Part shown: piece after piece, positions 1-64,000 of the stretch | Position numbering within the stretch: the stretch's first letter is position 1 | How the letters are laid out: every line of letters begins with the position of its first letter | Assembly: GCA_015066005.1 (NCBI GenBank) | Contig: SVPF01000008.1 | Location: forward strand, 1-64,000 | Direction: 5' to 3' | Source: Oscillospiraceae bacterium | Lineage (GTDB): Bacteria; Bacillota; Clostridia; Oscillospirales; Acutalibacteraceae | Length of the DNA: 64,000 nt | Position numbers and translations under genes: made by a program | Notes under the pieces: model-generated | Database searches by the model: none | Seen by the model: only the letters and a program-made list of their open reading frames with translations | Told to the model about the DNA's origin: nothing

Positions 1-365
1 TAATTACTTTCAACCATTAAAACAATCGCTTCATCCTTCGACATTTCCACAACGTCACAAGGTAGGGTTTCTATTCCCGCCTTTTCACACGCACGCTTTC
101 GCCTATGACCTGAAATCAGTTCATATCTTCCATCTTCCTTTTGCCTTACAGTTGCAGGAGTGATTATTCCTCTTTCCTTAATACTTTCTACAAGCCTGTC
201 CATATCCTCATCATCAGTGACTCGGTATGGGTGGTTTGGGAAATCATCAATTTCAGAAATTGGAATGTCATAAATCTTTTTTAGCTTTGCTTCATCTCGT
301 TCCTGTTGGGTAGTAAATAGACTATCTACTGAGGTCAGCAGTCCGTTTACGCTCCTTGTCGCCAA
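1..365 (-). CDS. parB: ParB/Spo0J-family partition protein, N-terminal part (cut by window edge)
   Basis: Centromere-binding partner of the ParA ATPase encoded just upstream; it would act in segregation or maintenance of a plasmid or integrative element. About 121 codons are visible and the C-terminal part lies beyond position 1. The N-terminal ParB domain is recognisable: the segment with NHPYRVTDD, then IKERGIITPATVR, then the signature LISGHRRKRACEKAG, followed by EAIVLMVESN. No ATG precedes the conserved region. The best start is a TTG at 365-363, seven bases after a GGAGGTG ribosome site, giving MATRSVNGLLTS. That start lies inside the 3' end of parA, so the two genes overlap by 44 bases in different frames and are probably translationally coupled. 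Family assignment is firm; the start is inferred. Confidence 0.88.
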   Translation of the reverse strand, partial: MATRSVNGLLTSVDSLFTTQQERDEAKLKKIYDIPISEIDDFPNHPYRVTDDEDMDRLVESIKERGIITPATVRQKEDGRYELISGHRRKRACEKAGIETLPCDVVEMSKDEAIVLMVESN

Positions 366-1143
366 TCTTTTCCACCTCCCTCACCAAAACACCGTAAGCA
401 TTTGCGCCTTTGCTATTCGGGGCATGCTTGAAAATGCTTTTATCTGCCGTGCTTATTTCTGCAAGCTTAACCGTTGAAGGTATAACCGCATCAAACACCG
501 GCAAAATCCTTCCGTAATGTGCTCTTACATTATTAACAATGTCTTTACGAAAATTGGTTTCGTTTGCCATCGTTAAAAATACGCCGCCAACCCTCAACAT
601 TGGATTAAGCTGTCGTTTAACCTGTGTGACCGTACTCAAAAGCTCGGTCATATCTTCAGCCGCCAAATAGTCGGCTTGTACAGGTATAACTACGTAATCC
701 GCAGCGGTCAAAGCATTGATAACCAACATACCAAGCGAAGGTCTGCAATCTAGTAGGATATAGTCGTAATTGTCCCTGAGTCCATCTACATAATTTCTTA
801 ATACAGTTTCGCGGCTCATTACATTTACGAGGTTTACTTCTAGTGCAGATAACGATTTATTACCGGGAATAAAATCAAAGCCCTCTTGATGAGTTAAAAT
901 TTCATCACGGTTCTCAGACTCAATCCCGTTAATGACGTCGTGCATACAATTAGTTAGTGTAAGCTCCAATTCATGTGGCTGTCTTATACCCAACATTTTT
1001 GTTAAGTCACCTTGCGGGTCAACGTCAATTAGCAATACTCTTTTACCTTCGGCTGCAAGGCCAGCACCTAAATTAAATACGGTTGTGCTTTTTCCTACAC
1101 CGCCCTTTTGATTAGCAATCGCAATTACTTTACATTTGCTCAC
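322..1143 (-). CDS. parA: ParA-family partition ATPase
   Basis: Deviant-Walker-A ATPase (ParA/Soj/MinD superfamily), 273 residues, the motor partner of ParB in DNA segregation. The N-terminus carries the deviant Walker A NQKGGVGKST. Walker A' follows as LLIDVDPQGDLT, and Walker B as YILLDCRPSLG. All are complete, so it looks functional. I chose GTG at 1143 as the start because AGGAGG lies seven bases upstream; a longer reading from further upstream lacks a ribosome site. It runs directly into parB with overlap. ParA/ParB pairs with this gene order and small ParA size occur on clostridial plasmids and conjugative elements, so I read the left end of the window as accessory DNA; that context is inference. 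Confidence 0.93.
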   Translation of the reverse strand: MSKCKVIAIANQKGGVGKSTTVFNLGAGLAAEGKRVLLIDVDPQGDLTKMLGIRQPHELELTLTNCMHDVINGIESENRDEILTHQEGFDFIPGNKSLSALEVNLVNVMSRETVLRNYVDGLRDNYDYILLDCRPSLGMLVINALTAADYVVIPVQADYLAAEDMTELLSTVTQVKRQLNPMLRVGGVFLTMANETNFRKDIVNNVRAHYGRILPVFDAVIPSTVKLAEISTADKSIFKHAPNSKGANAYGVLVREVEKIGDKERKRTADLSR

Positions 1144-1598
1144 CGGATGTTCCTCCTTTCTAAAAATTTGAAACTTTCGTTCCACCAAAACTCAAAATAT
1201 GCTTTTGAGCTTTGGTCGTGCGTTTTACTTGTTCTCAACACCCCAAACGCAAAGGGAAATCGTTAAACGCTCGGTTGCGAACCAAGTCCATAGGGGTTTC
1301 ACCTTCCCGCCTTCATTGTGGCCGGACCGCGAGTTACGGAAGTATCATTATTCCTTGTACCTGTCTTTGCCACCTCCAAGAGCAACCTGGATTCTTGTTG
1401 TATAAAACTCTTTCGCTCGCTTCGCCTGGAAGGTCTTGGCGGTTCTACAACCTCGGCTTAGGTCTCCCCGATACAAGTAACGTATCTAACGAATGTGTAT
1501 TCAGTTGTCACGGGGTTGAAGTTTTGCCCCTCACTAATCAACTGGGAACAAAATTATGAAAATTACGAAAAACTTTTTAAATATTTTTCAAAAAGCAA
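1144..1598. other. Non-coding, hairpin-rich region upstream of parA
   Basis: No convincing gene. The open frames on the plus strand here have no ribosome site and no recognisable protein. The DNA is dense in self-complementary segments: 1270-1286 (CTCGGTT / AACCAAG arms), 1376-1390, 1441-1452 (GGTT / AACC), 1470-1486 (GATAC / GTATC) and a nested pair at 1502-1544 (CAGTTG / CAACTG enclosing GGGG / CCCC). Composition is richer in G+C than the flanks. This pattern fits a structured RNA, a long leader of the parAB transcript, or partition/replication sites of the mobile element. I could not match it to a named RNA family. Confidence 0.5.
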
Positions 1599-1632
1599 AA
1601 AAGCCACCAATTCCTATAGAATTAGTGGCTTT
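1599..1632. terminator. Hairpin, probably a bidirectional terminator
   Basis: AAAAGCCAC...GTGGCTTT arms with AATTC/GAATT in the inner stem and a CTATA loop. T-rich DNA follows in both directions. It separates the hairpin-rich region from the kinase gene. Confidence 0.6.
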
Positions 1633-1674
1633 AAAATTTAGTTGTAATTCGAATCAAACGAGTTTTAAAACGAA

Positions 1675-1713
1675 AAATCCCTTGTAGCAAATCTTTGCTG
1701 CTACAAGGGATTT
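1675..1713 (-). terminator. Terminator of the HipA-like kinase gene
   Basis: Perfect arms AAATCCCTTGTAGCA and TGCTACAAGGGATTT around a nine-base loop, beginning seven bases after the kinase stop codon on the minus strand and followed by TTTTCG. Confidence 0.75.
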
Positions 1714-1719
1714 AGTCAT

Positions 1720-2754
1720 TTATTTGATTTCTTGATAACGTTTAATTACAAAATCAACAATTACCTGAGATTTCACTTTCATATTTAGTTTGCTAATAAC
1801 TTCCTCAATCATCTGTTCTGTGAGATCTGGTAAATATTCCTTATATTCAGAATATTTCTCCATAAGTTCATTAAAGAGCGTGATTAAAAGATCGTTTGCG
1901 GATTTGCTCGTTGGATAACCACGGGCTATTAGAGCCATATTGTTATCAAAGTTAGGGGCAAGGCCTAAAAGCTCGCCGCTTTTAGCATCACGCATTAAAC
2001 CGAAGTTTCCTGTATGTCTGTCAGGGTTGGCGGTTATGGTATCAAGGAAAATCATCTTTATATAGTCGGGAATTGCTTTGGGACAAAGTTCCTTAAGCTT
2101 CTCAACTACTTTAATATAATCCTCCTCATCTCCCATAAACGAAGATGCAGGTTCAAATATAACCTTTGCTGAATCGGTGAAATCAAGCGATTTAACACAT
2201 TTATCACCTTTCTCATAATGAGCCATATTCATTCCTAGCGCCTTACCTAACTCATACACAAAAAGCTCTGAAAATTGCTCTTTTTGGTTAGCAGATTTAT
2301 AAATCCACCATTTTCCGTCTTTGAGCTTCCAGCACTTTTCAAAGCTACCGATATTGGTAAGCTCCGGTGTTTTGGTATCCTTACGCTTTGCGGCAGAGTT
2401 AAAACTAGAATAAAGGCCTCTGAGGGCAAGATTGGAGAAATAGTCTTTATTGAAGCGAACGTCCTCATATTTTAAATCACTGCCGATAGCCCTAACCCAA
2501 TAAGTATCGGTAATAGTTGCAGCATTAACGTAAAGCACAGTTGAAACATCGTCTTTTTCGGCAAGTCTTAACGCCTTTTTAAGAAGTCGTGAATTTGCTC
2601 TATGTGAATCGATAGCTCTTGTTTCAAGCCATGATTTAGCATCGCTTACACGCTTTAAATATAAAGGCAGCAAATCATTATTTAAAACTTTAAGCTCGTT
2701 ATCTTCCCAAACGGCAACAACTGTATCACGGCTTAAAATATCAAAATCCTTCAT
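1720..2754 (-). CDS. HipA-fold serine/threonine kinase, solitary
   Basis: 344 residues resembling the C-terminal kinase fold of HipA/CtkA proteins. Visible kinase landmarks are the catalytic-loop motif NPDRHTGNFG at about residues 243-252 (Asp245 as likely base, Asn250 as metal ligand) and the metal-binding PNFDNN segment about 20 residues later. HipA proteins phosphorylate protein targets; in HipBA they work with a small DNA-binding antitoxin. No hipB-like gene is adjacent on either side, so it may be an orphan kinase or use a different partner. AAAGGAG lies eight bases before the ATG. It has its own promoter and terminator, so it is monocistronic cargo of the presumed mobile element. Substrate and toxicity are unknown. 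Confidence 0.75.
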   Translation of the reverse strand: MKDFDILSRDTVVAVWEDNELKVLNNDLLPLYLKRVSDAKSWLETRAIDSHRANSRLLKKALRLAEKDDVSTVLYVNAATITDTYWVRAIGSDLKYEDVRFNKDYFSNLALRGLYSSFNSAAKRKDTKTPELTNIGSFEKCWKLKDGKWWIYKSANQKEQFSELFVYELGKALGMNMAHYEKGDKCVKSLDFTDSAKVIFEPASSFMGDEEDYIKVVEKLKELCPKAIPDYIKMIFLDTITANPDRHTGNFGLMRDAKSGELLGLAPNFDNNMALIARGYPTSKSANDLLITLFNELMEKYSEYKEYLPDLTEQMIEEVISKLNMKVKSQVIVDFVIKRYQEIK

Positions 2755-2785
2755 AAACTCTTTCTCCTTTCCTCATTTTTAATAT

Positions 2786-2814
2786 ATTATACACGATTTT
2801 AATTTAAAATTCAA
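2786..2814 (-). promoter_or_regulatory. Sigma-A promoter for the HipA-like kinase gene
   Basis: On the minus strand, TTGAAT (2814-2809), a 17-base spacer and TATAAT (2791-2786), about 32 bases before the start codon. Confidence 0.75.
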
Positions 2815-2844
2815 CTGCAAAGCATTTTAATATTAAAAAACGGC

Positions 2845-2871
2845 GAAAACCCGCTTGTACAGCGGGTTTTC
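2845..2871 (-). terminator. Terminator downstream of the amidase fragment
   Basis: Arms GAAAACCCGCT and AGCGGGTTTTC around a five-base loop; on the minus strand it is followed by GCCG and a run of six T. Confidence 0.8.
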
Positions 2872-2891
2872 AAGCATTTTCAATTTGACTT

Positions 2892-3080
2892 TCACGGTAG
2901 TTTTTCGACCCTATTTATAGTATTTCCTAACCCACCGTGACCTGCATCAATAATAACTGTTTTTTCGGGACTTATATGGGACACAACTGCCACGTTAGGT
3001 GAAATGCCGACATCAGCAACATAAATTACCGCACAAATTATAAAAAGCACCACAAGCACCGCAAGCCGTTTCTTAAGCAC
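2892..3080 (-). pseudogene. CwlD-like N-acetylmuramoyl-L-alanine amidase, N-terminal fragment
   Basis: A 62-codon frame with GTG start (AAGGGTG upstream). It has a signal/anchor helix (about residues 4-20 after VLKKR), then KTVIIDAGHGG, the opening strand and first zinc-ligand His of the Amidase_3 fold. Family members continue for about 180 more residues with a second Glu and His ligand. Here the protein changes to GNTINRVEKLP and stops, so no catalytic domain exists. The break falls just where similarity to amidases ends, at about 2925-2935. Because the DNA to the left carries parAB and a kinase, the simplest explanation is insertion of a mobile element or a deletion within the gene. The enzyme would otherwise trim peptidoglycan stem peptides (spore cortex in the case of CwlD). 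Confidence 0.65.
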
Positions 3081-3230
3081 GCTATCACCCTTAAAAATCA
3101 CTTTACTTAAAATTATGTTTTTAAATTGGTGTATAGAACATTTCAAAACAGGTTACCCTAATGGGATGATGTTTTTCACCCTTCTGTTATCTGCGCTAAA
3201 GCTATTCTACATAAATGTGTTATTTTCTAT

Positions 3231-3259
3231 ATAAAAAAGCAGTCACTTGGACTGCTTTA
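3231..3259 (-). terminator. Terminator of rnpB
   Basis: AAAGCAGTC / GACTGCTTT arms immediately after the RNase P RNA 3' end, followed on the minus strand by TTTTTTAT. Confidence 0.85.
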
Positions 3260-3262
3260 AAA

Positions 3263-3593
3263 TGAGTCGGTCTGTAAGCCGAGTTCTGTCGTGGACGGTT
3301 ATCTATCTCGACACGGAATTGCTTCCGTGCTCTAGCCGCATTTCGTGGCACATCGGGCAAATGTATAGCCACACTTTGCGTTGCTCCGAATAGGGTTTAC
3401 AGGGCTTCGACGTTCCCGTGAAGCCGGTGAGCTCTTACCTCGCCTTTCCACCCTTACCGAAATAAATTTCGGCGGTATATCTCTGTTGCACTTTCCCTAA
3501 GGTCACCCTCGGCGGCCGTTAGCCGTTATTCTGCCCTGCGGGGCTCGGACTTTCCTCAGGCATTTCTGCCCGCAACCGTCTAACCGACTCGCC
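3263..3593 (-). ncRNA. rnpB: RNase P RNA, catalytic subunit
   Basis: About 331 nt. Diagnostic conserved blocks are present in order on the minus strand: GAGGAAAGTCCGAGC near the 5' end, AGGGTGACC with the following GGAAAGTGCAACAGA, then GGTAAGAGCTCACCG in the middle, and the universal 3' block with ACAGAACTCGGCTTACAGA. The 5' GGCGAGTCGG pairs with the 3' CCGACTC to form P1. The bacterial RNase P ribozyme removes 5' leaders from tRNA precursors. Promoter and terminator flank it tightly. Exact ends are estimated from the P1 pairing; the A/B subtype was not formally assigned. Confidence 0.96.
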
Positions 3594-3596
3594 TAC

Positions 3597-3625
3597 ATAA
3601 TAACATAAAACTGCCCCTGTGTCAA
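3597..3625 (-). promoter_or_regulatory. Strong sigma-A promoter of rnpB
   Basis: On the minus strand a consensus TTGACA (3625-3620), a 17-base spacer and TATTAT (3602-3597), ending four bases before the RNA 5' end as placed from P1, so the true 5' end may be slightly further in. Confidence 0.85.
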
Positions 3626-3668
3626 AACCTTTTTAAAGGAATAAAATGTATTGATTGGAGGCACTTTT

Positions 3669-4715
3669 ATGCAAAAAAATTCTGAAAAATACTTCTTGGC
3701 GGCAAATTCCTGCCGTGGCTTTGTAAGCGAATTTGCAAGCAACTGTGACAGCGAATACCACACCTACATAATTAAGGGCGGACCGGGTACGGGTAAGTCA
3801 TCATTTATGAAAAAGGTTTTTGAATGTTCCAATAAGGATGCCGTTCTTTGCCCATGCTCATCCGACCCCGACAGTCTTGATGCCGTAATTTTTAAAAAAA
3901 GCAAAATTATGCTGCTTGACGGCACCGCACCGCACACCGTTGACCCCAAATACCCCGCCGTTTGTGAAGAAATTTTAAATTTTGGCGAATTTTGGGACAG
4001 TGAAAAGCTTAAAAGAAAAGCCGAAATTATTGAAATTACCGACCGCAATAAAGCACTTCACAAAACAGCTTCGCGGTATATTGTTGCGGCAGGTGAGCTG
4101 CTAGAGGACAATTATAAAACTGCCGCCGCCTGCTGCAATTTTAAAAAGTGCAAAGCCTTTGCAGAAAAGCTTTGCAAGGGCTTTTTTACTAAAACAAACC
4201 GTTCGCCAAAGGAAACCGTTCGATTTTTAAGCGGCATTACCCCCAAGGGCTTTGTATCCTTCCCCGAAACCGTTACAAAAAATGACAACGTAATAATTTT
4301 TGAGGATGATTTTTTTGCCGTATCATCCTTTATTTTAAAATACATTCGCGACAAGGCAATCCAAAACGGTTATGAAATTATTACCCTTAAAAACCCGTTT
4401 TTCCCCGAGCTTATTGACCACATTATAATACCCGAACTGTCATTATGCTTTGCAACCGAAAACCGCTTTATAAGCTTTAATTTTGACACACGGCGCCTAC
4501 ATTCCCGCCGTTTTTATGACAGTCACCTTTTACACCAAAGCAAAAACCGCATTAAATTTAACCGCCGCACCGCTGACGAATTACTTCAAAGCGCATATTT
4601 CACCTTAAACGAGGCCAAGAAGGTACACGACGAGCTTGAAAAGCATTATATTAATGCAATGAATTTTGAAAAGCTCAATAATTTTACAGATATGTTTTGC
4701 AAAAAACACTTTTAG
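3669..4715 (+). CDS. Uncharacterised P-loop ATPase
   Basis: 348 residues from ATG at 3669, with GGAGG nine bases upstream (an upstream TTG in the same frame has no better site). Walker A is GGPGTGKSS at about residues 37-45. A hydrophobic strand KIMLLDG (about 79-85) follows, and a second VIIFEDDF strand around 205. The protein resembles a conserved family of clostridial and bacillar ATPases of about 350-370 residues that lack an assigned function. There are no membrane segments, so it is probably cytoplasmic. Many Lys/Arg residues near the C-terminus and a Cys-rich stretch (AAACCNFKKC) are visible. It stands next to a dehydrogenase gene with its own promoter, so no operon partner helps to assign a role. 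Confidence 0.75.
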   Translation: MQKNSEKYFLAANSCRGFVSEFASNCDSEYHTYIIKGGPGTGKSSFMKKVFECSNKDAVLCPCSSDPDSLDAVIFKKSKIMLLDGTAPHTVDPKYPAVCEEILNFGEFWDSEKLKRKAEIIEITDRNKALHKTASRYIVAAGELLEDNYKTAAACCNFKKCKAFAEKLCKGFFTKTNRSPKETVRFLSGITPKGFVSFPETVTKNDNVIIFEDDFFAVSSFILKYIRDKAIQNGYEIITLKNPFFPELIDHIIIPELSLCFATENRFISFNFDTRRLHSRRFYDSHLLHQSKNRIKFNRRTADELLQSAYFTLNEAKKVHDELEKHYINAMNFEKLNNFTDMFCKKHF

Positions 4716-4725
4716 ATGATATAAT
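4697..4725 (+). promoter_or_regulatory. Promoter for the short-chain dehydrogenase gene
   Basis: TTGCAA (4697-4702), 17-base spacer, TATAAT (4720-4725), overlapping the last codons of the ATPase gene and 22 bases before the downstream ATG. Confidence 0.65.
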
Positions 4726-4747
4726 CAAATAAAAGGAAGTGTTAATT

Positions 4748-5506
4748 ATGAAAATTGCCGTTATTACAGGCGCATCTTCAGGTCTTGGTACCGAATATGC
4801 AAAGGCTGTTGACAAAATGCGACAGGATATTGATGAAATATGGCTTTTAGCGCGTCGAGAAGACAAACTTTTAGAGGTCGCATCACTTTTAAATACAAAA
4901 ACACGCGCGGTAAAATGCGATATTACAAAAGATGACTGTATAAATGAATTTGTAAATCTTTTAAAAAGTGAAAACGCCGAAATAAAACTGCTTATTAATA
5001 ACGCAGGCTTTGGAAAGCTTGGTTATTTTTATGATATTTCGACAGAGGATAACGCAGGTATGATTCGCCTTAACTGTGAAGCGCTTACCGTTATGACAAG
5101 TGTAAGCCTTCCCTTTATGAAGGAAAACAGCGAAATTATTAACACCTGTTCAATTGCATCCTTTGCCCCCAACAGCAGAATGGCGGTTTATTCGTCAACC
5201 AAGGCATACGTTATGAGCTTTTCACGCGCCTTAAGGCAAGAGCTTAAAACCTGTAAAATTAATGTGTTAAGCGTTTGCCCTGGGCCGATGGAAACTGAAT
5301 TTTTATCCCTTGCGGGCATTAACAAGGGCGACAGCAAAACCTTTGATACACTCCCGCGTGACAACGCACAAAAGGTGGCAGAGCATTCATTAAAAGCTTC
5401 CCTTAAGAAAAAGGCGGTTTTTGCCGACCATATTTTTTATAAATTTTACCGCTTTGCCTCAAAAATTTTACCCACAGGCATTGTTATGAAAATGGCAAAA
5501 ACATAA
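4748..5506 (+). CDS. Short-chain dehydrogenase/reductase (SDR)
   Basis: 252 residues with a complete classical SDR plan: nucleotide-binding VITGASSGLG (TGxxxGxG) at the N-terminus, NNAG motif (NNAGFG, about residue 81), catalytic Ser in NTCSIASF and the YxxxK pair in YSSTKAYV (about residues 150-155), then CPGPMETEF. It should be an NAD(P)H-dependent oxidoreductase; residues that favour NADP (ARRED after strand 2) suggest NADPH. The C-terminus has a hydrophobic, basic tail as in DltE/YqjQ-like SDRs. I chose ATG at 4748, ten bases after AAGGAAG, over a GTG nine bases earlier. The substrate cannot be predicted. It is followed directly by structured element A. Confidence 0.88.
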   Translation: MKIAVITGASSGLGTEYAKAVDKMRQDIDEIWLLARREDKLLEVASLLNTKTRAVKCDITKDDCINEFVNLLKSENAEIKLLINNAGFGKLGYFYDISTEDNAGMIRLNCEALTVMTSVSLPFMKENSEIINTCSIASFAPNSRMAVYSSTKAYVMSFSRALRQELKTCKINVLSVCPGPMETEFLSLAGINKGDSKTFDTLPRDNAQKVAEHSLKASLKKKAVFADHIFYKFYRFASKILPTGIVMKMAKT

Positions 5507-5507
5507 A

Positions 5508-5869
5508 AAAAGCACCCTCGAGGCGCACTCCGTAAGGAAGTGTGCCTCAACTAAGTTTGCCCTTGCGGGCAAGTGAAGTTATCTACAATAGTGAAGTTGT
5601 CCTGCGGACAGTGAAGTTTCGCCTACGGCGAAATGGGCAAACCAAACTTCACTGTGAACAAAGCGAGCAACTTCACTTTTGCGTTAGCAAAAACTTCACT
5701 TCACAAGCCGAAAAGAATCTGCTGTTTTTCGGCAAGTATTTACCTTTCTCAAGGTATGTAACCCACTATGACACTTTCACATCCAATGTGCAAAGTGTCA
5801 TTTGTTTTATGGGGATAAAAAACGAGAGAGACAACTTCTTTACGAAGTGTCTCTCTCACGGGTGCTTTT
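5508..5869. repeat. Structured intergenic element, copy A
   Basis: A 362-nt self-complementary element between the convergent SDR and enolase genes. The ends pair with each other: AAAAGCACCC at 5508-5517 and GGGTGCTTTT at 5860-5869. Inside the left end is a GAGGCGCACT / AGTGTGCCTC hairpin with loop CCGTAAGGA. Inside the right end is a GAGAGAGAC / GTGTCTCTCTC hairpin with loop AACTTCTTTACGAA. Between them short hairpins (for example GTCCTGCGGAC, TTTCGCCTACGGCGAAA) alternate with the unit GTGAAGTT and later its complement AACTTCAC. The block TATGTAACCCACTATGACAC at 5755-5774 is shared exactly with copy B at 18990-19297. Open frames across it are by-products of the repeats. Terminator-like at both ends. 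Confidence 0.8.
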
Positions 5870-5932
5870 AATTTTCATTTAAGACAATAAGACGTTTGAC
5901 TCAAATTATAGTTTATCGGCAAGCCTTCCCAT

Positions 5933-7174
5933 CTACTTCAACTGATTTTCAATAATTAAAAGTCGGTTATATTTTGCAACACGGTCGCTTCTGCAAGGGG
6001 CGCCCGTTTTTATTTGGCCTGCGTTTACCGCTATCGCTAAATCGGCAATGGTGGTGTCCTCGCTTTCACCCGAACGGTGCGAAATTACTGCAGTATAGCC
6101 ATGCTTTTTGGCAAGGGCTATAACGTCAAGCGTTTCGGTAAGGGTGCCAATTTGGTTAAGCTTAATTAAAATTGAATTTCCGCACCCTTCGTTAATACCC
6201 TTTTGAAGCCTTTTATAATTTGTAACAAACAGGTCATCCCCCACAAGCTGAAGCTTGTTACCAAGGCGGTTTGTAAGCTTTTTCCAGCCGTTCCAATCCT
6301 CTTCGGCAACACCGTCTTCAATAGAAATTATGGGGTACTTTTCGCACAGTAATTCATAGTAAGAAATAAGCTCATCAGCAGTCATTTTTTGCTGTCGCTT
6401 TGGCATTAAATATTCACCGTTTTCATACCATTCGCTTGAAGCAACGTCCAAAGCAATTTTAATATCGCTTGTGGTATAGCCGGCCTCCTCAATTGCCTTT
6501 ACAATAAGGGCAATTGCTTCCTCATCACTTTTAAGGTCGGGCGCAAAGCCGCCCTCGTCCCCGACCCCTGTTGCCTTGCCGTTTTGCTTTAAAATTTTAC
6601 CTAAGGTATGGTAAATTTCAACACATTGGCGAAGCCCTTCAGAAAAGGTTTTGGCCGAATATGGAATAATCATAAATTCCTGTATATCAATGTTATTTGC
6701 GGCGTGTGCGCCACCGTTTAAAATGTTAAGCATCGGTCGTGGTAAAACGCCAGCATTTATACCGCCGATGTAACGGTAAAGCGGTATTTTTTTGGAATTT
6801 GCAACCGCCTCTGCCACCGCTAATGACACCGCCAAAATGGCGTTTGCGCCAAGGCGTGATTTATTTTCGGTGCCGTCAAGCTTTATTAAAAGCTCGTCAA
6901 TTTTGCGTTGGTTAACACATTCGCAGGCAGTAAGTGTACGGGCAATTTCGCCGTTGATGCTTTCTACCGCACCCTTAACACCCTTACCGAAATAACGGTT
7001 TTTATCACCGTCACGTTTTTCGTGTGCTTCAAACATACCTGTAGATGCCCCCGACGGTGCAATTGCAAAGCCGCTTGACATATCCGACAGTACAACCTTA
7101 GCCGCAACGGTTGGATTACCGCGGGAGTCCAAAACCTCGTACCCGTAAACCCCGATTATTTTAACTTTTTCCAT
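5933..7174 (-). CDS. eno: Enolase
   Basis: Phosphopyruvate hydratase converting 2-phosphoglycerate to phosphoenolpyruvate in glycolysis; cytoplasmic. 413 residues, slightly shorter than the usual 425-435 because of a short C-terminus. Visible signatures: [10 protein letters not shown] near the N-terminus, [12 protein letters not shown] (mobile catalytic loop), [10 protein letters not shown] (catalytic Glu), metal ligands in [11 protein letters not shown] and [10 protein letters not shown], catalytic Lys in LIKLNQIG and the [10 protein letters not shown] loop. ATG at 7174 follows AAAGGTGG by five bases; an upstream in-frame ATG lacks a site. It is divergent from rlmB and convergent with the SDR gene across element A. 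Full catalytic set, so active. Confidence 0.97.
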
Positions 7175-7230
7175 AAAATCCACCTTTTTCATATTTTTAA
7201 ATATTTTTCCCTAAATATTTAAAATTACTA

Positions 7231-7259
7231 TTTAATTTTAAACGATTTTGTGTTATAAT
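7231..7259 (+). promoter_or_regulatory. Possible promoter for the rlmB gene
   Basis: A consensus TATAAT at 7254-7259 with TGTG just before it (extended -10 character). The matching -35 position (TTTAAT, 7231-7236) is weak. It lies 37 bases before the rlmB ATG. Confidence 0.5.
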
Positions 7260-7295
7260 GCAATGTGAATTATTATATATAAAGGATTTTTTTAG

Positions 7296-8057
7296 ATGGA
7301 AAACAACAACACACAGCCCAAGGAGCAGGGCTATAACATAATTTGCGGACGAAATCCCGTGTTGGAGGCTGTCCGTTCAGGTCGCGAAATTGACCGCTTG
7401 CTTGTGGCACACGGTGTCAGCGGCGGCAGCGTTACCGCCATTATTGCCAAATGCAAGCAAAAGGGCATTTTAATAAAGGAAGTCAGCCCACAAAAGCTTG
7501 ACTATTACTGCGGCGGTGCCAACCATCAGGGTGTGGCAGTTTTATTTGCCGAACAGGAGTATTGCACAGTTGAGGATATTCTTAAAAAGGCTGAGGAACA
7601 AAACGAAAAGCCGTTTATTATTATTTGCGATGAAATTGAAGACCCGCATAACCTCGGTGCAATTATTCGTACAGCCGAAGCCTGCCGCGTTCACGGTATT
7701 ATAATTCCAAAGCGTCGCAGTGCTTCGCTTAATGCCACAGTTGCTAAAAGCGCCTGCGGTGCGCTTGAATATATGATGGTTGCCCGTGTTACGAATATTC
7801 CAAACACTATTGATGAGCTTAAGGAAAAGGGCGTTTGGGTGTTTGGTGCCGATATGGACGGGGATGATTACCGCCGGATTGATTTTGACTGCCCTACCGC
7901 TTTGGTTATAGGCAACGAGGGCAAGGGTATTGGCACACTTACCGCCAAAAAATGCGACCAAATCATTTCGCTTCCGATGAAGGGTAAAATAAACTCGCTT
8001 AATGCATCGGTGGCTGCAGGAATTTTAATGTACGAGGTTTTAAGAAAAAGACCGTAA
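7296..8057 (+). CDS. rlmB: 23S rRNA 2'-O-methyltransferase RlmB / TrmH (SpoU) family
   Basis: SAM-dependent 2'-O-ribose methyltransferase, predicted to modify the peptidyl-transferase region of 23S rRNA (G2251 in the E. coli enzyme). 253 residues, normal length. The N-terminal substrate-binding domain contains IICGRNPVLEAV; the C-terminal trefoil-knot domain carries motif 1 DPHNLGAIIRTAEA (about 118-131), motif 2 ALVIGNEGKGIG and motif 3 IPMKG-like SLPMKGKINSLNASVAA. AAAGGA precedes the ATG. It is the first gene of a plus-strand run: membrane protein, metG, tatD and a tiny protein follow with short gaps. The exact target (RlmB versus another SpoU subgroup) is inferred from length and domain order. 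Confidence 0.9.
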   Translation: MENNNTQPKEQGYNIICGRNPVLEAVRSGREIDRLLVAHGVSGGSVTAIIAKCKQKGILIKEVSPQKLDYYCGGANHQGVAVLFAEQEYCTVEDILKKAEEQNEKPFIIICDEIEDPHNLGAIIRTAEACRVHGIIIPKRRSASLNATVAKSACGALEYMMVARVTNIPNTIDELKEKGVWVFGADMDGDDYRRIDFDCPTALVIGNEGKGIGTLTAKKCDQIISLPMKGKINSLNASVAAGILMYEVLRKRP

Positions 8058-8090
8058 ATTTGAATTTTCATCACAGGACGGAGATTATAA

Positions 8091-10652
8091 ATGAAATTCT
8101 TTTCCAAAAACAAGGAACCCGACAATTTTGAATTTATAGATGAAGAAAGCTTTATGCCCAAAAAGACTCCCGCACCTGAAAACCCAAATGTGTTAACAGT
8201 GGATGAGGTTTTGGGAAGGCACATTCATAAAGCCGAAAATACCAAAAACACGGGTGCGCTGGATTCGCTAAAAAAACGAATGCTGAGCGCCAACGGCACG
8301 GCTGATGAGAGTGCCCAAAGGCCTGAAACGGTAATAGCGCACACAGCCGTACCTAAGGCGGATACCGAAAGACCCGAAGAGGAAGCCCCCAAAACACTGC
8401 TTGAAAAGTGCCGCCCCTTTATTTTGGATGAAAAGGGAAAGGATACCTCTAAGGACATTCCCCCTTCCTATAAGCTGGAATCGGTTGCAGATATTTTAAA
8501 GAAAAACAACGAAAGCACCGTTGACAGCTTTAACCAAAAGTATGACTTTGATGCCGATTATTTAGGCCGTTATGTTGAAAAGAAGCTGGCTGAGGAAAAG
8601 GCACCCAAAAAGGTAGTTCCCACACCTGCGCCCGCGCCCAAGTCAGAAATTAAAACCGTTTCGACCGACACAATACCAATTACCGCTATTAAGAACGCGC
8701 AAACAAATGTGTCGTTCACTATTTCGGACATTGACCCCCTTGAAAAGCCAACACCCGCTAAAGCCGAAGCTGCCAGCAACGCTACCATTACATTCACACC
8801 GGTTGCAAACGGCGATACCGCACCCATTATTATGGTTAGCAGTAAAACCCAACAGCTTGATTTAACGGGCGAAATGGCCGCTATTGAGGATATTTCTTCA
8901 AGCTCGACTTTAAACCGCGTAGAGCTTGAAAAAAGCGACTTTGATGATTTTGTACCCCAAAACGAAATTAAGTCGGAAATTGATTCAAAACGCTTTGTAA
9001 GGGCTTATTCCGTTAAAAAGCGCAACGCATTTTTGGCAAGCAGCGCTTCAATATTCTTTACATTTTTGCTTTTAATAATGAAAATGCCCTTTATGACAGG
9101 CGCCGTACTTTCACAAACCAAACCCACAATGATTATTTGTGCTGCATTTTTAGGGCTTATTGCGGTTGCCAACGGTGATATGTTCCTGTCATTATCAGGC
9201 CTGTTCAAAAGGCGGTCCGACGCAGACGTTTTGGCCTCGCTTTCATCTCTTTTTGTTTTAGCTTACAGCATTTTCGGCATTATTAAGGGTGAAATTATTA
9301 CCGACCTTTGCCTGCTTTGCGGTATTTCGTTAAGCCTTCGTGCAATTGGTCAGTTTCAAAAATATTCTTATTTGCTTTCAAACCTTAAGCAAATATCCAA
9401 AAAGTCACCTAAAAAAGCGATACGCCTTTTAAGTGATCCCGCCGTAACCTATTCAATGGCAAAAAATTCCATTGAAGGCGACACCCTTATTGCCGCGCCC
9501 CAACAAAGTGACCGTATTGACGATTATATTAAATATTCAACCTACGGTACATTTTTAAACGGCAAGCTTCCGATAATAACAGTCGTTTCACTTTTACTGT
9601 CAGCCCTTACATTTTTTGCAACCTCAAAGTACTTTGGCGGTATGTTTTACGGTATTTATGCCGCGGCTGCCGTTCAGTGCTTTGCTTCGCTTCCCGCAGT
9701 TTTCCTAATTGACAATTTGCCGCTGTTCCAGGCATCTAAAAAGCTTAACCGACAGGGCGCTATGATTTCGGGCAAGGCAGGCGCTGAGCATATTGAGCTT
9801 GCAAACGCAATTGTGCTGAATTCGGATGATTTATTTCCCTCAGGCACGGTTACACTTCATAATATGAAGGTTTTGTCGGAAAATAATATGAGTGATACCA
9901 TTCTTCGTGCCGCTTCCCTCACCCGTGAGCTTTCAAGCCCGCTGTTTAATGTGTTCAGGGAAATTGCAGGCGAAGAAAATATGCAAAATCTTCCCGTTTC
10001 GGACACGGTAAAGTATGAGGAACGAATGGGTATTTCGGGTTGGGTTGACAACCAGCTTTTGTTTATCGGTAACCGCACCATTATGGAAGCCCACGGCATA
10101 GCCGTGCCCGACATTGAAACCGACCGCAAAATTTTAAGAAGCGGCTACTTCCCTGTTTATGTTGCTTCTAACGATACTGCAGTTGCACTTTTAATGGTGC
10201 AGTATTCGGTAAGCCCCACAGTAGCGAAGGAGCTTCACAACCTAACAAAAATTGGCGTTACCCTTTTAATTAACAACACCGATCCCAATTTATCAAACGA
10301 AATGATTTGCGATTATTTGGGTCTTTATGAGGATTCGGTTATGGTAATGACCGCTGCCGGCTGTAATATGTATAAAAACACTTCAGTCCCGATTGAAAGC
10401 TGTTCAGCCCCCGCCGCCTTCCGCGGTAAGCCCATATCCCTTGCAAAAATAATTAACTGTGCAAACCGAATACGCCGCAGTAACACGGCAATTACCGTTA
10501 TGTATATTCTATCCGCTGTATTGGGTGTTTTAATGTTTGCATATACATCCTTCACATCAACCGACACTTTAATGAGCGGTGGCGCCGTTTTACTTTACGC
10601 CCTTATTTCCACCGTATTAACCATAGGTATTTACCTTACACAAAAACCATAA
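8091..10652 (+). CDS. Degenerate P-type-ATPase-like membrane protein
   Basis: 853 residues, function unknown. Residues 1-300 are Pro/Ala/Glu-rich, low in complexity and probably disordered. About eight membrane helices follow (approximately 311-333, 344-366, 380-398, 402-422, 499-519, 526-550, 800-823, 829-850). This is the P1B ATPase topology, with a soluble domain between helices 6 and 7. The region SGKAGAEHIELANAI aligns with the stretch leading to the phosphorylation site of metal P-type ATPases, and GWVDNQLLFIGNRTIM (about 650-665) looks like their nucleotide-domain segment. However, the DKTGT motif is replaced by SDDLFPSGT (578-586), the CPC-type helix motif is CFASLP, and no GDGxND motif is found. 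ATP-driven transport is therefore unlikely; I read it as a pseudoenzyme or sensor. It sits 15 bases before metG. Confidence 0.7.
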   Translation: MKFFSKNKEPDNFEFIDEESFMPKKTPAPENPNVLTVDEVLGRHIHKAENTKNTGALDSLKKRMLSANGTADESAQRPETVIAHTAVPKADTERPEEEAPKTLLEKCRPFILDEKGKDTSKDIPPSYKLESVADILKKNNESTVDSFNQKYDFDADYLGRYVEKKLAEEKAPKKVVPTPAPAPKSEIKTVSTDTIPITAIKNAQTNVSFTISDIDPLEKPTPAKAEAASNATITFTPVANGDTAPIIMVSSKTQQLDLTGEMAAIEDISSSSTLNRVELEKSDFDDFVPQNEIKSEIDSKRFVRAYSVKKRNAFLASSASIFFTFLLLIMKMPFMTGAVLSQTKPTMIICAAFLGLIAVANGDMFLSLSGLFKRRSDADVLASLSSLFVLAYSIFGIIKGEIITDLCLLCGISLSLRAIGQFQKYSYLLSNLKQISKKSPKKAIRLLSDPAVTYSMAKNSIEGDTLIAAPQQSDRIDDYIKYSTYGTFLNGKLPIITVVSLLLSALTFFATSKYFGGMFYGIYAAAAVQCFASLPAVFLIDNLPLFQASKKLNRQGAMISGKAGAEHIELANAIVLNSDDLFPSGTVTLHNMKVLSENNMSDTILRAASLTRELSSPLFNVFREIAGEENMQNLPVSDTVKYEERMGISGWVDNQLLFIGNRTIMEAHGIAVPDIETDRKILRSGYFPVYVASNDTAVALLMVQYSVSPTVAKELHNLTKIGVTLLINNTDPNLSNEMICDYLGLYEDSVMVMTAAGCNMYKNTSVPIESCSAPAAFRGKPISLAKIINCANRIRRSNTAITVMYILSAVLGVLMFAYTSFTSTDTLMSGGAVLLYALISTVLTIGIYLTQKP

Positions 10653-10667
10653 ACGAGGTGCTGTTTT

Positions 10668-12590
10668 ATGTCCAATAATAAAAAGTTTTACATTACAACC
10701 GCTATTGCATATACTTCGCGCAAGCCACATATCGGCAACGCTTACGATATTGTTTTAGCCGATATGATTGCCCGTTACAAAAAAATGCAGGGCTATGATG
10801 TATTTTTAATGACCGGTTCGGATGAGCACGGCCAAAAAATTGAAGAATATGCCAACGCTGCAGGCATTTCACCTAAGGAGTATGTTGACGGTATTTCAGG
10901 TCAGATTAAAGAGGTTTGGCAAAGCCTTAACACCGATTATGACAAGTTTATCCGCACAACTGATGCAGACCACGAAGCCGCCGTTCAAAAGATTTTTACA
11001 AAGCTTTATGAGCAAGGGGATATTTACAAGGGTCATTACGAGGGTAAATACTGTGTTCCCTGTGAATCCTTTTTCACCCCTTCACAGCTTGTTGACGGCA
11101 AATGCCCCGACTGTGGCCGTGAGGTAATTGATTCCAAAGAGGAGGCATATTTCCTTCGCCTTTCAAAATATCAGGACAAATTGCTTGAATATTACGAACA
11201 AAACCCCGATTTTATTATGCCGGAAAGCCGCAAGAATGAAATGATTAACAACTTCTTAAAGCCCGGCCTTTCGGATTTGTGCGTTTCCCGTTCAACCTTT
11301 AAATGGGGTATTCCGGTTGAATTTGACCCCAAGCACGTAACTTATGTTTGGATTGATGCCCTTTCAAATTATATTACAGGTATTGGTTACAATCCCGATG
11401 GCAGCACCGAACAGTTTGAAGCCTTATGGCCTGCCGATTTACACGTTATCGGTAAGGATATCGTTCGATTCCACACAATTTATTGGCCTATTATTCTTAT
11501 GGCGCTTGGTCTTCCACTACCGAAACAGGTGCTTGGTCACCCGTGGGTGCTTGTTGGCGAGGATAAGATGAGCAAATCAAAGGGTAACGTAATCTATGCT
11601 GATGAATTGGCAAAGCGTTTTTCAACCGATGCTGTTCGTTATTACCTTCTTTCCGAAATCCCCTTCGCACAGGACGGCACAATCACCTACGAAAGCTTTA
11701 TTAATAAGTTTAATTCTGATTTAGCAAACACCCTTGGCAACCTTGTTAACCGTTCGGTTGCGATGACTAATAAGTACTTTGACGGCAAGGTAAGCTTTAA
11801 AGAATGTGATAACGAATTCGATAAGGACCTTATTGCAACTGCAAAGGAAGCAATCGAAAAATACCACAGCCTTATGGATATTTACCGCAATGCCGATGCA
11901 GTTAACGCTGTTATGAACCTTGCAAAGCGTTGCAATAAATATATTGATGAAACTACACCTTGGTCGCTTGCTAAGGATGAAGCGCAAAAAGACCGCTTGG
12001 AAGCCGTTTTATACAATTTGCTCGAATGTATCCGTCTTCTTGGCATTATGCTTACTCCCATTATGCCCGAAAGCTGTGACAGCATTAAAGCACAGCTTAA
12101 TGAAACCAACGGTGAGCTTTGCTTTGGTACGGTTAAGGAATATTCCGTAGGCACCGCTACTCCCCTTTTTGCAAGAATTGATGCTGAAAAGGTTTTAGCT
12201 GAAATTGCCGCCGAGCAGGAGGCCGCAAAGAAAGCCGCAGAAGCTGCAGCAAACGTTGCAACAATTGCCGAAATCGGCATTGAGGACTTTGCAAAGGTAG
12301 AGCTTTGTGCCGCTAAAATTGTTGCTTGTGAAGCCGTACCCAAAGCCAAAAAGCTTTTAAAGCTTACCCTGAATGATGGCAAGCGTGACCGCACCGTTGC
12401 TTCGGGTATTGCAAAATTCTATAAGCCTGAGGAGCTTGTGGGCAAAACCGTTATTTTGGTTTCTAACCTTAAAAAAGCCAAGCTTTGCGGTATTGAATCG
12501 GAAGGTATGATTTTGGCCGCCGACTGCAGTGATGATAACATTAAGGTTATTTTCCTTGAGGATATTCCCGCAGGCAGTAAAATTAGGTGA
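10668..12590 (+). CDS. metG: Methionyl-tRNA synthetase with C-terminal tRNA-binding domain
   Basis: Class I synthetase charging tRNA-Met; cytoplasmic, homodimer. 640 residues. HIGH-type motif PHIGNAYD near residue 20, a Cys4 zinc knuckle in the connective peptide (CVPCES then CPDCGR, about 125-148), KMSKSKGN around 300, anticodon-binding helices, then a linker of Ala/Glu repeats and a Trbp111-like OB-fold domain (about 535-640; IGIEDFAKVELCAAKI, SGIAKFY, KLCGIESEGM). GAGGTGC lies before the ATG. Its stop overlaps the region of the tatD start, and metG-tatD pairing is common in Firmicutes. No T-box leader is present upstream, because the gene begins 15 bases after the preceding one. Confidence 0.97.
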   Translation: MSNNKKFYITTAIAYTSRKPHIGNAYDIVLADMIARYKKMQGYDVFLMTGSDEHGQKIEEYANAAGISPKEYVDGISGQIKEVWQSLNTDYDKFIRTTDADHEAAVQKIFTKLYEQGDIYKGHYEGKYCVPCESFFTPSQLVDGKCPDCGREVIDSKEEAYFLRLSKYQDKLLEYYEQNPDFIMPESRKNEMINNFLKPGLSDLCVSRSTFKWGIPVEFDPKHVTYVWIDALSNYITGIGYNPDGSTEQFEALWPADLHVIGKDIVRFHTIYWPIILMALGLPLPKQVLGHPWVLVGEDKMSKSKGNVIYADELAKRFSTDAVRYYLLSEIPFAQDGTITYESFINKFNSDLANTLGNLVNRSVAMTNKYFDGKVSFKECDNEFDKDLIATAKEAIEKYHSLMDIYRNADAVNAVMNLAKRCNKYIDETTPWSLAKDEAQKDRLEAVLYNLLECIRLLGIMLTPIMPESCDSIKAQLNETNGELCFGTVKEYSVGTATPLFARIDAEKVLAEIAAEQEAAKKAAEAAANVATIAEIGIEDFAKVELCAAKIVACEAVPKAKKLLKLTLNDGKRDRTVASGIAKFYKPEELVGKTVILVSNLKKAKLCGIESEGMILAADCSDDNIKVIFLEDIPAGSKIR

Positions 12591-12595
12591 GCGGC

Positions 12596-13354
12596 TTGGA
12601 AGCTTTGATTTTTGACACACACGCCCATTACGAAGACCCCGTTTTTGCGGAAAATTTTGATGTGCTTATAACAAAAATGAAAAATTCGGGTGTGGGCGGT
12701 ATTATAACCTGTGGCTGTGATAAAGAAAGCAGCCTTAAAGCCTTAGCCCTTGCTGAAAGGTATGACATTGTTTACGCCGCAGTCGGTATTCACCCCGGTA
12801 ATATTGACAGCGGTACGACAATTGCCGAAATTCGCGAATTACTTTCACACCCAAAGTGTGTTGCCGTTGGCGAAATTGGGCTTGATTACTATTGGCGGCA
12901 GGACAATAAGGCCGAGCAAAAAGAAATTTTTAAGGCACAGCTTCAGCTTGCCAATGAATTTAGTTTACCCGTTTTGGTACATGACCGCGATGCCCACGCC
13001 GACACACTTGACATTTTAAAGGAATATAAGCCAAAGGGTGTTGTTCACGCCTTTTCAGGCAGCGTGGAAATGGCGCGCGAAATTATAAAGCTTGGGCTTT
13101 ATCTGGGTGTGGGCGGTGTTTTAACCTTTAAAAATGCAAGGGCGTTACCCGCCGTTGTAAGCGACACCCCAATTGAAAAGCTTTTGCTTGAAACCGATGC
13201 CCCCTACCTTGCCCCCGTACCCCACAGAGGCGAAACCAATAATTCGGCAATGATACATTATGTTGCTGAAAAAATGGCCGAAATTAAAGAAATTTCAAAA
13301 AATGAGGTTTTATTAAAAACCTTTGAAAATGCAAAAAATTTGTTTAATATTTAG
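12596..13354 (+). CDS. tatD: TatD-family metal-dependent DNase/hydrolase
   Basis: TIM-barrel amidohydrolase-like nuclease implicated in DNA repair or quality control. 252 residues, normal length. Metal ligands are visible in FDTHAHYED, VGEIGLDYYW, LVHDRDAH, VHAFSG and LLETDAPYLAP. Two starts are possible. TTG at 12596 has AGGTG six bases upstream, and I prefer it. GTG at 12587, overlapping the metG stop, has no ribosome site. Downstream of metG with overlap or near-overlap, so co-transcribed. Confidence 0.92.
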   Translation: MEALIFDTHAHYEDPVFAENFDVLITKMKNSGVGGIITCGCDKESSLKALALAERYDIVYAAVGIHPGNIDSGTTIAEIRELLSHPKCVAVGEIGLDYYWRQDNKAEQKEIFKAQLQLANEFSLPVLVHDRDAHADTLDILKEYKPKGVVHAFSGSVEMAREIIKLGLYLGVGGVLTFKNARALPAVVSDTPIEKLLLETDAPYLAPVPHRGETNNSAMIHYVAEKMAEIKEISKNEVLLKTFENAKNLFNI

Positions 13355-13360
13355 AATAAG

Positions 13361-13400
13361 CACCCCATTTTCAACAGATAATAACTGTGAAAGTGGGGTG
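13361..13400 (+). promoter_or_regulatory. Hairpin covering the ribosome site of the small repeat protein
   Basis: CACCCCA at 13361-13367 pairs with TGGGGTG at 13394-13400, with inner pairs TTTCA / TGAAA and ACAG / CTGT. The GGGGTG arm is the presumed ribosome site of the next frame (TTG at 13407). It may terminate tatD transcription in part, or gate translation of the small protein. No long T-run follows, which argues against simple termination. Confidence 0.5.
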
Positions 13401-13406
13401 TTAAAA

Positions 13407-13535
13407 TTGGATAACAAAAACAGATTTGACCAAAACAAAAATGACCAAAACCGTAACGAGCAAAATCGTAACGACCAAAATAAAAACAACCAAAACAAAA
13501 AAGATCAGAACAAGAACGATCAGAATAAGAGATAA
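13407..13535 (+). CDS. Tiny Asn/Gln-rich pentapeptide-repeat protein
   Basis: 42 residues from TTG with GGGGTG six bases upstream. After MDNKNRFDQ the sequence is six units of a five-residue repeat N-[KR]-[NK]-[DEN]-Q, ending NKR. It is highly hydrophilic, has no Cys and no membrane segment, and is probably disordered. The 15-base DNA period keeps frame throughout, and synonymous changes (AAC/AAT, CAA/CAG, AAA/AAG) between units suggest a translated product. Similar Asn/Gln/Lys-rich mini-proteins are seen in clostridia, but I know of no assigned role; a spore-associated or nucleic-acid-interacting protein is only a guess. It lies between tatD and a bidirectional terminator. Confidence 0.55.
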   Translation: MDNKNRFDQNKNDQNRNEQNRNDQNKNNQNKKDQNKNDQNKR

Positions 13536-13551
13536 TTTTGTTCAAAAATTT

Positions 13552-13580
13552 AAAACCGTCGGTAAAAACCGACGGTTTTT
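13552..13580. terminator. Bidirectional terminator
   Basis: AAAACCGTCGG / CCGACGGTTTT arms around TAAAAA with A/T runs outside; ends both the plus-strand metG cluster and the convergent minus-strand acetyltransferase gene whose stop it touches. Confidence 0.85.
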
Positions 13581-14926
13581 CATGCTAATGAATATGGAAA
13601 ATATAAAGTTTTGTCGGTTTTAAAGCCGTAAGTCATTGCGGTGTATTCGCCCTTTTTGTCCTTTTCGCAAAGCTTTGAAAAGCTGTCGGTAGGCACGACC
13701 GAAATATCTCCCTTTTCGTTAGAAGCGGCAGCTTCGCAAAAGCCAAACTGCTTATAATAATCAATCAGTCCGCTATCGGCAGGGCGTAAAATTAAAACAT
13801 CATTCGTTTCATCTTTAATTTTTTCCATTAAAGCCTTGCCGTAGCCTTTGCCGCGGTGTTTTTCCTTAACGGTAAAGCCGTAAATATACTTGGCTCTTTT
13901 CCCCTCAATTTCGCAGGGAAGCAAAAAGCACATTGCTACTGTTTCGCCGTTAATTCTTAAGGTTTTAATGTCATTATAGCACAAATCAAAAAGCTTATTT
14001 GTAAAGGGCCCGTCGTGAAAAGCGTTGTCGTAAAGGCGGATGCAGGCATCCCTTAAGGGTCGGCAACGGTATTTTTCAAGCAAAATTTCGGGCCTGTAGG
14101 AAAGCTTAGCCTTGCGAAGTCCGGGCAGTCCCATATCATCCTCACGGTTAATATACTTATAACCCGCAAGCGTTTTTGCAAATTCGTTATTTATAACCGT
14201 GTAAGCGGTGGCATAATCCTTAAGCGCTTTTTCAATATGAATGTCAAAAACATAATCGTTTATAGGCGAGCCAAGCGTAAAGGCCACAACCTCGTTTTCA
14301 ACATAAATGGCACCACCCTTTACATTTAAAAGCGCCATATTTGCTAAAATGGTTTTAACGCCCTCGCGTTCAATGGCCATATATTCATCCATACGGTCAT
14401 CGTTTTCACGGTACCATTTTTCAGCGCAGTTAAGCACATCATTTACATTTTCATCACTAATGGGCTTAAACCGCCAGTCAAACTGCTTTGAAAAAGCTGA
14501 AATATGGTTACGCTTACTATGGTATTTTTTACCTGCCAAATTTGCAAGGTCTTCCCTATTATAAATATAATCAAACGCATCGCGCACGGGTGAAATATCA
14601 TATTCATCACTCAAAAGGGCCTTAAATTCCTCAATTTTACCATCATTTTGCACCCAAAAACGCGGTTTTTGGGGCGCAGTATATTCAAATATATATTCGA
14701 GCCCTTTTTTAAGGTCACTGCAAACAGGCAAGCTAAAGCTTTGACTTTTTTCCTTGCCTGATTTTAAAAACAGCATACCGTCCTTTTCGGCGTACATATT
14801 GTTATATGCCCTTTGCCAGACGATAAGGTTTACTGCCGTTTTTTCGCAAGCAAGAATTTCATTATTATAGGTTAGGCTTTGAAATTTTTTTACATCACTA
14901 AGCTCGGTTTTTTTAAATTCTAACAT
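13580..14926 (-). CDS. DUF2156-GNAT fusion acyltransferase
   Basis: 448 residues, no membrane helices. Residues 1-290 match the DUF2156 / LPG-synthase C-terminal fold (duplicated GNAT-like fold): NHISAFSKQF, ALKDYATAYTVINNEFAKTL and YINREDDMGLPGLRKAKLSYRP are typical. Residues 300-430 form a second canonical GNAT acetyltransferase with the acetyl-CoA loop EKHRGKGYGKAL and IDYYKQFGF. Free-standing DUF2156 proteins of this subgroup end near residue 295, so a true domain fusion is apparent. Substrates are unknown; aminoacyl-tRNA-dependent or acetyl-CoA-dependent acyl transfer is the family expectation. AAAAGG lies close before the ATG. It follows the penicillin-binding protein gene on the same strand, separated by a terminator. 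Confidence 0.8.
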   Translation of the reverse strand: MLEFKKTELSDVKKFQSLTYNNEILACEKTAVNLIVWQRAYNNMYAEKDGMLFLKSGKEKSQSFSLPVCSDLKKGLEYIFEYTAPQKPRFWVQNDGKIEEFKALLSDEYDISPVRDAFDYIYNREDLANLAGKKYHSKRNHISAFSKQFDWRFKPISDENVNDVLNCAEKWYRENDDRMDEYMAIEREGVKTILANMALLNVKGGAIYVENEVVAFTLGSPINDYVFDIHIEKALKDYATAYTVINNEFAKTLAGYKYINREDDMGLPGLRKAKLSYRPEILLEKYRCRPLRDACIRLYDNAFHDGPFTNKLFDLCYNDIKTLRINGETVAMCFLLPCEIEGKRAKYIYGFTVKEKHRGKGYGKALMEKIKDETNDVLILRPADSGLIDYYKQFGFCEAAASNEKGDISVVPTDSFSKLCEKDKKGEYTAMTYGFKTDKTLYFPYSLA

Positions 14927-14948
14927 ACCTTTTAAAATTGGGGATTAA

Positions 14949-14972
14949 AAGGCGTGCCATTACGACACGCCT
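14949..14972 (-). terminator. Terminator after the penicillin-binding protein gene
   Basis: AAGGCGTG / CACGCCTT arms with a short loop, immediately after the PBP stop codon region on the minus strand; followed by TTTAATCCCC. Confidence 0.65.
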
Positions 14973-14977
14973 TATTT

Positions 14978-17365
14978 TTAACCCGTTGTTGTGTTTTGTG
15001 AATTTGTGTTTGATTCGCCTGCAGTGCCACCTTGGTTACCGCTTGCGGTATCACTTGTGGTACCGCTGGAAGTATCGCTTGTGGCGCCGCTGGAAGTATT
15101 ACTTGAAGTAGTATCATCCTCATCGGGCATAGTATCGGTAGTGGGCTTTTCCAAAAGCTCGCCCTCGTGTGTTGTACACTTATCGGGCAGGGCCGACTTC
15201 TTATACCAACCAATATCAATTTTTTCGCAAGCGTCGGTAGCTAAAAGGCCGGTTTCAGCACAATAATAATGCTTTTCAACATACTTTGAGGTCGGGTAAT
15301 CCTTAGCAGGTAAATTCTTGTGAATTTCACCCATAACCTGACGCCAAAGCTTTGCAGCAAGACCTGTATTTGAAGCAGGCATTTTTTGCTGTGTTTTATA
15401 GCCTATCCAAGAGGATGCCACATAATAAGGTGTGCCGCCAACGAACCATTTATCCTTAGAATCGTTAGAGGTACCTGTCTTACCAAAGGCACGGTATTTT
15501 GAGAAGGTACCCGCCTGTGCCTTACCTGTACCGTTTTTACCGTAAATAACATTCTGAAGCATTTTGTTCATAATCATTGCGGTATCTTCACTTATTGCAA
15601 CAGTAGGCTTGGTGTTTTGTTCCAAAACCAATTCACCGCGTTGGTCGGTAACCTTTGTGTAAAGGGTAGGCTCGTAATAAAGACCGCCGTTGCCGAAAAT
15701 TGCATAAGCCGCTGCGGATTCAATAGTTGTAACACCGCCGTGTGTACCGCCAAGGCCAAGGGATGAAAGGTTTTTATCCTCTTCAAGAAGATGGTTAAGA
15801 CCTATTTTTTGTGTTGCAAAATTAAATGATGTGCCAACACCCAGTTTGTTGTTAATAAGCGCAACAGGAATTGTATTGGTTGAACGTTCAAGTGCTTCGC
15901 GGGCCGTAATGTTACCGCGGTATTTGCCGTCGTGGTTACCGGGGGTCCACTTGCCGTATGAAGCCTTAACGTCGTTTAAAAGGGTTGAATAGTTAATTAA
16001 ATTATTTTCAATTGCAGGGGCATAAACAGCCATAGGCTTCATTGTAGAACCGGGCTGACGCACAGCATCAATTGCATTGTTAAAGCCACGGTTATCGGTC
16101 TTTTCACCAATATTACCAATAAGCGCCTTAACCTGACCTCTGTAATTTAAAATGGTCATTGCACCTAAAAGCGGGTCGCCCTTGCTGCTCTTTTTTGCAA
16201 CCGAAGCTGCTTCAAGATAATACTTTTCGGCAATTGCCTGCATTTTAGTATCAACGGTTGCATAAATCTTATAGCCACCATTATAGAAAAGACGTTCGGC
16301 GTGTGCAATATCATAACCGTATTTTTCAGCCAAATCCTGCGAAACGTCAGTAATAAGCGCATCAATAAAGTAGGAATTTATATCGTCGTTTGCGGTTGCA
16401 TCCTTATTAGCAACAATTTTTACATCCTCGTTTATTGCTTCGTTATATTCAGCCTCGGTAATGAGCTTTTGCTCCTTCATAAGACCAAGAACTATTTTAC
16501 GACGCTTTTGGTTTGCTTCGGGGTTAGTGTCGGGTGCGTAATTAGTCGGACTTTTGGGAATTGAAGCAAGTGTTGCACATTCAGCAATTGTAAGCTCGCT
16601 TACCTCTTTATCAAAATAATAATCGGCGGCAACCTGCACACCGTAGGTGCCGTGACCCATTGCAATAGTGTTAAGATAACATTCCAAAATTACATCCTTG
16701 GTGTATTTGCTTTCCAAATACCTTGCGCGCATAATTTCACGTACCTTGCGCATTTTGGTTTTGTCATCATCACCTGTAAGGTTTTTAACAAGCTGCTGAG
16801 TAATTGTGGAACCACCCTGACGGGAAGAATAAATCGGAATAAATTCGTTAATAACCGCACCTGTGGTACGCTTCCAGTCAACACCAAAGTGGGTTTCAAA
16901 GCGTTGGTCCTCGACAGCAATAAAAGCATTTGCCAGGCGTTGCGGAATACCCGTGTAGCCAACCTCATTATTTTTTGCGGCCTCTTCATCATAGTCAATC
17001 CACAAACGATTATACATACCGTGAAGGCGGGTATATTCCTCATATTCACCCTTATCATTTTCAACATAAACGGTGGTTGTAAGGTTTAAAGTAAGGTCGT
17101 TAAGGTCCTCCTCCATAGTGCCGTCAACCATTGTAAAAACATACAAAAGCGCGCCGCCAAGCACAGTACAGGCACCGATAACGCAAACCAAAAAACAAAT
17201 TAAAATTGTTTTAATAATTTTTTGTTTTTTACTTGCCCGCTTCCTTGGCTTTTCGGCTTCTTCTTCAATATTTTTAGAAGAAAAAGCGTTAAGGTCAAAG
17301 CTGGCTTCGCCTTCGTCAACTACGTCATTTGAATTGGCGTAACTAAACAAATCCTTATCTTCCAT
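14978..17365 (-). CDS. Class A penicillin-binding protein (PBP1A-like)
   Basis: Bifunctional peptidoglycan glycosyltransferase and DD-transpeptidase; single-pass membrane protein, active outside. 795 residues from ATG at 17365 (GGAG five bases upstream). A short acidic then basic N-terminus precedes a membrane helix (about 51-77). The GT51 domain shows VEDQRFETHFGVD (catalytic Glu), GGSTITQQLVKNL and ARYLESKYTKD. The transpeptidase domain shows RQPGSTMKP (active Ser in STMK), RSTN and FGKTGTSND (KTG). The C-terminus is a Thr/Ser/Gly-rich tail (about 735-795) typical of surface-exposed clostridial PBPs. It has its own promoter and terminator, so it is monocistronic. Confidence 0.95.
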   Translation of the reverse strand: MEDKDLFSYANSNDVVDEGEASFDLNAFSSKNIEEEAEKPRKRASKKQKIIKTILICFLVCVIGACTVLGGALLYVFTMVDGTMEEDLNDLTLNLTTTVYVENDKGEYEEYTRLHGMYNRLWIDYDEEAAKNNEVGYTGIPQRLANAFIAVEDQRFETHFGVDWKRTTGAVINEFIPIYSSRQGGSTITQQLVKNLTGDDDKTKMRKVREIMRARYLESKYTKDVILECYLNTIAMGHGTYGVQVAADYYFDKEVSELTIAECATLASIPKSPTNYAPDTNPEANQKRRKIVLGLMKEQKLITEAEYNEAINEDVKIVANKDATANDDINSYFIDALITDVSQDLAEKYGYDIAHAERLFYNGGYKIYATVDTKMQAIAEKYYLEAASVAKKSSKGDPLLGAMTILNYRGQVKALIGNIGEKTDNRGFNNAIDAVRQPGSTMKPMAVYAPAIENNLINYSTLLNDVKASYGKWTPGNHDGKYRGNITAREALERSTNTIPVALINNKLGVGTSFNFATQKIGLNHLLEEDKNLSSLGLGGTHGGVTTIESAAAYAIFGNGGLYYEPTLYTKVTDQRGELVLEQNTKPTVAISEDTAMIMNKMLQNVIYGKNGTGKAQAGTFSKYRAFGKTGTSNDSKDKWFVGGTPYYVASSWIGYKTQQKMPASNTGLAAKLWRQVMGEIHKNLPAKDYPTSKYVEKHYYCAETGLLATDACEKIDIGWYKKSALPDKCTTHEGELLEKPTTDTMPDEDDTTSSNTSSGATSDTSSGTTSDTASGNQGGTAGESNTNSQNTTTG

Positions 17366-17411
17366 AATTATCTCCAATCTTATAAGATTAAATTGTTCCA
17401 AAGTTAACCAT

Positions 17412-17440
17412 ATTATACCATACATATCCCACAAAATCAA
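17412..17440 (-). promoter_or_regulatory. Promoter of the penicillin-binding protein gene
   Basis: On the minus strand TTGATT (17440-17435), 17-base spacer, TATAAT (17417-17412), 46 bases before the ATG. Confidence 0.8.
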
Positions 17441-17512
17441 CTTTTACCAATTTTTTTAACAATTCTGTCATATTTGCTTAATAATTTTGACTTGTTATTT
17501 TATAAACAGTTA

Positions 17513-17541
17513 TTGAAATTTAGGTTTGCCTATGATATTAT
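17513..17541 (+). promoter_or_regulatory. Promoter of the decarboxylase beta/gamma operon
   Basis: TTGAAA (17513-17518), 17-base spacer, TATTAT (17536-17541). The leader is about 65 bases long. Confidence 0.8.
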
Positions 17542-17554
17542 AATAATGATAAAA

Positions 17555-17583
17555 GGCAAAATTCGGCAATTTGCGATTTTGCC
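17555..17583 (+). promoter_or_regulatory. Leader hairpin upstream of oadB
   Basis: GGCAAAAT / ATTTTGCC arms with an inner GCAA / TTGC pair inside the short 5' leader. It may stabilise the transcript; no riboswitch class is recognised. Confidence 0.4.
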
Positions 17584-17611
17584 ACCAAAAACAAAAGAAA
17601 GGTTTGAGGAA

Positions 17612-18796
17612 ATGGACTTTTTAATGGACATTTTGAAAGAGCTCAGCTTCCTGGTTGAAAATCTTTCGGCTTTTGTCGAAGCAGGCGGCTGGAAGTACCT
17701 TGCAATGTGGGCTATAGGCGGTGTGCTTATTTATCTCGCTATCCGACACGATATGGAACCCACACTGCTGCTCCCCATGGGCTTTGGTACAATTTTGGTT
17801 AATATTCCGTCTTCGGGTGCTATTACCCGCTTTGCCGAAACGGGCGAGGTTATTAGCGAGGGTGCCTTAACCACACTGTTTAACGCAGGTATTGCAAACG
17901 AACTATTCCCGCTTATATTGTTTATCGGTATAGGCGCGATGATTGACTTTGGCCCCCTGCTTACAAACCCCAAGCTTATGATTTTTGGTGCCGCAGCACA
18001 GTTTGGTATTTTCTTCACCTTCTGTATGGCATCAATGTTCTTTACCACAAACGAAGCAGCATCTATCGGTATTATCGGTGCGGCTGACGGCCCTACAGCT
18101 ATTGTTGTTGCCAACAAGCTTTTAGGCGCTGATAACGATATTACGGGTGCAATTATGGTTGCGGCATATTCTTATATGGCGCTTGTTCCCATTATTCAGC
18201 CCCCTGTTATCAAGCTTTTAACCACCAAGAAGGAACGCCTTATCCGTATGCCTTACGAACAAAAGCAGGTTTCTAAGCTTACCAAAATTTTGTTCCCCAT
18301 TGTTATTACGGTTGTTGCAGGTGTAGTTGCTCCCGAATCGGTTTCCCTTATCGGTTTCTTAATGTTCGGTAACCTTATCCGTGAATGTGGTGTGCTTAAC
18401 TCCCTTTCTGACACTGCACAAAAGGTTCTCGCAAACCTTATTACAATCTTCCTTGGCATTACAATTGCTTGCCAAATGGAAGCTTCCAAGTTCCTTAATG
18501 TTAATACACTTCTCATTTTAGGTCTTGGTCTTTTCGCCTTCATTTTCGACACTGCAGGCGGTGTAATGTTTGCAAAGTTTATAAACCTTTTCTTACCCAA
18601 GGGCAAGAAGATAAACCCCATGATTGGTGCTGCAGGTATTTCGGCCTTCCCAATGTCAGGTCGTGTTGTTCACAAGCTTGGTCTTAAGGAAGACCCGCAA
18701 AACTTCCTGCTTATGCAGTCTATCGGCGTTAATGTTTCAGGTCAGATTGCATCGGTTATTGCCGGCGGTCTTATCCTAAGCTTTTTTATGAAATAA
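17612..18796 (+). CDS. oadB: Na+-transporting decarboxylase, beta (membrane ion-pump) subunit
   Basis: Membrane subunit of the oxaloacetate/methylmalonyl-CoA/glutaconyl-CoA decarboxylase family; couples decarboxylation of carboxybiotin to Na+ export. 394 residues, near-normal length, with about nine or ten helices. Family segments are clear: LAIRHDMEPTLLLPMGFG, GAMIDFGPLLTNP, GIIGAADGPTAIVVA, YMALVPIIQPPVIKLL, DTAGGVMFAKF and GISAFPMSGRVV. I chose ATG at 17612, preceded by AAAGG and GAGGAA; longer readings begin upstream of or inside the promoter. The gamma-like subunit follows 12 bases after. No alpha carboxyltransferase or biotin carrier lies in the window, so the physiological substrate cannot be stated. 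Confidence 0.92.
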   Translation: MDFLMDILKELSFLVENLSAFVEAGGWKYLAMWAIGGVLIYLAIRHDMEPTLLLPMGFGTILVNIPSSGAITRFAETGEVISEGALTTLFNAGIANELFPLILFIGIGAMIDFGPLLTNPKLMIFGAAAQFGIFFTFCMASMFFTTNEAASIGIIGAADGPTAIVVANKLLGADNDITGAIMVAAYSYMALVPIIQPPVIKLLTTKKERLIRMPYEQKQVSKLTKILFPIVITVVAGVVAPESVSLIGFLMFGNLIRECGVLNSLSDTAQKVLANLITIFLGITIACQMEASKFLNVNTLLILGLGLFAFIFDTAGGVMFAKFINLFLPKGKKINPMIGAAGISAFPMSGRVVHKLGLKEDPQNFLLMQSIGVNVSGQIASVIAGGLILSFFMK

Positions 18797-18808
18797 GGGG
18801 GTAAAATT

Positions 18809-18976
18809 ATGTTAAACAATTTATATATTGCTAAAAGTATTTTCAGCACATTTAACCCCATGGCTTTTGTTGACAATCTTAAATATATGCTTTCAGGTAT
18901 GATTGCAATATTTATCGTTATTGGTATAATAATTCTTATTACCGTTATTCTTAACAAAATTTTCAGCAAAAAATAA
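18809..18976 (+). CDS. OadG-like small membrane subunit of the Na+ pump
   Basis: 55 residues: a short N-terminus, one membrane helix (about 28-48; YMLSGMIAIFIVIGIII and following) and a basic end IFSKK. GGGGG lies seven bases before the ATG. Position directly after oadB and the single-helix plan fit the gamma subunit of sodium-pumping decarboxylases (Pfam OAD_gamma), which anchors alpha to beta. It is shorter than most gamma subunits (about 80-100), which also carry a soluble tail with a zinc-binding end; that tail is missing here. Assignment rests mainly on context. Confidence 0.7.
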   Translation: MLNNLYIAKSIFSTFNPMAFVDNLKYMLSGMIAIFIVIGIIILITVILNKIFSKK

Positions 18977-18989
18977 GCTCATATAAACT

Positions 18990-19297
18990 AAACGACCACC
19001 AAAGAGGCGCACTCCGCAAGGAAGTGCGCCTCAGTTTTATTCGCCCAAGGCGAGTTTTATTGCTTCGCAGTGATATTCGGCCACCGCCGAGTGTTATTCG
19101 CTTCGCGAGTTTTGGTGCGAATAAAATATCACTAAAACTAATAGGTTTTAATATCACTTGTTTTTTCTTTGAGATAGGTATTATTTTAAAATATGTAACC
19201 CACTATGACACTTTCGAACAGAAAGTGTCAATTTTTATATAAAAAGAAAATTGGGAGAACACTTCCTTACGAAGTGTCTCCCAATCGGTGGTCGTTT
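18990..19297. repeat. Structured intergenic element, copy B
   Basis: 308 nt between convergent oadG-like and manA genes. Outer arms AAACGACCACC (18990-19000) and GGTGGTCGTTT (19287-19297) are perfectly complementary yet unrelated to the outer arms of copy A. The left inner hairpin GAGGCGCACT / AGTGCGCCTC and the block TATGTAACCCACTATGACAC (19192-19211) match copy A. The right inner hairpin uses TTGGGAGA / TCTCCCAA arms with the same CTTCCTTACGAAG-type loop. The middle contains short hairpins (TCGCCCAAGGCGA, CGGCCACCGCCG, TCGCTTCGCGA) spaced by TTTTATT or GTGATATT and the complements of these later on. It ends two bases before the manA stop. Confidence 0.8.
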
Positions 19298-19299
19298 TT

Positions 19300-20229
19300 T
19301 TAATATAAAGTTTCAATTATTTCGGCATTACCGATTACACTTGCTTCGCATTCTTCGGGAACAAAAACACTGTCACCCTTATGTACGGCAAATTCACCGT
19401 TTTGGTATTTAATTACCGCATCACCGCTTAAAATTAAAAGCGATACACCGCCGTTTTCAAAGGCTTTAGCACCTTTTAAATCTAGCTTTTTAGTGTCAAA
19501 ATATTCGCATTTGCCAAGTGCACGCTCGGTACCGTAGGGGTAAGTGCACACCTCGCCCACATTACCGTAAGGCATTTTAGGGGGCGCAGTAACGGTTACA
19601 TCCAAAGCTTTTTCAATATGCAATTCGCGGGGCTTACCGTCAGCACCAAGGCGGCCATAGTCAGACACGCGGTAGGTGGTATTTGAATTTTGCTGTATTT
19701 CGGCAATAAGTATTCCCGCACCTATTGCGTGCAGCGTGCCTGCCTCAATAAAGAAAACATCGCCCTTCTTAACAGGAACATAATTTATAACGGCATCAAG
19801 TGTGTTTTCCTTTATGCGCTGTTCAAATTCAGCCTTGCTGATTTCTTTATTAAAGCCGTACGCCAGCTTGGCACCTTCTTCACAGTCAACAATATACCAC
19901 ATTTCAGTTTTGCCGAATTCTCCCTCGTTTTCAAGGGCGTATTGGTTACTGGGGTGTACCTGCACCGAAAGTCTATCCTTAGCGTCAATAAGCTTTATAA
20001 GTATTGGAAATGTTTCATTACATCCCCAAAGCTTTAAAACATCCTGAAAGCTTTCGCCTGCGTATTCACCGTTAACCACTATATTTGTGCCGTCCTTATG
20101 GGCTGACAGCATCCAGCCCTCAGCGGCGATGGTTTTATCGGTTTCAAAGCCATAATCGGTTTTAAGGCGGGTTCCGCCCCAAATATAGTCCTTTATTACA
20201 GGCTTTAATAATAACGGATATTTGTTCAT
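19300..20229 (-). CDS. manA: Class I mannose-6-phosphate isomerase
   Basis: Zinc-dependent interconversion of mannose 6-phosphate and fructose 6-phosphate; cytoplasmic cupin. 309 residues, the usual size of the short Firmicute form. Visible: KPVIKDYIWGGTRL at the N-terminus, zinc-site segments VQVHPSNQYA and KTEMWYIVDC, and IEAGTLHAIGAGILIAEIQQNS with the catalytic region DYGR. TAAGG lies upstream. It is the last gene of the large minus-strand block, 12 bases after rhaD, suggesting that mannose may be another component of the substrate or that the gene feeds GDP-sugar synthesis. It ends at structured element B. Confidence 0.94.
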   Translation of the reverse strand: MNKYPLLLKPVIKDYIWGGTRLKTDYGFETDKTIAAEGWMLSAHKDGTNIVVNGEYAGESFQDVLKLWGCNETFPILIKLIDAKDRLSVQVHPSNQYALENEGEFGKTEMWYIVDCEEGAKLAYGFNKEISKAEFEQRIKENTLDAVINYVPVKKGDVFFIEAGTLHAIGAGILIAEIQQNSNTTYRVSDYGRLGADGKPRELHIEKALDVTVTAPPKMPYGNVGEVCTYPYGTERALGKCEYFDTKKLDLKGAKAFENGGVSLLILSGDAVIKYQNGEFAVHKGDSVFVPEECEASVIGNAEIIETLY

Positions 20230-20240
20230 ATCATTTAACC

Positions 20241-21056
20241 TTACAGATTTAAAAAGTCTTTTCTATACTCAAGACCGAAAGCATCTGCAACAGCTTTGAG
20301 TTCTTCATCGCGGATAGTATTGGTATGAGGCAAATGTGCAATCATCATATAAAGCTGTGCAGCCTTTTCAACGGTTTCAATAAGGCCGAAGGTTTCGTCC
20401 ATATCCTTACCTGCGCCATAGATACCGTGAAGGCCCCAAACTACAAGGCGGTATTCCTCCATCTTTTTAGCGGTAGCAATACCGATTTCATTATTGCCGC
20501 AAACCATCCAAGGAAGCACGCCGATACCGTCAGGGAAAACAACAATGCATTCGGTGCACATTTCCCAAATGGTGTGGGTGAACTTTTTATCATCAAGCTC
20601 GTGAATATGGGTCATAGCAAGGGTTGCTGTGGGGTGTGTATGCATTACAACACGGTGGTTGGGGTCCTTCTTAAGACGTGTCATATGGCTCATAAGATGG
20701 GCAGGAAGTTCACTTGTAAAACGGCCACCATCCTTATAGCCCCACAAAAGTTCTGCAGTTGTGCCATCCTTTGCAATACGAATAATGCCAAGGTTAGTTT
20801 CGGGGTCAAATTCAACGTTTTTGAAGTATTTGCCTGTACCTGTTACAATAAAGATTTTACCAATAAGGTCAGTAGCGTCAAAGCCGGTAGGAATGGTGCG
20901 AATAACGTTATCGAGATCAAGATATTCGGCAACCTCTTCGGTTTCAAGCATATAGCTAATGTTACCGCCGTTGCGTTCGTCCCAACCAAGACGGTACATA
21001 TTAGCGGTTGTTTTCATCATTTCTTGCACAAAGGGTGCGGTTAAAATATCCTTCAT
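20241..21056 (-). CDS. rhaD: L-rhamnulose-1-phosphate aldolase
   Basis: Class II zinc aldolase splitting L-rhamnulose 1-phosphate into dihydroxyacetone phosphate and L-lactaldehyde. 271 residues (E. coli RhaD 274). Visible: NMYRLGWDERNGGNISY at the N-terminus, zinc ligands in VMHTHPTATLAMTH, and VWGLHGIYGAGKDMDETF with the third His. The ribosome site AAAGGAG lies within the last codons of rhaA and only one base separates the two frames, so translation is probably coupled. Part of the contiguous rhaB-rhaA-rhaD set. Confidence 0.95.
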   Translation of the reverse strand: MKDILTAPFVQEMMKTTANMYRLGWDERNGGNISYMLETEEVAEYLDLDNVIRTIPTGFDATDLIGKIFIVTGTGKYFKNVEFDPETNLGIIRIAKDGTTAELLWGYKDGGRFTSELPAHLMSHMTRLKKDPNHRVVMHTHPTATLAMTHIHELDDKKFTHTIWEMCTECIVVFPDGIGVLPWMVCGNNEIGIATAKKMEEYRLVVWGLHGIYGAGKDMDETFGLIETVEKAAQLYMMIAHLPHTNTIRDEELKAVADAFGLEYRKDFLNL

Positions 21057-21057
21057 T

Positions 21058-22314
21058 TTAGTTTCTCTCCTTTAAAATTTCTGCTTCATATTCTTTAACT
21101 TTACCAAACCATTCGCCGTCTACAGGAGCGCCGCAGGTCTTGCAGTATTCAGCCCAAACATCGCCAAAGGGTAATGTTTTAACCTCTTCCTGCTTAACCA
21201 TAAGCTCGGTCCAGTTATTTGCATTTTGAAGATCGGTCATATCAGGTGTTAAAAGCGCCATAAGCATTGCTTTTTGGAAGTTTCTGAAACCAACTGTCCA
21301 AGCGGATACACGGTTAATTGATGCATCAAAGTAGTCAAGCGCAATCTTAACACTGCCCCTCAAGCCGCCACAGCGTACAATTTCCTTAGCAATTTCCTTG
21401 GTTTCATCATCCAAAAGCACAACGTGATCACTATCCCAACGAATAGGACGGGTTACGTGAAGCGCAATTTCGGGGAAGAATGCAAGTAAAGCGGGAATTT
21501 TGTCCGACACAACTTCAGTAGGATGATAATGACCGTTATCCATAAGAGGAATGCACTTATCATTATTCATAGCAGCATAAGAAAGTGAGAATTCAGCGCT
21601 GCCTACGGTATAGGCTTCAACACCGATACCGAATACCTTAGATTCAACACAGGGTTTAACCTTGTTAAAATCGAACGGTTCAGAAAGAATTTCATCAATC
21701 GCTTCCTTATAACGAACACGGGGACCCATTCTGTCAGCAGGAATATCCTTAAAGCCGTCGCCTGTCCAAATGTTCATTACACATTCACAGTTGAGCTCTT
21801 CTGCTAGGTACTGTGAAATTCTGATACAAGCCTTGCCGTGTTCAATCCAGAACTTTCTTGTTTCTTCGTTAGGCGAAGAAAGGGTTAAGGGGTCACACTT
21901 GGGGTGTGAGAAGAAGGTAGGGTTAAAGTCACAGCCAAGACCGCGTGCTTTACAAAAATCTACCCACTTTTTAAAGTGCTTGGGTTCAATTTTATCTCTG
22001 TCAACCCAGCCGCCGTTTTCATCATCAAAAATAGCATAGCAAGCGTGAAGATTAAGCTTTTTGGTACCGGGGCAAAGCTTTAATACCATATCAATATCAG
22101 CCATTAGCTCTTCGGGTGTTCTTGCTCTGCCGGGGTAGTTACCTGTGGTTTGAATACCGCCTGAAAGTGCGTCAACCTTTTGGTCAAAGCCGCGAACGTC
22201 ATCGCCCTGCCAGCAATGAAGGGCAACAGGTACTGATTTTAAGGTTTCGATTGCCTTATCGGTGTCTACTCCCCACTTTGCGTAAATTTCTTTTGCTTCT
22301 AAATATCTTGACAT
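21058..22314 (-). CDS. rhaA: L-rhamnose isomerase
   Basis: Converts L-rhamnose to L-rhamnulose, first step of rhamnose catabolism; Mn/Zn-dependent TIM barrel, cytoplasmic. 418 residues, essentially the size of E. coli RhaA (419). Family segments include VALHCWQGDDVRGF, GGIQTTGNYPGRARTPEELMAD, NLHACYAIFD, DFNPTFFSHPKC, NIWTGDGFKDIPADR, PLMDNGHYHPTE and HVTRPIRWDSDHVV. Its ATG overlaps the rhaB stop as TAATG, so coupling is expected. Confidence 0.97.
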   Translation of the reverse strand: MSRYLEAKEIYAKWGVDTDKAIETLKSVPVALHCWQGDDVRGFDQKVDALSGGIQTTGNYPGRARTPEELMADIDMVLKLCPGTKKLNLHACYAIFDDENGGWVDRDKIEPKHFKKWVDFCKARGLGCDFNPTFFSHPKCDPLTLSSPNEETRKFWIEHGKACIRISQYLAEELNCECVMNIWTGDGFKDIPADRMGPRVRYKEAIDEILSEPFDFNKVKPCVESKVFGIGVEAYTVGSAEFSLSYAAMNNDKCIPLMDNGHYHPTEVVSDKIPALLAFFPEIALHVTRPIRWDSDHVVLLDDETKEIAKEIVRCGGLRGSVKIALDYFDASINRVSAWTVGFRNFQKAMLMALLTPDMTDLQNANNWTELMVKQEEVKTLPFGDVWAEYCKTCGAPVDGEWFGKVKEYEAEILKERN

Positions 22315-23684
22315 TACTCTACCTCCTGAATATCAAAAGTATTGATAACAATTTCTCTTGCTGAGCTTAAATCAATATCCTTATTCACATACATAAGCTG
22401 TGCTATAAGGTTACCGATTGCTGTACCTTCGGTTGGGCCAACGGTAACGCGTCTGCCGGTATATTCTTTGGTAAGCTTATTAAGGTACGCATCCTTACTG
22501 CCACCACCAACGATAGCCACGCGGTTAACCTTTTTACCTGCAACCTGTTCAATTTCCTCAACGGTATTTTTATAGCTTGTCGCAAGTGAAATATATACAC
22601 TCTTAAGCACATCACCAATAGGAAGCTCGGACTCACCGAGGTAAGCTCTGATTGCCTCCACCATATTTTCAGGCGCTAAGAAGCAGTCATCAGTGGGGTC
22701 AATAAGCTTATCGTAGCTGCTTTCCATTGCCATTTGCATCATTTCATCATAGGTAAACTTCTTATCCAAATTTTTACGAATGTTTTGGAAAAGCCACATG
22801 CCCATAATATTTTTAAGGAAGCGGAAACGGTAGTTTATGCCACCCTCGTTAGAAAAGTTTGCTTCCATTGCTGCGGGTGTAGTAACGGGATAAAGGTTTT
22901 CGGTGCCAACAAGGCTCCAAGTACCCGAAGAAATGAAAACCGAATTTTCATCAACCGGACAAGCCGCAACGGCTGATGCGGTGTCGTGGCTGGGGCAGAA
23001 GATAACCTTTGCATCAAAGCCAACCTTTTCCTTGATTTCTTCGGTAAAGCTACCGATATATGTACTGGGCAAATTAAGCTCACCAAAAATTTCTGCATTT
23101 ATGCCAAGTCTCGCGCAAATTTCTTTATCTATAACCTTATTTTCAGCATTAACAAGGCCTGTTGTGGAGGCATTTGTATACTCATTTTTCATAACACCTG
23201 TTAAGCGGTATGAAAGGTATTCGGGCATCATAAGAAGTCTGGTTGCGTTTTGAAGCTTGCCCGACTTTTTATCGCACCAAAGCTGGAATATTGTATTATA
23301 GGCTTGGGTTTGAATGCCTGTTTTAGCGTAAAGCTCTTCCTTAGGGATTACCGCAAAAACCTCATTAACAGCGGCTGCTGTGCGAGAGTCACGGTATGAG
23401 ACACAGGGCAAAATTTCCTTATTCTCATTATCAAACAGCACATAGTCAACGCCCCAGGTGTCAATTGCAACCGTTTCAGGTATTTTACCCAGCTTTTTAC
23501 ATTCGGCAATACCGTTTACAACATCACTTGTCAGCTTTTCAATGTCCCAAATAAGTGTTCCGTTTTGCTCCTTAAAGCCGTTTTCAAAACGGTATACTTC
23601 AGTTGTTTCAAGGCGACCGTTTTTCATTTCACCTAAAATATGTCGACCGCTTGAAGCACCTATGTCTATTGCTAAATAATACAA
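22314..23684 (-). CDS. rhaB: Rhamnulokinase
   Basis: FGGY-family sugar kinase phosphorylating L-rhamnulose at C1 with ATP. 456 residues, slightly shorter than the E. coli enzyme (489). N-terminal phosphate-1 loop AIDIGASSGRHILGE, AIDTWGVDYVLFD with the catalytic Asp, CPSHDTASAVAACP, FISSGTWSLVG and the adenosine motif IVGGGSKDAYLNKL followed by VGPTEGTAIGN. GGAGG lies upstream of the ATG. It may also phosphorylate L-fuculose, since no fuculokinase gene is found in the window (inference). Confidence 0.95.
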   Translation of the reverse strand: MYYLAIDIGASSGRHILGEMKNGRLETTEVYRFENGFKEQNGTLIWDIEKLTSDVVNGIAECKKLGKIPETVAIDTWGVDYVLFDNENKEILPCVSYRDSRTAAAVNEVFAVIPKEELYAKTGIQTQAYNTIFQLWCDKKSGKLQNATRLLMMPEYLSYRLTGVMKNEYTNASTTGLVNAENKVIDKEICARLGINAEIFGELNLPSTYIGSFTEEIKEKVGFDAKVIFCPSHDTASAVAACPVDENSVFISSGTWSLVGTENLYPVTTPAAMEANFSNEGGINYRFRFLKNIMGMWLFQNIRKNLDKKFTYDEMMQMAMESSYDKLIDPTDDCFLAPENMVEAIRAYLGESELPIGDVLKSVYISLATSYKNTVEEIEQVAGKKVNRVAIVGGGSKDAYLNKLTKEYTGRRVTVGPTEGTAIGNLIAQLMYVNKDIDLSSAREIVINTFDIQEVE

Positions 23685-23712
23685 ATAAACTCCTCCTTTA
23701 ATATCCTTAAGG

Positions 23713-25023
23713 CTAATTAAGCCTTAGCTGAAATGGTGAAGCAAGATAGCCTGCACCGTTATACAAATTATGCTTTGGCGCATTATTGTAGCCTAAAGCT
23801 ATTACTGTTGGCAAAGCATTGCCCTGCCACGAAAGCTTTAAGCAATTTTCCTTAATTTCTACACTTACGGTAAGCGGAACATCATTAGCACAAACGCACA
23901 AATCAAGAAGCTCACTTCCCTTTATGTGTAAACCGTCTGCGTGTGAAAAAACGAGCTCAACGCTATTTTTACCACACTTAAAATCATCTAAAATTGGGCC
24001 GCAATATTCAATTTTTTCATCAAACTGAACGCTTTTAACTGCATTTGCAAGCCCGTATGCCACTTTTTTCTTCTTTAACGGATGTATAAGCTCACTTTCA
24101 CCCGTATCAACAAGGGTGACAAGATATGTATTAGCAACCGTTTTGGATACACGCTCTTGCTGACTTCTGATAGTTGCCCAATCAGCAACATCTGCACTTT
24201 CATTATACGGCATAAGCTGAACACAGTAAAACGGTAAATTATCATTCCAAATTTTGCGCCAGTTATTTATCATAATTTCAAGCATTTCGGCGTAGAAAGC
24301 GCTTTCAATATTACCGCGATTACTTTCACCCTGATACCATAAAACGCCCGAATTTGCATACGGTACAATATTTAACAGTTTATTTTCGTAAAGCCACGAA
24401 TTGTGATTAAACTTATAATAATTATAATCATTGTGACGGATTTTTTGCATTTCTTGATAATGCTCGGTGTTAACATATTCCGCAGCGGTCCATGCATCCA
24501 CACGGGAGGCACCCTTTGAGCAAGAAATAACCCCCACGGGAACACCCGTATACTTTTGCAATTCGTTTGCAAAATAATAACCTATTGCCGAAAAATTATT
24601 TGCGGCCTTGTTTTTACAAATAATCCAGTCGGGTGAATTATGTATAGGCTTATTTTCCTCGTCAACACTGTTAGGTTCGGTAAAGAAACGAATATTTTCA
24701 TTATCGATGTATTCAATATCGGCAGTTTCTTTTAAAAGAAATTCTATATTAGACTGGCCTGCCGCAATATAAACATCACCAATAAGTATATTTTTTATTA
24801 TGCTTTCTTCACCATCAATTATGACCTTCATATCATAAGGTCCACCGGCTTTAAAGGACGGAAGATAAAAGCAGAATTTTTCTTTGTTTGAAACAAAATT
24901 ATAACTTTTACCGCAAAATTCGACGGTTAGTTGTCCTTTTCCGTCACCAAAAAGGCAAATTTGCTTATCGCGCTGAAGCACCATATTATCGCCAAAAATT
25001 TCTGCAAGCCTCAATCCATTCAC
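23713..25023 (-). CDS. Sialate O-acetylesterase-like carbohydrate esterase
   Basis: 436 residues of the SGNH-type sialate O-acetylesterase (SASA/DUF303) family. Visible blocks: IFGDNMVLQRDKQI at the N-terminus, IAAGQSNIEFLL with the probable catalytic Ser (block I), VISCSKGASRVDAW, VLWYQGESNRG and a C-terminal His-containing HPLKKKKVAYGLA. No signal peptide, so it is cytoplasmic and would deacetylate imported oligosaccharides. It starts with GTG preceded by TTGAG, directly after the serine hydrolase gene. Shorter than the 600-residue bacteroidal members, as it lacks the extra C-terminal beta domain. The acetylated sugar is unknown; context suggests acetylated rhamnose, fucose or galactose residues. 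Confidence 0.82.
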   Translation of the reverse strand: MNGLRLAEIFGDNMVLQRDKQICLFGDGKGQLTVEFCGKSYNFVSNKEKFCFYLPSFKAGGPYDMKVIIDGEESIIKNILIGDVYIAAGQSNIEFLLKETADIEYIDNENIRFFTEPNSVDEENKPIHNSPDWIICKNKAANNFSAIGYYFANELQKYTGVPVGVISCSKGASRVDAWTAAEYVNTEHYQEMQKIRHNDYNYYKFNHNSWLYENKLLNIVPYANSGVLWYQGESNRGNIESAFYAEMLEIMINNWRKIWNDNLPFYCVQLMPYNESADVADWATIRSQQERVSKTVANTYLVTLVDTGESELIHPLKKKKVAYGLANAVKSVQFDEKIEYCGPILDDFKCGKNSVELVFSHADGLHIKGSELLDLCVCANDVPLTVSVEIKENCLKLSWQGNALPTVIALGYNNAPKHNLYNGAGYLASPFQLRLN

Positions 25024-25024
25024 C

Positions 25025-26167
25025 TCAATAAGTCAAATTGTAGTCATACAAGTTTTTCATTTCGTTTTCAATATTCTCAAAATCGCCGTTATCAAAAAGC
25101 TCGGCTATAATAAGTCTGTAAAGCAAGGAACGCGGACCCTGCCCCGGTGAAGAATGCAAATGACAACCGTAATAAATTGAAATTTCATTCTCAAGGTCGA
25201 CCGCCATATAAGCACCTGCCGCACCGCCCCAGCCGAAATCCTTATTATTACCAATACCGCCGTCACAACGAACACCAAGGCCATAGCCGTGGGTTTCCTT
25301 TGTCCAGTATGTACTTTTCTGCTTTTCGGTTAAACGGTCGGTGGTCATTAATTTTAAGGTTTCAGGTTTTAAAAACTTGCCTGTGCGCAAACCTTCCAAA
25401 AACTTGATACAATCATCTACCGTTGAAATACCGCCTGCCCCGCCGGAAGCATATTCACTGCCGAGCTTAAAAAAGGGCATAATCGGTTTTCCTATATTGA
25501 TTGGCTTTCCGTCCTCAAATTTATATTGCTCGGCAATTGTTTCAAGCTCACTGTCGGGAAGTAAAAAGGTTGAATCATTCATACCCACAACATCAAAAAT
25601 GTTCTTTTTAACGTATGTTTCAAACTTTTCGCCCGAAAGCACTTCAACTAATGCCGCCAAAACGTCGTGCGACATACTGTATTGCCATCTGTCGCCGGGT
25701 TCATAACATAACGGTTCTTTTGCGGCATATCTTATAGCTTCGCGGGTTTTACAAATCCCCTTTGTTTCTTCCCTGCATTTCATAAGTGAGGGGGAATCAA
25801 GCGCATAAGAAAGACCCGAAGTCATTTCAAACAAATGCTTTATTAGTATTGGTTTTTCTGCATTTTTAATGCCATCATCAGTTTCTACGGTCATATTTTC
25901 AAATTCGGGCATATAGTCCGAAAGCTTATCTTCAAGCGAAAACAGGCCCTTTTCCCACAGCTGCAATGCCGCAGTGCAGGTAATCGGCTTTGAGCAGGAA
26001 TAAATATTATACCTTTCCTTACCGTTAATTTCAACCTTGTTTTCAAGGTCACTATACCCGTTAAAGTGGCGGAGAATACATTCCCCGCCCTTATAAACAG
26101 CAAGATCAAACCCGGGAACACCCATATCTAAAAATGAATTACATAAACTTTTGGTCTTTTCAAACAT
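25025..26167 (-). CDS. Serine hydrolase of the beta-lactamase / class C esterase family
   Basis: 380 residues from ATG at 26167 (AGAGG seven bases upstream). Active-site signature SxxK appears as SCSKP (about residue 62-66), the second motif as YSMSHD (Tyr of the YxN-type element) and a C-terminal GWGGAAGAY in place of KTG. No signal peptide, so it is cytoplasmic, unlike true beta-lactamases. Family members include EstB-type esterases, and ones embedded in glycan loci probably remove acyl groups from oligosaccharides. It sits between the phosphorylase and the SASA esterase with very short gaps, so it is part of the same transcript. Specific substrate unknown. Confidence 0.82.
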   Translation of the reverse strand: MFEKTKSLCNSFLDMGVPGFDLAVYKGGECILRHFNGYSDLENKVEINGKERYNIYSCSKPITCTAALQLWEKGLFSLEDKLSDYMPEFENMTVETDDGIKNAEKPILIKHLFEMTSGLSYALDSPSLMKCREETKGICKTREAIRYAAKEPLCYEPGDRWQYSMSHDVLAALVEVLSGEKFETYVKKNIFDVVGMNDSTFLLPDSELETIAEQYKFEDGKPINIGKPIMPFFKLGSEYASGGAGGISTVDDCIKFLEGLRTGKFLKPETLKLMTTDRLTEKQKSTYWTKETHGYGLGVRCDGGIGNNKDFGWGGAAGAYMAVDLENEISIYYGCHLHSSPGQGPRSLLYRLIIAELFDNGDFENIENEMKNLYDYNLTY

Positions 26168-26181
26168 AAATAAACCTCTTA

Positions 26182-28446
26182 TTAAAATTCGCAAACAACA
26201 GTATGTTCCGTTCCCTCAGGAAAAATCGGTGCAATATTGCCGTCAATTTCCTTGCCGTCAACCATAAGCTTATAGCTGCCTGTGCGTTTATAGGTGATGT
26301 TGTACCTTGCATTTCTATAAACACGGGAAACAAATACATTATCCCAGCATGAAGGCAGGCAGGGATTAATTTGAAGCCCTGTATATTCGCCCTTTACGCC
26401 AAGAATAAATTCAGTAATATCACGGTAAACCCAAACTGCCGCACCCGTAAACCAAGCATAGAATGAGAAGCCCGGACGGTACTTTTCTTGAGGACCGAAA
26501 TACATATTGGTTATAACATAAGGCTCAACACCTGAATTTGCGTTTTTGGGATTATCGTAACGCATCATCATAAGGCTTTCATAAGCGGTATCGGCTTTAC
26601 CGAGAAGACAATCTGCCGCAATTTTAAAGGCAACGCCGTGATTATAAACCGAACCGTTTTCATAACCGCCGGGAATAAAGTAAGCCATACGGCCGATATG
26701 TAAATCGCTTTCGCTGTAAGCAGGTGCGCACTGAACATAGCCAAAATCGCACTTTAGCTTATCCTCAACAGTTTGCATTATTTTATTAAGACCCTCTTCA
26801 TCAAGCATTTCTGCCAAAACCGCCCAGGTCTGAGCGTTAAGATAGGTCTTACCCTGATAGCTTTCGTGCGAGCCAACCTTTTCGCCCCAGTCATTTATAC
26901 CGTAAATAAACTGGTCGCCTTCGAAGGCGTGCTTTAAAATAGCCTCTTTTAGTACTGCTCTTTCTTCAAGAAGCTTTGCAATAAGGTCATCCTTACCGCC
27001 CATTATTTCACAAATGCGGCAAAATTCCTTAACCGCCTTAACGGTTGCAATACTAAGCCAAGCGCTTTCACCCTTAAGCTGATTGCCCGCATTGTTTATA
27101 GAGTCATTCCAGTCGCCGCCGCCCCATAATACCATATTATGCTCGCCGCGGTTGTCCAAAAGGAAGCGAAGACCGCGATACATATGCTCAAAAACAGTAC
27201 CGTGTTCATCACATTCAAAATAAGGCACATCCTCATCCAAAACGGTTAAATCACCCGTTTCGTTAAGATAAGCCAAAACCGCTTCAGGTGTCCAAACTGC
27301 ACCGTCGTAATAAGGATCGCGGTCAATGGGTGCGAAGGAACGCATCGGGTTACCGTTGGGGCGCTGTGTTGCAAGACAAACCATAATTTTTTCTCTTGCA
27401 AATTTTCCATCAAAGGCTGAAAGGCCTGCAGTGTCCTGCATAATATCACGGAAGCCCTTATTATAAACACGGCCCCATGTTTTACCGAGAGATATTTGAC
27501 GCTTAAGCCAAATATTAACCATTGTGTTAATATATTCATCGGGTGAATTAAGCAGGTAAAGGCCATCCATTTTATCGGCATCGCTTTTAACCTTTGCGAT
27601 GGATTCTTCAAAAAAGCCGGGCTTTAAATAAATATCGCAGGATTTTTTTGCATCCTCTAAATCGGTTGCCATACCCAAAGCGATATAAACGGTTTTTTCT
27701 TCATTTGCTGCCAAATCAAGCTTAAACTGCATAGCACCGCAGTAATTTGGATCAAAGGCCGAGCCCTTGTTTGAAAGCTCATCGTTATAAAGCGCAACAG
27801 GATCTGAAGGGCTGTTGTAAACACCCTTAAAGTTAATATCACTTATATCATAAGAATCGGGTGTTAATGTCGCCTTCATAAAAACGCTTACATAATTATG
27901 AATTATGTTATAAGCATCGTGAAGGAAATATAAACCGTCCAAATCAGTGTTATAATCAGCCCTGCCGTAAGCCAAATGACTCGTAACATTAACAGCGGGA
28001 CGGCAATAAGGCACCAAATCTATTTTCTTTAATTTGTCGGTATTATTCTTAACCTCAATTTTCCAAAGCTCAGCAAAGCCTTCGGTTGGAACGGTAAGGG
28101 TAAACTTAACTTCAACGCCCTTATATTCGCTTACAATTTGCTGATATCCGATACCAACATTACATTCGTATTTTTCAAATGGCTTGTTAAGGTAGTTGCG
28201 GTTAGCGTCATAAAATTCGCCACTTTCACGGTCCTTTATGTAAATTACACGACCCGCATCACCATCATTAACAACAAAACGGCGTTCCTCGGGAGTAATA
28301 TACCTGAAGCTTTCACCAAAACCGAAATGGTCTAAAATCAAAATAAATTGTTCGTTCCACAAAAAGTTTTTAAGCGGTCTGCGGGGACGCATTTCAGTAA
28401 TTTTATATTCTTTAATATCGTTATTAAAATAACCTAAATTTGCCAT
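26182..28446 (-). CDS. GH94-type disaccharide/oligosaccharide phosphorylase
   Basis: 754 residues, related to cellobiose/chitobiose phosphorylases. Reversible phosphorolysis of a beta-glycosidic bond with inversion, releasing a sugar 1-phosphate and saving ATP. Family marks: an N-terminal beta-sandwich (to about 270), NKGFRDIMQD, RSFAPIDRDPYYDGAVWTP and the catalytic segment GGGDWNDSINN with the general acid Asp448, then AQTWAVLAEM and GVEPYVITNMYFGPQ. AAGGAG is well placed before ATG 28446. Usual members are 790-830 residues. In a rhamnose/fucose/galactose locus, classical cellobiose specificity seems unlikely; the real donor and acceptor are open. Confidence 0.85.
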   Translation of the reverse strand: MANLGYFNNDIKEYKITEMRPRRPLKNFLWNEQFILILDHFGFGESFRYITPEERRFVVNDGDAGRVIYIKDRESGEFYDANRNYLNKPFEKYECNVGIGYQQIVSEYKGVEVKFTLTVPTEGFAELWKIEVKNNTDKLKKIDLVPYCRPAVNVTSHLAYGRADYNTDLDGLYFLHDAYNIIHNYVSVFMKATLTPDSYDISDINFKGVYNSPSDPVALYNDELSNKGSAFDPNYCGAMQFKLDLAANEEKTVYIALGMATDLEDAKKSCDIYLKPGFFEESIAKVKSDADKMDGLYLLNSPDEYINTMVNIWLKRQISLGKTWGRVYNKGFRDIMQDTAGLSAFDGKFAREKIMVCLATQRPNGNPMRSFAPIDRDPYYDGAVWTPEAVLAYLNETGDLTVLDEDVPYFECDEHGTVFEHMYRGLRFLLDNRGEHNMVLWGGGDWNDSINNAGNQLKGESAWLSIATVKAVKEFCRICEIMGGKDDLIAKLLEERAVLKEAILKHAFEGDQFIYGINDWGEKVGSHESYQGKTYLNAQTWAVLAEMLDEEGLNKIMQTVEDKLKCDFGYVQCAPAYSESDLHIGRMAYFIPGGYENGSVYNHGVAFKIAADCLLGKADTAYESLMMMRYDNPKNANSGVEPYVITNMYFGPQEKYRPGFSFYAWFTGAAVWVYRDITEFILGVKGEYTGLQINPCLPSCWDNVFVSRVYRNARYNITYKRTGSYKLMVDGKEIDGNIAPIFPEGTEHTVVCEF

Positions 28447-28447
28447 A

Positions 28448-30037
28448 TTAGAACTCCTTAATACAATCATTCGGCAAAAGCTGCTTTTCTATTTTTTTAT
28501 CTTCATAAGCAATAGTAAAAACAATACCGTTTTCAGCAATACCCCAAACAGATAATAATTTTCCGTCTAAATCGGTTATAATTCTTGCGCCGACAGAAGC
28601 AGTAAAGATTTTCTTAGAATCAATATAAGCCGTTACTTCCTTACCGTCAGACACAAGCTTGTACGCCTTACCGTACATATTTTGTGTATATTCAAACGCA
28701 CCCATTTCGGTAGCGGTACTCCAGTTAACCTTTTTACAACTAATATTAACACCGCAAAGCATACTTATATATTCAAGTGCTGAAAGCATTGTAGGACCAT
28801 AACCGTCCATACCGTTTGCGGGGTTGCCTGTAAAGGGATTATAATTTTGAACGTACTTGCGATGCTTTTTAAGAATAGCCAAAAGCTTTTTACCAATCTT
28901 CACTACTTCAGCATGGTAGCCGTAATTGATAAGCGCTTCTATACATCTTTGCCATACAAGACCGTTTATAGGACCCGACCAAGAATTATCATCAATACCG
29001 TGTGCTTCTATACCCGTTTTTTCAAGTTCTTCCACACAGTTTGAATGCTTGCTATTCAGATGAAAGTATTTATCGTTAGCCGCAATTGCAGGAACGGGAT
29101 ACGGTGTCCAAAACTCTTCTTCGTTTAAAAGATGTTCTTTAATAAAACAGTCAGCCATCTCTTGTGTCATAAGTCCGCAATACATACACTTAATATTTTC
29201 CTGTGTTAGCGCGGGAATCACTTCCCCGTTTTTATCGATAAGATAAAATGCGTGCTTTTCCTTATCCCACAAAACTTCCTCAGCGCGTGTTTGCACAAGC
29301 TTTGCACGTTCTTCCCATTTTTCAGCCATTCCGTTGTCCAAAATCCTTGAAATTTCAGCCAAAACCTTGCGGCAAGCGTAGGAATAACCCATATATTGCG
29401 GTGATTTATAGGGCATATTCATATAATCGGTCGGAGGAGTTGATTTTCCCCAAGCACCGTGCTCGGGCATTTTAAGTCCGTTAAGCATATATACGGTGCT
29501 ATTATCCTCGCCAACGTCCCAAATGCACCAGTTTTCCAAGCAACCATTACCTGTACTGTCACGATATGCCCAAAGATAACCGTCAAAATCCTTAAGGGCG
29601 TTATAAAGCATATTCAAATAATCCTTATCCTCGCCTATAAGGTAATAAAGCTTAAGCGCAGGATACGGCAAGAAGCAGCCCTGCATCCAATCGTAATGCG
29701 CAACCAGACCCGACCAAGGATCTCGATAAGAAATCATACCCGGAATTTTACCGTCACGACGCTGATATCTGAAAAATATAAGGATATTAGCCAAAGCGGT
29801 TTCAATACTGCGTTTTGCGTACATTTCACCGCCTAATGGCTGAGTTTCAAGCCAAACACCGTTATATTTAGCGCCTTCAATCAAAACGTCATAATCGGCA
29901 AAGGTTTTTATGTTTTCCTTGCAGAGAGCTTCGCAATCCTCCAAAACTCCCTGCAAGGCCTTGTCTTCGGCGGTAAAGCTTACACCGGAAGGTGAAAAAT
30001 CATAATCGTTAATATTCCATTTATACTTAAATGGCAT
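28448..30037 (-). CDS. (alpha/alpha)6-barrel glycoside hydrolase, GH63/MGH1-like
   Basis: 529 residues, cytoplasmic. The sequence has the trehalase/glucosidase-I-like plan: DGKIPGMISYRDPW, HYDWMQGCFLPYPALKLYYLIG, CLENWCIWDVGEDNS and DDNSWSGPINGLVWQRCIEALINYGY. These resemble mannosylglycerate hydrolase-type (MGH1-like) and GH63 enzymes. The Asp in HYDWMQG region and the acidic residues of WDVGED are candidate catalytic residues, but I cannot assign them with certainty. AAGGAG precedes the ATG, and the stop is immediately before the phosphorylase gene, so the two may act sequentially. Linkage specificity unknown. Confidence 0.72.
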   Translation of the reverse strand: MPFKYKWNINDYDFSPSGVSFTAEDKALQGVLEDCEALCKENIKTFADYDVLIEGAKYNGVWLETQPLGGEMYAKRSIETALANILIFFRYQRRDGKIPGMISYRDPWSGLVAHYDWMQGCFLPYPALKLYYLIGEDKDYLNMLYNALKDFDGYLWAYRDSTGNGCLENWCIWDVGEDNSTVYMLNGLKMPEHGAWGKSTPPTDYMNMPYKSPQYMGYSYACRKVLAEISRILDNGMAEKWEERAKLVQTRAEEVLWDKEKHAFYLIDKNGEVIPALTQENIKCMYCGLMTQEMADCFIKEHLLNEEEFWTPYPVPAIAANDKYFHLNSKHSNCVEELEKTGIEAHGIDDNSWSGPINGLVWQRCIEALINYGYHAEVVKIGKKLLAILKKHRKYVQNYNPFTGNPANGMDGYGPTMLSALEYISMLCGVNISCKKVNWSTATEMGAFEYTQNMYGKAYKLVSDGKEVTAYIDSKKIFTASVGARIITDLDGKLLSVWGIAENGIVFTIAYEDKKIEKQLLPNDCIKEF

Positions 30038-30089
30038 TATAATCTCCTTCCAAAATCTTCAATAACACATTTTACTGACTATATGCTTA

Positions 30090-30776
30090 TTATTTTTCTT
30101 CGTTGTAATGCTTATAACCGGGATGCTTACCCGTTACACCATAATAATTTTCACGAAGATATAAAAGCTTGTCAATTTGGGGCTTTTCAATTTCCTGTGC
30201 GCCGCCCAAAAGATGTGCGGTGAGAGAAATTTTTGCAAAAAGTTCCAAGGTTTCCATACGGTAATATGCGGTAATTAAATCGCAACCAACTGTAAGTGCA
30301 CCGTGGTTTTGAAGCAAGAATACATCATGCTCCTTAAGGTAGGGTGCAATTGCATCGGGCACTTCATTTGTTGAAGGGGTACCGTAGGGGGTAAGCGGAA
30401 TTGAACCGATAGCAATAACGGTTTCTATCATTGAATATTCATCCAATGCTTTGCCTGCAACCGCATAGCCTGTAGCTGTGGGTGGATGTGCGTGAACAAC
30501 TGCGCCAACGTCCTCCCTTTCCTTATAGCAACGAAGGTGCATTTTTATTTCGCTAGAGGGCTTGTAGGGCGCACCGTCTAAAACCTCGCCGTTTTCGTTA
30601 ATAATAACAAGCTTTTCGGGAGTTATAAAGCTTTTCGAAATACCTGTAGGAGTTGCCATATAATTACCGTCGGGCAGCTTTACAGAAACGTTACCGTCGT
30701 TAGCTGCAACCCAACCTAACTGCCACATTTTATGGCATACATCACATATCTGTTCTCTGATTTCCATATATTTCAT
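30090..30776 (-). CDS. fucA: L-fuculose-1-phosphate aldolase (class II aldolase)
   Basis: Zinc aldolase splitting L-fuculose 1-phosphate into dihydroxyacetone phosphate and L-lactaldehyde. 228 residues (E. coli FucA 215). Visible: AANDGNVSVKLPDG, TPTGISKSF, SSEIKMH (catalytic Glu region), VVHAHPPTATGYAV with two His ligands and LLQNHGALTVG with a third. AAGGTG lies ten bases before the ATG. It lies 11 bases after fucI, forming a fucose pair. A ribulose-phosphate specificity is possible for this family, but the neighbour supports fuculose. Confidence 0.92.
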   Translation of the reverse strand: MKYMEIREQICDVCHKMWQLGWVAANDGNVSVKLPDGNYMATPTGISKSFITPEKLVIINENGEVLDGAPYKPSSEIKMHLRCYKEREDVGAVVHAHPPTATGYAVAGKALDEYSMIETVIAIGSIPLTPYGTPSTNEVPDAIAPYLKEHDVFLLQNHGALTVGCDLITAYYRMETLELFAKISLTAHLLGGAQEIEKPQIDKLLYLRENYYGVTGKHPGYKHYNEEK

Positions 30777-30787
30777 TTTACTTCACC

Positions 30788-32620
30788 TTATTTCTTAAAT
30801 TGGGGTCCATATGTCTGGCAAGCACGGTAATCCTGACCTTCCTTATCCATACCGAATGCATTCCAGCAAGCAGGACGGAATATGTCATCTTCAGGTACAT
30901 TGTGCATACAAACAGGAATTCTGAGCATTGAGCACATTGTAATTAAGTCAGCGCCGATATGACCGTAAGAAATTGCGCCGTGGTTAGCGCCCCAGTTATT
31001 CATTACATCATAAGCGGTTTTAAAGGGACTGCCTTCCTTACCGTCGGTACGGGGAGCAAACCAAGTGCAAGGCCAGGTGGGGTTGGTTCTTTCCATAAGT
31101 GTAGCAGACACATCATCAGGAAGGTTAACTGTCCAGCCTTCAGCAATTTGCAAAACAGGTCCAAGACCCTTTACAAGATTAAGTCTAATCATAGTGCAGG
31201 GCATTTCTGATTTGGTGGTAAAGTGACTTGAGAAGCCGCCGCCACGGAAGTTATCGAAGCCTGCCTCGCACCAAACGGTAGCATCGGTCATCTTCTTAAT
31301 ATCCTCGTCGGTTACCTCCCACCATTTTTTCATGGTAGCATTGCCATTTTCATCAGTGCATACACCACTTGCATCAAGACAAGCCGCACCGGAATTCAAA
31401 AGGTGAATTACACCGCCTGCCTCTTTCGCCTTGCCTTCAAATTCGTAATTCGCAACGCGCTTTGTAGCTTCAGGTGACCAATAGGTACGAACGTCAGCAA
31501 AGATTTGTGCGCGGTGAGTAAGTAATCGCATAAACAGCATACCCATACCGTTAAGCACATCGTTTTCGGTAGCAAGTGTATAAGGCTCGCGTGCGCCTTC
31601 ATAGTCAAAGGATGAGCTCAAAAGTGCTTCGGGATAGTCGCAGTTGGGCCAATGGTCTGTCCACTGGCGCTGACCCTGGAAGCCGCCGACAATAGCATTA
31701 TGGCCAACCATTTCCTCTTCAAAGCCTTCGGGCAGGTTTTTGTTGCCGGCCATAAGGTCTTTAATTATGCAATACATTTTAACAGTGAATTCCCACTGCT
31801 TTTCCTTTTCTTCGGGAGTAAACTTAATTTTTCTTGTTTCGCCCAAGAATTCAACGCTTTCGGGGTTGTCATCTCTGCCCTCTTTGCAATGCTCCTTAGT
31901 CCAAGCAAGTGCCTTTTGGTATTCTTCCTCGTTATAAATGCCTTCTTCCATACGGCGAAGAATTTCAACCTCGTCAACAGATTCAACACGCATACCGAAG
32001 TATTCTTCCATAAAGCTTTGGTCAATAATTGAGCCTGCAATACCCATGCACTGTGAACCGATTTGAAGATATGACTTACCACGCATTGTAGCAACTGCAA
32101 TTGCAGCGCGACCAAAGCGTAAAAGCTTTTCCTTTACATCCTCGGGAATAGTGTCAACCATATCGGTATCCTGTACCTCGTGACCGTAAATGCCAAATGC
32201 AGGAAGTCCCTTTTGAGCGTGACCTGCCAAAACAGCAGCAAGATAAACTGCGCCGGGTCTTTCGGTACCGTTAAAGCCCCATACACCCTTAATTGTGTGG
32301 GGGTCCATATCCATTGTTTCAGAGCCGTAGCACCAGCAGGGTGTTACAGAAAGGGTAATGTCTACACCCTCTTTTTTAAATTTATCAGCACAAGCGGCAG
32401 TTTCAGGCACACGACCGATGGTAGTATCAGCCATAACAACCTTTACGGGCTCGCCGTTGGAATAGAAAAGATTTTCTTCAAACAATTTTTTAGCAGCGTT
32501 TGCCAAAGCCCAAACCTGAGGCTCCAAGCTTTCACGCAACCTCATCGGTCCGCGTCTTCCGTCAACAACAGGGCGGATACCTATTACGGGATAATCACCA
32601 ATATATCTATTTTTTGCCAT
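30788..32620 (-). CDS. fucI: L-fucose isomerase
   Basis: Mn-dependent ketol isomerase converting L-fucose to L-fuculose. 610 residues, close to the 591 of E. coli FucI. Family segments: [21 protein letters not shown] at the start (first residues), [43 protein letters not shown], and metal-site regions around [15 protein letters not shown] and [17 protein letters not shown], with [15 protein letters not shown] near the end. AAGGAGG is optimally placed before the ATG. It may also isomerise D-arabinose. Start of the sugar-processing half of the block. Confidence 0.96.
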
Positions 32621-32655
32621 ATTACTTCCTCCTTGGAATTTATCTATAATATTTT

Positions 32656-33654
32656 TTATAAAACCTTACGGTCATTACCGTCGCCAAAACGAATAAGGTC
32701 AATTTCTTGACTGTCAGGGTTAAAAACCATAACATCGATTGCCATTTCAAACAGATTTTCAGACCCGTCACGCGAATGCCCCAAAGCATTTCGTGTTACA
32801 ACCTGTTTACAGGGCAAATAATTTATATGCTCACCTTGTACCTCATACGGTTCACGCAAAAAATCAATATGCACATGACCGCTAAAGCAAGCAATTACGT
32901 TGCTTTTTTGCTTAACAATTTCGGCCGCTGCCGAAGCATCATCTATCCAGCCGCATAAAGTGCTTATGTAAGACTGCGCGGCCTTTTCGCCGTTCCAAAC
33001 CGACAGCTTACTTTCCATATCACCCGTATATTTGTAAAAAAACGGAACATGACTAAAAAGCAAAACCTTGTATTCGGTATTAAGTGCATCCTTACCGAAC
33101 CATTCAAGCTGTTCTTCGCCAAAAGACCAAACAGGTGTAGGATGTTCGGCATAAGGGTCCGAATCGTGCGGTATGGACATAAAGACAAGTCTTGTATTTA
33201 CATCATCAAAGTCAACATAAAAATACCCTTTTCGGTCCACACGCCGTGCCAAGCCGTCATCATATTTTCCGTTTACAATATTAAACCAAAAATCAGCCTT
33301 ATAAAAATCGGTCCCGATTGCATCGTGATTACCGTTCATAAGTAAAAGCGGGCAATTGATTTCTTGCTTTACGGCACCAAGTAATTCATTATACTTTTTC
33401 ACAAGTTCAGAATTCGTGATGTGCTTTTCCCTGCCAAGCATAGCAAAATTATCACCCATATTTATAACGGCTGTCGGGTTTATTGCATTACACAAATTGC
33501 CCAGGCTTTCAACAAAGCCTGCCGTGCTTTCGGCTTCAATACCACGGCAATGCAGGTCCGAATATAACGGAAAGACAAGTGAATTCGGTTTTCTTATTTT
33601 ATTAACCCTGTCACTCACTTGCGTAATTTCACTCAAAATCCGCTCTTTTTCCAT
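32656..33654 (-). CDS. Calcineurin-like metallophosphoesterase
   Basis: 332 residues with the full metallophosphoesterase set: SDLHCRG (D-x-H), NMGDNFAM (GDN), [10 protein letters not shown] (GNHD), FSHVPFF and [10 protein letters not shown] (GHxH). No signal peptide or membrane helix, so it is cytoplasmic. I chose ATG at 33654 rather than the GTG immediately before it. It starts 15 bases after the rhamnosidase gene and ends shortly before fucI, so it belongs to the operon. It could remove phosphate from phosphorylated glycan fragments or from an accumulating sugar phosphate; that is inference. Confidence 0.85.
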
Positions 33655-33668
33655 CACAAATCACCATA

Positions 33669-35897
33669 TTACTGCACAAGGATAAAATTATTTTCGCCTG
33701 CAGCTATTTCGGTATTATTGCCATTGGCAACAAATTTACCGCTGACACCCTTCGGCAAGTTGATTTTAACCTCAATTTTGCCATCCTTGCGTTGCCAGAA
33801 AACTGCAACCTCACCCTGCGGCATAATATGTGTTGCATTAACAAAATCAAGCTCTTTAATAAAGTGAGGACTTATTATTACTTCGTTTACGTTTTTGCGG
33901 GTTGGATTAACAACAATACCGGCCAAAATCTTATAAAACCAAGCGCTGATATCACCCCAGAAATGATGATTGGGAGAATCAACAAAATCGGGGTCAAAGT
34001 TTTCCCAAAGGGTTGTAGCGCCGCGTTCAATCCAGTTGCCGTAGGACGGATAATCAGGTCTTGTTATCATTTTAAATGCAAGACTGGTGTAACCAAACCT
34101 GCTTAAAACGTGGAACAGCACCCTTCCGCCAAGCACACCTACATCAAGGTGGTCATCAAACTCACGCACGTATTCGAGCAATTTTTCAAAGGCTTTTTCT
34201 TCCTCATCAGGCTCAAAAACACCATAATAAAGTGCCATTGCCTGACTTGACTGACATTCACCCGAAACGGTCATAGTGTCAAAATCAACAAGATTTTCAC
34301 GAATGGCCGTTCTTAAATCACTCGCAAACTTATCGGCATAATTTTTATATTCCTCAAGGCCAACCGCTTCAAACATCAGTGAAGCCTTATAGCCAATATC
34401 CATTGAAATTATACTATCGGTAACCGCACGGGGTGCCTTTGGCATTACTTCGGGAGAATGGCGACCTACATGGCACCAATCACCCAACCCAAAATCCAAT
34501 ACTCCGTTTTGTTCCTTGCGCGATTCCAAATATTTGAAATATTTTATAAACGCTTCTGCCGATTCATTAATCATAGCGGTTTCGCCGCGGTAAATATAGG
34601 TAAAATACGGCAAATAGAACAGCGCACTGTCCCACGCAGGACCGTTTAATTCATCATAACCCCAATTCGCAGTGGGAATAATACCGGGGACTACACCCTC
34701 AGGTGACTGCGCCTTACGAACATTGTTCATCCATTCCTTATAGCTGTTTTCGGGGTTAAAATTAAGCAGCATTTGTTCGGCAGACAGCGCCGCGTCGGCA
34801 GTCCAGCCGTTTTTTTCGCGTTGGGGACAATCGGTCGGGAAATAATGGAAGTTTGAAATATCGCTTCTTCTTGTCATTTCCTGAAGCTTATTTACCGTTT
34901 CATCTGAGCAGTAAAAGCTGCCGCGCGATTTTAAATCACTATGTAAAACCACAAAGGTTAAAAGGTCTTTTGTGGCTTGTTCTTCGGTAATGCCTGTAAC
35001 CTTTACATAACGGAAGCCGTGATATGTAAAGGTTGGGGTATAGCTTTCGCCCTTTTTGCCCTTACAAACATAAACATCCTTATGAACAATATGCTTATCT
35101 CTTTCCCAAAAATCGCGCACGAACCAAACATTAGCAACCTGAAATTTACCATCTTTCAAAAGGTCGGTATATCGCAAAACAATATTTTGTCCTTTAATAC
35201 CGTCAACACACAAGCGGCAAACACCCGCATTGGAAATACCAAAATCATAAATATAGCCGTCTTCATCCTTAATAATATCAACAGGCTTAATTTCGGTTTC
35301 CTTAATAATCGGCTCGGCTTCGCAAAGCTTGATTTCGCCCTTGGGCGCTTTAACAGCAATAGCGTTGCCCCAAAGGGAATCATCAAAGCCAATTTCATTC
35401 CAACCCTTAATTTCAAGATTTGCATCATAGGTTTCGCCAAAACGGTAATCATCCGCCAGTATAGGTGAAGCATGAGCTTTAAAGCTTTCATCGGTTAAGA
35501 GCGTTTCCTCCATACCGTTATTTTTATAGGTTAATATTGCGGCAACCATGGGTGCACTTCTAAAAGATGCTTTATCGAAATCCCAAATATATCCTCCGGG
35601 GTTGTTTTGAAGTCCGTTACCCAGCAATAATGCTATTACATTTTCTCCGTTTTGAAGCTTAACTTCATATTCATCGTAATAAATATAATCATCGGTATTG
35701 CTGATATAAGGTGCAAGATAACCCTTTGTTATTCTTTCACCGTTTAAATAAAGCTCGTAAAAACCGCAAGCGGCTATTTTTAAATTTCCTTTACCCTCAT
35801 CGCATATAAAGGTTTTTCTCAAATAAGGTGCGGGCACAGCCTTTTCAAGAGTGTTATATTCGGTTGTGGCCGAAATAAAGTTCCAATTAGTTGCCAT
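33669..35897 (-). CDS. GH78 alpha-L-rhamnosidase
   Basis: 742 residues, no signal peptide. Hydrolyses terminal alpha-L-rhamnose by inversion. N-terminal beta domains include APYLRKTFICDEGKGNLKIAACG and the sugar-binding YELYLNGERI; the catalytic (alpha/alpha)6 barrel carries the family signature FPTDCPQREKNGWTADAALS (about residues 360-380; acidic Asp and Glu there are the likely acid and substrate ligands) and GDWCHVGRHSPE. The C-terminal beta domain has IVVNPTRKNVNEVIISPHF. The main exo-enzyme linking this locus to the rhaBAD genes. Length is shorter than many GH78 enzymes (900-1000), because the extra N-terminal jelly-roll is missing. Confidence 0.92.
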   Translation of the reverse strand: MATNWNFISATTEYNTLEKAVPAPYLRKTFICDEGKGNLKIAACGFYELYLNGERITKGYLAPYISNTDDYIYYDEYEVKLQNGENVIALLLGNGLQNNPGGYIWDFDKASFRSAPMVAAILTYKNNGMEETLLTDESFKAHASPILADDYRFGETYDANLEIKGWNEIGFDDSLWGNAIAVKAPKGEIKLCEAEPIIKETEIKPVDIIKDEDGYIYDFGISNAGVCRLCVDGIKGQNIVLRYTDLLKDGKFQVANVWFVRDFWERDKHIVHKDVYVCKGKKGESYTPTFTYHGFRYVKVTGITEEQATKDLLTFVVLHSDLKSRGSFYCSDETVNKLQEMTRRSDISNFHYFPTDCPQREKNGWTADAALSAEQMLLNFNPENSYKEWMNNVRKAQSPEGVVPGIIPTANWGYDELNGPAWDSALFYLPYFTYIYRGETAMINESAEAFIKYFKYLESRKEQNGVLDFGLGDWCHVGRHSPEVMPKAPRAVTDSIISMDIGYKASLMFEAVGLEEYKNYADKFASDLRTAIRENLVDFDTMTVSGECQSSQAMALYYGVFEPDEEEKAFEKLLEYVREFDDHLDVGVLGGRVLFHVLSRFGYTSLAFKMITRPDYPSYGNWIERGATTLWENFDPDFVDSPNHHFWGDISAWFYKILAGIVVNPTRKNVNEVIISPHFIKELDFVNATHIMPQGEVAVFWQRKDGKIEVKINLPKGVSGKFVANGNNTEIAAGENNFILVQ

Positions 35898-35918
35898 AAC
35901 ACATCTCCCAAATATGAA

Positions 35919-36215
35919 TTATGCGTCGTGCTTTTTATCCAGCTTTCTGTTTCTGAAATAAAGAATCAAATCAGCACCAACCATAATTAAATTTAAAACA
36001 TAAAAGAATAAAACATACCATTTATCCGCAAAAGATGCCATATACGCTTCATTCACAAGCTTTGATATTATTCCTGCAATATAGCCAAAGAATATCAGGC
36101 ATAAAAAGCCCAAGCTTTTTCCCTTAGCAGTTCTTGCCTTGTATGATTTGATTACATTCATAGGCCAGGAAGCACCAAAGCTTACTATCATAACAATTTC
36201 CAATAATTCTGACAT
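35919..36215 (-). CDS. PQ-loop (SemiSWEET-like) small membrane protein
   Basis: 98 residues from ATG at 36215 with three membrane helices (about 5-22, 38-56, 70-88) and a first-helix motif FGASWPMNVIKSYKARTAKG. This is the single three-helix unit seen in bacterial SemiSWEET sugar carriers and related PQ-loop proteins; in those the motif is PQ and here it is PMN. Such proteins act as dimers and move sugars by facilitated diffusion. Lying inside a glycan operon between the rhamnosidase and alpha-galactosidase genes, it could carry a monosaccharide across the membrane or export a dead-end product. The start is uncertain; an upstream start would add five residues. Confidence 0.72.
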   Translation of the reverse strand: MSELLEIVMIVSFGASWPMNVIKSYKARTAKGKSLGFLCLIFFGYIAGIISKLVNEAYMASFADKWYVLFFYVLNLIMVGADLILYFRNRKLDKKHDA

Positions 36216-36248
36216 TTTTAATTTCCACACTTTCCGTTAAAATCGGCA

Positions 36249-38183
36249 TTATATTGTAATTTCATATACCGCAGCAGTAAGCGACTTTGTTGTTTCAAAG
36301 GACACATAACTACCGTTTAATGATACACTTTTTTCACCCGTAATACAAGGATAAATTTCGTTTATTTTACCGTTTACAAATTCCTTTGGAATTTCGAAGG
36401 TGATTGAATTTTCTCCACCGTTTTTGAAAATGCCAAGCCTTAAGGTATTGCCGTCTTTTAAGGCCAGAATGCTATAGCCTTCGGTGTAAAGCTTTTGCTG
36501 TTCACCAATAAATACAGGCAAGGCATCTATTAAAAATTCGCGGTTAGATTTATAAACCTCAATTGCTTTTTTAATAAGCGACAAATTATAGTCATCACAT
36601 TTTTCAATATGGCCGGATAATGTCATAATACCGAAAAACGCACAAGCCATATTAAATACGGTTTGCTCACCGTCAGACATCTTTTCATAATAAGCCTTAT
36701 CATAAGCCTCATTAAAATTAAGGCGATGCTCATAGGTGGCGGGGAAAGGATAGCTCCAAATACCCATTTTTTCGGTTGGCATTAAGGCCTGCATACCACG
36801 AATGATTGAAGGATTATTTCTAAAATCCTCCTGATCACTTGTACTTTGCAAATAAAAATGCTGTAGCGTTGCATTATCACAACGCATAGCGCCGCTACCG
36901 CAGTTTTCAATAATAAGGTCGGGCATATCGGCCATAAGTCTGTCAATAAAAGCAAAGAACTTAATGTTATTTTCCATTAACGCAGCCGCAAATGAGCCGT
37001 CACCGTCACAGCCAATACCTGTGCTGTGATTATAGTCGTTCTTTATGTAGCGTATGCCCATATCGTAAAGGTGCTTAACCCTACTGTAAAGATAATCGGT
37101 TACAGCCTTACAGCCAAAGTTTAAAAACTGCCTTTCTTCACCTATCGGCAAGCCGCAACGGGTAAGTATTGCATCGGGCGCAATTTTTGAAACCGAGGTA
37201 TAGCAAAATGCGGTTTCAAGCTCCAGCCATATGCCCGGAGTCATACCCTTAGATTTAATATATTCAATAATCGATTTTAGACCGCCTTCACCAAAAATGG
37301 CATCGTTTTCTATCCAGTCGCCAAAGTCGGTCCCGTTACCGTTACGGATAAACCAGCCGTCATCAATGCAAAAAAGCTCTGCACCGACATTTGCTGCCGC
37401 ATCAATAAGCGGCAAAAGCTTTTCGCGGCTTGGCATAGCCCAAAGGCAGTTCATATAATCGTTAAAGCAAACGGTAAGCTCATTAAGCCTTTTACCGTGT
37501 GCGCGCTTATATTTTAAAAGTGCATATACGGCATCATCAAAGCTTTGTGCTTCACCGTAAAGCACCGACGGTGTTTCAAAGCTTTCAGAAGGCTGTAACA
37601 CCCTGTAAAAGCCATTATTATTTTCACTTGTGGCTGTGCAATCAACACTAAAACCGCAAATACCGTCGTTACCAACTGTTCCCAGTTCAAACGACCAGTT
37701 TGCACTGGCCTCAATTTCGAAATACCATACTTTACCGACTGTTTTATCTTCAATAATTAGAATAGGATAATACTTGTGGGTAGACCAGCTGCCCACACTT
37801 GAAATTGTTTTATCAATATGGGAAAAAGCATGCTTTGCAACCGGATAAATACCAAGCTGATAGGGTGTAAAGCAAGCCCACTGCGCTTCACCCTGCCACG
37901 CAAAGTTGCAAATATGTATGAGCACATCATTTTTATGAAAATTTGGTGCAACATTTTCCAGGTAAAGTGAGCTTATATGAGAAAGACGTATAGGCTTAGT
38001 TGTAATATTGGTTACGATATTGCTAACCTTTGTTACACCGCTCATTTCATCCAGAGCGGCATTTTCCTTTACCCGAAATTTCATAAGCTCTAAACACTTA
38101 GCACCGTTTCTTTCGGGTATATTTTTAATCATACTCGCTGCAACATTTGACCCGTTATCAACAATTACCTTGCAATTCGCCAT
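36249..38183 (-). CDS. GH36 alpha-galactosidase
   Basis: 644 residues, no signal peptide. Retaining alpha-galactosidase/alpha-N-acetylgalactosaminidase-type enzyme of clan GH-D. Visible: ELFCIDDGWF, KGMTPGIWLELE, catalytic nucleophile region YIKNDYNHSTG (Asp), and the acid/base region IENCGSGAMRCD (final Asp). AGGAGC lies seven bases before ATG 38183; a longer reading from 38228 lacks a site. First sugar-cleaving gene after the AraC regulator. A second GH36-type gene at 39892-42006 belongs to a different subfamily, so the two may cut different galactoside linkages. Confidence 0.87.
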   Translation of the reverse strand: MANCKVIVDNGSNVAASMIKNIPERNGAKCLELMKFRVKENAALDEMSGVTKVSNIVTNITTKPIRLSHISSLYLENVAPNFHKNDVLIHICNFAWQGEAQWACFTPYQLGIYPVAKHAFSHIDKTISSVGSWSTHKYYPILIIEDKTVGKVWYFEIEASANWSFELGTVGNDGICGFSVDCTATSENNNGFYRVLQPSESFETPSVLYGEAQSFDDAVYALLKYKRAHGKRLNELTVCFNDYMNCLWAMPSREKLLPLIDAAANVGAELFCIDDGWFIRNGNGTDFGDWIENDAIFGEGGLKSIIEYIKSKGMTPGIWLELETAFCYTSVSKIAPDAILTRCGLPIGEERQFLNFGCKAVTDYLYSRVKHLYDMGIRYIKNDYNHSTGIGCDGDGSFAAALMENNIKFFAFIDRLMADMPDLIIENCGSGAMRCDNATLQHFYLQSTSDQEDFRNNPSIIRGMQALMPTEKMGIWSYPFPATYEHRLNFNEAYDKAYYEKMSDGEQTVFNMACAFFGIMTLSGHIEKCDDYNLSLIKKAIEVYKSNREFLIDALPVFIGEQQKLYTEGYSILALKDGNTLRLGIFKNGGENSITFEIPKEFVNGKINEIYPCITGEKSVSLNGSYVSFETTKSLTAAVYEITI

Positions 38184-38224
38184 AAAAAATGCTCCTATAC
38201 TCATAAAAAATTTCAAGTTTTTAC

Positions 38225-38256
38225 GCACGCAGCTTAGCTAAAGCCAAGCCGCGTGC
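38225..38256 (-). other. Intercistronic hairpin after the AraC gene
   Basis: GCACGC / GCGTGC outer arms with inner GGCTT / AAGC pairing. On the minus strand it lies seven bases after the AraC stop codon and is followed by GTAAAAACTTG, without a clean T-run; a weak or partial terminator is possible. Confidence 0.45.
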
Positions 38257-38262
38257 ATTATT

Positions 38263-39087
38263 TTATTTCTTTTTTAAATCACTGTTTGATTTTCGGTATT
38301 CTTCAGGTGTTACTCCGTAATACCTTTTAAAAATACGATGAAAATAGCTTTTATGATTAAAGCCGACCTCTTCCCCGATAACGCCAATGCTTTTATCGGT
38401 TTCGGCAAGCAGTTTTTGTGCTGTTTCCAGCTTTTTAAGGTTAATAAACTCGCTTAAATTTTTACCGAAAAACCTTTTGAATGACTTTGAAAAATACGGG
38501 AAATTATAACCGAGATATGCCGCTACCGAGCTGGGTGTCACCGTTCGCAAATTCTTTTCAATATACGATAAAACCAGCTTATAGTCGATAGTGGATGAGG
38601 TTTTTTCGTTTTTGGTATTCATATGGTTTATTCTTATAAGCAGGGTGAATAAAACCTCTAAATAGCCGGCTATAGCCTCCATATAAAATTCATTTTGTGC
38701 ATTGAATTCCTTTTCAATAGAAAACAAAAGATTTTCAACACGGCTAATTTCATTAGGCGGCAAACGAACAATAGCTTCCGCTTTAAACTCACTAGCATAT
38801 TGCTCATAAATTTTGGGTAAAAAATCGGGCTTTATTACTACGCGAAATACTTCAACCTCATCATAAGCATAAATTTCGTGGCGCGACTCTACCTTAAACA
38901 AAGCAACGTCGCCTCGCGAAAACTCGTTTGAAACCCTTTTGAAATTTTGTCGGCATTTGCCTGATATTATATATTCCATTTCAAAATAATCATGGGAATG
39001 AATATTCATTCCATACCGTGTTCCATAACGATTTATAGCAATTTGCTTTTCGCTTTCAACATATGCAATTGGCCAGCGCGCTAACAT
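38263..39087 (-). CDS. AraC-family transcriptional regulator
   Basis: 274 residues. N-terminal cupin-type sensor (about 1-120; HSHDYFEMEYIISGKCR and RGDVALF) and C-terminal double helix-turn-helix (about 175-272; VAAYLGYNFPYFSKSFKRFFGKNLS, and the signature IGVIGEEVGFNHKSYFHRIFKRYYG with TPEEYR). The usual effector is a sugar bound in the cupin; a 6-deoxyhexose is a reasonable guess from the neighbours. It is the only regulator gene in the 45-kb block and lies in the middle of the run, so it is probably transcribed with it and autoregulates. Start chosen at ATG 39087. Confidence 0.92.
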   Translation of the reverse strand: MLARWPIAYVESEKQIAINRYGTRYGMNIHSHDYFEMEYIISGKCRQNFKRVSNEFSRGDVALFKVESRHEIYAYDEVEVFRVVIKPDFLPKIYEQYASEFKAEAIVRLPPNEISRVENLLFSIEKEFNAQNEFYMEAIAGYLEVLFTLLIRINHMNTKNEKTSSTIDYKLVLSYIEKNLRTVTPSSVAAYLGYNFPYFSKSFKRFFGKNLSEFINLKKLETAQKLLAETDKSIGVIGEEVGFNHKSYFHRIFKRYYGVTPEEYRKSNSDLKKK

Positions 39088-39111
39088 TTTTGCCACTTCC
39101 CGTTCATAAAT

Positions 39112-39888
39112 TTATAGATCGTCCTCTTCAGGAATTCTGTCAACAACCTCTTTAACTGCTGCTTTAATCTTTTCTATTATTTCCTTATCGGCAACCATAT
39201 CATTGCAATAAGGTAAAAAATCTATTTTAGACAAATCACCCTTGAATAATGAGTAATAAAAAGTAAGACCTGCAGCGTATCTTCCGTAAAGTTCGGTTAA
39301 GTGATAACCGTCACGGTTTAAGCTCATTCCGCCGTTTTTATAATCAAATTCGGAAACGTTTTCACGCAAATGCTGAATAACATCACCAACGGGTATTATC
39401 GGAATTTTTAAAAGGTCCGCCGCCATCTTGTAACAATCGCTTGTTCTGCGCCACATTTCCTTTTGGTCACAGTTATAAACCGGAAAATACGGATGAGTAG
39501 CGTCCAACTCATAAGCCCAGGTTTCATACATATAAAGCTTTGCATTTGGCGAATACTTTAAAAAGCTTTTAATCATAATGTCAAGATAAGGGAAATATGC
39601 AAACGGCCTTCCTGCCTGAACACTGCCCTGATTAAAGGCAATTATATCCCACTGCTCCATTTGTGCCACCTCATCAAAGGTTGCAAAACGACCGGTACGC
39701 TTGCCGTTTACAATAATTTCGTAATCGGCCGAACCGCTTTCAATCCTGTCACAATGCCTTTTAAAGCTACAACCGGCAATATAAGGACAAACCGCCATTA
39801 TATCTACACCGCCGTCGTCGCAAATTTCTTTAATCCAGGCATGAGCATCTTCAGAAAAGCTGTTGCCAACAGTTAATATTTTAATCAT
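39112..39888 (-). CDS. DUF4886-type SGNH hydrolase
   Basis: 258 residues, cytoplasmic. N-terminal ILTVGNSFSEDAHAW carries the SGNH block I Ser (GNSFS), IIAFNQGSVQAGR the middle block, and NRDGYHLTE the C-terminal block with the Asp-x-x-His pair. These are marks of the DUF4886/SGNH esterase group. It starts four bases after the end of the alpha-galactosidase gene (coupled). Probably an acyl esterase on oligosaccharide substrates; with the SASA enzyme and the beta-lactamase-like hydrolase it makes a third esterase candidate in this locus. Confidence 0.78.
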   Translation of the reverse strand: MIKILTVGNSFSEDAHAWIKEICDDGGVDIMAVCPYIAGCSFKRHCDRIESGSADYEIIVNGKRTGRFATFDEVAQMEQWDIIAFNQGSVQAGRPFAYFPYLDIMIKSFLKYSPNAKLYMYETWAYELDATHPYFPVYNCDQKEMWRRTSDCYKMAADLLKIPIIPVGDVIQHLRENVSEFDYKNGGMSLNRDGYHLTELYGRYAAGLTFYYSLFKGDLSKIDFLPYCNDMVADKEIIEKIKAAVKEVVDRIPEEDDL

Positions 39889-39891
39889 AAC

Positions 39892-42006
39892 CTATTTTCC
39901 CCATTCAAGTATAATCTTCTTTTCATCACAAGAAAGATTAACTGCATAAAGCATATCGCCCATTTTTTCGGCTTTGACAGCTTCACCGTTAACATAAACG
40001 TTTTTGGGCTCGCCTATAAAGCAGAACTTACCGCCCTCTTCCACAACGCACTTTTTATCAGCGAAAATGTTAAAGGTTGCGGGTGCCATATACTTATCCA
40101 TAACACCAAGCGGAACAACCGCTTCGTTCAAAGGAATTATGTAATACAAACGGAAGTCATCATAATTGTTAAGGGTTAAATCAAGCTTCTCACCCTTTTC
40201 GAGTACTGTAACTGTCTTTGCAAAATAGTCAACAACTGCACAGCGTTCATCAGCCATTCCGTAAACGTCGGCAATTGAAATCTCACCCGAAACAGCCTTT
40301 TCTTCTTCATCAATGTTGAATGCGGCAACAATACCTGCATTTTCAGTTTTATTGAATACCTTGAAGATTTTGCCGTTATGCTCACAGTCATTAAGCAAGC
40401 ATTCAGGTGCGGGGCGGGCAGATTCCTTAAGTCTTATAATTTTACCGTCACTGTAAACGATAGGCATAATTTTTTCCTTAATGCTTCGGCCAAGCTCGTC
40501 GCTGACATAAACGGGACCGCCGCTCATAGCGCGAAGAACTGAATTCTTTACGCCCTGTGCATCATCAGACCACCACATATCCCAGTCGCCTGTGTAAATG
40601 CTACCCTGAGTGAAAGCATTAAAGCTACACTGAATAAGGTGCTGAACAAACCACTTGCGGTCCTCTGGCATAAAGTCGCCACTGATACGGTTAACCAAAC
40701 TTAACGGACGGTTCCAGAAGTTTTCGTTACCCATACCCATACAGTTAATAAGGTTACCGTCAAAATTACCGCCAACGGTTGCTTCAATAGCTGTATGAAG
40801 ATTCTTAGCAATATAGCCTACAGGTGCCAAGTGTTCATAATTTAGAAGTATACAAGACTGCCAGTCAACCTTTACAAAATCGGCATTACAATCCTTGAAA
40901 AAGCTATTAAACATATTAAAATACTGGAACAGCTTTTCAAGACGGGGTGACGGGATAAGACGTCCGTTATTATGACTTATGGTTAAAAGGTCACTATGCT
41001 CTCTTGCGATAGGACCTTCGGGGTCAATACCGTTCCAGTAGCCCAATGTAGGATACCAAATACCAACCTTTAAGCCGTACTGTTCCTTAAGGTCGCCTAC
41101 AGCAGCAGCTAGACCGTTAGGGAAGCGTACAGGGTCAGCTTCAAAGTTATATAACTCGCGCGAATGCATTGTGGGAATATTGTTGTTATGTACTTCAGCC
41201 CACATATCATCAATTATTGCCCAACGAACAGGAATTCCCTTGTCCTTAAATTCTTGCGCTTTTTGAAGAAGACCTTCGTGAGTAACATCCATATGGAAAG
41301 CGTCCCAGCTACACCAACCAAGATATTCGAATACTTCGGGGTAACGTCTTTCCTTTCTGGCCTTACCCTTTTTCTTCATAACCTTAAGGCCATATTCGGC
41401 CGTAATATCGGGAAGCTTATAGGGGTCATTTTCAAGACCGATTATAAGCATATGCTCACTGCACTTACTAATCGGGAAGCGGGCATAAATAAACACGGTA
41501 CAGCCGCCATCCTCAGCAGCAATTATATTACTTTTGAAGTAATTATCGCAGGTGGTAAGCAAATATGCATAGCCACCGTCCTTTTGCTTCGCAAGAAGGG
41601 CCTGTGTTCTTACGGGCATATCCTTCAAAGCATCAAAAATTTTGGTTCCGCACCAATAGTCACAGCGCATAAAGTTTGCCATATATCCAAGGCTTTCGGG
41701 CATTGAAGCAATATCAATACCTGCCGCACTGTCAGTATCAAGATGATTTTGACCCCAGGTCGTACCCAACTTGGGCGCATAGTCAATATCAACCTTTAAT
41801 GCTGCGGTATTATCCTTGCAAGCAATGCTTAAAACCGCGGTAATATCACCGTTTTCATTTGAATAGCTAACCACACCATCGTTAGCCTCAGTAATATTTA
41901 AATAATTTTTTTCTCCGCCTTGTCCTCTAACCCAAAAGCGCATATCCTGTAAAAGCACACCCTGAGCCGTAACAAGATTTAAAGTGTTATTGTATAAAAA
42001 TTTCAT
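39892..42006 (-). CDS. GH36-type (Sip1/raffinose-synthase-like) alpha-galactosidase
   Basis: 704 residues, no signal peptide. It resembles the Sip1/raffinose-synthase branch of GH36: LGWCSWDAFHMDVTHEGLL, WAIIDDMWAEVHNNN, ADFVKVDWQSCILLNY with nucleophile Asp in VKVDWQ, and RISGDFMPEDRKWFVQHLIQ with the likely acid/base Asp. Plant members transfer galactose; bacterial ones are alpha-galactosidases or transglycosidases. It follows the inserted-module glycosidase by seven bases. Distinct from the GH36 enzyme at 36249-38183. Activity (hydrolysis versus transfer) is not resolved. Confidence 0.83.
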   Translation of the reverse strand: MKFLYNNTLNLVTAQGVLLQDMRFWVRGQGGEKNYLNITEANDGVVSYSNENGDITAVLSIACKDNTAALKVDIDYAPKLGTTWGQNHLDTDSAAGIDIASMPESLGYMANFMRCDYWCGTKIFDALKDMPVRTQALLAKQKDGGYAYLLTTCDNYFKSNIIAAEDGGCTVFIYARFPISKCSEHMLIIGLENDPYKLPDITAEYGLKVMKKKGKARKERRYPEVFEYLGWCSWDAFHMDVTHEGLLQKAQEFKDKGIPVRWAIIDDMWAEVHNNNIPTMHSRELYNFEADPVRFPNGLAAAVGDLKEQYGLKVGIWYPTLGYWNGIDPEGPIAREHSDLLTISHNNGRLIPSPRLEKLFQYFNMFNSFFKDCNADFVKVDWQSCILLNYEHLAPVGYIAKNLHTAIEATVGGNFDGNLINCMGMGNENFWNRPLSLVNRISGDFMPEDRKWFVQHLIQCSFNAFTQGSIYTGDWDMWWSDDAQGVKNSVLRAMSGGPVYVSDELGRSIKEKIMPIVYSDGKIIRLKESARPAPECLLNDCEHNGKIFKVFNKTENAGIVAAFNIDEEEKAVSGEISIADVYGMADERCAVVDYFAKTVTVLEKGEKLDLTLNNYDDFRLYYIIPLNEAVVPLGVMDKYMAPATFNIFADKKCVVEEGGKFCFIGEPKNVYVNGEAVKAEKMGDMLYAVNLSCDEKKIILEWGK

Positions 42007-42013
42007 AATTACA

Positions 42014-43918
42014 TCAGTCCAATCTTGTGGTATAAATTGCCATTGAATTTGCAGGCAAAATGTCTGTCAAATTAACACCAACCTCATCAAACACCTTATC
42101 TATACCAATAATTTCTGCCTTATCATCAGGCACAATACTGTTTGCATCATAAAGATGGCGAGCGATCTTTGCGTTTATTGGTGCTTCAAATGAAATATCC
42201 ACCTGTCGAGCCTCAACACCGGGATTAACCGCCAATACGCAGTAATTGCCGTCGCTTGACTTAACACACGCAGCGCACACCGAATCTGAAGCAGCGCCTT
42301 CAAATATTTTTGAATTTTTATCTCCAAGATATTTGCTTATAAGCGTGAAGGCATAATAAGCGGGATAAGGTGTATGTGTTCGTTTAAGGTTTGGCATAAC
42401 GCCAAAACGGTGGTCACCGTCAACAAAATTATCGAAGCCGTCCCACTTACAGAAGGGCCATCTTTGGTCGAAAAGTGACCATAAAAGATTACAGTTTACA
42501 CCTGCATTTAAAAATGCAACCTGAATTTCAGCCAAGGCTAAGCCCTGCTTTGCATCGGTATACATATCGTAAAAACGGGCGTTGTATTCATCAAACCAAA
42601 ATTCCTTATTTTCGGGAATACAACGGGTATATCTTTTAAGCATATTTGAAACATTTGTATAAAGCGGTAATTTATCGTCAGTATAGCCTATACCGCCCTT
42701 AAATGCCAACCAAGCCGTACTGTTGCGGTCTTCAAAGCTACCGTTTTCAATAAGCTCGTTATATGCACCAACCTTGCGAAGCGAAACCCTGTCATAAAAC
42801 ATTGTTGCAGAAATTGGCGTAACATCGTGATAAATACCGATATATGCATAGTCCTTATCACAGGTATTAAAACGCATTTCATATTTTTGCCATTCACAAG
42901 TGATTTGTTCGGGCGGAACGGTCACAACACTGTTTTCGGTCAAATTGCTTATGCCTTCAAGGCCTGCCTGAATAAGCGTATTTTCAATTTCGGTTGCTTC
43001 AAAAGCGCCAAACAAAAATCCGCGTTCCCAAGTTTCAATATTACTGCCTTCAGCAGCCTTGGCGTAAAGTGAAAGCTCATATTCAGTATTGGGCTCCAGC
43101 TTAACATATTGCTGTGCTCTAAATCCGGGAACGTTAAGCATTAACGAGCCTGTGCCGTTATACACCTCACGTTCAACACCGCTTTCTTCGAAATAGTCCA
43201 TATATGTGTGGGATGAATAGATATCAATACTGTCATCAATAGTTTTAACTGCCCATTCAAGCATACGGGGGTTACAGTCGCCAATGATGCCCGTATTGGG
43301 TCCAACAAGCTTTACAAGGTTGCGGCGGCCATCAGCACGAAGCTGCCTGTCCACAGCCCTTGCGCAAAGCTCATAGGCCTTATAATCGGGAAGCTCGTCA
43401 TGGCGTTCACAGGAAAGGGTCCAACAGCCATCGTTAGGCTCGGTTAAAATAACGAGATACTTAACGTTTGTAAAACCTCTAATCTCAATAAGCTGGTGAA
43501 CAACCTCGCTTACCCAGTTACCGTAATTTCTTGCGGCAATTTTTGGGTTTTCATTATATAAGGGGGATTCCTTATTGGCAAAAATGTGACCCGAAATCCA
43601 CCAAGCAGCATTAAGGGCGACATCTACGCCAAATTCCTGCATTTTTTCAAGCCATTTATAAAGGGCCTGCATTTCATTATTTTCCCAATTCCATTCGCCG
43701 TTTTCATAAGCGCAAAGATCAAAATATGTGCGGGCAATTTTAAGCTCCATATTTTTAACACGCTCAAGCTCGATATTGCGCTCTTCCTCGGTATATTGCT
43801 TATCGGGATAATCGTCGCGGAAGGTATAAGCATGATACACGCCGCCCGCGCCGTAAAAATGCTCTTGAATACAATTGTTGTTATTGATTTTTAAAGATAC
43901 TTTTTTAATATCTGACAT
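42014..43918 (-). CDS. Clan GH-A TIM-barrel glycosidase with inserted carbohydrate-binding-like module
   Basis: 634 residues, no signal peptide. The barrel opens with FYGAGGVYHAYTF and shows the acid/base candidate Glu in VILTEPNDGCW and the nucleophile candidate Glu in EFWFDEYNARF, typical for retaining GH-A enzymes (as in GH39, GH5, GH30). Between these two strands, about residues 230-390, sits a separate beta-sandwich (from YNGTGSLMLNVPGF to NELIENGSFEDRNSTAW) resembling CBM_4_9-type modules. A C-terminal beta domain follows. It is homologous to the lipoprotein at 45021-46694, which lacks the insertion. I cannot assign a GH family number. AGGAG is positioned before the ATG. Confidence 0.75.
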   Translation of the reverse strand: MSDIKKVSLKINNNNCIQEHFYGAGGVYHAYTFRDDYPDKQYTEEERNIELERVKNMELKIARTYFDLCAYENGEWNWENNEMQALYKWLEKMQEFGVDVALNAAWWISGHIFANKESPLYNENPKIAARNYGNWVSEVVHQLIEIRGFTNVKYLVILTEPNDGCWTLSCERHDELPDYKAYELCARAVDRQLRADGRRNLVKLVGPNTGIIGDCNPRMLEWAVKTIDDSIDIYSSHTYMDYFEESGVEREVYNGTGSLMLNVPGFRAQQYVKLEPNTEYELSLYAKAAEGSNIETWERGFLFGAFEATEIENTLIQAGLEGISNLTENSVVTVPPEQITCEWQKYEMRFNTCDKDYAYIGIYHDVTPISATMFYDRVSLRKVGAYNELIENGSFEDRNSTAWLAFKGGIGYTDDKLPLYTNVSNMLKRYTRCIPENKEFWFDEYNARFYDMYTDAKQGLALAEIQVAFLNAGVNCNLLWSLFDQRWPFCKWDGFDNFVDGDHRFGVMPNLKRTHTPYPAYYAFTLISKYLGDKNSKIFEGAASDSVCAACVKSSDGNYCVLAVNPGVEARQVDISFEAPINAKIARHLYDANSIVPDDKAEIIGIDKVFDEVGVNLTDILPANSMAIYTTRLD

Positions 43919-43949
43919 AAAAATATCTCCTTAATGCTGTTAGAATTAT

Positions 43950-44957
43950 TTACTTATTTGCTTCTTTTTCTCTTAATAAAGCGCCAAGCTTTTTGAAAAT
44001 CTGAATCGTGGGAGCAGGAATTCTGCCAAGACCGTCGGGGCCAACATTTAAAAGATAGTTGATGCCGCGTTCGTTAAGATGTTCCTTAATTTCGAAAACT
44101 CTTTCAGCAGATTTCCAGTTGTTGTCAAAGCTCTTGTAGCCCCAAGTGTCGTTAAGGGTACAAGCTGATTCATAAAGGGTTGTCATATAATCATCGGGGA
44201 TTTCGTTATCTCCGCAAGAGAAGTAGTCCCCTACACCGTTACCGATGCGTGAGTTAACGAGAGCATTGGGCTGATACTTTTTAACCATATCATAAAGCTC
44301 CATACTCTGTTCAGGTGTAATAACACCGGGAGTATCAAACCAAATAAGGCACAAATCGCCGTATTTTGTTAAAATTTCTTTAACCTGAGGTTTAATTTTC
44401 TTTTCAAAGCAGATGGAATAATCCTTTTCACCTTCGGGGAAGTCCCAATGGTTAGACCATCTGCAGCCCTTTAAGTCCTTTTCGGTTATGTTGTAACCGC
44501 CGCCGTGCTCCTCGTGCCAGTCGAGCTCCTGTGAATAGTAAAGACCGAACTTCATATCGGCACGCTTACAAGCGTCGGCAAGCTCTTTGATAATATCACG
44601 CTTAAAGGGTGTAGCATCAACTACGTTGAAGGGGTCAGCTTCAGACTTAAAAAGTGCAAAGCCTTCGTGATGCTTACTGGTAATTACAATATACTTCATA
44701 CCTGCTTCTTTTGCAAGTGCTACCCATTCGTCAGCATCAAAAAAAACAGGGTTAAAGGCCTGAGCCAATTTTTCATATTCCTTAATCGGAATTTCGTAAC
44801 GGGGCATAATCCATTCACCAACGGGGTCCCAGCCCTTAACGAGCTCATCGTTATAGTCATAACGCTGGCCGTTATATTCACCTGCGAGGAGAGAATAAAG
44901 TCCCCAGTGAATCATCATACCAAATTTTGCTTCTTTAAACCATTCTTTATTAGTCAT
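43950..44957 (-). CDS. GH29 alpha-L-fucosidase
   Basis: 335 residues, no signal peptide. Retaining alpha-L-fucosidase: FGMMIHWGLYSLLAGEYNG, EAGMKYIVITSKHHEGFALF and LIWFDTPG with the nucleophile Asp. It contains only the catalytic barrel; most GH29 enzymes (450-550 residues) have a C-terminal beta-sandwich, which is absent here. The stop is followed by the next gene, so it is not truncated by the window. It supplies L-fucose for fucI/fucA, supporting a fucosylated substrate. AGGAG before the ATG. Confidence 0.93.
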   Translation of the reverse strand: MTNKEWFKEAKFGMMIHWGLYSLLAGEYNGQRYDYNDELVKGWDPVGEWIMPRYEIPIKEYEKLAQAFNPVFFDADEWVALAKEAGMKYIVITSKHHEGFALFKSEADPFNVVDATPFKRDIIKELADACKRADMKFGLYYSQELDWHEEHGGGYNITEKDLKGCRWSNHWDFPEGEKDYSICFEKKIKPQVKEILTKYGDLCLIWFDTPGVITPEQSMELYDMVKKYQPNALVNSRIGNGVGDYFSCGDNEIPDDYMTTLYESACTLNDTWGYKSFDNNWKSAERVFEIKEHLNERGINYLLNVGPDGLGRIPAPTIQIFKKLGALLREKEANK

Positions 44958-44983
44958 AATAATTCTCCTATTGATAGAGCAAT

Positions 44984-45011
44984 GACTATCCCGATTTTCA
45001 TCGGGATAGTC
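44984..45011 (-). other. Intercistronic hairpin between two glycosidase genes
   Basis: Perfect GACTATCCCGA / TCGGGATAGTC arms with a six-base loop, nine bases after the lipoprotein glycosidase stop codon and just before the GH29 ribosome site. The lack of a T-run on the minus strand argues for an mRNA-stabilising or processing role rather than full termination. Confidence 0.6.
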
Positions 45012-45020
45012 TTTTAAATT

Positions 45021-46694
45021 TTAATCTCTTACAGTTGAGTAAACTGTTATTGAGCCTGCGGGAATAGTATCCTGTAAGATTTTATCAACATTTTTAAAGC
45101 CCTTATCGGCATCGATCATTTCAGCCGAGGTGTTAGGAACACAGGTAAGCGGGTCAAAGCAATATCTGTACATATTTTTGCCAATACGCTTTTCAAATTC
45201 AATACTGATTTTTTGTTCCATTGAAGTGGTATTAACAACAATAACGTTTTGATATTTTTTGCCGTCCTTTTCATACTCAACCATTGAAAGACAAACACCG
45301 TTTTCGCCTTCGGCATAATAAACCTTGTTATTTGAGAATTGACCGGCGTACTTAGTAAGCAATGAATAACCGTAGAACAGCTTGTAAGGAATTGCGCTTA
45401 TGTAAAGCGAGGGTGCGGTACCTAAAATGTGAATACCATCCTTAAATTCGCCGCCTGTATCGCTTCTTGTGGGCCATACAGTTTCAAACATCTGCCAATA
45501 AATACAATTGCTAACTCCCGAATTCATTGCAGCAACTACCGTTTGAGCAATTTGCTGTGCATAGAAGTCGGTCTTTTGGTTTTCAATAGCATTACCGCCA
45601 TACATCCATTCGTCAAACCAGAAAGGCTTTCCGGTTTTAGAAATAATTCTTACAAATTCTTCAAAATAATATAACCAAAGGTCATAGTTATCATCATAAG
45701 CAGATGCAGCCGAATTAACGGAAGATGCGCCGGGCCATGTTGGAATGTACCAGTGGAATGTATAAACGTCAATGTAATCATCGATTCTGCTAATCCACCA
45801 ATTAAGCTCTTCCTCTAAGGTTTCACCTTCATAGAACTCTTTACTTAAGCCGTACTGAGGTCCTGTAAGCTTTACCATATCACGAAGGCCAACGTCCTTA
45901 AGCTTCTTATCAGTTGCTTTGATAACGTCAACACTTACTTCCCAAGCGTTCTTCTTAACCTTTACACCGGGAGCGGTATATACTTCGTATCCGTTTGACA
46001 TACCGCTTTTATCATGGTATGGCTCGGTAAACATTACGAGATATTCAATATCGTAACCGCGCTTAATAATTACCTCTTCAATAAAGAGCTTTACCCAATC
46101 GGTATACATATCTATTATATCGGAATAGATATTAAGCTTACCGCTTTCATACCAAGGGATTGTATAACCGAGATGGTCCTGAGTGGTTGCACCTGCAATA
46201 GAGCCAATACCCCAACCCATTTGAACGGCTACCTCAATATCGCGTTCCTCCATAGCGTCAAGCCACTTGTAAAACGCCTGCATTCTTTCGCTGTCCCAGT
46301 TGTAGTTAACTACATCACCGTTGCGTGATGTAAATGCATAGCCTGCGTCCATATAAGAACGAACCATATTAACGTCCATATCGTCCATTCTCTTAAGCTC
46401 TTCTTCAATTTGAGCGTCGGTATAGTTGCGTCCCAATTCATCGGGTAAGAACATAAAGCCCTGATTGATGGCATTAACGCCCATCCACTGATTATTTTTT
46501 ACCTTGTTGTTTTTAACGCTAAGGTGTAAAACGTCAGGGTCGGCTTCGGTAAAGGTTTGTGTTTCATATACGGGGTCTTTGGCTTCAGTATTATCGGCAG
46601 GTACTTCCACCTTGGTTTCAACGTATTTGCCGCAGCCGGCAACGCTTAAAACCATAATCAAAGCTAGACATAAAGCAATAATTTTTTTAGTCAT
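45021..46694 (-). CDS. Lipoprotein clan GH-A glycosidase
   Basis: 557 residues with a lipoprotein signal (KKIIALCLALIMVLSVAGC; lipobox VAGC), so it is anchored outside the membrane. A TIM barrel follows: FMFLPDELGRNY, MVRSYMDAGYAF, acid/base candidate Glu in VMFTEPYHD, and nucleophile candidate Glu in PFWFDEWMYGG. The C-terminal part is a beta-sandwich ending ITVYSTVRD. It is homologous to the protein at 42014-43918 but has no inserted module. It may be an endo- or exo-enzyme acting before import. It lies 16 bases after the giant surface protein gene. AAAGGAGG precedes the ATG. Confidence 0.78.
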   Translation of the reverse strand: MTKKIIALCLALIMVLSVAGCGKYVETKVEVPADNTEAKDPVYETQTFTEADPDVLHLSVKNNKVKNNQWMGVNAINQGFMFLPDELGRNYTDAQIEEELKRMDDMDVNMVRSYMDAGYAFTSRNGDVVNYNWDSERMQAFYKWLDAMEERDIEVAVQMGWGIGSIAGATTQDHLGYTIPWYESGKLNIYSDIIDMYTDWVKLFIEEVIIKRGYDIEYLVMFTEPYHDKSGMSNGYEVYTAPGVKVKKNAWEVSVDVIKATDKKLKDVGLRDMVKLTGPQYGLSKEFYEGETLEEELNWWISRIDDYIDVYTFHWYIPTWPGASSVNSAASAYDDNYDLWLYYFEEFVRIISKTGKPFWFDEWMYGGNAIENQKTDFYAQQIAQTVVAAMNSGVSNCIYWQMFETVWPTRSDTGGEFKDGIHILGTAPSLYISAIPYKLFYGYSLLTKYAGQFSNNKVYYAEGENGVCLSMVEYEKDGKKYQNVIVVNTTSMEQKISIEFEKRIGKNMYRYCFDPLTCVPNTSAEMIDADKGFKNVDKILQDTIPAGSITVYSTVRD

Positions 46695-46709
46695 TATTTT
46701 GTACCTCCT

Positions 46710-49700
46710 TTAATTCTTCTTGCGTTTCTTAGCCAAAACAACAATAAGAACAATTGCAATAGCTGCAGCAGCAAGCACACCGCCAACGATTGAAAGTACA
46801 ATTACAAGCACGTTGGGACCAACCCATTCCTTTGTAATGAGGTACTTCTTATTGTTAGTGCCTTCGGTTCCCTCTTCAACAAGAACCTCTTCGGTTGTAA
46901 CCTTGTCGGGGAAGGCAATAGGATCGGTTTCTTGGAAAGCAACCTTATAATCACCATAGGTGTTGGGGTCAACCTTATAGCCGCGTTCTGCAATAAATAT
47001 GTTAACCATATCAAGCTCTAAAACGCCCTTGGTGCCCTTAATTACAAGGTAAGCATTCTCATTTTCGCCTGAATTAAAGCTGAAGTTTACACGGTTCCAC
47101 TTGCCGTCATCCTTAAGGGCAAGCTTACCTGTTTCGCCGTTCATAACGTCGGTAAACGGTACGTACTTATCGTTGCTGTAAAGACCAACAGTAATATCGC
47201 TACCCTTTGATAACTTGGTCCAAGCGGCAAAGGTGTAGTTTTTATTGAGCTTCGAAAGGGGAATAATTCTTACATATTCCTTACCGTTAGATGCAGCGGC
47301 ATCAAACTTAAGGTTGTAATTACCCTGCCAGTCAAATTCCTTATCGGTTATCTTTTCAACGGTTACGCCGTCGGTTAAGGGGCCCCAGTTTTCATCAGTA
47401 ATTTCTTCTTCAAAGTTGGGGTTTGAAACGTCGTTAAAGAATTTTTCGGTAAATTTAAGGTTTTCAAAGTCGGGTGTGCGTTCTACAACTTCAACACGGT
47501 CAATATAAATATCATCGACTGAAGCGCCTTCCTGACGGTTTGCGTGGAACTTACAAATTTGGAAGCCAAAGCCGTTACGGTCGGTATGGTCCTTAGTAAC
47601 AGTACCAAGAAGATATCTGTACCAGCCGTCTTTTTCTTCTACAGCCTTGCTGCCATCGGGCTTAATGTTAGTTGAAACACCAATGGACCAATAGTTGCCT
47701 GAAGGAAGCATATCTGACTGGTCAAATGAATTAGCGCCAAGGAATGCATAGTAATGAACGTTTTCAGGCTTCTCAGGACCCTTAACCCAAACGTATACGT
47801 CGTAGGTGTAGTCATCCTTCATCTGATATTCCTTATTAGAAACTACGGGGAAGAAAATACTGGTTTCAATACTTTCCATAATCTTACCGGGTTTAACGTG
47901 AAGTGACTTATTACCTTCTAAAACGTTCTTAGAATCGCTAACGATTTCATAACAATCGAAGCCGATATCGCCAAGCTCGTAATCTTCAAAGCCTTGTACA
48001 ATAACTGTGCCGGGCTTTGCCTTACCGCTGAATTTAGCTTCAAGCTTGTGGTTATCGTCAAGGTCGTTTAAACGATAGTATGCATCGGTAGATACTAAAT
48101 CGCCGTATTCATACCAACCTTCGAAGGTAGCGCCTTCAAATGCGTTTGCAACTACTCTTACGTCGTCCCCTCCCTGAGCACCAAAGGTCTTGGTTGCTGT
48201 ACCGAGGGTATCGTCATTAACCGAGGTTTCAATGGTGTACTGTTCGGTAATGGTAAAGTTATCAAACCAAATTGTTCTGGGTTCGCTGCTGTCGTTAACG
48301 TCATAGCAAACCAAATTGAAATAAGTTGCGTTGGGAACAACCTCACCTGTTGTAACAGTAAAGGTTATAGTTTGCCAACCAATAACTGTTTCATTATTGA
48401 TAAATTCCCAATGATTGTCTGAACCAACACCCAAATTACGCTTGCTGTAACCAAAGGCAGCAATGTAATCACTATAGGGTCTGTCAAGGTAAAAATCAAT
48501 CGAAATCTTATAGTTTGTATTCGACTTCATTTTGATGTTTTTAAAGCTGATTTGACGGTTAGAGTTTTTAGCATCGTTAGTGTATTCGGTAGCGTTAACT
48601 GCCTTAAAGGTACCGCCCATTTCACTGGACCATTCAAATACGGCATTCTCTACTTCAACCTTCGGATAGATGGAATCATCCTTTTGATCAAAGGTGATTT
48701 TGCTAACTTCCTTATTGGTATCAACCTCGGTTTCTTCAACCTCAAAATCATCAAAGAATACCCATGCGTTGGGGTTAAGTGTAAGCTGGAACCAATCGGC
48801 TGCTGCGCTTGTAATATTACCTGTTGAGAATATTACCTTAACCTCGGTCCAGCCGTCAGTGCTGTTCTTCTTAAACCAGGTTACGTCGTTTGCTTTGCCG
48901 AGAGCAGATTCAATAAACTTAACGCTAAAGAGGTTTAATTCGCCGCTTGCAGTGGGCTTAGCCTGATAATATTTAAAAATAAGCTTATAGGTCTTGTTGC
49001 TTTCAAGGGTGAGAGGGCTCTTTGCGCCGCCAAGAGTAATGGACGCGCCGTCCTTACCTGCTTTACCCTTTAAAATTGCAATTTCAAGACCGCTTAAGTT
49101 GCCCGAAGGAACGTAATCAGGGTCAATCTTAGCAGGAAGCTTAACAACAGTTGCGCCGCCACTTTCTTTACCTTCGTTGGTTTCATCAAAGGTTAAGAGA
49201 GCTACTTCGGTATCACCATCGTATACACGGAAGTTATCAAGATAACCCTTAAAGCCGGCGCCTACGTATAAGGTATGATAAGCAAGGGCTTTATCACCTG
49301 TCGGAGTAAAGTTAACCGACTGGGTTGCCCAACCGTTAAGCGTATCCGAAGTATTCCACCAGTTTTGACCGGTAATACCGCCGCCTGTGTTATGAACACC
49401 AACATAGCAGTGACCCTTATAGCTTTCTACAAGCGCATAGTTATCAAACTTTAAGGTATAGGTCTTACCGGGAGTAAGTTCCATCTGAGGCGCACCTAGA
49501 AGGTTAAACCAAATCTGACCTGACTGAATTTCATTAGCGGAATTATCAATATAAATTGCATAATTTGAAACAACAGGTTGAGGAGTTAAGCCACCACTGT
49601 TGCCCATACCGGGAATATCACCATAGGTGATTTCTTCAAATTTACAGTCAGTACGGTCTGCACGGCTCTTAAATTCAATAGGACTTCCATTAAGCATTAG

Positions 49701-51926
49701 CTTAATGTTCCATACATAAAGCACCGCTTTACCATTTGTTGCAAGGAATTTAAAGGAGGATGCTTTAGGACCGGGAGTTAAAGTGGCACTGTTAACACCT
49801 GAGGTCAATTTTATAGATGTACCGTCTTGATTAGGCTGTAATTCAACTTCACCCTTTTCAAGGTAGTAATCGAAACTAATAGAAACGCCTTCGTCATAAC
49901 CATCTGTTCTGAAGTTCTCGCCGTTATCAAATTCCATTTTAATTGCAGGAATATTTGCGTTATTGCTACCTGAACTACCGTTATTGCCAGTATTACCAAT
50001 ATCGGGAACGTCACCAACAGTAATTTTTTCAAATTCACAGGTTGTTCTGCCTTCGTAGCTCTTAAATTCAAGAGGTGCGCCATCTTGTGTAAGCTCAACA
50101 TTCCAAATGTAAAGCTCATCAGCATCATCTCTTTGTGCTATCCAAAACGAACCAGATTTCGTCGCACTTAATTCGAAACTATTTACGCCTGCTTCAAGGT
50201 AACCGGCTTCGTTTCCATCATTAGAACCATAAACTTTAACTCTACCTTTTTTGAGATAGTAGTCAAATTTTATAGTAGCGTTATTTGCCTTACTGTTATC
50301 ATAACTTGTGCGGAATGCTTCACCTGAATCATATGTCATTTTATATGCGGGTGCAGTTAAATCAACCGAACCACTGCTACCACTGCCGCTATTACCGCCG
50401 TCACCTGAATTATCTACTTCACCATAATGCGCACCGGGGATATCAGCAAAAACAATTTCTTCAAATTTACAGTCAGTACGGTCTGCACGGCTCTTAAATT
50501 CAATAGGACTTCCATTAAGCATTAGCTTAATGTTCCATAGATAAAGCACCGCTTTACCATTTGTTGCAAGGAATTTAAAGGAGGATGCTTGAGGACCGGG
50601 AGTTAAAGTGGCACTGTTAACGCCCTCGGTAAGTTTTATAGGCGTACCATCTATATTAGGTTGTAATTCAACTTCACCTTTCACAAGGTAATAATCGAAA
50701 CTAATAGAAACGCCTTCGGCAAATCCATCTGTTCTAAAGTTCTCACCATTATCAAATTCCATTTTTATTGCAGGATATGATTTGGCAGTGATTTCCTTAG
50801 GTAATTCAACAACCTTTGCACAGTTGCTTGTTTTATCAAGGTCTGCTTCTGTAGGATTAAAAGAAGCAACTACAGTGCCGGTTCCATCCTTAATTGTAAG
50901 GTTATCAATATAACCCTTAAAGTCAACAGAATCCTTAATAACATAGAACATTACACCCTTCCAGGTAGCTACTGTGGGAACTTCAAATGAGTAATGTGTC
51001 CATTTATTAAGCTCGGAAGGTTCTTCTTGCCATACTTGGTGTGTTCCACCTGTACCGTTAATAGCTGTATCGAGACTCCAAGTGGCTGTGGTTGCACCAA
51101 ATACAACGTTTTTGCCCATTGAAAGCGCATATACGTCAAATTCTACTGTATAGGTGTTACCTGCGGGAAGGTTGGGCTCATCCATACCCATTTTGGTTAC
51201 CCAGAAGTTATTGTCGATAGAAGTGTCAAAATAAATTACATAATTAGGGTCGCCGTTAAACGCAGGGCCTGTGGGCTTCATGCTGCCGCCTGTGAGGGCT
51301 GCAAGTGTACCGTAAGCAAAGGTACCGTCACCGTTGTAAGCATCACAAGCTGCGGCTAAATCAACCTTAACAGCTTTGCCGCTTTCATCAATAATTGCAA
51401 AATCTTCAATTAATGCACTTGCTGAATTTAAAGCAGAAAAATCAAGCTTATTGCTGCCTTCTTTTGCAGTAAATTCAACCTGATAACTGGTCCATTCTTC
51501 AATTGAAAGCTTTTCATTTGCAACAAAGGCTTCAACCGAAGCCTCGGCACCGCCGTAAACCTTAATGCCGAATGCATTACCCGAGGCATCCTTAGAAATA
51601 CCAAATGAATAAAGGTCCATAGATACGGTATATTTCTTGCCTGCCTCAAGCTGTAAACCGTCAACAGTAAGTGTTACGGTTTCTTCAGTACCGTTACTTG
51701 CGTAAAAATATTCGGAGTCTTCATTGTCCTGACCGCCGATTGAAAAGTTGTCGTTACCTGCTACGATATCGCCTGCATCTTCGCCTTGGAAGTCAATAAT
51801 AGCGCCGTCGGCCGCATTAACCTTTAAAAGCAATGCACTTAACGGTAATGATGCCATAACAACCATTATTGCACATAAAACACTTATAATTTTTTTAGTG
51901 TTTAAATTTAAAAATTTAATGTTCAT
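46710..51926 (-). CDS. Giant modular cell-surface protein with beta-sandwich repeats
   Basis: 1738 residues, no catalytic motif recognised. Signal peptide at 1-38. From about 40 to 1680 it is a string of jelly-roll modules resembling carbohydrate-binding modules, many with the phrase GK.Y...D.Y and VYD/DNF calcium-site-like ends. Residues about 385-775 hold three related 130-residue repeats (KMEFDNGENFRTD type) joined by Gly/Ser/Asn linkers. An InlB-like repeat (about 1265-1330; FEGATFEGWYEYG) follows. The end is a hydrophobic helix plus KKRKKN with no LPXTG motif, so it is membrane-anchored. It probably binds the glycan and presents it to the transporters. GAGGTG precedes the ATG. Placed directly after the binding lipoprotein gene. 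Confidence 0.8.
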   Translation of the reverse strand: MNIKFLNLNTKKIISVLCAIMVVMASLPLSALLLKVNAADGAIIDFQGEDAGDIVAGNDNFSIGGQDNEDSEYFYASNGTEETVTLTVDGLQLEAGKKYTVSMDLYSFGISKDASGNAFGIKVYGGAEASVEAFVANEKLSIEEWTSYQVEFTAKEGSNKLDFSALNSASALIEDFAIIDESGKAVKVDLAAACDAYNGDGTFAYGTLAALTGGSMKPTGPAFNGDPNYVIYFDTSIDNNFWVTKMGMDEPNLPAGNTYTVEFDVYALSMGKNVVFGATTATWSLDTAINGTGGTHQVWQEEPSELNKWTHYSFEVPTVATWKGVMFYVIKDSVDFKGYIDNLTIKDGTGTVVASFNPTEADLDKTSNCAKVVELPKEITAKSYPAIKMEFDNGENFRTDGFAEGVSISFDYYLVKGEVELQPNIDGTPIKLTEGVNSATLTPGPQASSFKFLATNGKAVLYLWNIKLMLNGSPIEFKSRADRTDCKFEEIVFADIPGAHYGEVDNSGDGGNSGSGSSGSVDLTAPAYKMTYDSGEAFRTSYDNSKANNATIKFDYYLKKGRVKVYGSNDGNEAGYLEAGVNSFELSATKSGSFWIAQRDDADELYIWNVELTQDGAPLEFKSYEGRTTCEFEKITVGDVPDIGNTGNNGSSGSNNANIPAIKMEFDNGENFRTDGYDEGVSISFDYYLEKGEVELQPNQDGTSIKLTSGVNSATLTPGPKASSFKFLATNGKAVLYVWNIKLMLNGSPIEFKSRADRTDCKFEEITYGDIPGMGNSGGLTPQPVVSNYAIYIDNSANEIQSGQIWFNLLGAPQMELTPGKTYTLKFDNYALVESYKGHCYVGVHNTGGGITGQNWWNTSDTLNGWATQSVNFTPTGDKALAYHTLYVGAGFKGYLDNFRVYDGDTEVALLTFDETNEGKESGGATVVKLPAKIDPDYVPSGNLSGLEIAILKGKAGKDGASITLGGAKSPLTLESNKTYKLIFKYYQAKPTASGELNLFSVKFIESALGKANDVTWFKKNSTDGWTEVKVIFSTGNITSAAADWFQLTLNPNAWVFFDDFEVEETEVDTNKEVSKITFDQKDDSIYPKVEVENAVFEWSSEMGGTFKAVNATEYTNDAKNSNRQISFKNIKMKSNTNYKISIDFYLDRPYSDYIAAFGYSKRNLGVGSDNHWEFINNETVIGWQTITFTVTTGEVVPNATYFNLVCYDVNDSSEPRTIWFDNFTITEQYTIETSVNDDTLGTATKTFGAQGGDDVRVVANAFEGATFEGWYEYGDLVSTDAYYRLNDLDDNHKLEAKFSGKAKPGTVIVQGFEDYELGDIGFDCYEIVSDSKNVLEGNKSLHVKPGKIMESIETSIFFPVVSNKEYQMKDDYTYDVYVWVKGPEKPENVHYYAFLGANSFDQSDMLPSGNYWSIGVSTNIKPDGSKAVEEKDGWYRYLLGTVTKDHTDRNGFGFQICKFHANRQEGASVDDIYIDRVEVVERTPDFENLKFTEKFFNDVSNPNFEEEITDENWGPLTDGVTVEKITDKEFDWQGNYNLKFDAAASNGKEYVRIIPLSKLNKNYTFAAWTKLSKGSDITVGLYSNDKYVPFTDVMNGETGKLALKDDGKWNRVNFSFNSGENENAYLVIKGTKGVLELDMVNIFIAERGYKVDPNTYGDYKVAFQETDPIAFPDKVTTEEVLVEEGTEGTNNKKYLITKEWVGPNVLVIVLSIVGGVLAAAAIAIVLIVVLAKKRKKN
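49618..50775 (-). repeat. Three in-gene module repeats, two nearly identical
   Basis: Modules at about 50440-50775, 49990-50355 and 49618-49960. The first and third are near-identical at DNA level over more than 250 bases and are spaced 825 bases apart (a whole number of codons); the middle copy has diverged. This implies a recent duplication or gene conversion and a site for length variation. Confidence 0.8.
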
Positions 51927-51958
51927 TAATTGTCTACACCTCTTTTTTTAATGGGGGC

Positions 51959-51983
51959 TGCTTTGCCGATTTATTCGGCAAAG
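51959..51983 (-). other. Intercistronic hairpin after the binding-protein gene
   Basis: Perfect GCTTTGCCGA / TCGGCAAAGC arms, loop of five, 25 bases after the stop of the binding-protein gene. No T-run on the minus strand. In sugar ABC operons such stems protect the upstream binding-protein mRNA and lower expression of later genes. Confidence 0.6.
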
Positions 51984-52007
51984 CAACAAAGTGTATTTTT
52001 TTCTAAG

Positions 52008-53366
52008 TTATTTAACTGCCTTATTTGCCTTGTTAACAGCAATTGTAAACTGAGGAGCATAAGACTTAACCTTAGAGGTTACCTGAGCAGCATCGGTAAG
52101 CACTATGTTGTGGCAAACGTTTGCAAAGTCAACCTGTGCAGCACCGTTTACAACACCTTCAGAAATTGAAACGCGCTTATCCATTTTAGCCATATCGTTA
52201 AAGGTCTTTTCAAGGTTTTTGTTAATAAAGTTGTCAGACATGCTATAGTTCTGGGGGTCGAGGTAATAACGCAAGAAGTGCGCTGCGCCTTCTGCGTTTT
52301 TAGCGCCCTTAAGAATACCAAATAAGGTAGAGTCAACAAGTGCTACCTGCTTTTGACCCTTAGGCATGGGGAACGGAACAGCGTCGATAGTATCAGACAT
52401 TTGGTTGAACTTAGTGTCAGATTCCTTAAACATAGCGTAAGAAATTACAGAGAACATTGCAGCTTCGCCTGAACGGAAGTGAGGTACACCGTAAGTATCA
52501 TCGCCCATAATCTTATGCTTGGTTCTGAATTCGTTATAATACTTAACAAGGTTTAAAAGGTTAGCGTCGGAAAGGTTGCTCTTGAACTGCTTACCGTCAT
52601 AGGTAATAAAGTCAGTACCGGCAGCCTGTAGCCAATATGTCATATAGCCTGTACCGCGGTTTGTATAACCATAGTGCTGAACGCCGTTTTCCTTATAGGT
52701 CATAGCCTTTGCAGCATCAAGGAAGGTATCCCAGTTCCAGTTGCCTGCTTCGTAAAGCTGACGGGGGGTCTTAACGCCACGGTTTTTAAACATTGTTTCA
52801 TTAAAGTACATAGCAACAAATTCACACTGATGGCTGCCTACAATATTAACACCGTAGTATTTGCCGTTAACCTTCTGTGTGTCCATCATTGCCTTATCCC
52901 AAACGGGATCGCTGAAGTCAAAGCCCTTCATATCATTCAAGGGTTGCATAATGGTTGTGGGACGGTTAGGGAAATGAATGTTATTAAACATTGCAATGTC
53001 ATAACCTTCCTTAGCAGCCAAGGAAGCAGAAATAAGCTCTGCATAGGGGGCGCCTGCGTTTGCCGCAAACTTAAACTGAACCTTCATACCGGTTTGCTTT
53101 TCAAAGCTTGAAACAACTGCTTTTTCGTCGTTTGTTAAAGGACGCCAGAACAATACCTTAACAGTTGTACCCTTAAGGTTTGTAGGAACCTCAGTAACAA
53201 GGTCCTGTGTGGCATCCCCACCGGTGCTGCCGCCGTTACCACCGCTTTCACCGGGAACTTCTTCATAATAAGAAGAGGTTGTGCCGCCATTATCACAGCC
53301 TGCAAAGCAAAGTACCATTGCAAGCATCATAATAACTGCTATGATTTTTTTCATACTGAATTTCAT
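52008..53366 (-). CDS. Sugar ABC transporter solute-binding lipoprotein
   Basis: 452 residues with a lipoprotein signal (lipobox FAGC) followed by a Gly/Ser linker. The mature part has the family 1 solute-binding fold: TVKVLFWRPLTNDEKAV, FEKQTGMKVQFKF, YDIAMFNNIHFP, GKYYGVNIVGSHQCEFVAMYFNETMFKNRG and GEAAMFSVISYAM. It captures oligosaccharides outside the cell. Two permeases lie just upstream in the transcript (53417-55301), forming a CUT1-type importer; no ATPase gene is in the window, so a shared MsmX-like ATPase is expected. Downstream hairpin 51959-51983. Confidence 0.9.
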   Translation of the reverse strand: MKFSMKKIIAVIMMLAMVLCFAGCDNGGTTSSYYEEVPGESGGNGGSTGGDATQDLVTEVPTNLKGTTVKVLFWRPLTNDEKAVVSSFEKQTGMKVQFKFAANAGAPYAELISASLAAKEGYDIAMFNNIHFPNRPTTIMQPLNDMKGFDFSDPVWDKAMMDTQKVNGKYYGVNIVGSHQCEFVAMYFNETMFKNRGVKTPRQLYEAGNWNWDTFLDAAKAMTYKENGVQHYGYTNRGTGYMTYWLQAAGTDFITYDGKQFKSNLSDANLLNLVKYYNEFRTKHKIMGDDTYGVPHFRSGEAAMFSVISYAMFKESDTKFNQMSDTIDAVPFPMPKGQKQVALVDSTLFGILKGAKNAEGAAHFLRYYLDPQNYSMSDNFINKNLEKTFNDMAKMDKRVSISEGVVNGAAQVDFANVCHNIVLTDAAQVTSKVKSYAPQFTIAVNKANKAVK

Positions 53367-53416
53367 TTTTAATACATTCCTTTCAAATATTTTTATAATA
53401 AATCCTTGCGGATGAA

Positions 53417-54385
53417 TTACCCAACAATACCAACACTGTCAATGCTCTTAATAAACTTCTTTTGAAGTATAAGATACATTATTAAAACAGGAAGAATAAA
53501 CAGCATACAGCCTGCCATAGCAACACCTGTGTGCGAATTTATTGCCTCACCGCCGCGAAGCTTTATAAGGTTCATAATGCCTGATAAAACTACCGCTAAG
53601 GGTTGGTTTTCGTTGAAATAAAGTGCTGTGAGATAATATTCATTCCAGTGCCAAATTATTGAAAGAATGGTTACTGTCAAAATTGCAACGCTTGAAGACG
53701 GAACAATAATTCTTACAAAGGTACCAATGGGACCTGCACCGTCTATCCAAGCGGCTTCCTCAAGCTCTTTGGGAATGCCCTTAAGGAACTGGATATAAAT
53801 CATAATAAACAAGCCCGACTGATAACCCACACCGAAAAGCGACGGCAAAACAAAGGTAAAGGGTGTGTTTATAAGATTTATTGATAAGTCTTTTCCGATA
53901 ATGTTACCAATCAACGATGTAATACCGAAAAAGTCAAAATTACGGAAATTTACATACTGTGCCAAGAAGGTCATTCTTACGGGAACCAAAATTGTTATAA
54001 GCAGAAGCGCATATAAAATTTTGCGTTCGGGGAACTTAAACCTTGCAAAACCGTAAGCCGCAACGCCGCAGGCTGCAACCTCAAGAAAGGCACTTAATAC
54101 CATAACTGCTACGGTATTAAAGAAGCTTTTTCCATACTCCATTACGTTAAATGCATCAATATAGTTTTGGTAGAAGAAGGTGGTAGGTATCCACGCAACG
54201 CTTGTGTTCATAAAGTCATCCGCATTTTTAAGCGAATTTGAAATTATTTCAAAAAGCGGCGACAACACCGTAAAGCCAACTGCAATAAGCATTGCATAAC
54301 GGAACAAGGCAACTGCTGCCTTTGATATAACCTTTTTATAATCAACATTAGATTTAAGGTTCTTTTTTAATGTTAAGCTCTTCAA
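53417..54385 (-). CDS. Carbohydrate ABC transporter permease (MalG type)
   Basis: 322 residues, six membrane helices. The EAA loop reads EELEEAAWIDGAGPIGTFVRI, the contact for the ATPase. C-terminal half FIKSIDSVGIVG is typical for the MalG/CUT1 branch. I chose TTG at 54385 because AAGGAGG lies eight bases upstream; a GTG nine bases earlier would overlap the ribosome site. It lies four bases after the partner permease reading and upstream of the binding protein. Confidence 0.9.
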   Translation of the reverse strand: MKSLTLKKNLKSNVDYKKVISKAAVALFRYAMLIAVGFTVLSPLFEIISNSLKNADDFMNTSVAWIPTTFFYQNYIDAFNVMEYGKSFFNTVAVMVLSAFLEVAACGVAAYGFARFKFPERKILYALLLITILVPVRMTFLAQYVNFRNFDFFGITSLIGNIIGKDLSINLINTPFTFVLPSLFGVGYQSGLFIMIYIQFLKGIPKELEEAAWIDGAGPIGTFVRIIVPSSSVAILTVTILSIIWHWNEYYLTALYFNENQPLAVVLSGIMNLIKLRGGEAINSHTGVAMAGCMLFILPVLIMYLILQKKFIKSIDSVGIVG

Positions 54386-54398
54386 ATGTGCCACCTCC

Positions 54399-55301
54399 TT
54401 AATTCCACTTCTTCATAAGAATTCGGTTATACGCCAAAAGAATTAACGCACCAACAACGCCAACCACAACAAAGTAAGCCCAAAGCACTGCGGCGCTTCG
54501 GTCGTATATGCTGTTAACGGTTATAAGGTCATAAGCCTGCTTCATTATTGGGTTGTCAAACGCTGTGAACAGGTCAACAATAGTGTAAACTAACACAAGG
54601 AAGGTTACATTACCAAGCATTGGGAAGGTAACAAACCAAAATTCCTCCCAAGTGGTTGCGCCTTCAATTTTTGATACCTCATAAAGCTGGTCAGGAATTG
54701 ACTGAAGACCCGCTACAAACAAAAGTATCTGAATACCGCAGCTCCATACAAGGTTGAATACCCTTGCAATATAATCGGACAAAAGCTCGGTTATTGACTG
54801 CGGAAGACCAAGGTTTACAAGCAATTCATCAAACCTTATGCCCGAATAGGATTCGGTCTCGCCCATAGATGTGCTGAGAGCCGCACCCTCTTCAAGCGCC
54901 GCGCCTGTTACAAACTGCATTACAACGCCTGTTGCAATAATTACTGGAAGGAAAAATACCGCACGGGCAAAAATTCTTCCCTTGAATTTTTGGTTAAGTA
55001 TAATTGCAAAAATCAAACTTAATGCAACAATAATCGGCAAAGAATAAGTAAATGAAGCTACCGCATCCTTTATGTTATTCATAAAGTTAGGGTCTTCATT
55101 CAAGAGGTACTTGAAATGTTCAAGACCTGCAAAGGTTAACATTTTATCGTTAACAAGTGAAACATTACAAAATGCATAAGCAATTGAACTAAACAGCGGA
55201 ACTAAAAAGAAAAGTAATAAACCGATAGTCCATGGTAAAACGAACATTCTGCCGTAGCGAACCTTTAAGCGTTCAATACCGGTTACTTTTTTATTACGCA
55301 T
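54399..55301 (-). CDS. Carbohydrate ABC transporter permease (MalF type)
   Basis: 300 residues, six membrane helices. EAA-type loop QLYEVSKIEGATTWEEFWFVTFP. The N-terminus RYGRMFVLPWTIGLLLFFLVPLFSSIAYAF is typical of CUT1 permeases. Pairs with the permease at 53417-54385. AAGGATG lies just before ATG. Confidence 0.9.
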   Translation of the reverse strand: MRNKKVTGIERLKVRYGRMFVLPWTIGLLLFFLVPLFSSIAYAFCNVSLVNDKMLTFAGLEHFKYLLNEDPNFMNNIKDAVASFTYSLPIIVALSLIFAIILNQKFKGRIFARAVFFLPVIIATGVVMQFVTGAALEEGAALSTSMGETESYSGIRFDELLVNLGLPQSITELLSDYIARVFNLVWSCGIQILLFVAGLQSIPDQLYEVSKIEGATTWEEFWFVTFPMLGNVTFLVLVYTIVDLFTAFDNPIMKQAYDLITVNSIYDRSAAVLWAYFVVVGVVGALILLAYNRILMKKWN

Positions 55302-55342
55302 ATTCTCATCCTTTCTAAAAGTAAGTAAACATCTAATTACAA

Positions 55343-57541
55343 TTAACGGTATACAAAGCTTTCAGCCTCAACTGCACCAAACGGAGTTTCAACCGCCTTG
55401 TCGGTGTAATTTACGATAACCGATGTACCGTTTGCAAAATCGGTTTGGTTTACGCCGTCAGAAAGTATTGTATGCTTTGAAATTTCTGTGCCCGAAACCT
55501 TTTCTAAAAGTGCGGACAGCTCGGTGTAATTTTCAAAAATGTTTTCCTTATAATCAGAATAAACGCTTTTTGCCAAAACGCTGTCATTCAAGCGGAATTT
55601 TGTATTAAAGTTATTGCTTACTGTGTAAAGCAAGCCACATCCCGTTTCGGCCGAGCTTAAAATTTCCAATCTGGAATTTTTAGCCGTATTAACCGATTGG
55701 GAAGCTATGGGAACAAGTCCCTTAAATACCATTCGATAGAAGGGAACCTGCGCATCAAGCGAGGTAAAGTCCGAATGTGTAGAAGGTGTTGCAATTATAT
55801 GTGACGAATAAACTGCCGCATAAGCATTTGCAGCTTCGGTCATAAGTGCGGTTTTATCCCTTTTTGAAAGTATAGCTGAAATATCGCTGTCAAGGTTACC
55901 CTTTGAATAATATTTGGAGCTATTATAATCGGAATATGCTTTAGAACCAAGAGTTGAAAGTGATAAACCGAATATTTCTTTATCATTTATAACCTTGTTT
56001 GCCTTATTGAAGGCATCGGCTATTCTATCCCTTGCAAGAAGGTTATAACGGCCTTTTTCATCATCAATATTAGAAGCAGCAACAGCGTAATAATACTGAT
56101 AAGCTGTACCGCCGTTTTCAGCCTTTGCCGAATCGGCAATTGTTGTAAAGCCGTTACCTGAAGAATTAAAGCTTAAAATGTCAAAGTCAAAATAAACATC
56201 GCAAAGACCGCCAAGTGTCTTAACATCGCTCCATTTACCAAGCTTACTGTTTAGCTTAAAGCCACCGCCGATTTTACCAACGTCCAAGCCTGTTGCACCA
56301 AAGCCCTTTAGCTGAACAACCGGCTTAACACCTGTGTTTTTAGTAATATCGGCTACAATTTCCTGTGCCTGCTTTAAGGTTGTGGCACTTTCAAGTGTTT
56401 TATAAGGAATGCCCACAAAGGATTCTTCGGTCATAGCACCGCCAAGAACCTGTAAATAAATGGCAGAATCCTTACCGTTATACTTAGTGCCGAATTTTTC
56501 GGAAATATAGTCACGGTAAAGCTTTGCCATACCCGAATATCCCGAATCCTCACCGCTGAGCGGATAGTAAGCTACCGTGCAGTTGCCGTCCACAATGCCT
56601 TCACTATAGGCATTTACATAGTTGTAAAAACCGCTTGACATTGCAACCTTTTCGGTATTTCGGCCACGAACTGCAAATACAGCGCGGGCACCTGCATAAC
56701 CTATTGTGCTGTCCCCTGCTGTTGCCTTAACATCGCAGGAAGCCGCACCCTCTTCAATTATTGCAAAGAGTGAATTTTCGCCGCGGGTAACACCAAACAC
56801 GGGAAGCGAAGCGTTATACACATTTTCGGATATATGCTCAGTGAAAATTGCCAGGTCGTTACCGTATACAGTTTCCTGATAAGCACGGTCGGCACCGTCA
56901 CGTTCATCAGCATACATTAAAGCACCGCTGCCTGAAGGAACAAGAACATAGCTGTCCTTTTTATCACTTGCAGGAATTGCTGCAAGGAAGGGTGCAATTT
57001 CTACCTGATAAACCTTGTTGTTATTTTCCAAAATACCCATGGTATCAACCGTTACGGTAAAGTGGTCATCATAAAGCTTATAAATAAGCGGTATTGAAAT
57101 TTCAACATTGTTGAAGAAATAACCAATTTGCACACCGTTTTCAATTTGCTTTACGGTTATAAAGCCCTCGTCCTGTACGGCGGCACCGTTAACGGTTTTA
57201 AGCATATTATTGGGTGGAGTTGTATAGGTGATGATTAGAGGTGAATTAAACAAAACCTCTGCTCTGGCACCTGCTTCAATACCGTTATAAAAATCATTCG
57301 GTATTGTAGACCAGATATAGCCATTCTTTTTATTAACAACTACCACGCAGGATTTTTCGTTATCCCAACGCATTTCTAAATTATCGTTTTCGGCAACAAC
57401 CGTGCTTTCAAGCGTGTCAACACGAATATTGGATATATACTTACCAATTGCACGGGGCTTTTGCATACCGCAGGCGGTAAGACTTAAAAGCATTAAGGAT
57501 AAAACCATTAAAATTGAAATTATTCGTTTTGTTTTTAACAC
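55343..57541 (-). CDS. DUF5696 lipoprotein
   Basis: 732 residues with a lipoprotein signal (lipobox LTAC) and a long extracellular part. It resembles DUF5696 proteins, which recur beside sugar ABC transporters in Paenibacillus and Clostridia. Visible family-like segments are EMRWDNEKSCVVVVNKKNGYIWSTIP near the N-terminus, YKLYDDHFTVTVDTMGILENNN, and FDFDILSFNSSGNGFTT in the centre; a TIM-barrel-like glycosidase fold may be present in the second half, but no catalytic pair can be named. GTG start with GGGGGCGG upstream. Function is unknown; a glycan-binding or hydrolytic partner of the importer is likely. Confidence 0.7.
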   Translation of the reverse strand: MLKTKRIISILMVLSLMLLSLTACGMQKPRAIGKYISNIRVDTLESTVVAENDNLEMRWDNEKSCVVVVNKKNGYIWSTIPNDFYNGIEAGARAEVLFNSPLIITYTTPPNNMLKTVNGAAVQDEGFITVKQIENGVQIGYFFNNVEISIPLIYKLYDDHFTVTVDTMGILENNNKVYQVEIAPFLAAIPASDKKDSYVLVPSGSGALMYADERDGADRAYQETVYGNDLAIFTEHISENVYNASLPVFGVTRGENSLFAIIEEGAASCDVKATAGDSTIGYAGARAVFAVRGRNTEKVAMSSGFYNYVNAYSEGIVDGNCTVAYYPLSGEDSGYSGMAKLYRDYISEKFGTKYNGKDSAIYLQVLGGAMTEESFVGIPYKTLESATTLKQAQEIVADITKNTGVKPVVQLKGFGATGLDVGKIGGGFKLNSKLGKWSDVKTLGGLCDVYFDFDILSFNSSGNGFTTIADSAKAENGGTAYQYYYAVAASNIDDEKGRYNLLARDRIADAFNKANKVINDKEIFGLSLSTLGSKAYSDYNSSKYYSKGNLDSDISAILSKRDKTALMTEAANAYAAVYSSHIIATPSTHSDFTSLDAQVPFYRMVFKGLVPIASQSVNTAKNSRLEILSSAETGCGLLYTVSNNFNTKFRLNDSVLAKSVYSDYKENIFENYTELSALLEKVSGTEISKHTILSDGVNQTDFANGTSVIVNYTDKAVETPFGAVEAESFVYR

Positions 57542-57552
57542 ATTACCGCCCC

Positions 57553-59676
57553 CTAACGATAGAATATTTCGGTGAATACTGAACCGATAAAATCAAACAA
57601 CTGCTGGAACAAAATAAACAGCATAAATATAATGAATACAACTAACAGCATACCCAATACAGTTAAGATTGATGTGGTAAGGAACTTAAAGAAGTCATAT
57701 TCCTGTACCGCCATAATACCAACGCAAAGCACTATTGCTGCAAGTATATGACAAACAACTGTAATAACTGTTAGAATTGCGGCTTCTTCAGGAATTAAGA
57801 TGTTAGTTAAAACCAAAGAAAGCACTGAACCTAAAATTTCGGGTATTAAGGCAAAGCAGGTAACCATGAATATTTCTTTCAATTTACCTTTACCTTCAGC
57901 CAATACGCAAACGCCCCAGTTTACAATTACGAAAAGCACTGCAACGCCAACGGTACCAAGCAAGGTTTCGAAGGAATTATATTCAGCGGGTTCGAAAATT
58001 TTAAATGTAAAGCCGCTGTAAATATCACACAAAACCTTTGATACATAGAAAAGTACAAGTGCGCCAACAGCAACAACTACCGAGCCCTCGCCCTTATTCT
58101 TTAATCTATAGAAGGTGTCAAACGGATGTATTACCGAATTAAGTGCAAATACCACACTGTTAGTGCTAAGCTTCTTTTCGGCGTTTTTGCTCTTAATCAA
58201 GTACCAAACAACTGCACCGATAAGTGCTGCACCGATAAGGAGCATCCACCAAACATTTTTGGAAATAAAGTCGCCGCGAATTTGCTCAAATGCTACCGCA
58301 TAATCCGATTGACTAAAGCCAATTTTTGAATACTCAAGCGCGGCGTCATAATCCTCATTCAAAAGGGCAGCCTTTGAAAGACCGCGGTAAGCAAGAAGAT
58401 TGTTTTTATCCTGCTTTAATACCTCTTCCCAAAGTGCAACTGAATCATTATACTTGCCCTCCAGAGTAAGCACCTGAGCGTTTTTGTAAAGCTTGCCGTA
58501 ATCAGTAAGCTTAAACGAGGTCACGCTTGCATCAAGTGAATCCAATACATAAATCATATCGCCGTGTACCGCGATGGATTCCGGTCTTACGAATGTACCG
58601 TTTTGAATACCTGCACCGTAGCCGCCGCCGAATACTGCAAAGGAATTGCACTTATTGTCGTAAACGAAAATATGACCGTAGGTTGTATCTATAGCATAAA
58701 CAAAGCCGTCATCATCAACGCAAAGCTTTTTAAAGCTTGTCATTATGGGGTGACCCATATCATTACGATAATCAGATTCATCAGCAAAATTCAAACCGTC
58801 AGAGCCTTGACCCTCGTTATCCTTCAAAATGTTGATACCGGCCGGATTAAGCTGTCTTATTTGTCCTGTACCAACGTCCCAAATACTGTCGGTAAGACCT
58901 GTAAGTGTATAAATAAAACCGTTTTTATCTATATCCATACTGATAAACTGATACGGTAATTTTTGCTGACTGTTAGCACGCTTTGCTTCGGTTTGGGTAA
59001 GTCTGTCCCAAAGCTTTCCGAAAATGTCAACTACAGTAGCCTTTACGCTGTTTGCACCGTAGAAGCCAAGGAATTCGCCCTGGTCAGAATAAACAAGCGC
59101 ACCGTAATATGAACCGCTGCTGAGCACGTATATATAATCACGTGAGTCGGTCAACACCTTTATAGGCGCATAGTTGAAATCGTCAGGAATAACCGAAGCA
59201 TCGGGTAATCCAATAAGCTGCTTGAGGCTTCCGTCAGGGTTGAAAACAATTATTCTTTGTCCGTTTGTGTCAGCAACATAAATGGTGTTATCTTCTTTAA
59301 GATATATACCGGTTGCACCGCTAAAGTTTATTTCTTCACCGTTTTGTACAGGTGAATTTATAACTCTTAATAACTTCATTTGACTGTCAACAACAACTAC
59401 TCTGCTATTGTCACCGTCAAGTATGTAAAGGTTTCCGTCCTTATCGCAATCCACATCAGTCGGCATTGAAAAAGCTTCAATTCCAAGGTCGTGACCATTA
59501 ACCTTGTCTACTACCTCAAAAACATCGCGAATTTCAACTGCTTCCCTTTCAGTACCCTTTTGCCAATAGGCATAGGTGTTATAAGGAATTGCATTGGCTT
59601 CGGCTGCTGAAACGGTAGGTAATACCATAAGAGCAGCAAGAACAAAAACCATCAAGAGCACTAAATATTTTTTCAC
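57553..59676 (-). CDS. NHL-repeat / TPR / YIP1-type membrane protein
   Basis: 707 residues. Signal peptide (1-25, ending VSAAEA). Residues about 55-400 form NHL-like beta-propeller blades (PTDVDCDKDGNLYILDGDNSRVVVVD, GIYLKEDNTIYVADTNGQRIIVFN, FVYAIDTTYGHIFVYD). A short TPR-like helical stretch (about 400-455; NNLLAYRGLSKAALLNEDYDAALEYSK) precedes a membrane helix (about 475-492). The C-terminal half (about 520-700) has five or six helices of the YIP1 family. Extracellular propeller plus membrane domain suggests a scaffold or sensor for the transporters. GTG start with AGGAGG seven bases upstream. Function inferred only from context. Confidence 0.75.
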   Translation of the reverse strand: MKKYLVLLMVFVLAALMVLPTVSAAEANAIPYNTYAYWQKGTEREAVEIRDVFEVVDKVNGHDLGIEAFSMPTDVDCDKDGNLYILDGDNSRVVVVDSQMKLLRVINSPVQNGEEINFSGATGIYLKEDNTIYVADTNGQRIIVFNPDGSLKQLIGLPDASVIPDDFNYAPIKVLTDSRDYIYVLSSGSYYGALVYSDQGEFLGFYGANSVKATVVDIFGKLWDRLTQTEAKRANSQQKLPYQFISMDIDKNGFIYTLTGLTDSIWDVGTGQIRQLNPAGINILKDNEGQGSDGLNFADESDYRNDMGHPIMTSFKKLCVDDDGFVYAIDTTYGHIFVYDNKCNSFAVFGGGYGAGIQNGTFVRPESIAVHGDMIYVLDSLDASVTSFKLTDYGKLYKNAQVLTLEGKYNDSVALWEEVLKQDKNNLLAYRGLSKAALLNEDYDAALEYSKIGFSQSDYAVAFEQIRGDFISKNVWWMLLIGAALIGAVVWYLIKSKNAEKKLSTNSVVFALNSVIHPFDTFYRLKNKGEGSVVVAVGALVLFYVSKVLCDIYSGFTFKIFEPAEYNSFETLLGTVGVAVLFVIVNWGVCVLAEGKGKLKEIFMVTCFALIPEILGSVLSLVLTNILIPEEAAILTVITVVCHILAAIVLCVGIMAVQEYDFFKFLTTSILTVLGMLLVVFIIFMLFILFQQLFDFIGSVFTEIFYR

Positions 59677-59704
59677 ATTTATGCCTCCTTTCAGATGTTT
59701 TCCG

Positions 59705-60571
59705 TTATCCCTTGATACCTGCGCTACCCATTGTTTCCATAACGCTTCCTTGTGAAACCATATACACTATAATAGGTGGAATAAGAAGAATAACCGTGGC
59801 CGCCATTGCGCTACCGGAACGTGCTATACCACCTGCAGAAATCGTTGACATTATGTTGGGTAACATTTTAAGCTCTTCACTGAAAATTGTGCCGGCAGGT
59901 TGCATTGACCAAATATCTCTAAAAGCAAATAAGGCCAAGGTCAGCCAAGCGGGCTTCATTATAGGAAGTGCAATTTGATAATAAATTCTAAAAATGCCGG
60001 CGCCGTCAATTCTTCCGGCCTCAAGCAATGCATCAGGTATACTGCTGTCAATAAACTGCTTAACCAGGAAAACACCCAGTGTAGAAGGAAGATATGGCAA
60101 AATATACACCCAATAGGTATCGATAATGTTTAATTTCGAAAAAATAACATATTGAGGAATTGCCAATGTGTACGCATTATATAAAAGTGCAAATTGGATT
60201 AACAAGAACAAGGTCTTGCTACCCTTAAATTTAACCTTTGCAATAACAAAAGCTGCCATAGAAGCAATGAAGATATGTAAAACTGTGGTTGAAACACTTA
60301 CGAATAAGCTGTTAAAAATATATCTCGAAAGCGGAACGCTTAGGTTAGATAAAAGCTTAGGTAATGCTGTGTAATTATCTATTACAGGTCTTGTTACAAA
60401 GAAACGAGGAGGAAATATTAGTATTTCCTCAAGCGGCTTGAGCGATGTACATACGGTGTAAACCATAGGTAGCACAGAAAACAAACCAAAAAGTATTAAA
60501 AAGAAAAAATAGAAGAAATTACCCCAAGATGAACGGGTATATCGTCTATATTGAGCTTTCGCATTTTTCAT
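59705..60571 (-). CDS. Carbohydrate ABC transporter permease (MalG type), second system
   Basis: 288 residues, six membrane helices. EAA-loop DALLEAGRIDGAGIFRIYYQIALP. The end MVSQGSVMETMGSAGIKG is typical. Follows the partner permease (60586-61488) by 14 bases and precedes the NHL/YIP1 gene; belongs to the importer of the CBM-fused binding protein. GAGGTG precedes the ATG. Confidence 0.9.
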   Translation of the reverse strand: MKNAKAQYRRYTRSSWGNFFYFFFLILFGLFSVLPMVYTVCTSLKPLEEILIFPPRFFVTRPVIDNYTALPKLLSNLSVPLSRYIFNSLFVSVSTTVLHIFIASMAAFVIAKVKFKGSKTLFLLIQFALLYNAYTLAIPQYVIFSKLNIIDTYWVYILPYLPSTLGVFLVKQFIDSSIPDALLEAGRIDGAGIFRIYYQIALPIMKPAWLTLALFAFRDIWSMQPAGTIFSEELKMLPNIMSTISAGGIARSGSAMAATVILLIPPIIVYMVSQGSVMETMGSAGIKG

Positions 60572-60585
60572 CTCTTCACCTCCGC

Positions 60586-61488
60586 TTATCTACCAACAGC
60601 ATCGACTACTTTGCCAATAATTACACGGCTTACAGCCATCATAGCAAAGAGGAATACCGAAAGTGCAGCTGCATAGCCCATTTCATAGCGGCTCGTACCA
60701 ACGTCTTGAATTAAGGTTACAAGTGTATCTACCGAATAGTTAACACTTGGGAAGCCTGCAAGGGCGGTTACTACCGCACCGATTGAGAACGAGCTTTGAA
60801 TTTGCATTACAGCACCGAACAAAAGTATTGGCTTCATAGAAGGAAGGGTTATATACCAAAGCTCTGCCCAGCGGTTTCTTATACCGTCAATACAGCCTGC
60901 TTCATACATTTCGGGGTTAACGTTTTGAAGACCCGAAATATTGGAAAGGAAGGAAATACCCATACTCATCCAAAGCTGAACAACTATAATAATTACCATT
61001 ACATAGTTGGCATCCTTAAACCACTGAATAGGTTCGGAAACAATGCCCAACGAAAGCAATGCGCTGTTGACATAGCCGTAGCTGTCACCGCTGAAAAGCA
61101 CCTGCCAGATAAAATAAACGTTTGAGGAAAGTGCAGGAGCATAGAAAAGGAAGGATAAAATTGTACGTGCCGTTCGGTTAAGCTCGTTAATCATCCAAGC
61201 AAGAACGAAGGATAAAATATAACCGATAGGGCCCGTAATTATTGCTAGAACTAAGGTGTTACGAAGCACATTAGGGAACATATCATCGGATGAGAACATT
61301 TTAATATAGTTCGAAATTCCGTTGAATTTGGGGGCCGATATCATATCATAGGTTGTAAAGCTTAGTACAACCGAGGATAAAATTGGAAGAATTGTAAAAA
61401 CAAAGAATAATATTAGGAACGGAGACAGCATAATAAGACCGGTACGAACTTCGCTACTTCCGCGTGTTTTTAAGGATTTAACTTTCAC
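60586..61488 (-). CDS. Carbohydrate ABC transporter permease (MalF type), second system
   Basis: 300 residues, six membrane helices. EAA-loop PEMYEAGCIDGIRNRWAELWY; N-terminal SPFLILFFVFTILPILSSVVLSF. GTG start following GGGAG by nine bases. It begins 21 bases after the binding protein gene. Confidence 0.9.
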   Translation of the reverse strand: MKVKSLKTRGSSEVRTGLIMLSPFLILFFVFTILPILSSVVLSFTTYDMISAPKFNGISNYIKMFSSDDMFPNVLRNTLVLAIITGPIGYILSFVLAWMINELNRTARTILSFLFYAPALSSNVYFIWQVLFSGDSYGYVNSALLSLGIVSEPIQWFKDANYVMVIIIVVQLWMSMGISFLSNISGLQNVNPEMYEAGCIDGIRNRWAELWYITLPSMKPILLFGAVMQIQSSFSIGAVVTALAGFPSVNYSVDTLVTLIQDVGTSRYEMGYAAALSVFLFAMMAVSRVIIGKVVDAVGR

Positions 61489-61509
61489 GTGATTTTCTCC
61501 CTTCTTTTA

Positions 61510-64000
61510 TTATTCATACTGTGAACGCTTTTCAGCAATTTCGGTATCCGCAACCTTATCCCATTTGATAAGCTCTTCGTGAATACCTTTACCGCTTACA
61601 ACGTTCCAGAAAGCCTGGTCCACAACGCGAGGAATGTAGTATCCGCCGGGAACCTCGGGCATTTCTTTAACCCAACGCCACTGTTCTTCGATAATTTCAA
61701 AGTCACCGCGGTCCCAAGAAAGCTTGGAAAGTGCTTCAACGTTTGAAGTCATATTTCTGCCTGTTGTACCAAGTATGGATTCAATATTTTGTGAATATTT
61801 ATGCTGTGCTTCATAAGAGGTCCACCACTTAAGGAACTCCCAAGCACCGTCAATGTTATCGCTGTCCTTCAATATTGCACAGCCGCTGCCTGCACCTGCA
61901 AGTGTGCGGTTAATATTACCGTTTTCATCCTTAAAGCCGGGTATTGGAGCAATTCCCCAAAGACCGCGAATTTCGGAAGCTGCAGCACTAATTGTGTTAT
62001 ACTGAGTTACAGATTGAATTGCCAAAGGCATTGTACCTGTACGGAAGCGGTTATAGAAGTCATAAGTTTTGTCAAAGCTGTATTTGTTATAAAAATCAGT
62101 CCACATTGTGAAGGTGTTAACTGCTTCTTCCGAAGTTAAAACAATACTTTCAAGCTTATCGTCATAAAGGCTTATTCCCTGCTGCATAAGCAACGTTGGG
62201 AAAATGTTAAGTGCGCCAAGACCCTGATTAACCAAAGTCATATCGGTAATTTGTGTGTAGGGTAAACCAACCCGCATATTGTTTCTCATAATTATTGCAG
62301 AAGCCGCAATAAAGTCGTCCCAAGTTTGAGGAATTTCAATTCCCAAATCATCAAGTATATCCTTACGGTAATACATTATTGAGAAGGTTTGAGTGTCGGG
62401 AAGTGCATAAACACCGCCCTTGTAGGTATAGGGCACGGTAGCGGTTGGCATAAAGCGCTTGGTAACCTCTTCAAAATCGTCAAACTTCGAAAGGTCGTAA
62501 AGACCGCCGCGCATTGCAAGGTTAACAGGCTCGGTACGGGACATATGTAAATAACAGTCAGGTCCGTTACCCGAAAGCATACCCTGAATGATTGTGGCGT
62601 TTGTCATTTTAATGTCAACACCGATGTTATGCTTTGCGGTAAAATCGCTTTGTGCAAGATAGTTAAGCACTTGCACCTGGTCGCGACCCCAGTTAACCCA
62701 AAGGGTGATTTTGTTATCGCCTACATCGCCCGAAATGTTATTATAGTCGGCCATGAAGGAAACGAAGAACTTCTTAATTCCGAAAACCAGTCCTTCAAAG
62801 AAGCCTGCACCGAGATGCTCTGCCTTCTTTTCGGGTGCGGTGATATAAATCGCATCAATATCAAGCGGCATACCGATTATTTCATAAAGCCATGCGCTCA
62901 TACTTGAATAATTATCGTAAAAGCTTGACTTGTAAATTTGTGCCTGATATTTATATTCAAGCATACGGTCGATTACCGCAGACATATTTTTAAGTGTTGA
63001 GGTGCTTGAAGAACCACCCATATCACTTAAGGCTTCCGCTTCCTTAACCAGCTTGTTAAGAACATCGCGGCAGCTTTTAAGTCTTTCCTCTAGATTAGGA
63101 ATTTGAGTGAACAATGAATAATCTCGGTTAGAGTCGGGTGTTTCACCTGTTATCATTACGATTTCACGGTAAACTGTGCCAAGCTCGTAAATTTGGTCCT
63201 TAAGCTCAATTGCAAAGTTTGAAAGTGAGCAGAGGTTTACCTCTAACGAAAGGGTGTGCTCACCCTTGGTTAAGTAAATGAGATAGGGCTCATCCTCTTT
63301 ACCGAAGGTTTTGCGCTTCCAGCTGTTGCAGTATGCAAAGTCAACCTTAGAGGCTTCTTCAAAAGGAATTTCACCGTCTACACGTAAAACGCGGTAGGTA
63401 CTGCTGTTCACAATGTAGCTTTGCTGGTAAGCAAAGGTAATTGCATAAAGGGCATCCTCAGGAATATCTACCTTCCAGGTGATTCTATCCCCCGCGCCGC
63501 TCCAGTTGTTACCGCCAATGTAATTAACCTTGCTTTTAATTGCATCATAGGGGTAAACCTTTGAGCTGGTCGAATCGGATTGAGAAATAAGGTTATGCGA
63601 AGATTTAAGGTATGCATTTTCACCGTGGATGTTAATTTGTGCGCCCTCGTACTTTTTGTAACCGTTTTGCTCATAAGCTTTCAAAACCTCTTCATAAGGT
63701 AACGGCTTTTCCTCTGCGCAAAGCTTAAGCTCGCTTATTGCAATGGGAGCGCTGCAGTCGTAAAGTGTAACTGTATGCTCGCCCTTGGTTAACGCGAAAA
63801 GATACGGCTTTGAATTAAGACCCTCCGAATCGGTTATGCGGTTTTCCTGCCAAGCAAAAACTTCCTTTTGCTCGGGAGCAAATTCATTACCGATACCATC
63901 CTTTCTTACCTCGCCATCATCAGAATAAAGACGGGGAAGCAAAATAATATCAACACCTGCAAAAGGCTCAACACCGTCTACAAGCATGCTAAGCTCAAAG
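61510..64000 (-). CDS. Solute-binding protein fused to carbohydrate-binding-like domains, 5' end beyond window
   Basis: At least 830 residues are visible; the frame runs open to position 64000, and no start with a ribosome site is seen, so the N-terminus lies outside. Two beta-sandwich modules of about 150-180 residues come first; each ends with the phrase TKGEHT (LFALTKGEHTVTLYD, LIYLTKGEHTLSLEV) and carries VDG near its start, suggesting an internal duplication. A helical linker follows, then a family 1 solute-binding domain (KITLWVNWGRDQVQVLN, GPDCYLHMSRTEPVNLAMRGGLYDLS, GVYALPDTQTFSIMYYRKDIL, GAGSGCAILKD, FLKWWTSYEAQHKYSQ). Partner of the permeases at 59705-61488. The fusion suggests binding of a larger glycan before transport. 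Confidence 0.85.
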   Translation of the reverse strand, partial: FELSMLVDGVEPFAGVDIILLPRLYSDDGEVRKDGIGNEFAPEQKEVFAWQENRITDSEGLNSKPYLFALTKGEHTVTLYDCSAPIAISELKLCAEEKPLPYEEVLKAYEQNGYKKYEGAQINIHGENAYLKSSHNLISQSDSTSSKVYPYDAIKSKVNYIGGNNWSGAGDRITWKVDIPEDALYAITFAYQQSYIVNSSTYRVLRVDGEIPFEEASKVDFAYCNSWKRKTFGKEDEPYLIYLTKGEHTLSLEVNLCSLSNFAIELKDQIYELGTVYREIVMITGETPDSNRDYSLFTQIPNLEERLKSCRDVLNKLVKEAEALSDMGGSSSTSTLKNMSAVIDRMLEYKYQAQIYKSSFYDNYSSMSAWLYEIIGMPLDIDAIYITAPEKKAEHLGAGFFEGLVFGIKKFFVSFMADYNNISGDVGDNKITLWVNWGRDQVQVLNYLAQSDFTAKHNIGVDIKMTNATIIQGMLSGNGPDCYLHMSRTEPVNLAMRGGLYDLSKFDDFEEVTKRFMPTATVPYTYKGGVYALPDTQTFSIMYYRKDILDDLGIEIPQTWDDFIAASAIIMRNNMRVGLPYTQITDMTLVNQGLGALNIFPTLLMQQGISLYDDKLESIVLTSEEAVNTFTMWTDFYNKYSFDKTYDFYNRFRTGTMPLAIQSVTQYNTISAAASEIRGLWGIAPIPGFKDENGNINRTLAGAGSGCAILKDSDNIDGAWEFLKWWTSYEAQHKYSQNIESILGTTGRNMTSNVEALSKLSWDRGDFEIIEEQWRWVKEMPEVPGGYYIPRVVDQAFWNVVSGKGIHEELIKWDKVADTEIAEKRSQYE

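Follow-up and report, generated by a model that had tools for sequence, protein, structure and literature searches.

The locus at positions 18990 to 19297 raises the question of whether the perfectly paired outer arms of an intergenic repeat evolved as part of the repeat or belong to the DNA into which it was inserted. The window, meaning the whole 64,000-nucleotide stretch that was analysed, carries this copy (copy B) together with a second one (copy A), and the outer arms of the two differ. In copy B, AAACGACCACC (18990-19000) and GGTGGTCGTTT (19287-19297), as read from the sequence, are complementary at 11/11 positions, and in copy A, AAAAGCACCC (5508-5517) and GGGTGCTTTT (5860-5869) are complementary at 10/10. 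The spacer word also changes together with its complement, from GTGAAGTT in copy A to TTTTATT/GTGATATT in copy B, each followed by its own reverse complement. The first-pass annotation had reported both the differing, internally paired arms and the coupled spacer change, and these observations stand; it had read them as compensatory change, and hence as selection on structure. Judged from sequence comparison, the outer arms of copy B instead most likely represent a host terminator stem split in two, whose halves would pair because that terminator was there before the element.

Copy B is situated between a 55-aa open reading frame behind an OAD_beta gene, with its stop at 18976, and a mannose-6-phosphate-isomerase-like gene with its stop at 19300, in convergent arrangement. 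On the plus strand, the locus begins with the presumed left half of the host terminator (18990..19003), consisting of the arm AAACGACCACC and the loop bases AAA, the last two of which are the left flanking AA. It continues with the mobile element, a 279-bp copy with type I ends (19004..19282) delimited by blast match limits and end patterns, and closes with the right flanking AA, the loop bases TC and the presumed right half of the terminator, GGTGGTCGTTT and its T tract (19283..19299). Within the element, the left-end hairpin GAGGCGCACTCCGCAAGGAAGTGCGCCTC (19004..19032) is followed by an array of short hairpins with the words AGTTTTATT/AGTGATATT between them (19033..19126, from fold and alignment), closed by a long-range stem of 19035-19044 with 19117-19126. 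An internal hairpin, TGACACTTTC..GAAAGTGTCA followed by ATTTTTAT (19206..19230), is terminator-like in the plus direction, and the right-end hairpin GGGAGAACACTTCCTTACGAAGTGTCTCCC (19253..19282) has a T tract behind it on the minus strand, making it terminator-like for the convergent gene. Both end hairpins (19004-19032 and 19253-19282) are self-complementary except for a small bulge. The predicted guide is the dinucleotide TT (19251..19252), which lies at the inner foot of the right-end hairpin and complements the flanking AA at 19283-19284. No open reading frame of at least 80 aa was found inside copy B, and the region folds with a z score of -14.1 on the plus strand and -10.1 on the minus strand, with 0/100 shuffles as good on either.

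Copy A is a 336-bp element (5520..5855, plus strand) that includes an Rfam Gut-1 match at 5548-5622, preceded by the presumed left half of its host terminator with the final bases TC (5508..5519) and followed by the dinucleotide TC, then AC and the presumed right half GGGTGCTTTT (5856..5869). It lies between a short-chain dehydrogenase gene (stop 5506) and an enolase gene (stop 5933), also convergent. Both copies had been described as filling the gap between convergent genes; the convergent setting holds for A and B, but A does not fill its gap, ending about 60 bases before the enolase gene. Elsewhere in the window, Rfam matches on the minus strand comprise a pemK RNA (1288-1351, 69.6 bits) and an RNase P class A RNA (3259-3591, 272.8 bits).

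The picture of a two-copy repeat gives way to that of a family of short repeats present in many gut Clostridia, copy B being one of about 20 separate copies in the source genome after merging of 27 blast matches, several per copy. Matches to B at E <= 0.001, weak ones counted, occur in 43/70 genomes of the genus. The left-end pattern identifies 77 stretches in named genome records, with titles mostly of Clostridia or Oscillospiraceae bacterium and with a ruminant as host animal where a title names one; a search of viral contigs for phage carriage of the same pattern gave 0 matches. From 89 left ends, inspection by eye removed 18, of which 12 lay behind an intact terminator and 6 were unclear, and 38 of 71 copies were left out because the right end was not recognised. 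Among the named loci, 50/77 were left out, 47 because the pattern matched no right end and 3 because they were cut or unmatched; later inspection revealed arms in many of these loci, at about +300 to +380. The right-end patterns were written after the copies had been viewed, but they end before the dinucleotide under test. The merged set of 59 copies combines the overlapping genus and named sets, with identical-flank copies counted once.

By a rough ORF rule, 32/45 scored copies lie between convergent gene ends, a raw count rather than a measure of enrichment; such a location would follow from the terminator being the target. On the minus strand, a T tract follows the right-end hairpin in all type I copies (55/55); 41/55 also have a plus-strand hairpin with a T run, and 6/11 of the type III/IV right ends shown have, by eye, an additional hairpin flanked by A and T runs. 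Several other arrangements were observed. By eye, twelve of the 89 copies (L077, L158, L161, L162, L167, L171, L173, L175, L177, L179, L181 and L194) start directly behind an intact terminator-like hairpin rather than within a terminator loop, in several cases downstream of a gene for a tRNA or 5S RNA, with the left-end hairpin seemingly replaced by that terminator. In L061, L069, L318 and L320 (L318 being probably the same copy as L069), a second intact hairpin past the right arm, roughly 470-1450 bp from the left end, has the stem of the split terminator, possibly a target duplication. In L025, at about 1491-1539, a perfect 22-bp terminator stem is topped by a lone family end-hairpin (AGTTAACAAAGAGGCGCACTTC..GAAGTGCGCCTCTTTGTTAACT), possibly a solo end.

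The boundary of the repeat separates the arms from the element. Most blast matches to B are limited by the inner hairpins, a few extending some bases into the A-/T-rich flank, and the left arm of B is unlike the arms of 12/12 other copies compared. Copy C33a is 92% identical to B in the body and 25% in the arms, and copy C4 is 92% identical in the body, 58% in the A-rich left arm and 25% in the right arm. C33a is inserted in the terminator-like hairpin of another repeat, the intact form of which is present in L015. Among 11 sites other than B that were examined, the same stem was found empty at 2 and partly matching at 1, the remaining 8 having diverged sequence, being filled in another species too (one) or matching no other genome. 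At the first site (G030a), the stem halves surround a 329-bp element in G030, and G011 is empty, with the intact terminator AAAAAGCACCGATTAAATCGGTGCTTTTT and a left flank 95% identical over 300 nt; G035 is also empty, and G020 carries a truncated element. At the second, G020 is filled and G035 is empty with the same stem AAAGAACCTGCTAAATTTAGCAGGTTCTTTT, and at the third, where G020 was compared with G023, the stem matches only in part. No empty counterpart of copy B was found among 29 isomerase loci elsewhere, one of which was misread and another truncated by the end of its contig, and the case for B therefore rests on its sister copies; some of these loci have simple terminators, and none has the element or the stem of B.

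Joining of the flanks restores terminators. The joined site of copy B reads CGACCACCAAATCGGTGGTCG followed by a T tract, with a folding energy of -18.1 kcal/mol and a 5-nt loop. Across the 59 copies, joined flanks average -16.6 kcal/mol versus -6.2 for cross-joined flanks, and 48/59 reach -12 or lower versus 17/400 cross-joined. The junction falls inside the hairpin loop in 55/59 joined flanks, with loops mostly of 4-5 nt, but this is by itself a weak discriminator, cross-joined flanks giving 534/1000, and the energies are the stronger test. The joined host sites have the GC stem, short loop and T tract of intrinsic terminators. Among 71 arms, the copy's own arm is uniquely the best downstream complement in 24/71, with about 1 expected, under a simple ungapped score whose misses include contig ends and low-scoring arms visible by eye; copy A (9/70 other arms score as high) and C4 (27/70) are among these misses. 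Insertion of the family into terminator loops is regarded as nearly certain.

On the annotation's interpretation, the repeat would be a conserved RNA structure or a bidirectional terminator, with an outer stem changing in a compensatory manner under structural selection. The strong folding of both strands, the compensatory change in the body and the pairing of the outer stem in most copies with both ends agree with such a structure, but the same outer stem occurs without the element at orthologous sites, arm likeness is independent of body likeness, and identical dinucleotides flank most copies, leaving this explanation scarcely credible. Compensatory evolution as the origin of the outer arms was rejected because sister copies have empty sites and because a body almost identical to that of B carries unrelated arms. 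The annotation's reading holds for the body, as the aligned arrays indicate, and fails for the outer arms on the evidence of the family.

In 70 aligned arrays (16 of 86 arrays, outside the pattern, were left out), 98.2% of cells are paired under the consensus structure, the shuffle maximum being 89.5%, and 114 cells are doubly changed, the shuffle maximum being 42; these cells count related sequences rather than events, and the alignment tested is also the one that yielded the structure. With partners slid by 1 to 3 columns, 33 to 46% are paired, a control that favours any structure taken from the same alignment, as was done here. Within those limits, compensatory change in the element body, covering the array hairpins and the long-range spacer stem, is real. 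The array also connects the family with a known RNA family, Gut-1 RNA (RF01706), with copy A scoring 54.1 bits against a gathering cut-off of 50 and copy B scoring 39.8 bits, below that cut-off (match 19032-19102). The gathering score was exceeded in the array of copy A and in 4/16 other loci scanned. In the portion of the source available (PMC2864571), Gut-1 RNA is listed in 2010 as a likely noncoding RNA, from human gut only and without a function, whereas the array studied here belongs to a mobile element. A search of the open-licence literature under the name 'Gut-1 RNA' found no paper.

The sequences directly flanking the element indicate how it may choose its site. The flanking dinucleotides are equal on both sides in 46/59 copies (permuted mean 12.2, maximum 24 in 20,000), comprising TA 14, AA 11, TT 11, TC 9 and AC 1, and 13/59 copies are without equal dinucleotides; copy B has AA and copy A has TC. 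Equality holds in 23/33 copies of the genus set (cross expectation 0.24) and in 23/27 of the named set (cross expectation 0.20), which overlaps slightly with the former. Rather than belonging to the element, the right dinucleotide could have arisen by target duplication. The annotation had itself named free gain with target duplication as the outcome contrary to its reading, and the dinucleotides flanking these 46 copies come close to that outcome.

In type I copies, the two bases at the right-end hairpin's inner foot complement the right flanking dinucleotide in 41/49 (permuted mean 9.4, maximum 21), the rule being broken in 8/49; 6 of 55 type I copies were left out of this test, their inner arm not being locatable. 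The complementarity is confined to offset 0, with 0-11 at the other offsets between -4 and +4. The fraction of copies that match is 0.90 at foot position 1 (permuted mean 0.50, maximum 0.71) and 0.92 at position 2 (permuted mean 0.36, maximum 0.61). Positions 3 and 4, at 0.41 and 0.45, are slightly above their permuted means of 0.22 and 0.30 but, like positions 5 to 8, lie inside the permuted maxima. By foot and target, TT occurs at AA in 11/13, GA at TC in 10/11, TA at TA in 9/11 and AA at TT in 6/9. A corresponding left-end guide was not found in the first 70 nt, where the best fixed offset gave 15/49. The same foot-to-dinucleotide pairing recurs across different terminators. The simplest reading is that specificity resides in the element, whose guide of two bases likely selects the insertion dinucleotide. 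Copy B is, in our judgement, probably a MITE-like element in a terminator loop, with arms of host DNA and a two-base guide that likely picks the dinucleotide of insertion.

An ordinary DDE cut-and-paste MITE with a 2-bp target duplication might leave similar traces, the foot/flank match then arising later, as selection favoured a longer terminator stem. This origin is compatible with the imperfect inverted ends, the equal dinucleotides on either side and the lack of a frame of 80 aa or more in copy B; a longer minus-strand hairpin might improve termination, and the slight rise at foot positions 3 and 4, within the permuted maxima, points in the same direction. However, the strong match is limited to two positions, and one inner dinucleotide recurs at one flank over many separate insertions, as TT does at AA. 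A strict TA target duplication was not found, TA accounting for 14/46 matching dinucleotides. IS630 DDE_3 (PF13358), the only DDE family searched, is present in 0/70 genomes and in 3/14 controls, and on the former result an IS630 transposase was rejected as the mover. A DDE origin is considered unlikely.

The complementarity between foot and flank, resembling that of IS200/IS605 guides, suggests guided, perhaps single-strand, insertion. Under this proposal, a Y1 (HUH) transposase supplied in trans would mobilise the element in single-stranded form, with the hairpin ends as its binding sites, and the foot dinucleotide would select both the cleavage and the target dinucleotide, as an IS200/IS605 guide does. 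A terminator extruded on single-stranded DNA would present its loop as the target. Insertion would do little harm, given compact folding within the split stem and terminator-like hairpins facing both ways; in the fold of the B region, the split stem can still pair around the compact insert. Guided single-strand transposition is taken as the most likely route, with a chance that we place a little short of even.

The genomes provide candidates for the enzyme. Y1 genes are present in 49/70 genomes and were not found in G044, an element-bearing genome that is 98% complete; no transposase was recognised by eye in 17 translated copies. RAYT-like matches, weak ones counted, occur in 46/70 genomes, G000 among them, and one RAYT-like protein scores 74.1 bits on the NCBIfam RAYT model, the cut-off of which is 80. 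No RAYT-like match was found in element-rich G015 (99% complete, 15 matches to B) or in G044 (5 matches), and on these searches RAYT was set aside as a general mobiliser. In the RAYT-like proteins L338-L349, variable stretches surround VGAIHESPE, RAIRESPLQ or GQSGTPVPT, as if short repeats had inserted in frame.

An integrase-family gene near one copy slightly lowers the probability assigned to the single-strand step and the overall confidence. Behind the array of G044c, one of the 17 translated copies, at about 0.5 kb and at the contig end, an open reading frame (L164, 794-1264, minus strand) matches Phage_integrase (PF00589, 7.2e-15), and after the G046 copy G046a, also at a contig end, a frame without a Pfam match is integrase-like by eye (L137, 713-1162, plus strand). 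These frames, through which alone tyrosine recombinases were examined, raise the idea that a tyrosine recombinase of larger, incompletely assembled members moves the elements. The right arm of G044c was looked for and not found, nor was one located for G046a, and the gene may therefore be part of a different element. The common core left by tyrosine recombinases is usually longer than two bases, and their involvement is held to be very improbable.

Larger relatives occupy similar positions. Elements carrying a 23S_rRNA_IVP domain (PF05635, 2.2e-27) lie within a split terminator stem in G007 (arm 15/15 bases at +1733) and in a split terminator in G015 (arm at +1307), and an element in a split terminator in G053 carries a Cation_efflux gene and a TetR regulator (arm 17/17 at +2154). 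PF05635 is found in 57/70 genomes and 0/14 controls. The IVP carriers sharing the hairpin array have a right-end type unlike that of B in both cases with a located right end. By eye, arrays of a word and its reverse complement precede, and sometimes follow, 23S_rRNA_IVP in nearly all 30 IVP loci (L102-L131, of which L107 and L129 were misread), and several of these loci lie directly behind tRNA or 5S terminators. The array words vary by element and include TGATGT, GTGATGT, GTGAAAT, TGAAG, GCTAAAT, TAATTCGGAATGCG and AATGAATA, among others. A methyltransferase gene follows IVP in L132 (10117-10770, minus strand, PF13847) and, by eye, in L079 and L125; its presence in IVP elements with two different array words suggests cargo exchange.

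The 23S rRNA intervening sequences are inserted in a hairpin loop with the stem still able to pair, and PF05635 in the longer relatives of B is a point of likeness to them. Unlike them, the family has a terminator as target, and B lies between protein genes and carries no IVP gene. An RNA-mediated route tied to IVP, as in the rRNA intervening sequences, would make copy B an IVP-less relative. The shared array, the split-stem position of the IVP members in G007 and G015 and the distribution of PF05635 between the genomes and the controls speak for such a route, but the right ends of two IVP carriers are of another type than those of B, the split-stem element with cation-efflux and TetR genes has no IVP seen in it, and the flanking dinucleotide repeat fits DNA cleavage better. 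This route is judged improbable.

Guided transposition of DNA, the preferred reading, finds its nearest parallels among known hairpin-ended elements. The available portion of PMC8266576 describes cleavage sites in IS200/IS605 elements as set by guides 5' to each palindrome and retargetable by guide change, and TnpAREP as cutting at a CT dinucleotide beside a hairpin. As in IS200/IS605 (IS608, ISDra2), a palindromic hairpin is found at each end of the family, with a guide 5' to the right hairpin that is complementary to the right boundary site in those 41 of 49 copies, a likeness drawn from that portion of the source. Conversely, the guide of the family has 2 nt instead of a tetranucleotide, the left guide present in IS200/IS605 was not found here, B has no tnpA inside it, and the family targets a terminator loop with the same dinucleotide on both sides. 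The REP/BIME/REPIN palindromes mobilised by RAYT (TnpAREP) are likewise non-autonomous and intergenic, and the dinucleotide cleavage of TnpAREP, again from the portion available, adjoins a hairpin. In contrast, GTAG is not conserved, the foot and first stem base reading GTAG in 9/49, the sequences before the right hairpin include AATT, CCGA, AGTA and others, and the dinucleotide is mostly TA/AA/TT/TC rather than CT. Other mobile DNA is also directed at palindromic or terminator hairpins, IS1397-type insertions targeting REP palindromes and group IIC introns targeting terminators; these, unlike the family, have their own transposase or reverse transcriptase, and group IIC introns are inserted beside the hairpin, not in its loop. 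Searches of the open-licence literature for terminator-targeting elements gave no match to this family.

The broadest reading, possible though rather doubtful, is that the family represents a new class of guided mobile elements homing to terminator loops, in which a two-base guide at the right foot reads the target and the element substitutes for the terminator it splits, so that insertion is almost free. Under this reading, the same architecture occurs with cargo and with IVP, and rRNA intervening sequences and 'Gut-1 RNA' would be faces of one hairpin-loop-targeting system. The analysis gives an identity to an orphan Rfam family, Gut-1 RNA, and the repeat family offers a natural test case for guide-directed transposition with a guide of two bases. 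The results also call for caution, as an outer stem that seems compensatory in a repeated element can derive from the target. They point to terminator loops, where the split stem can still pair, as a safe harbour for mobile DNA, and if the cargo-carrying relatives move likewise, gut Clostridia would have a route of gene exchange that has been little noticed.
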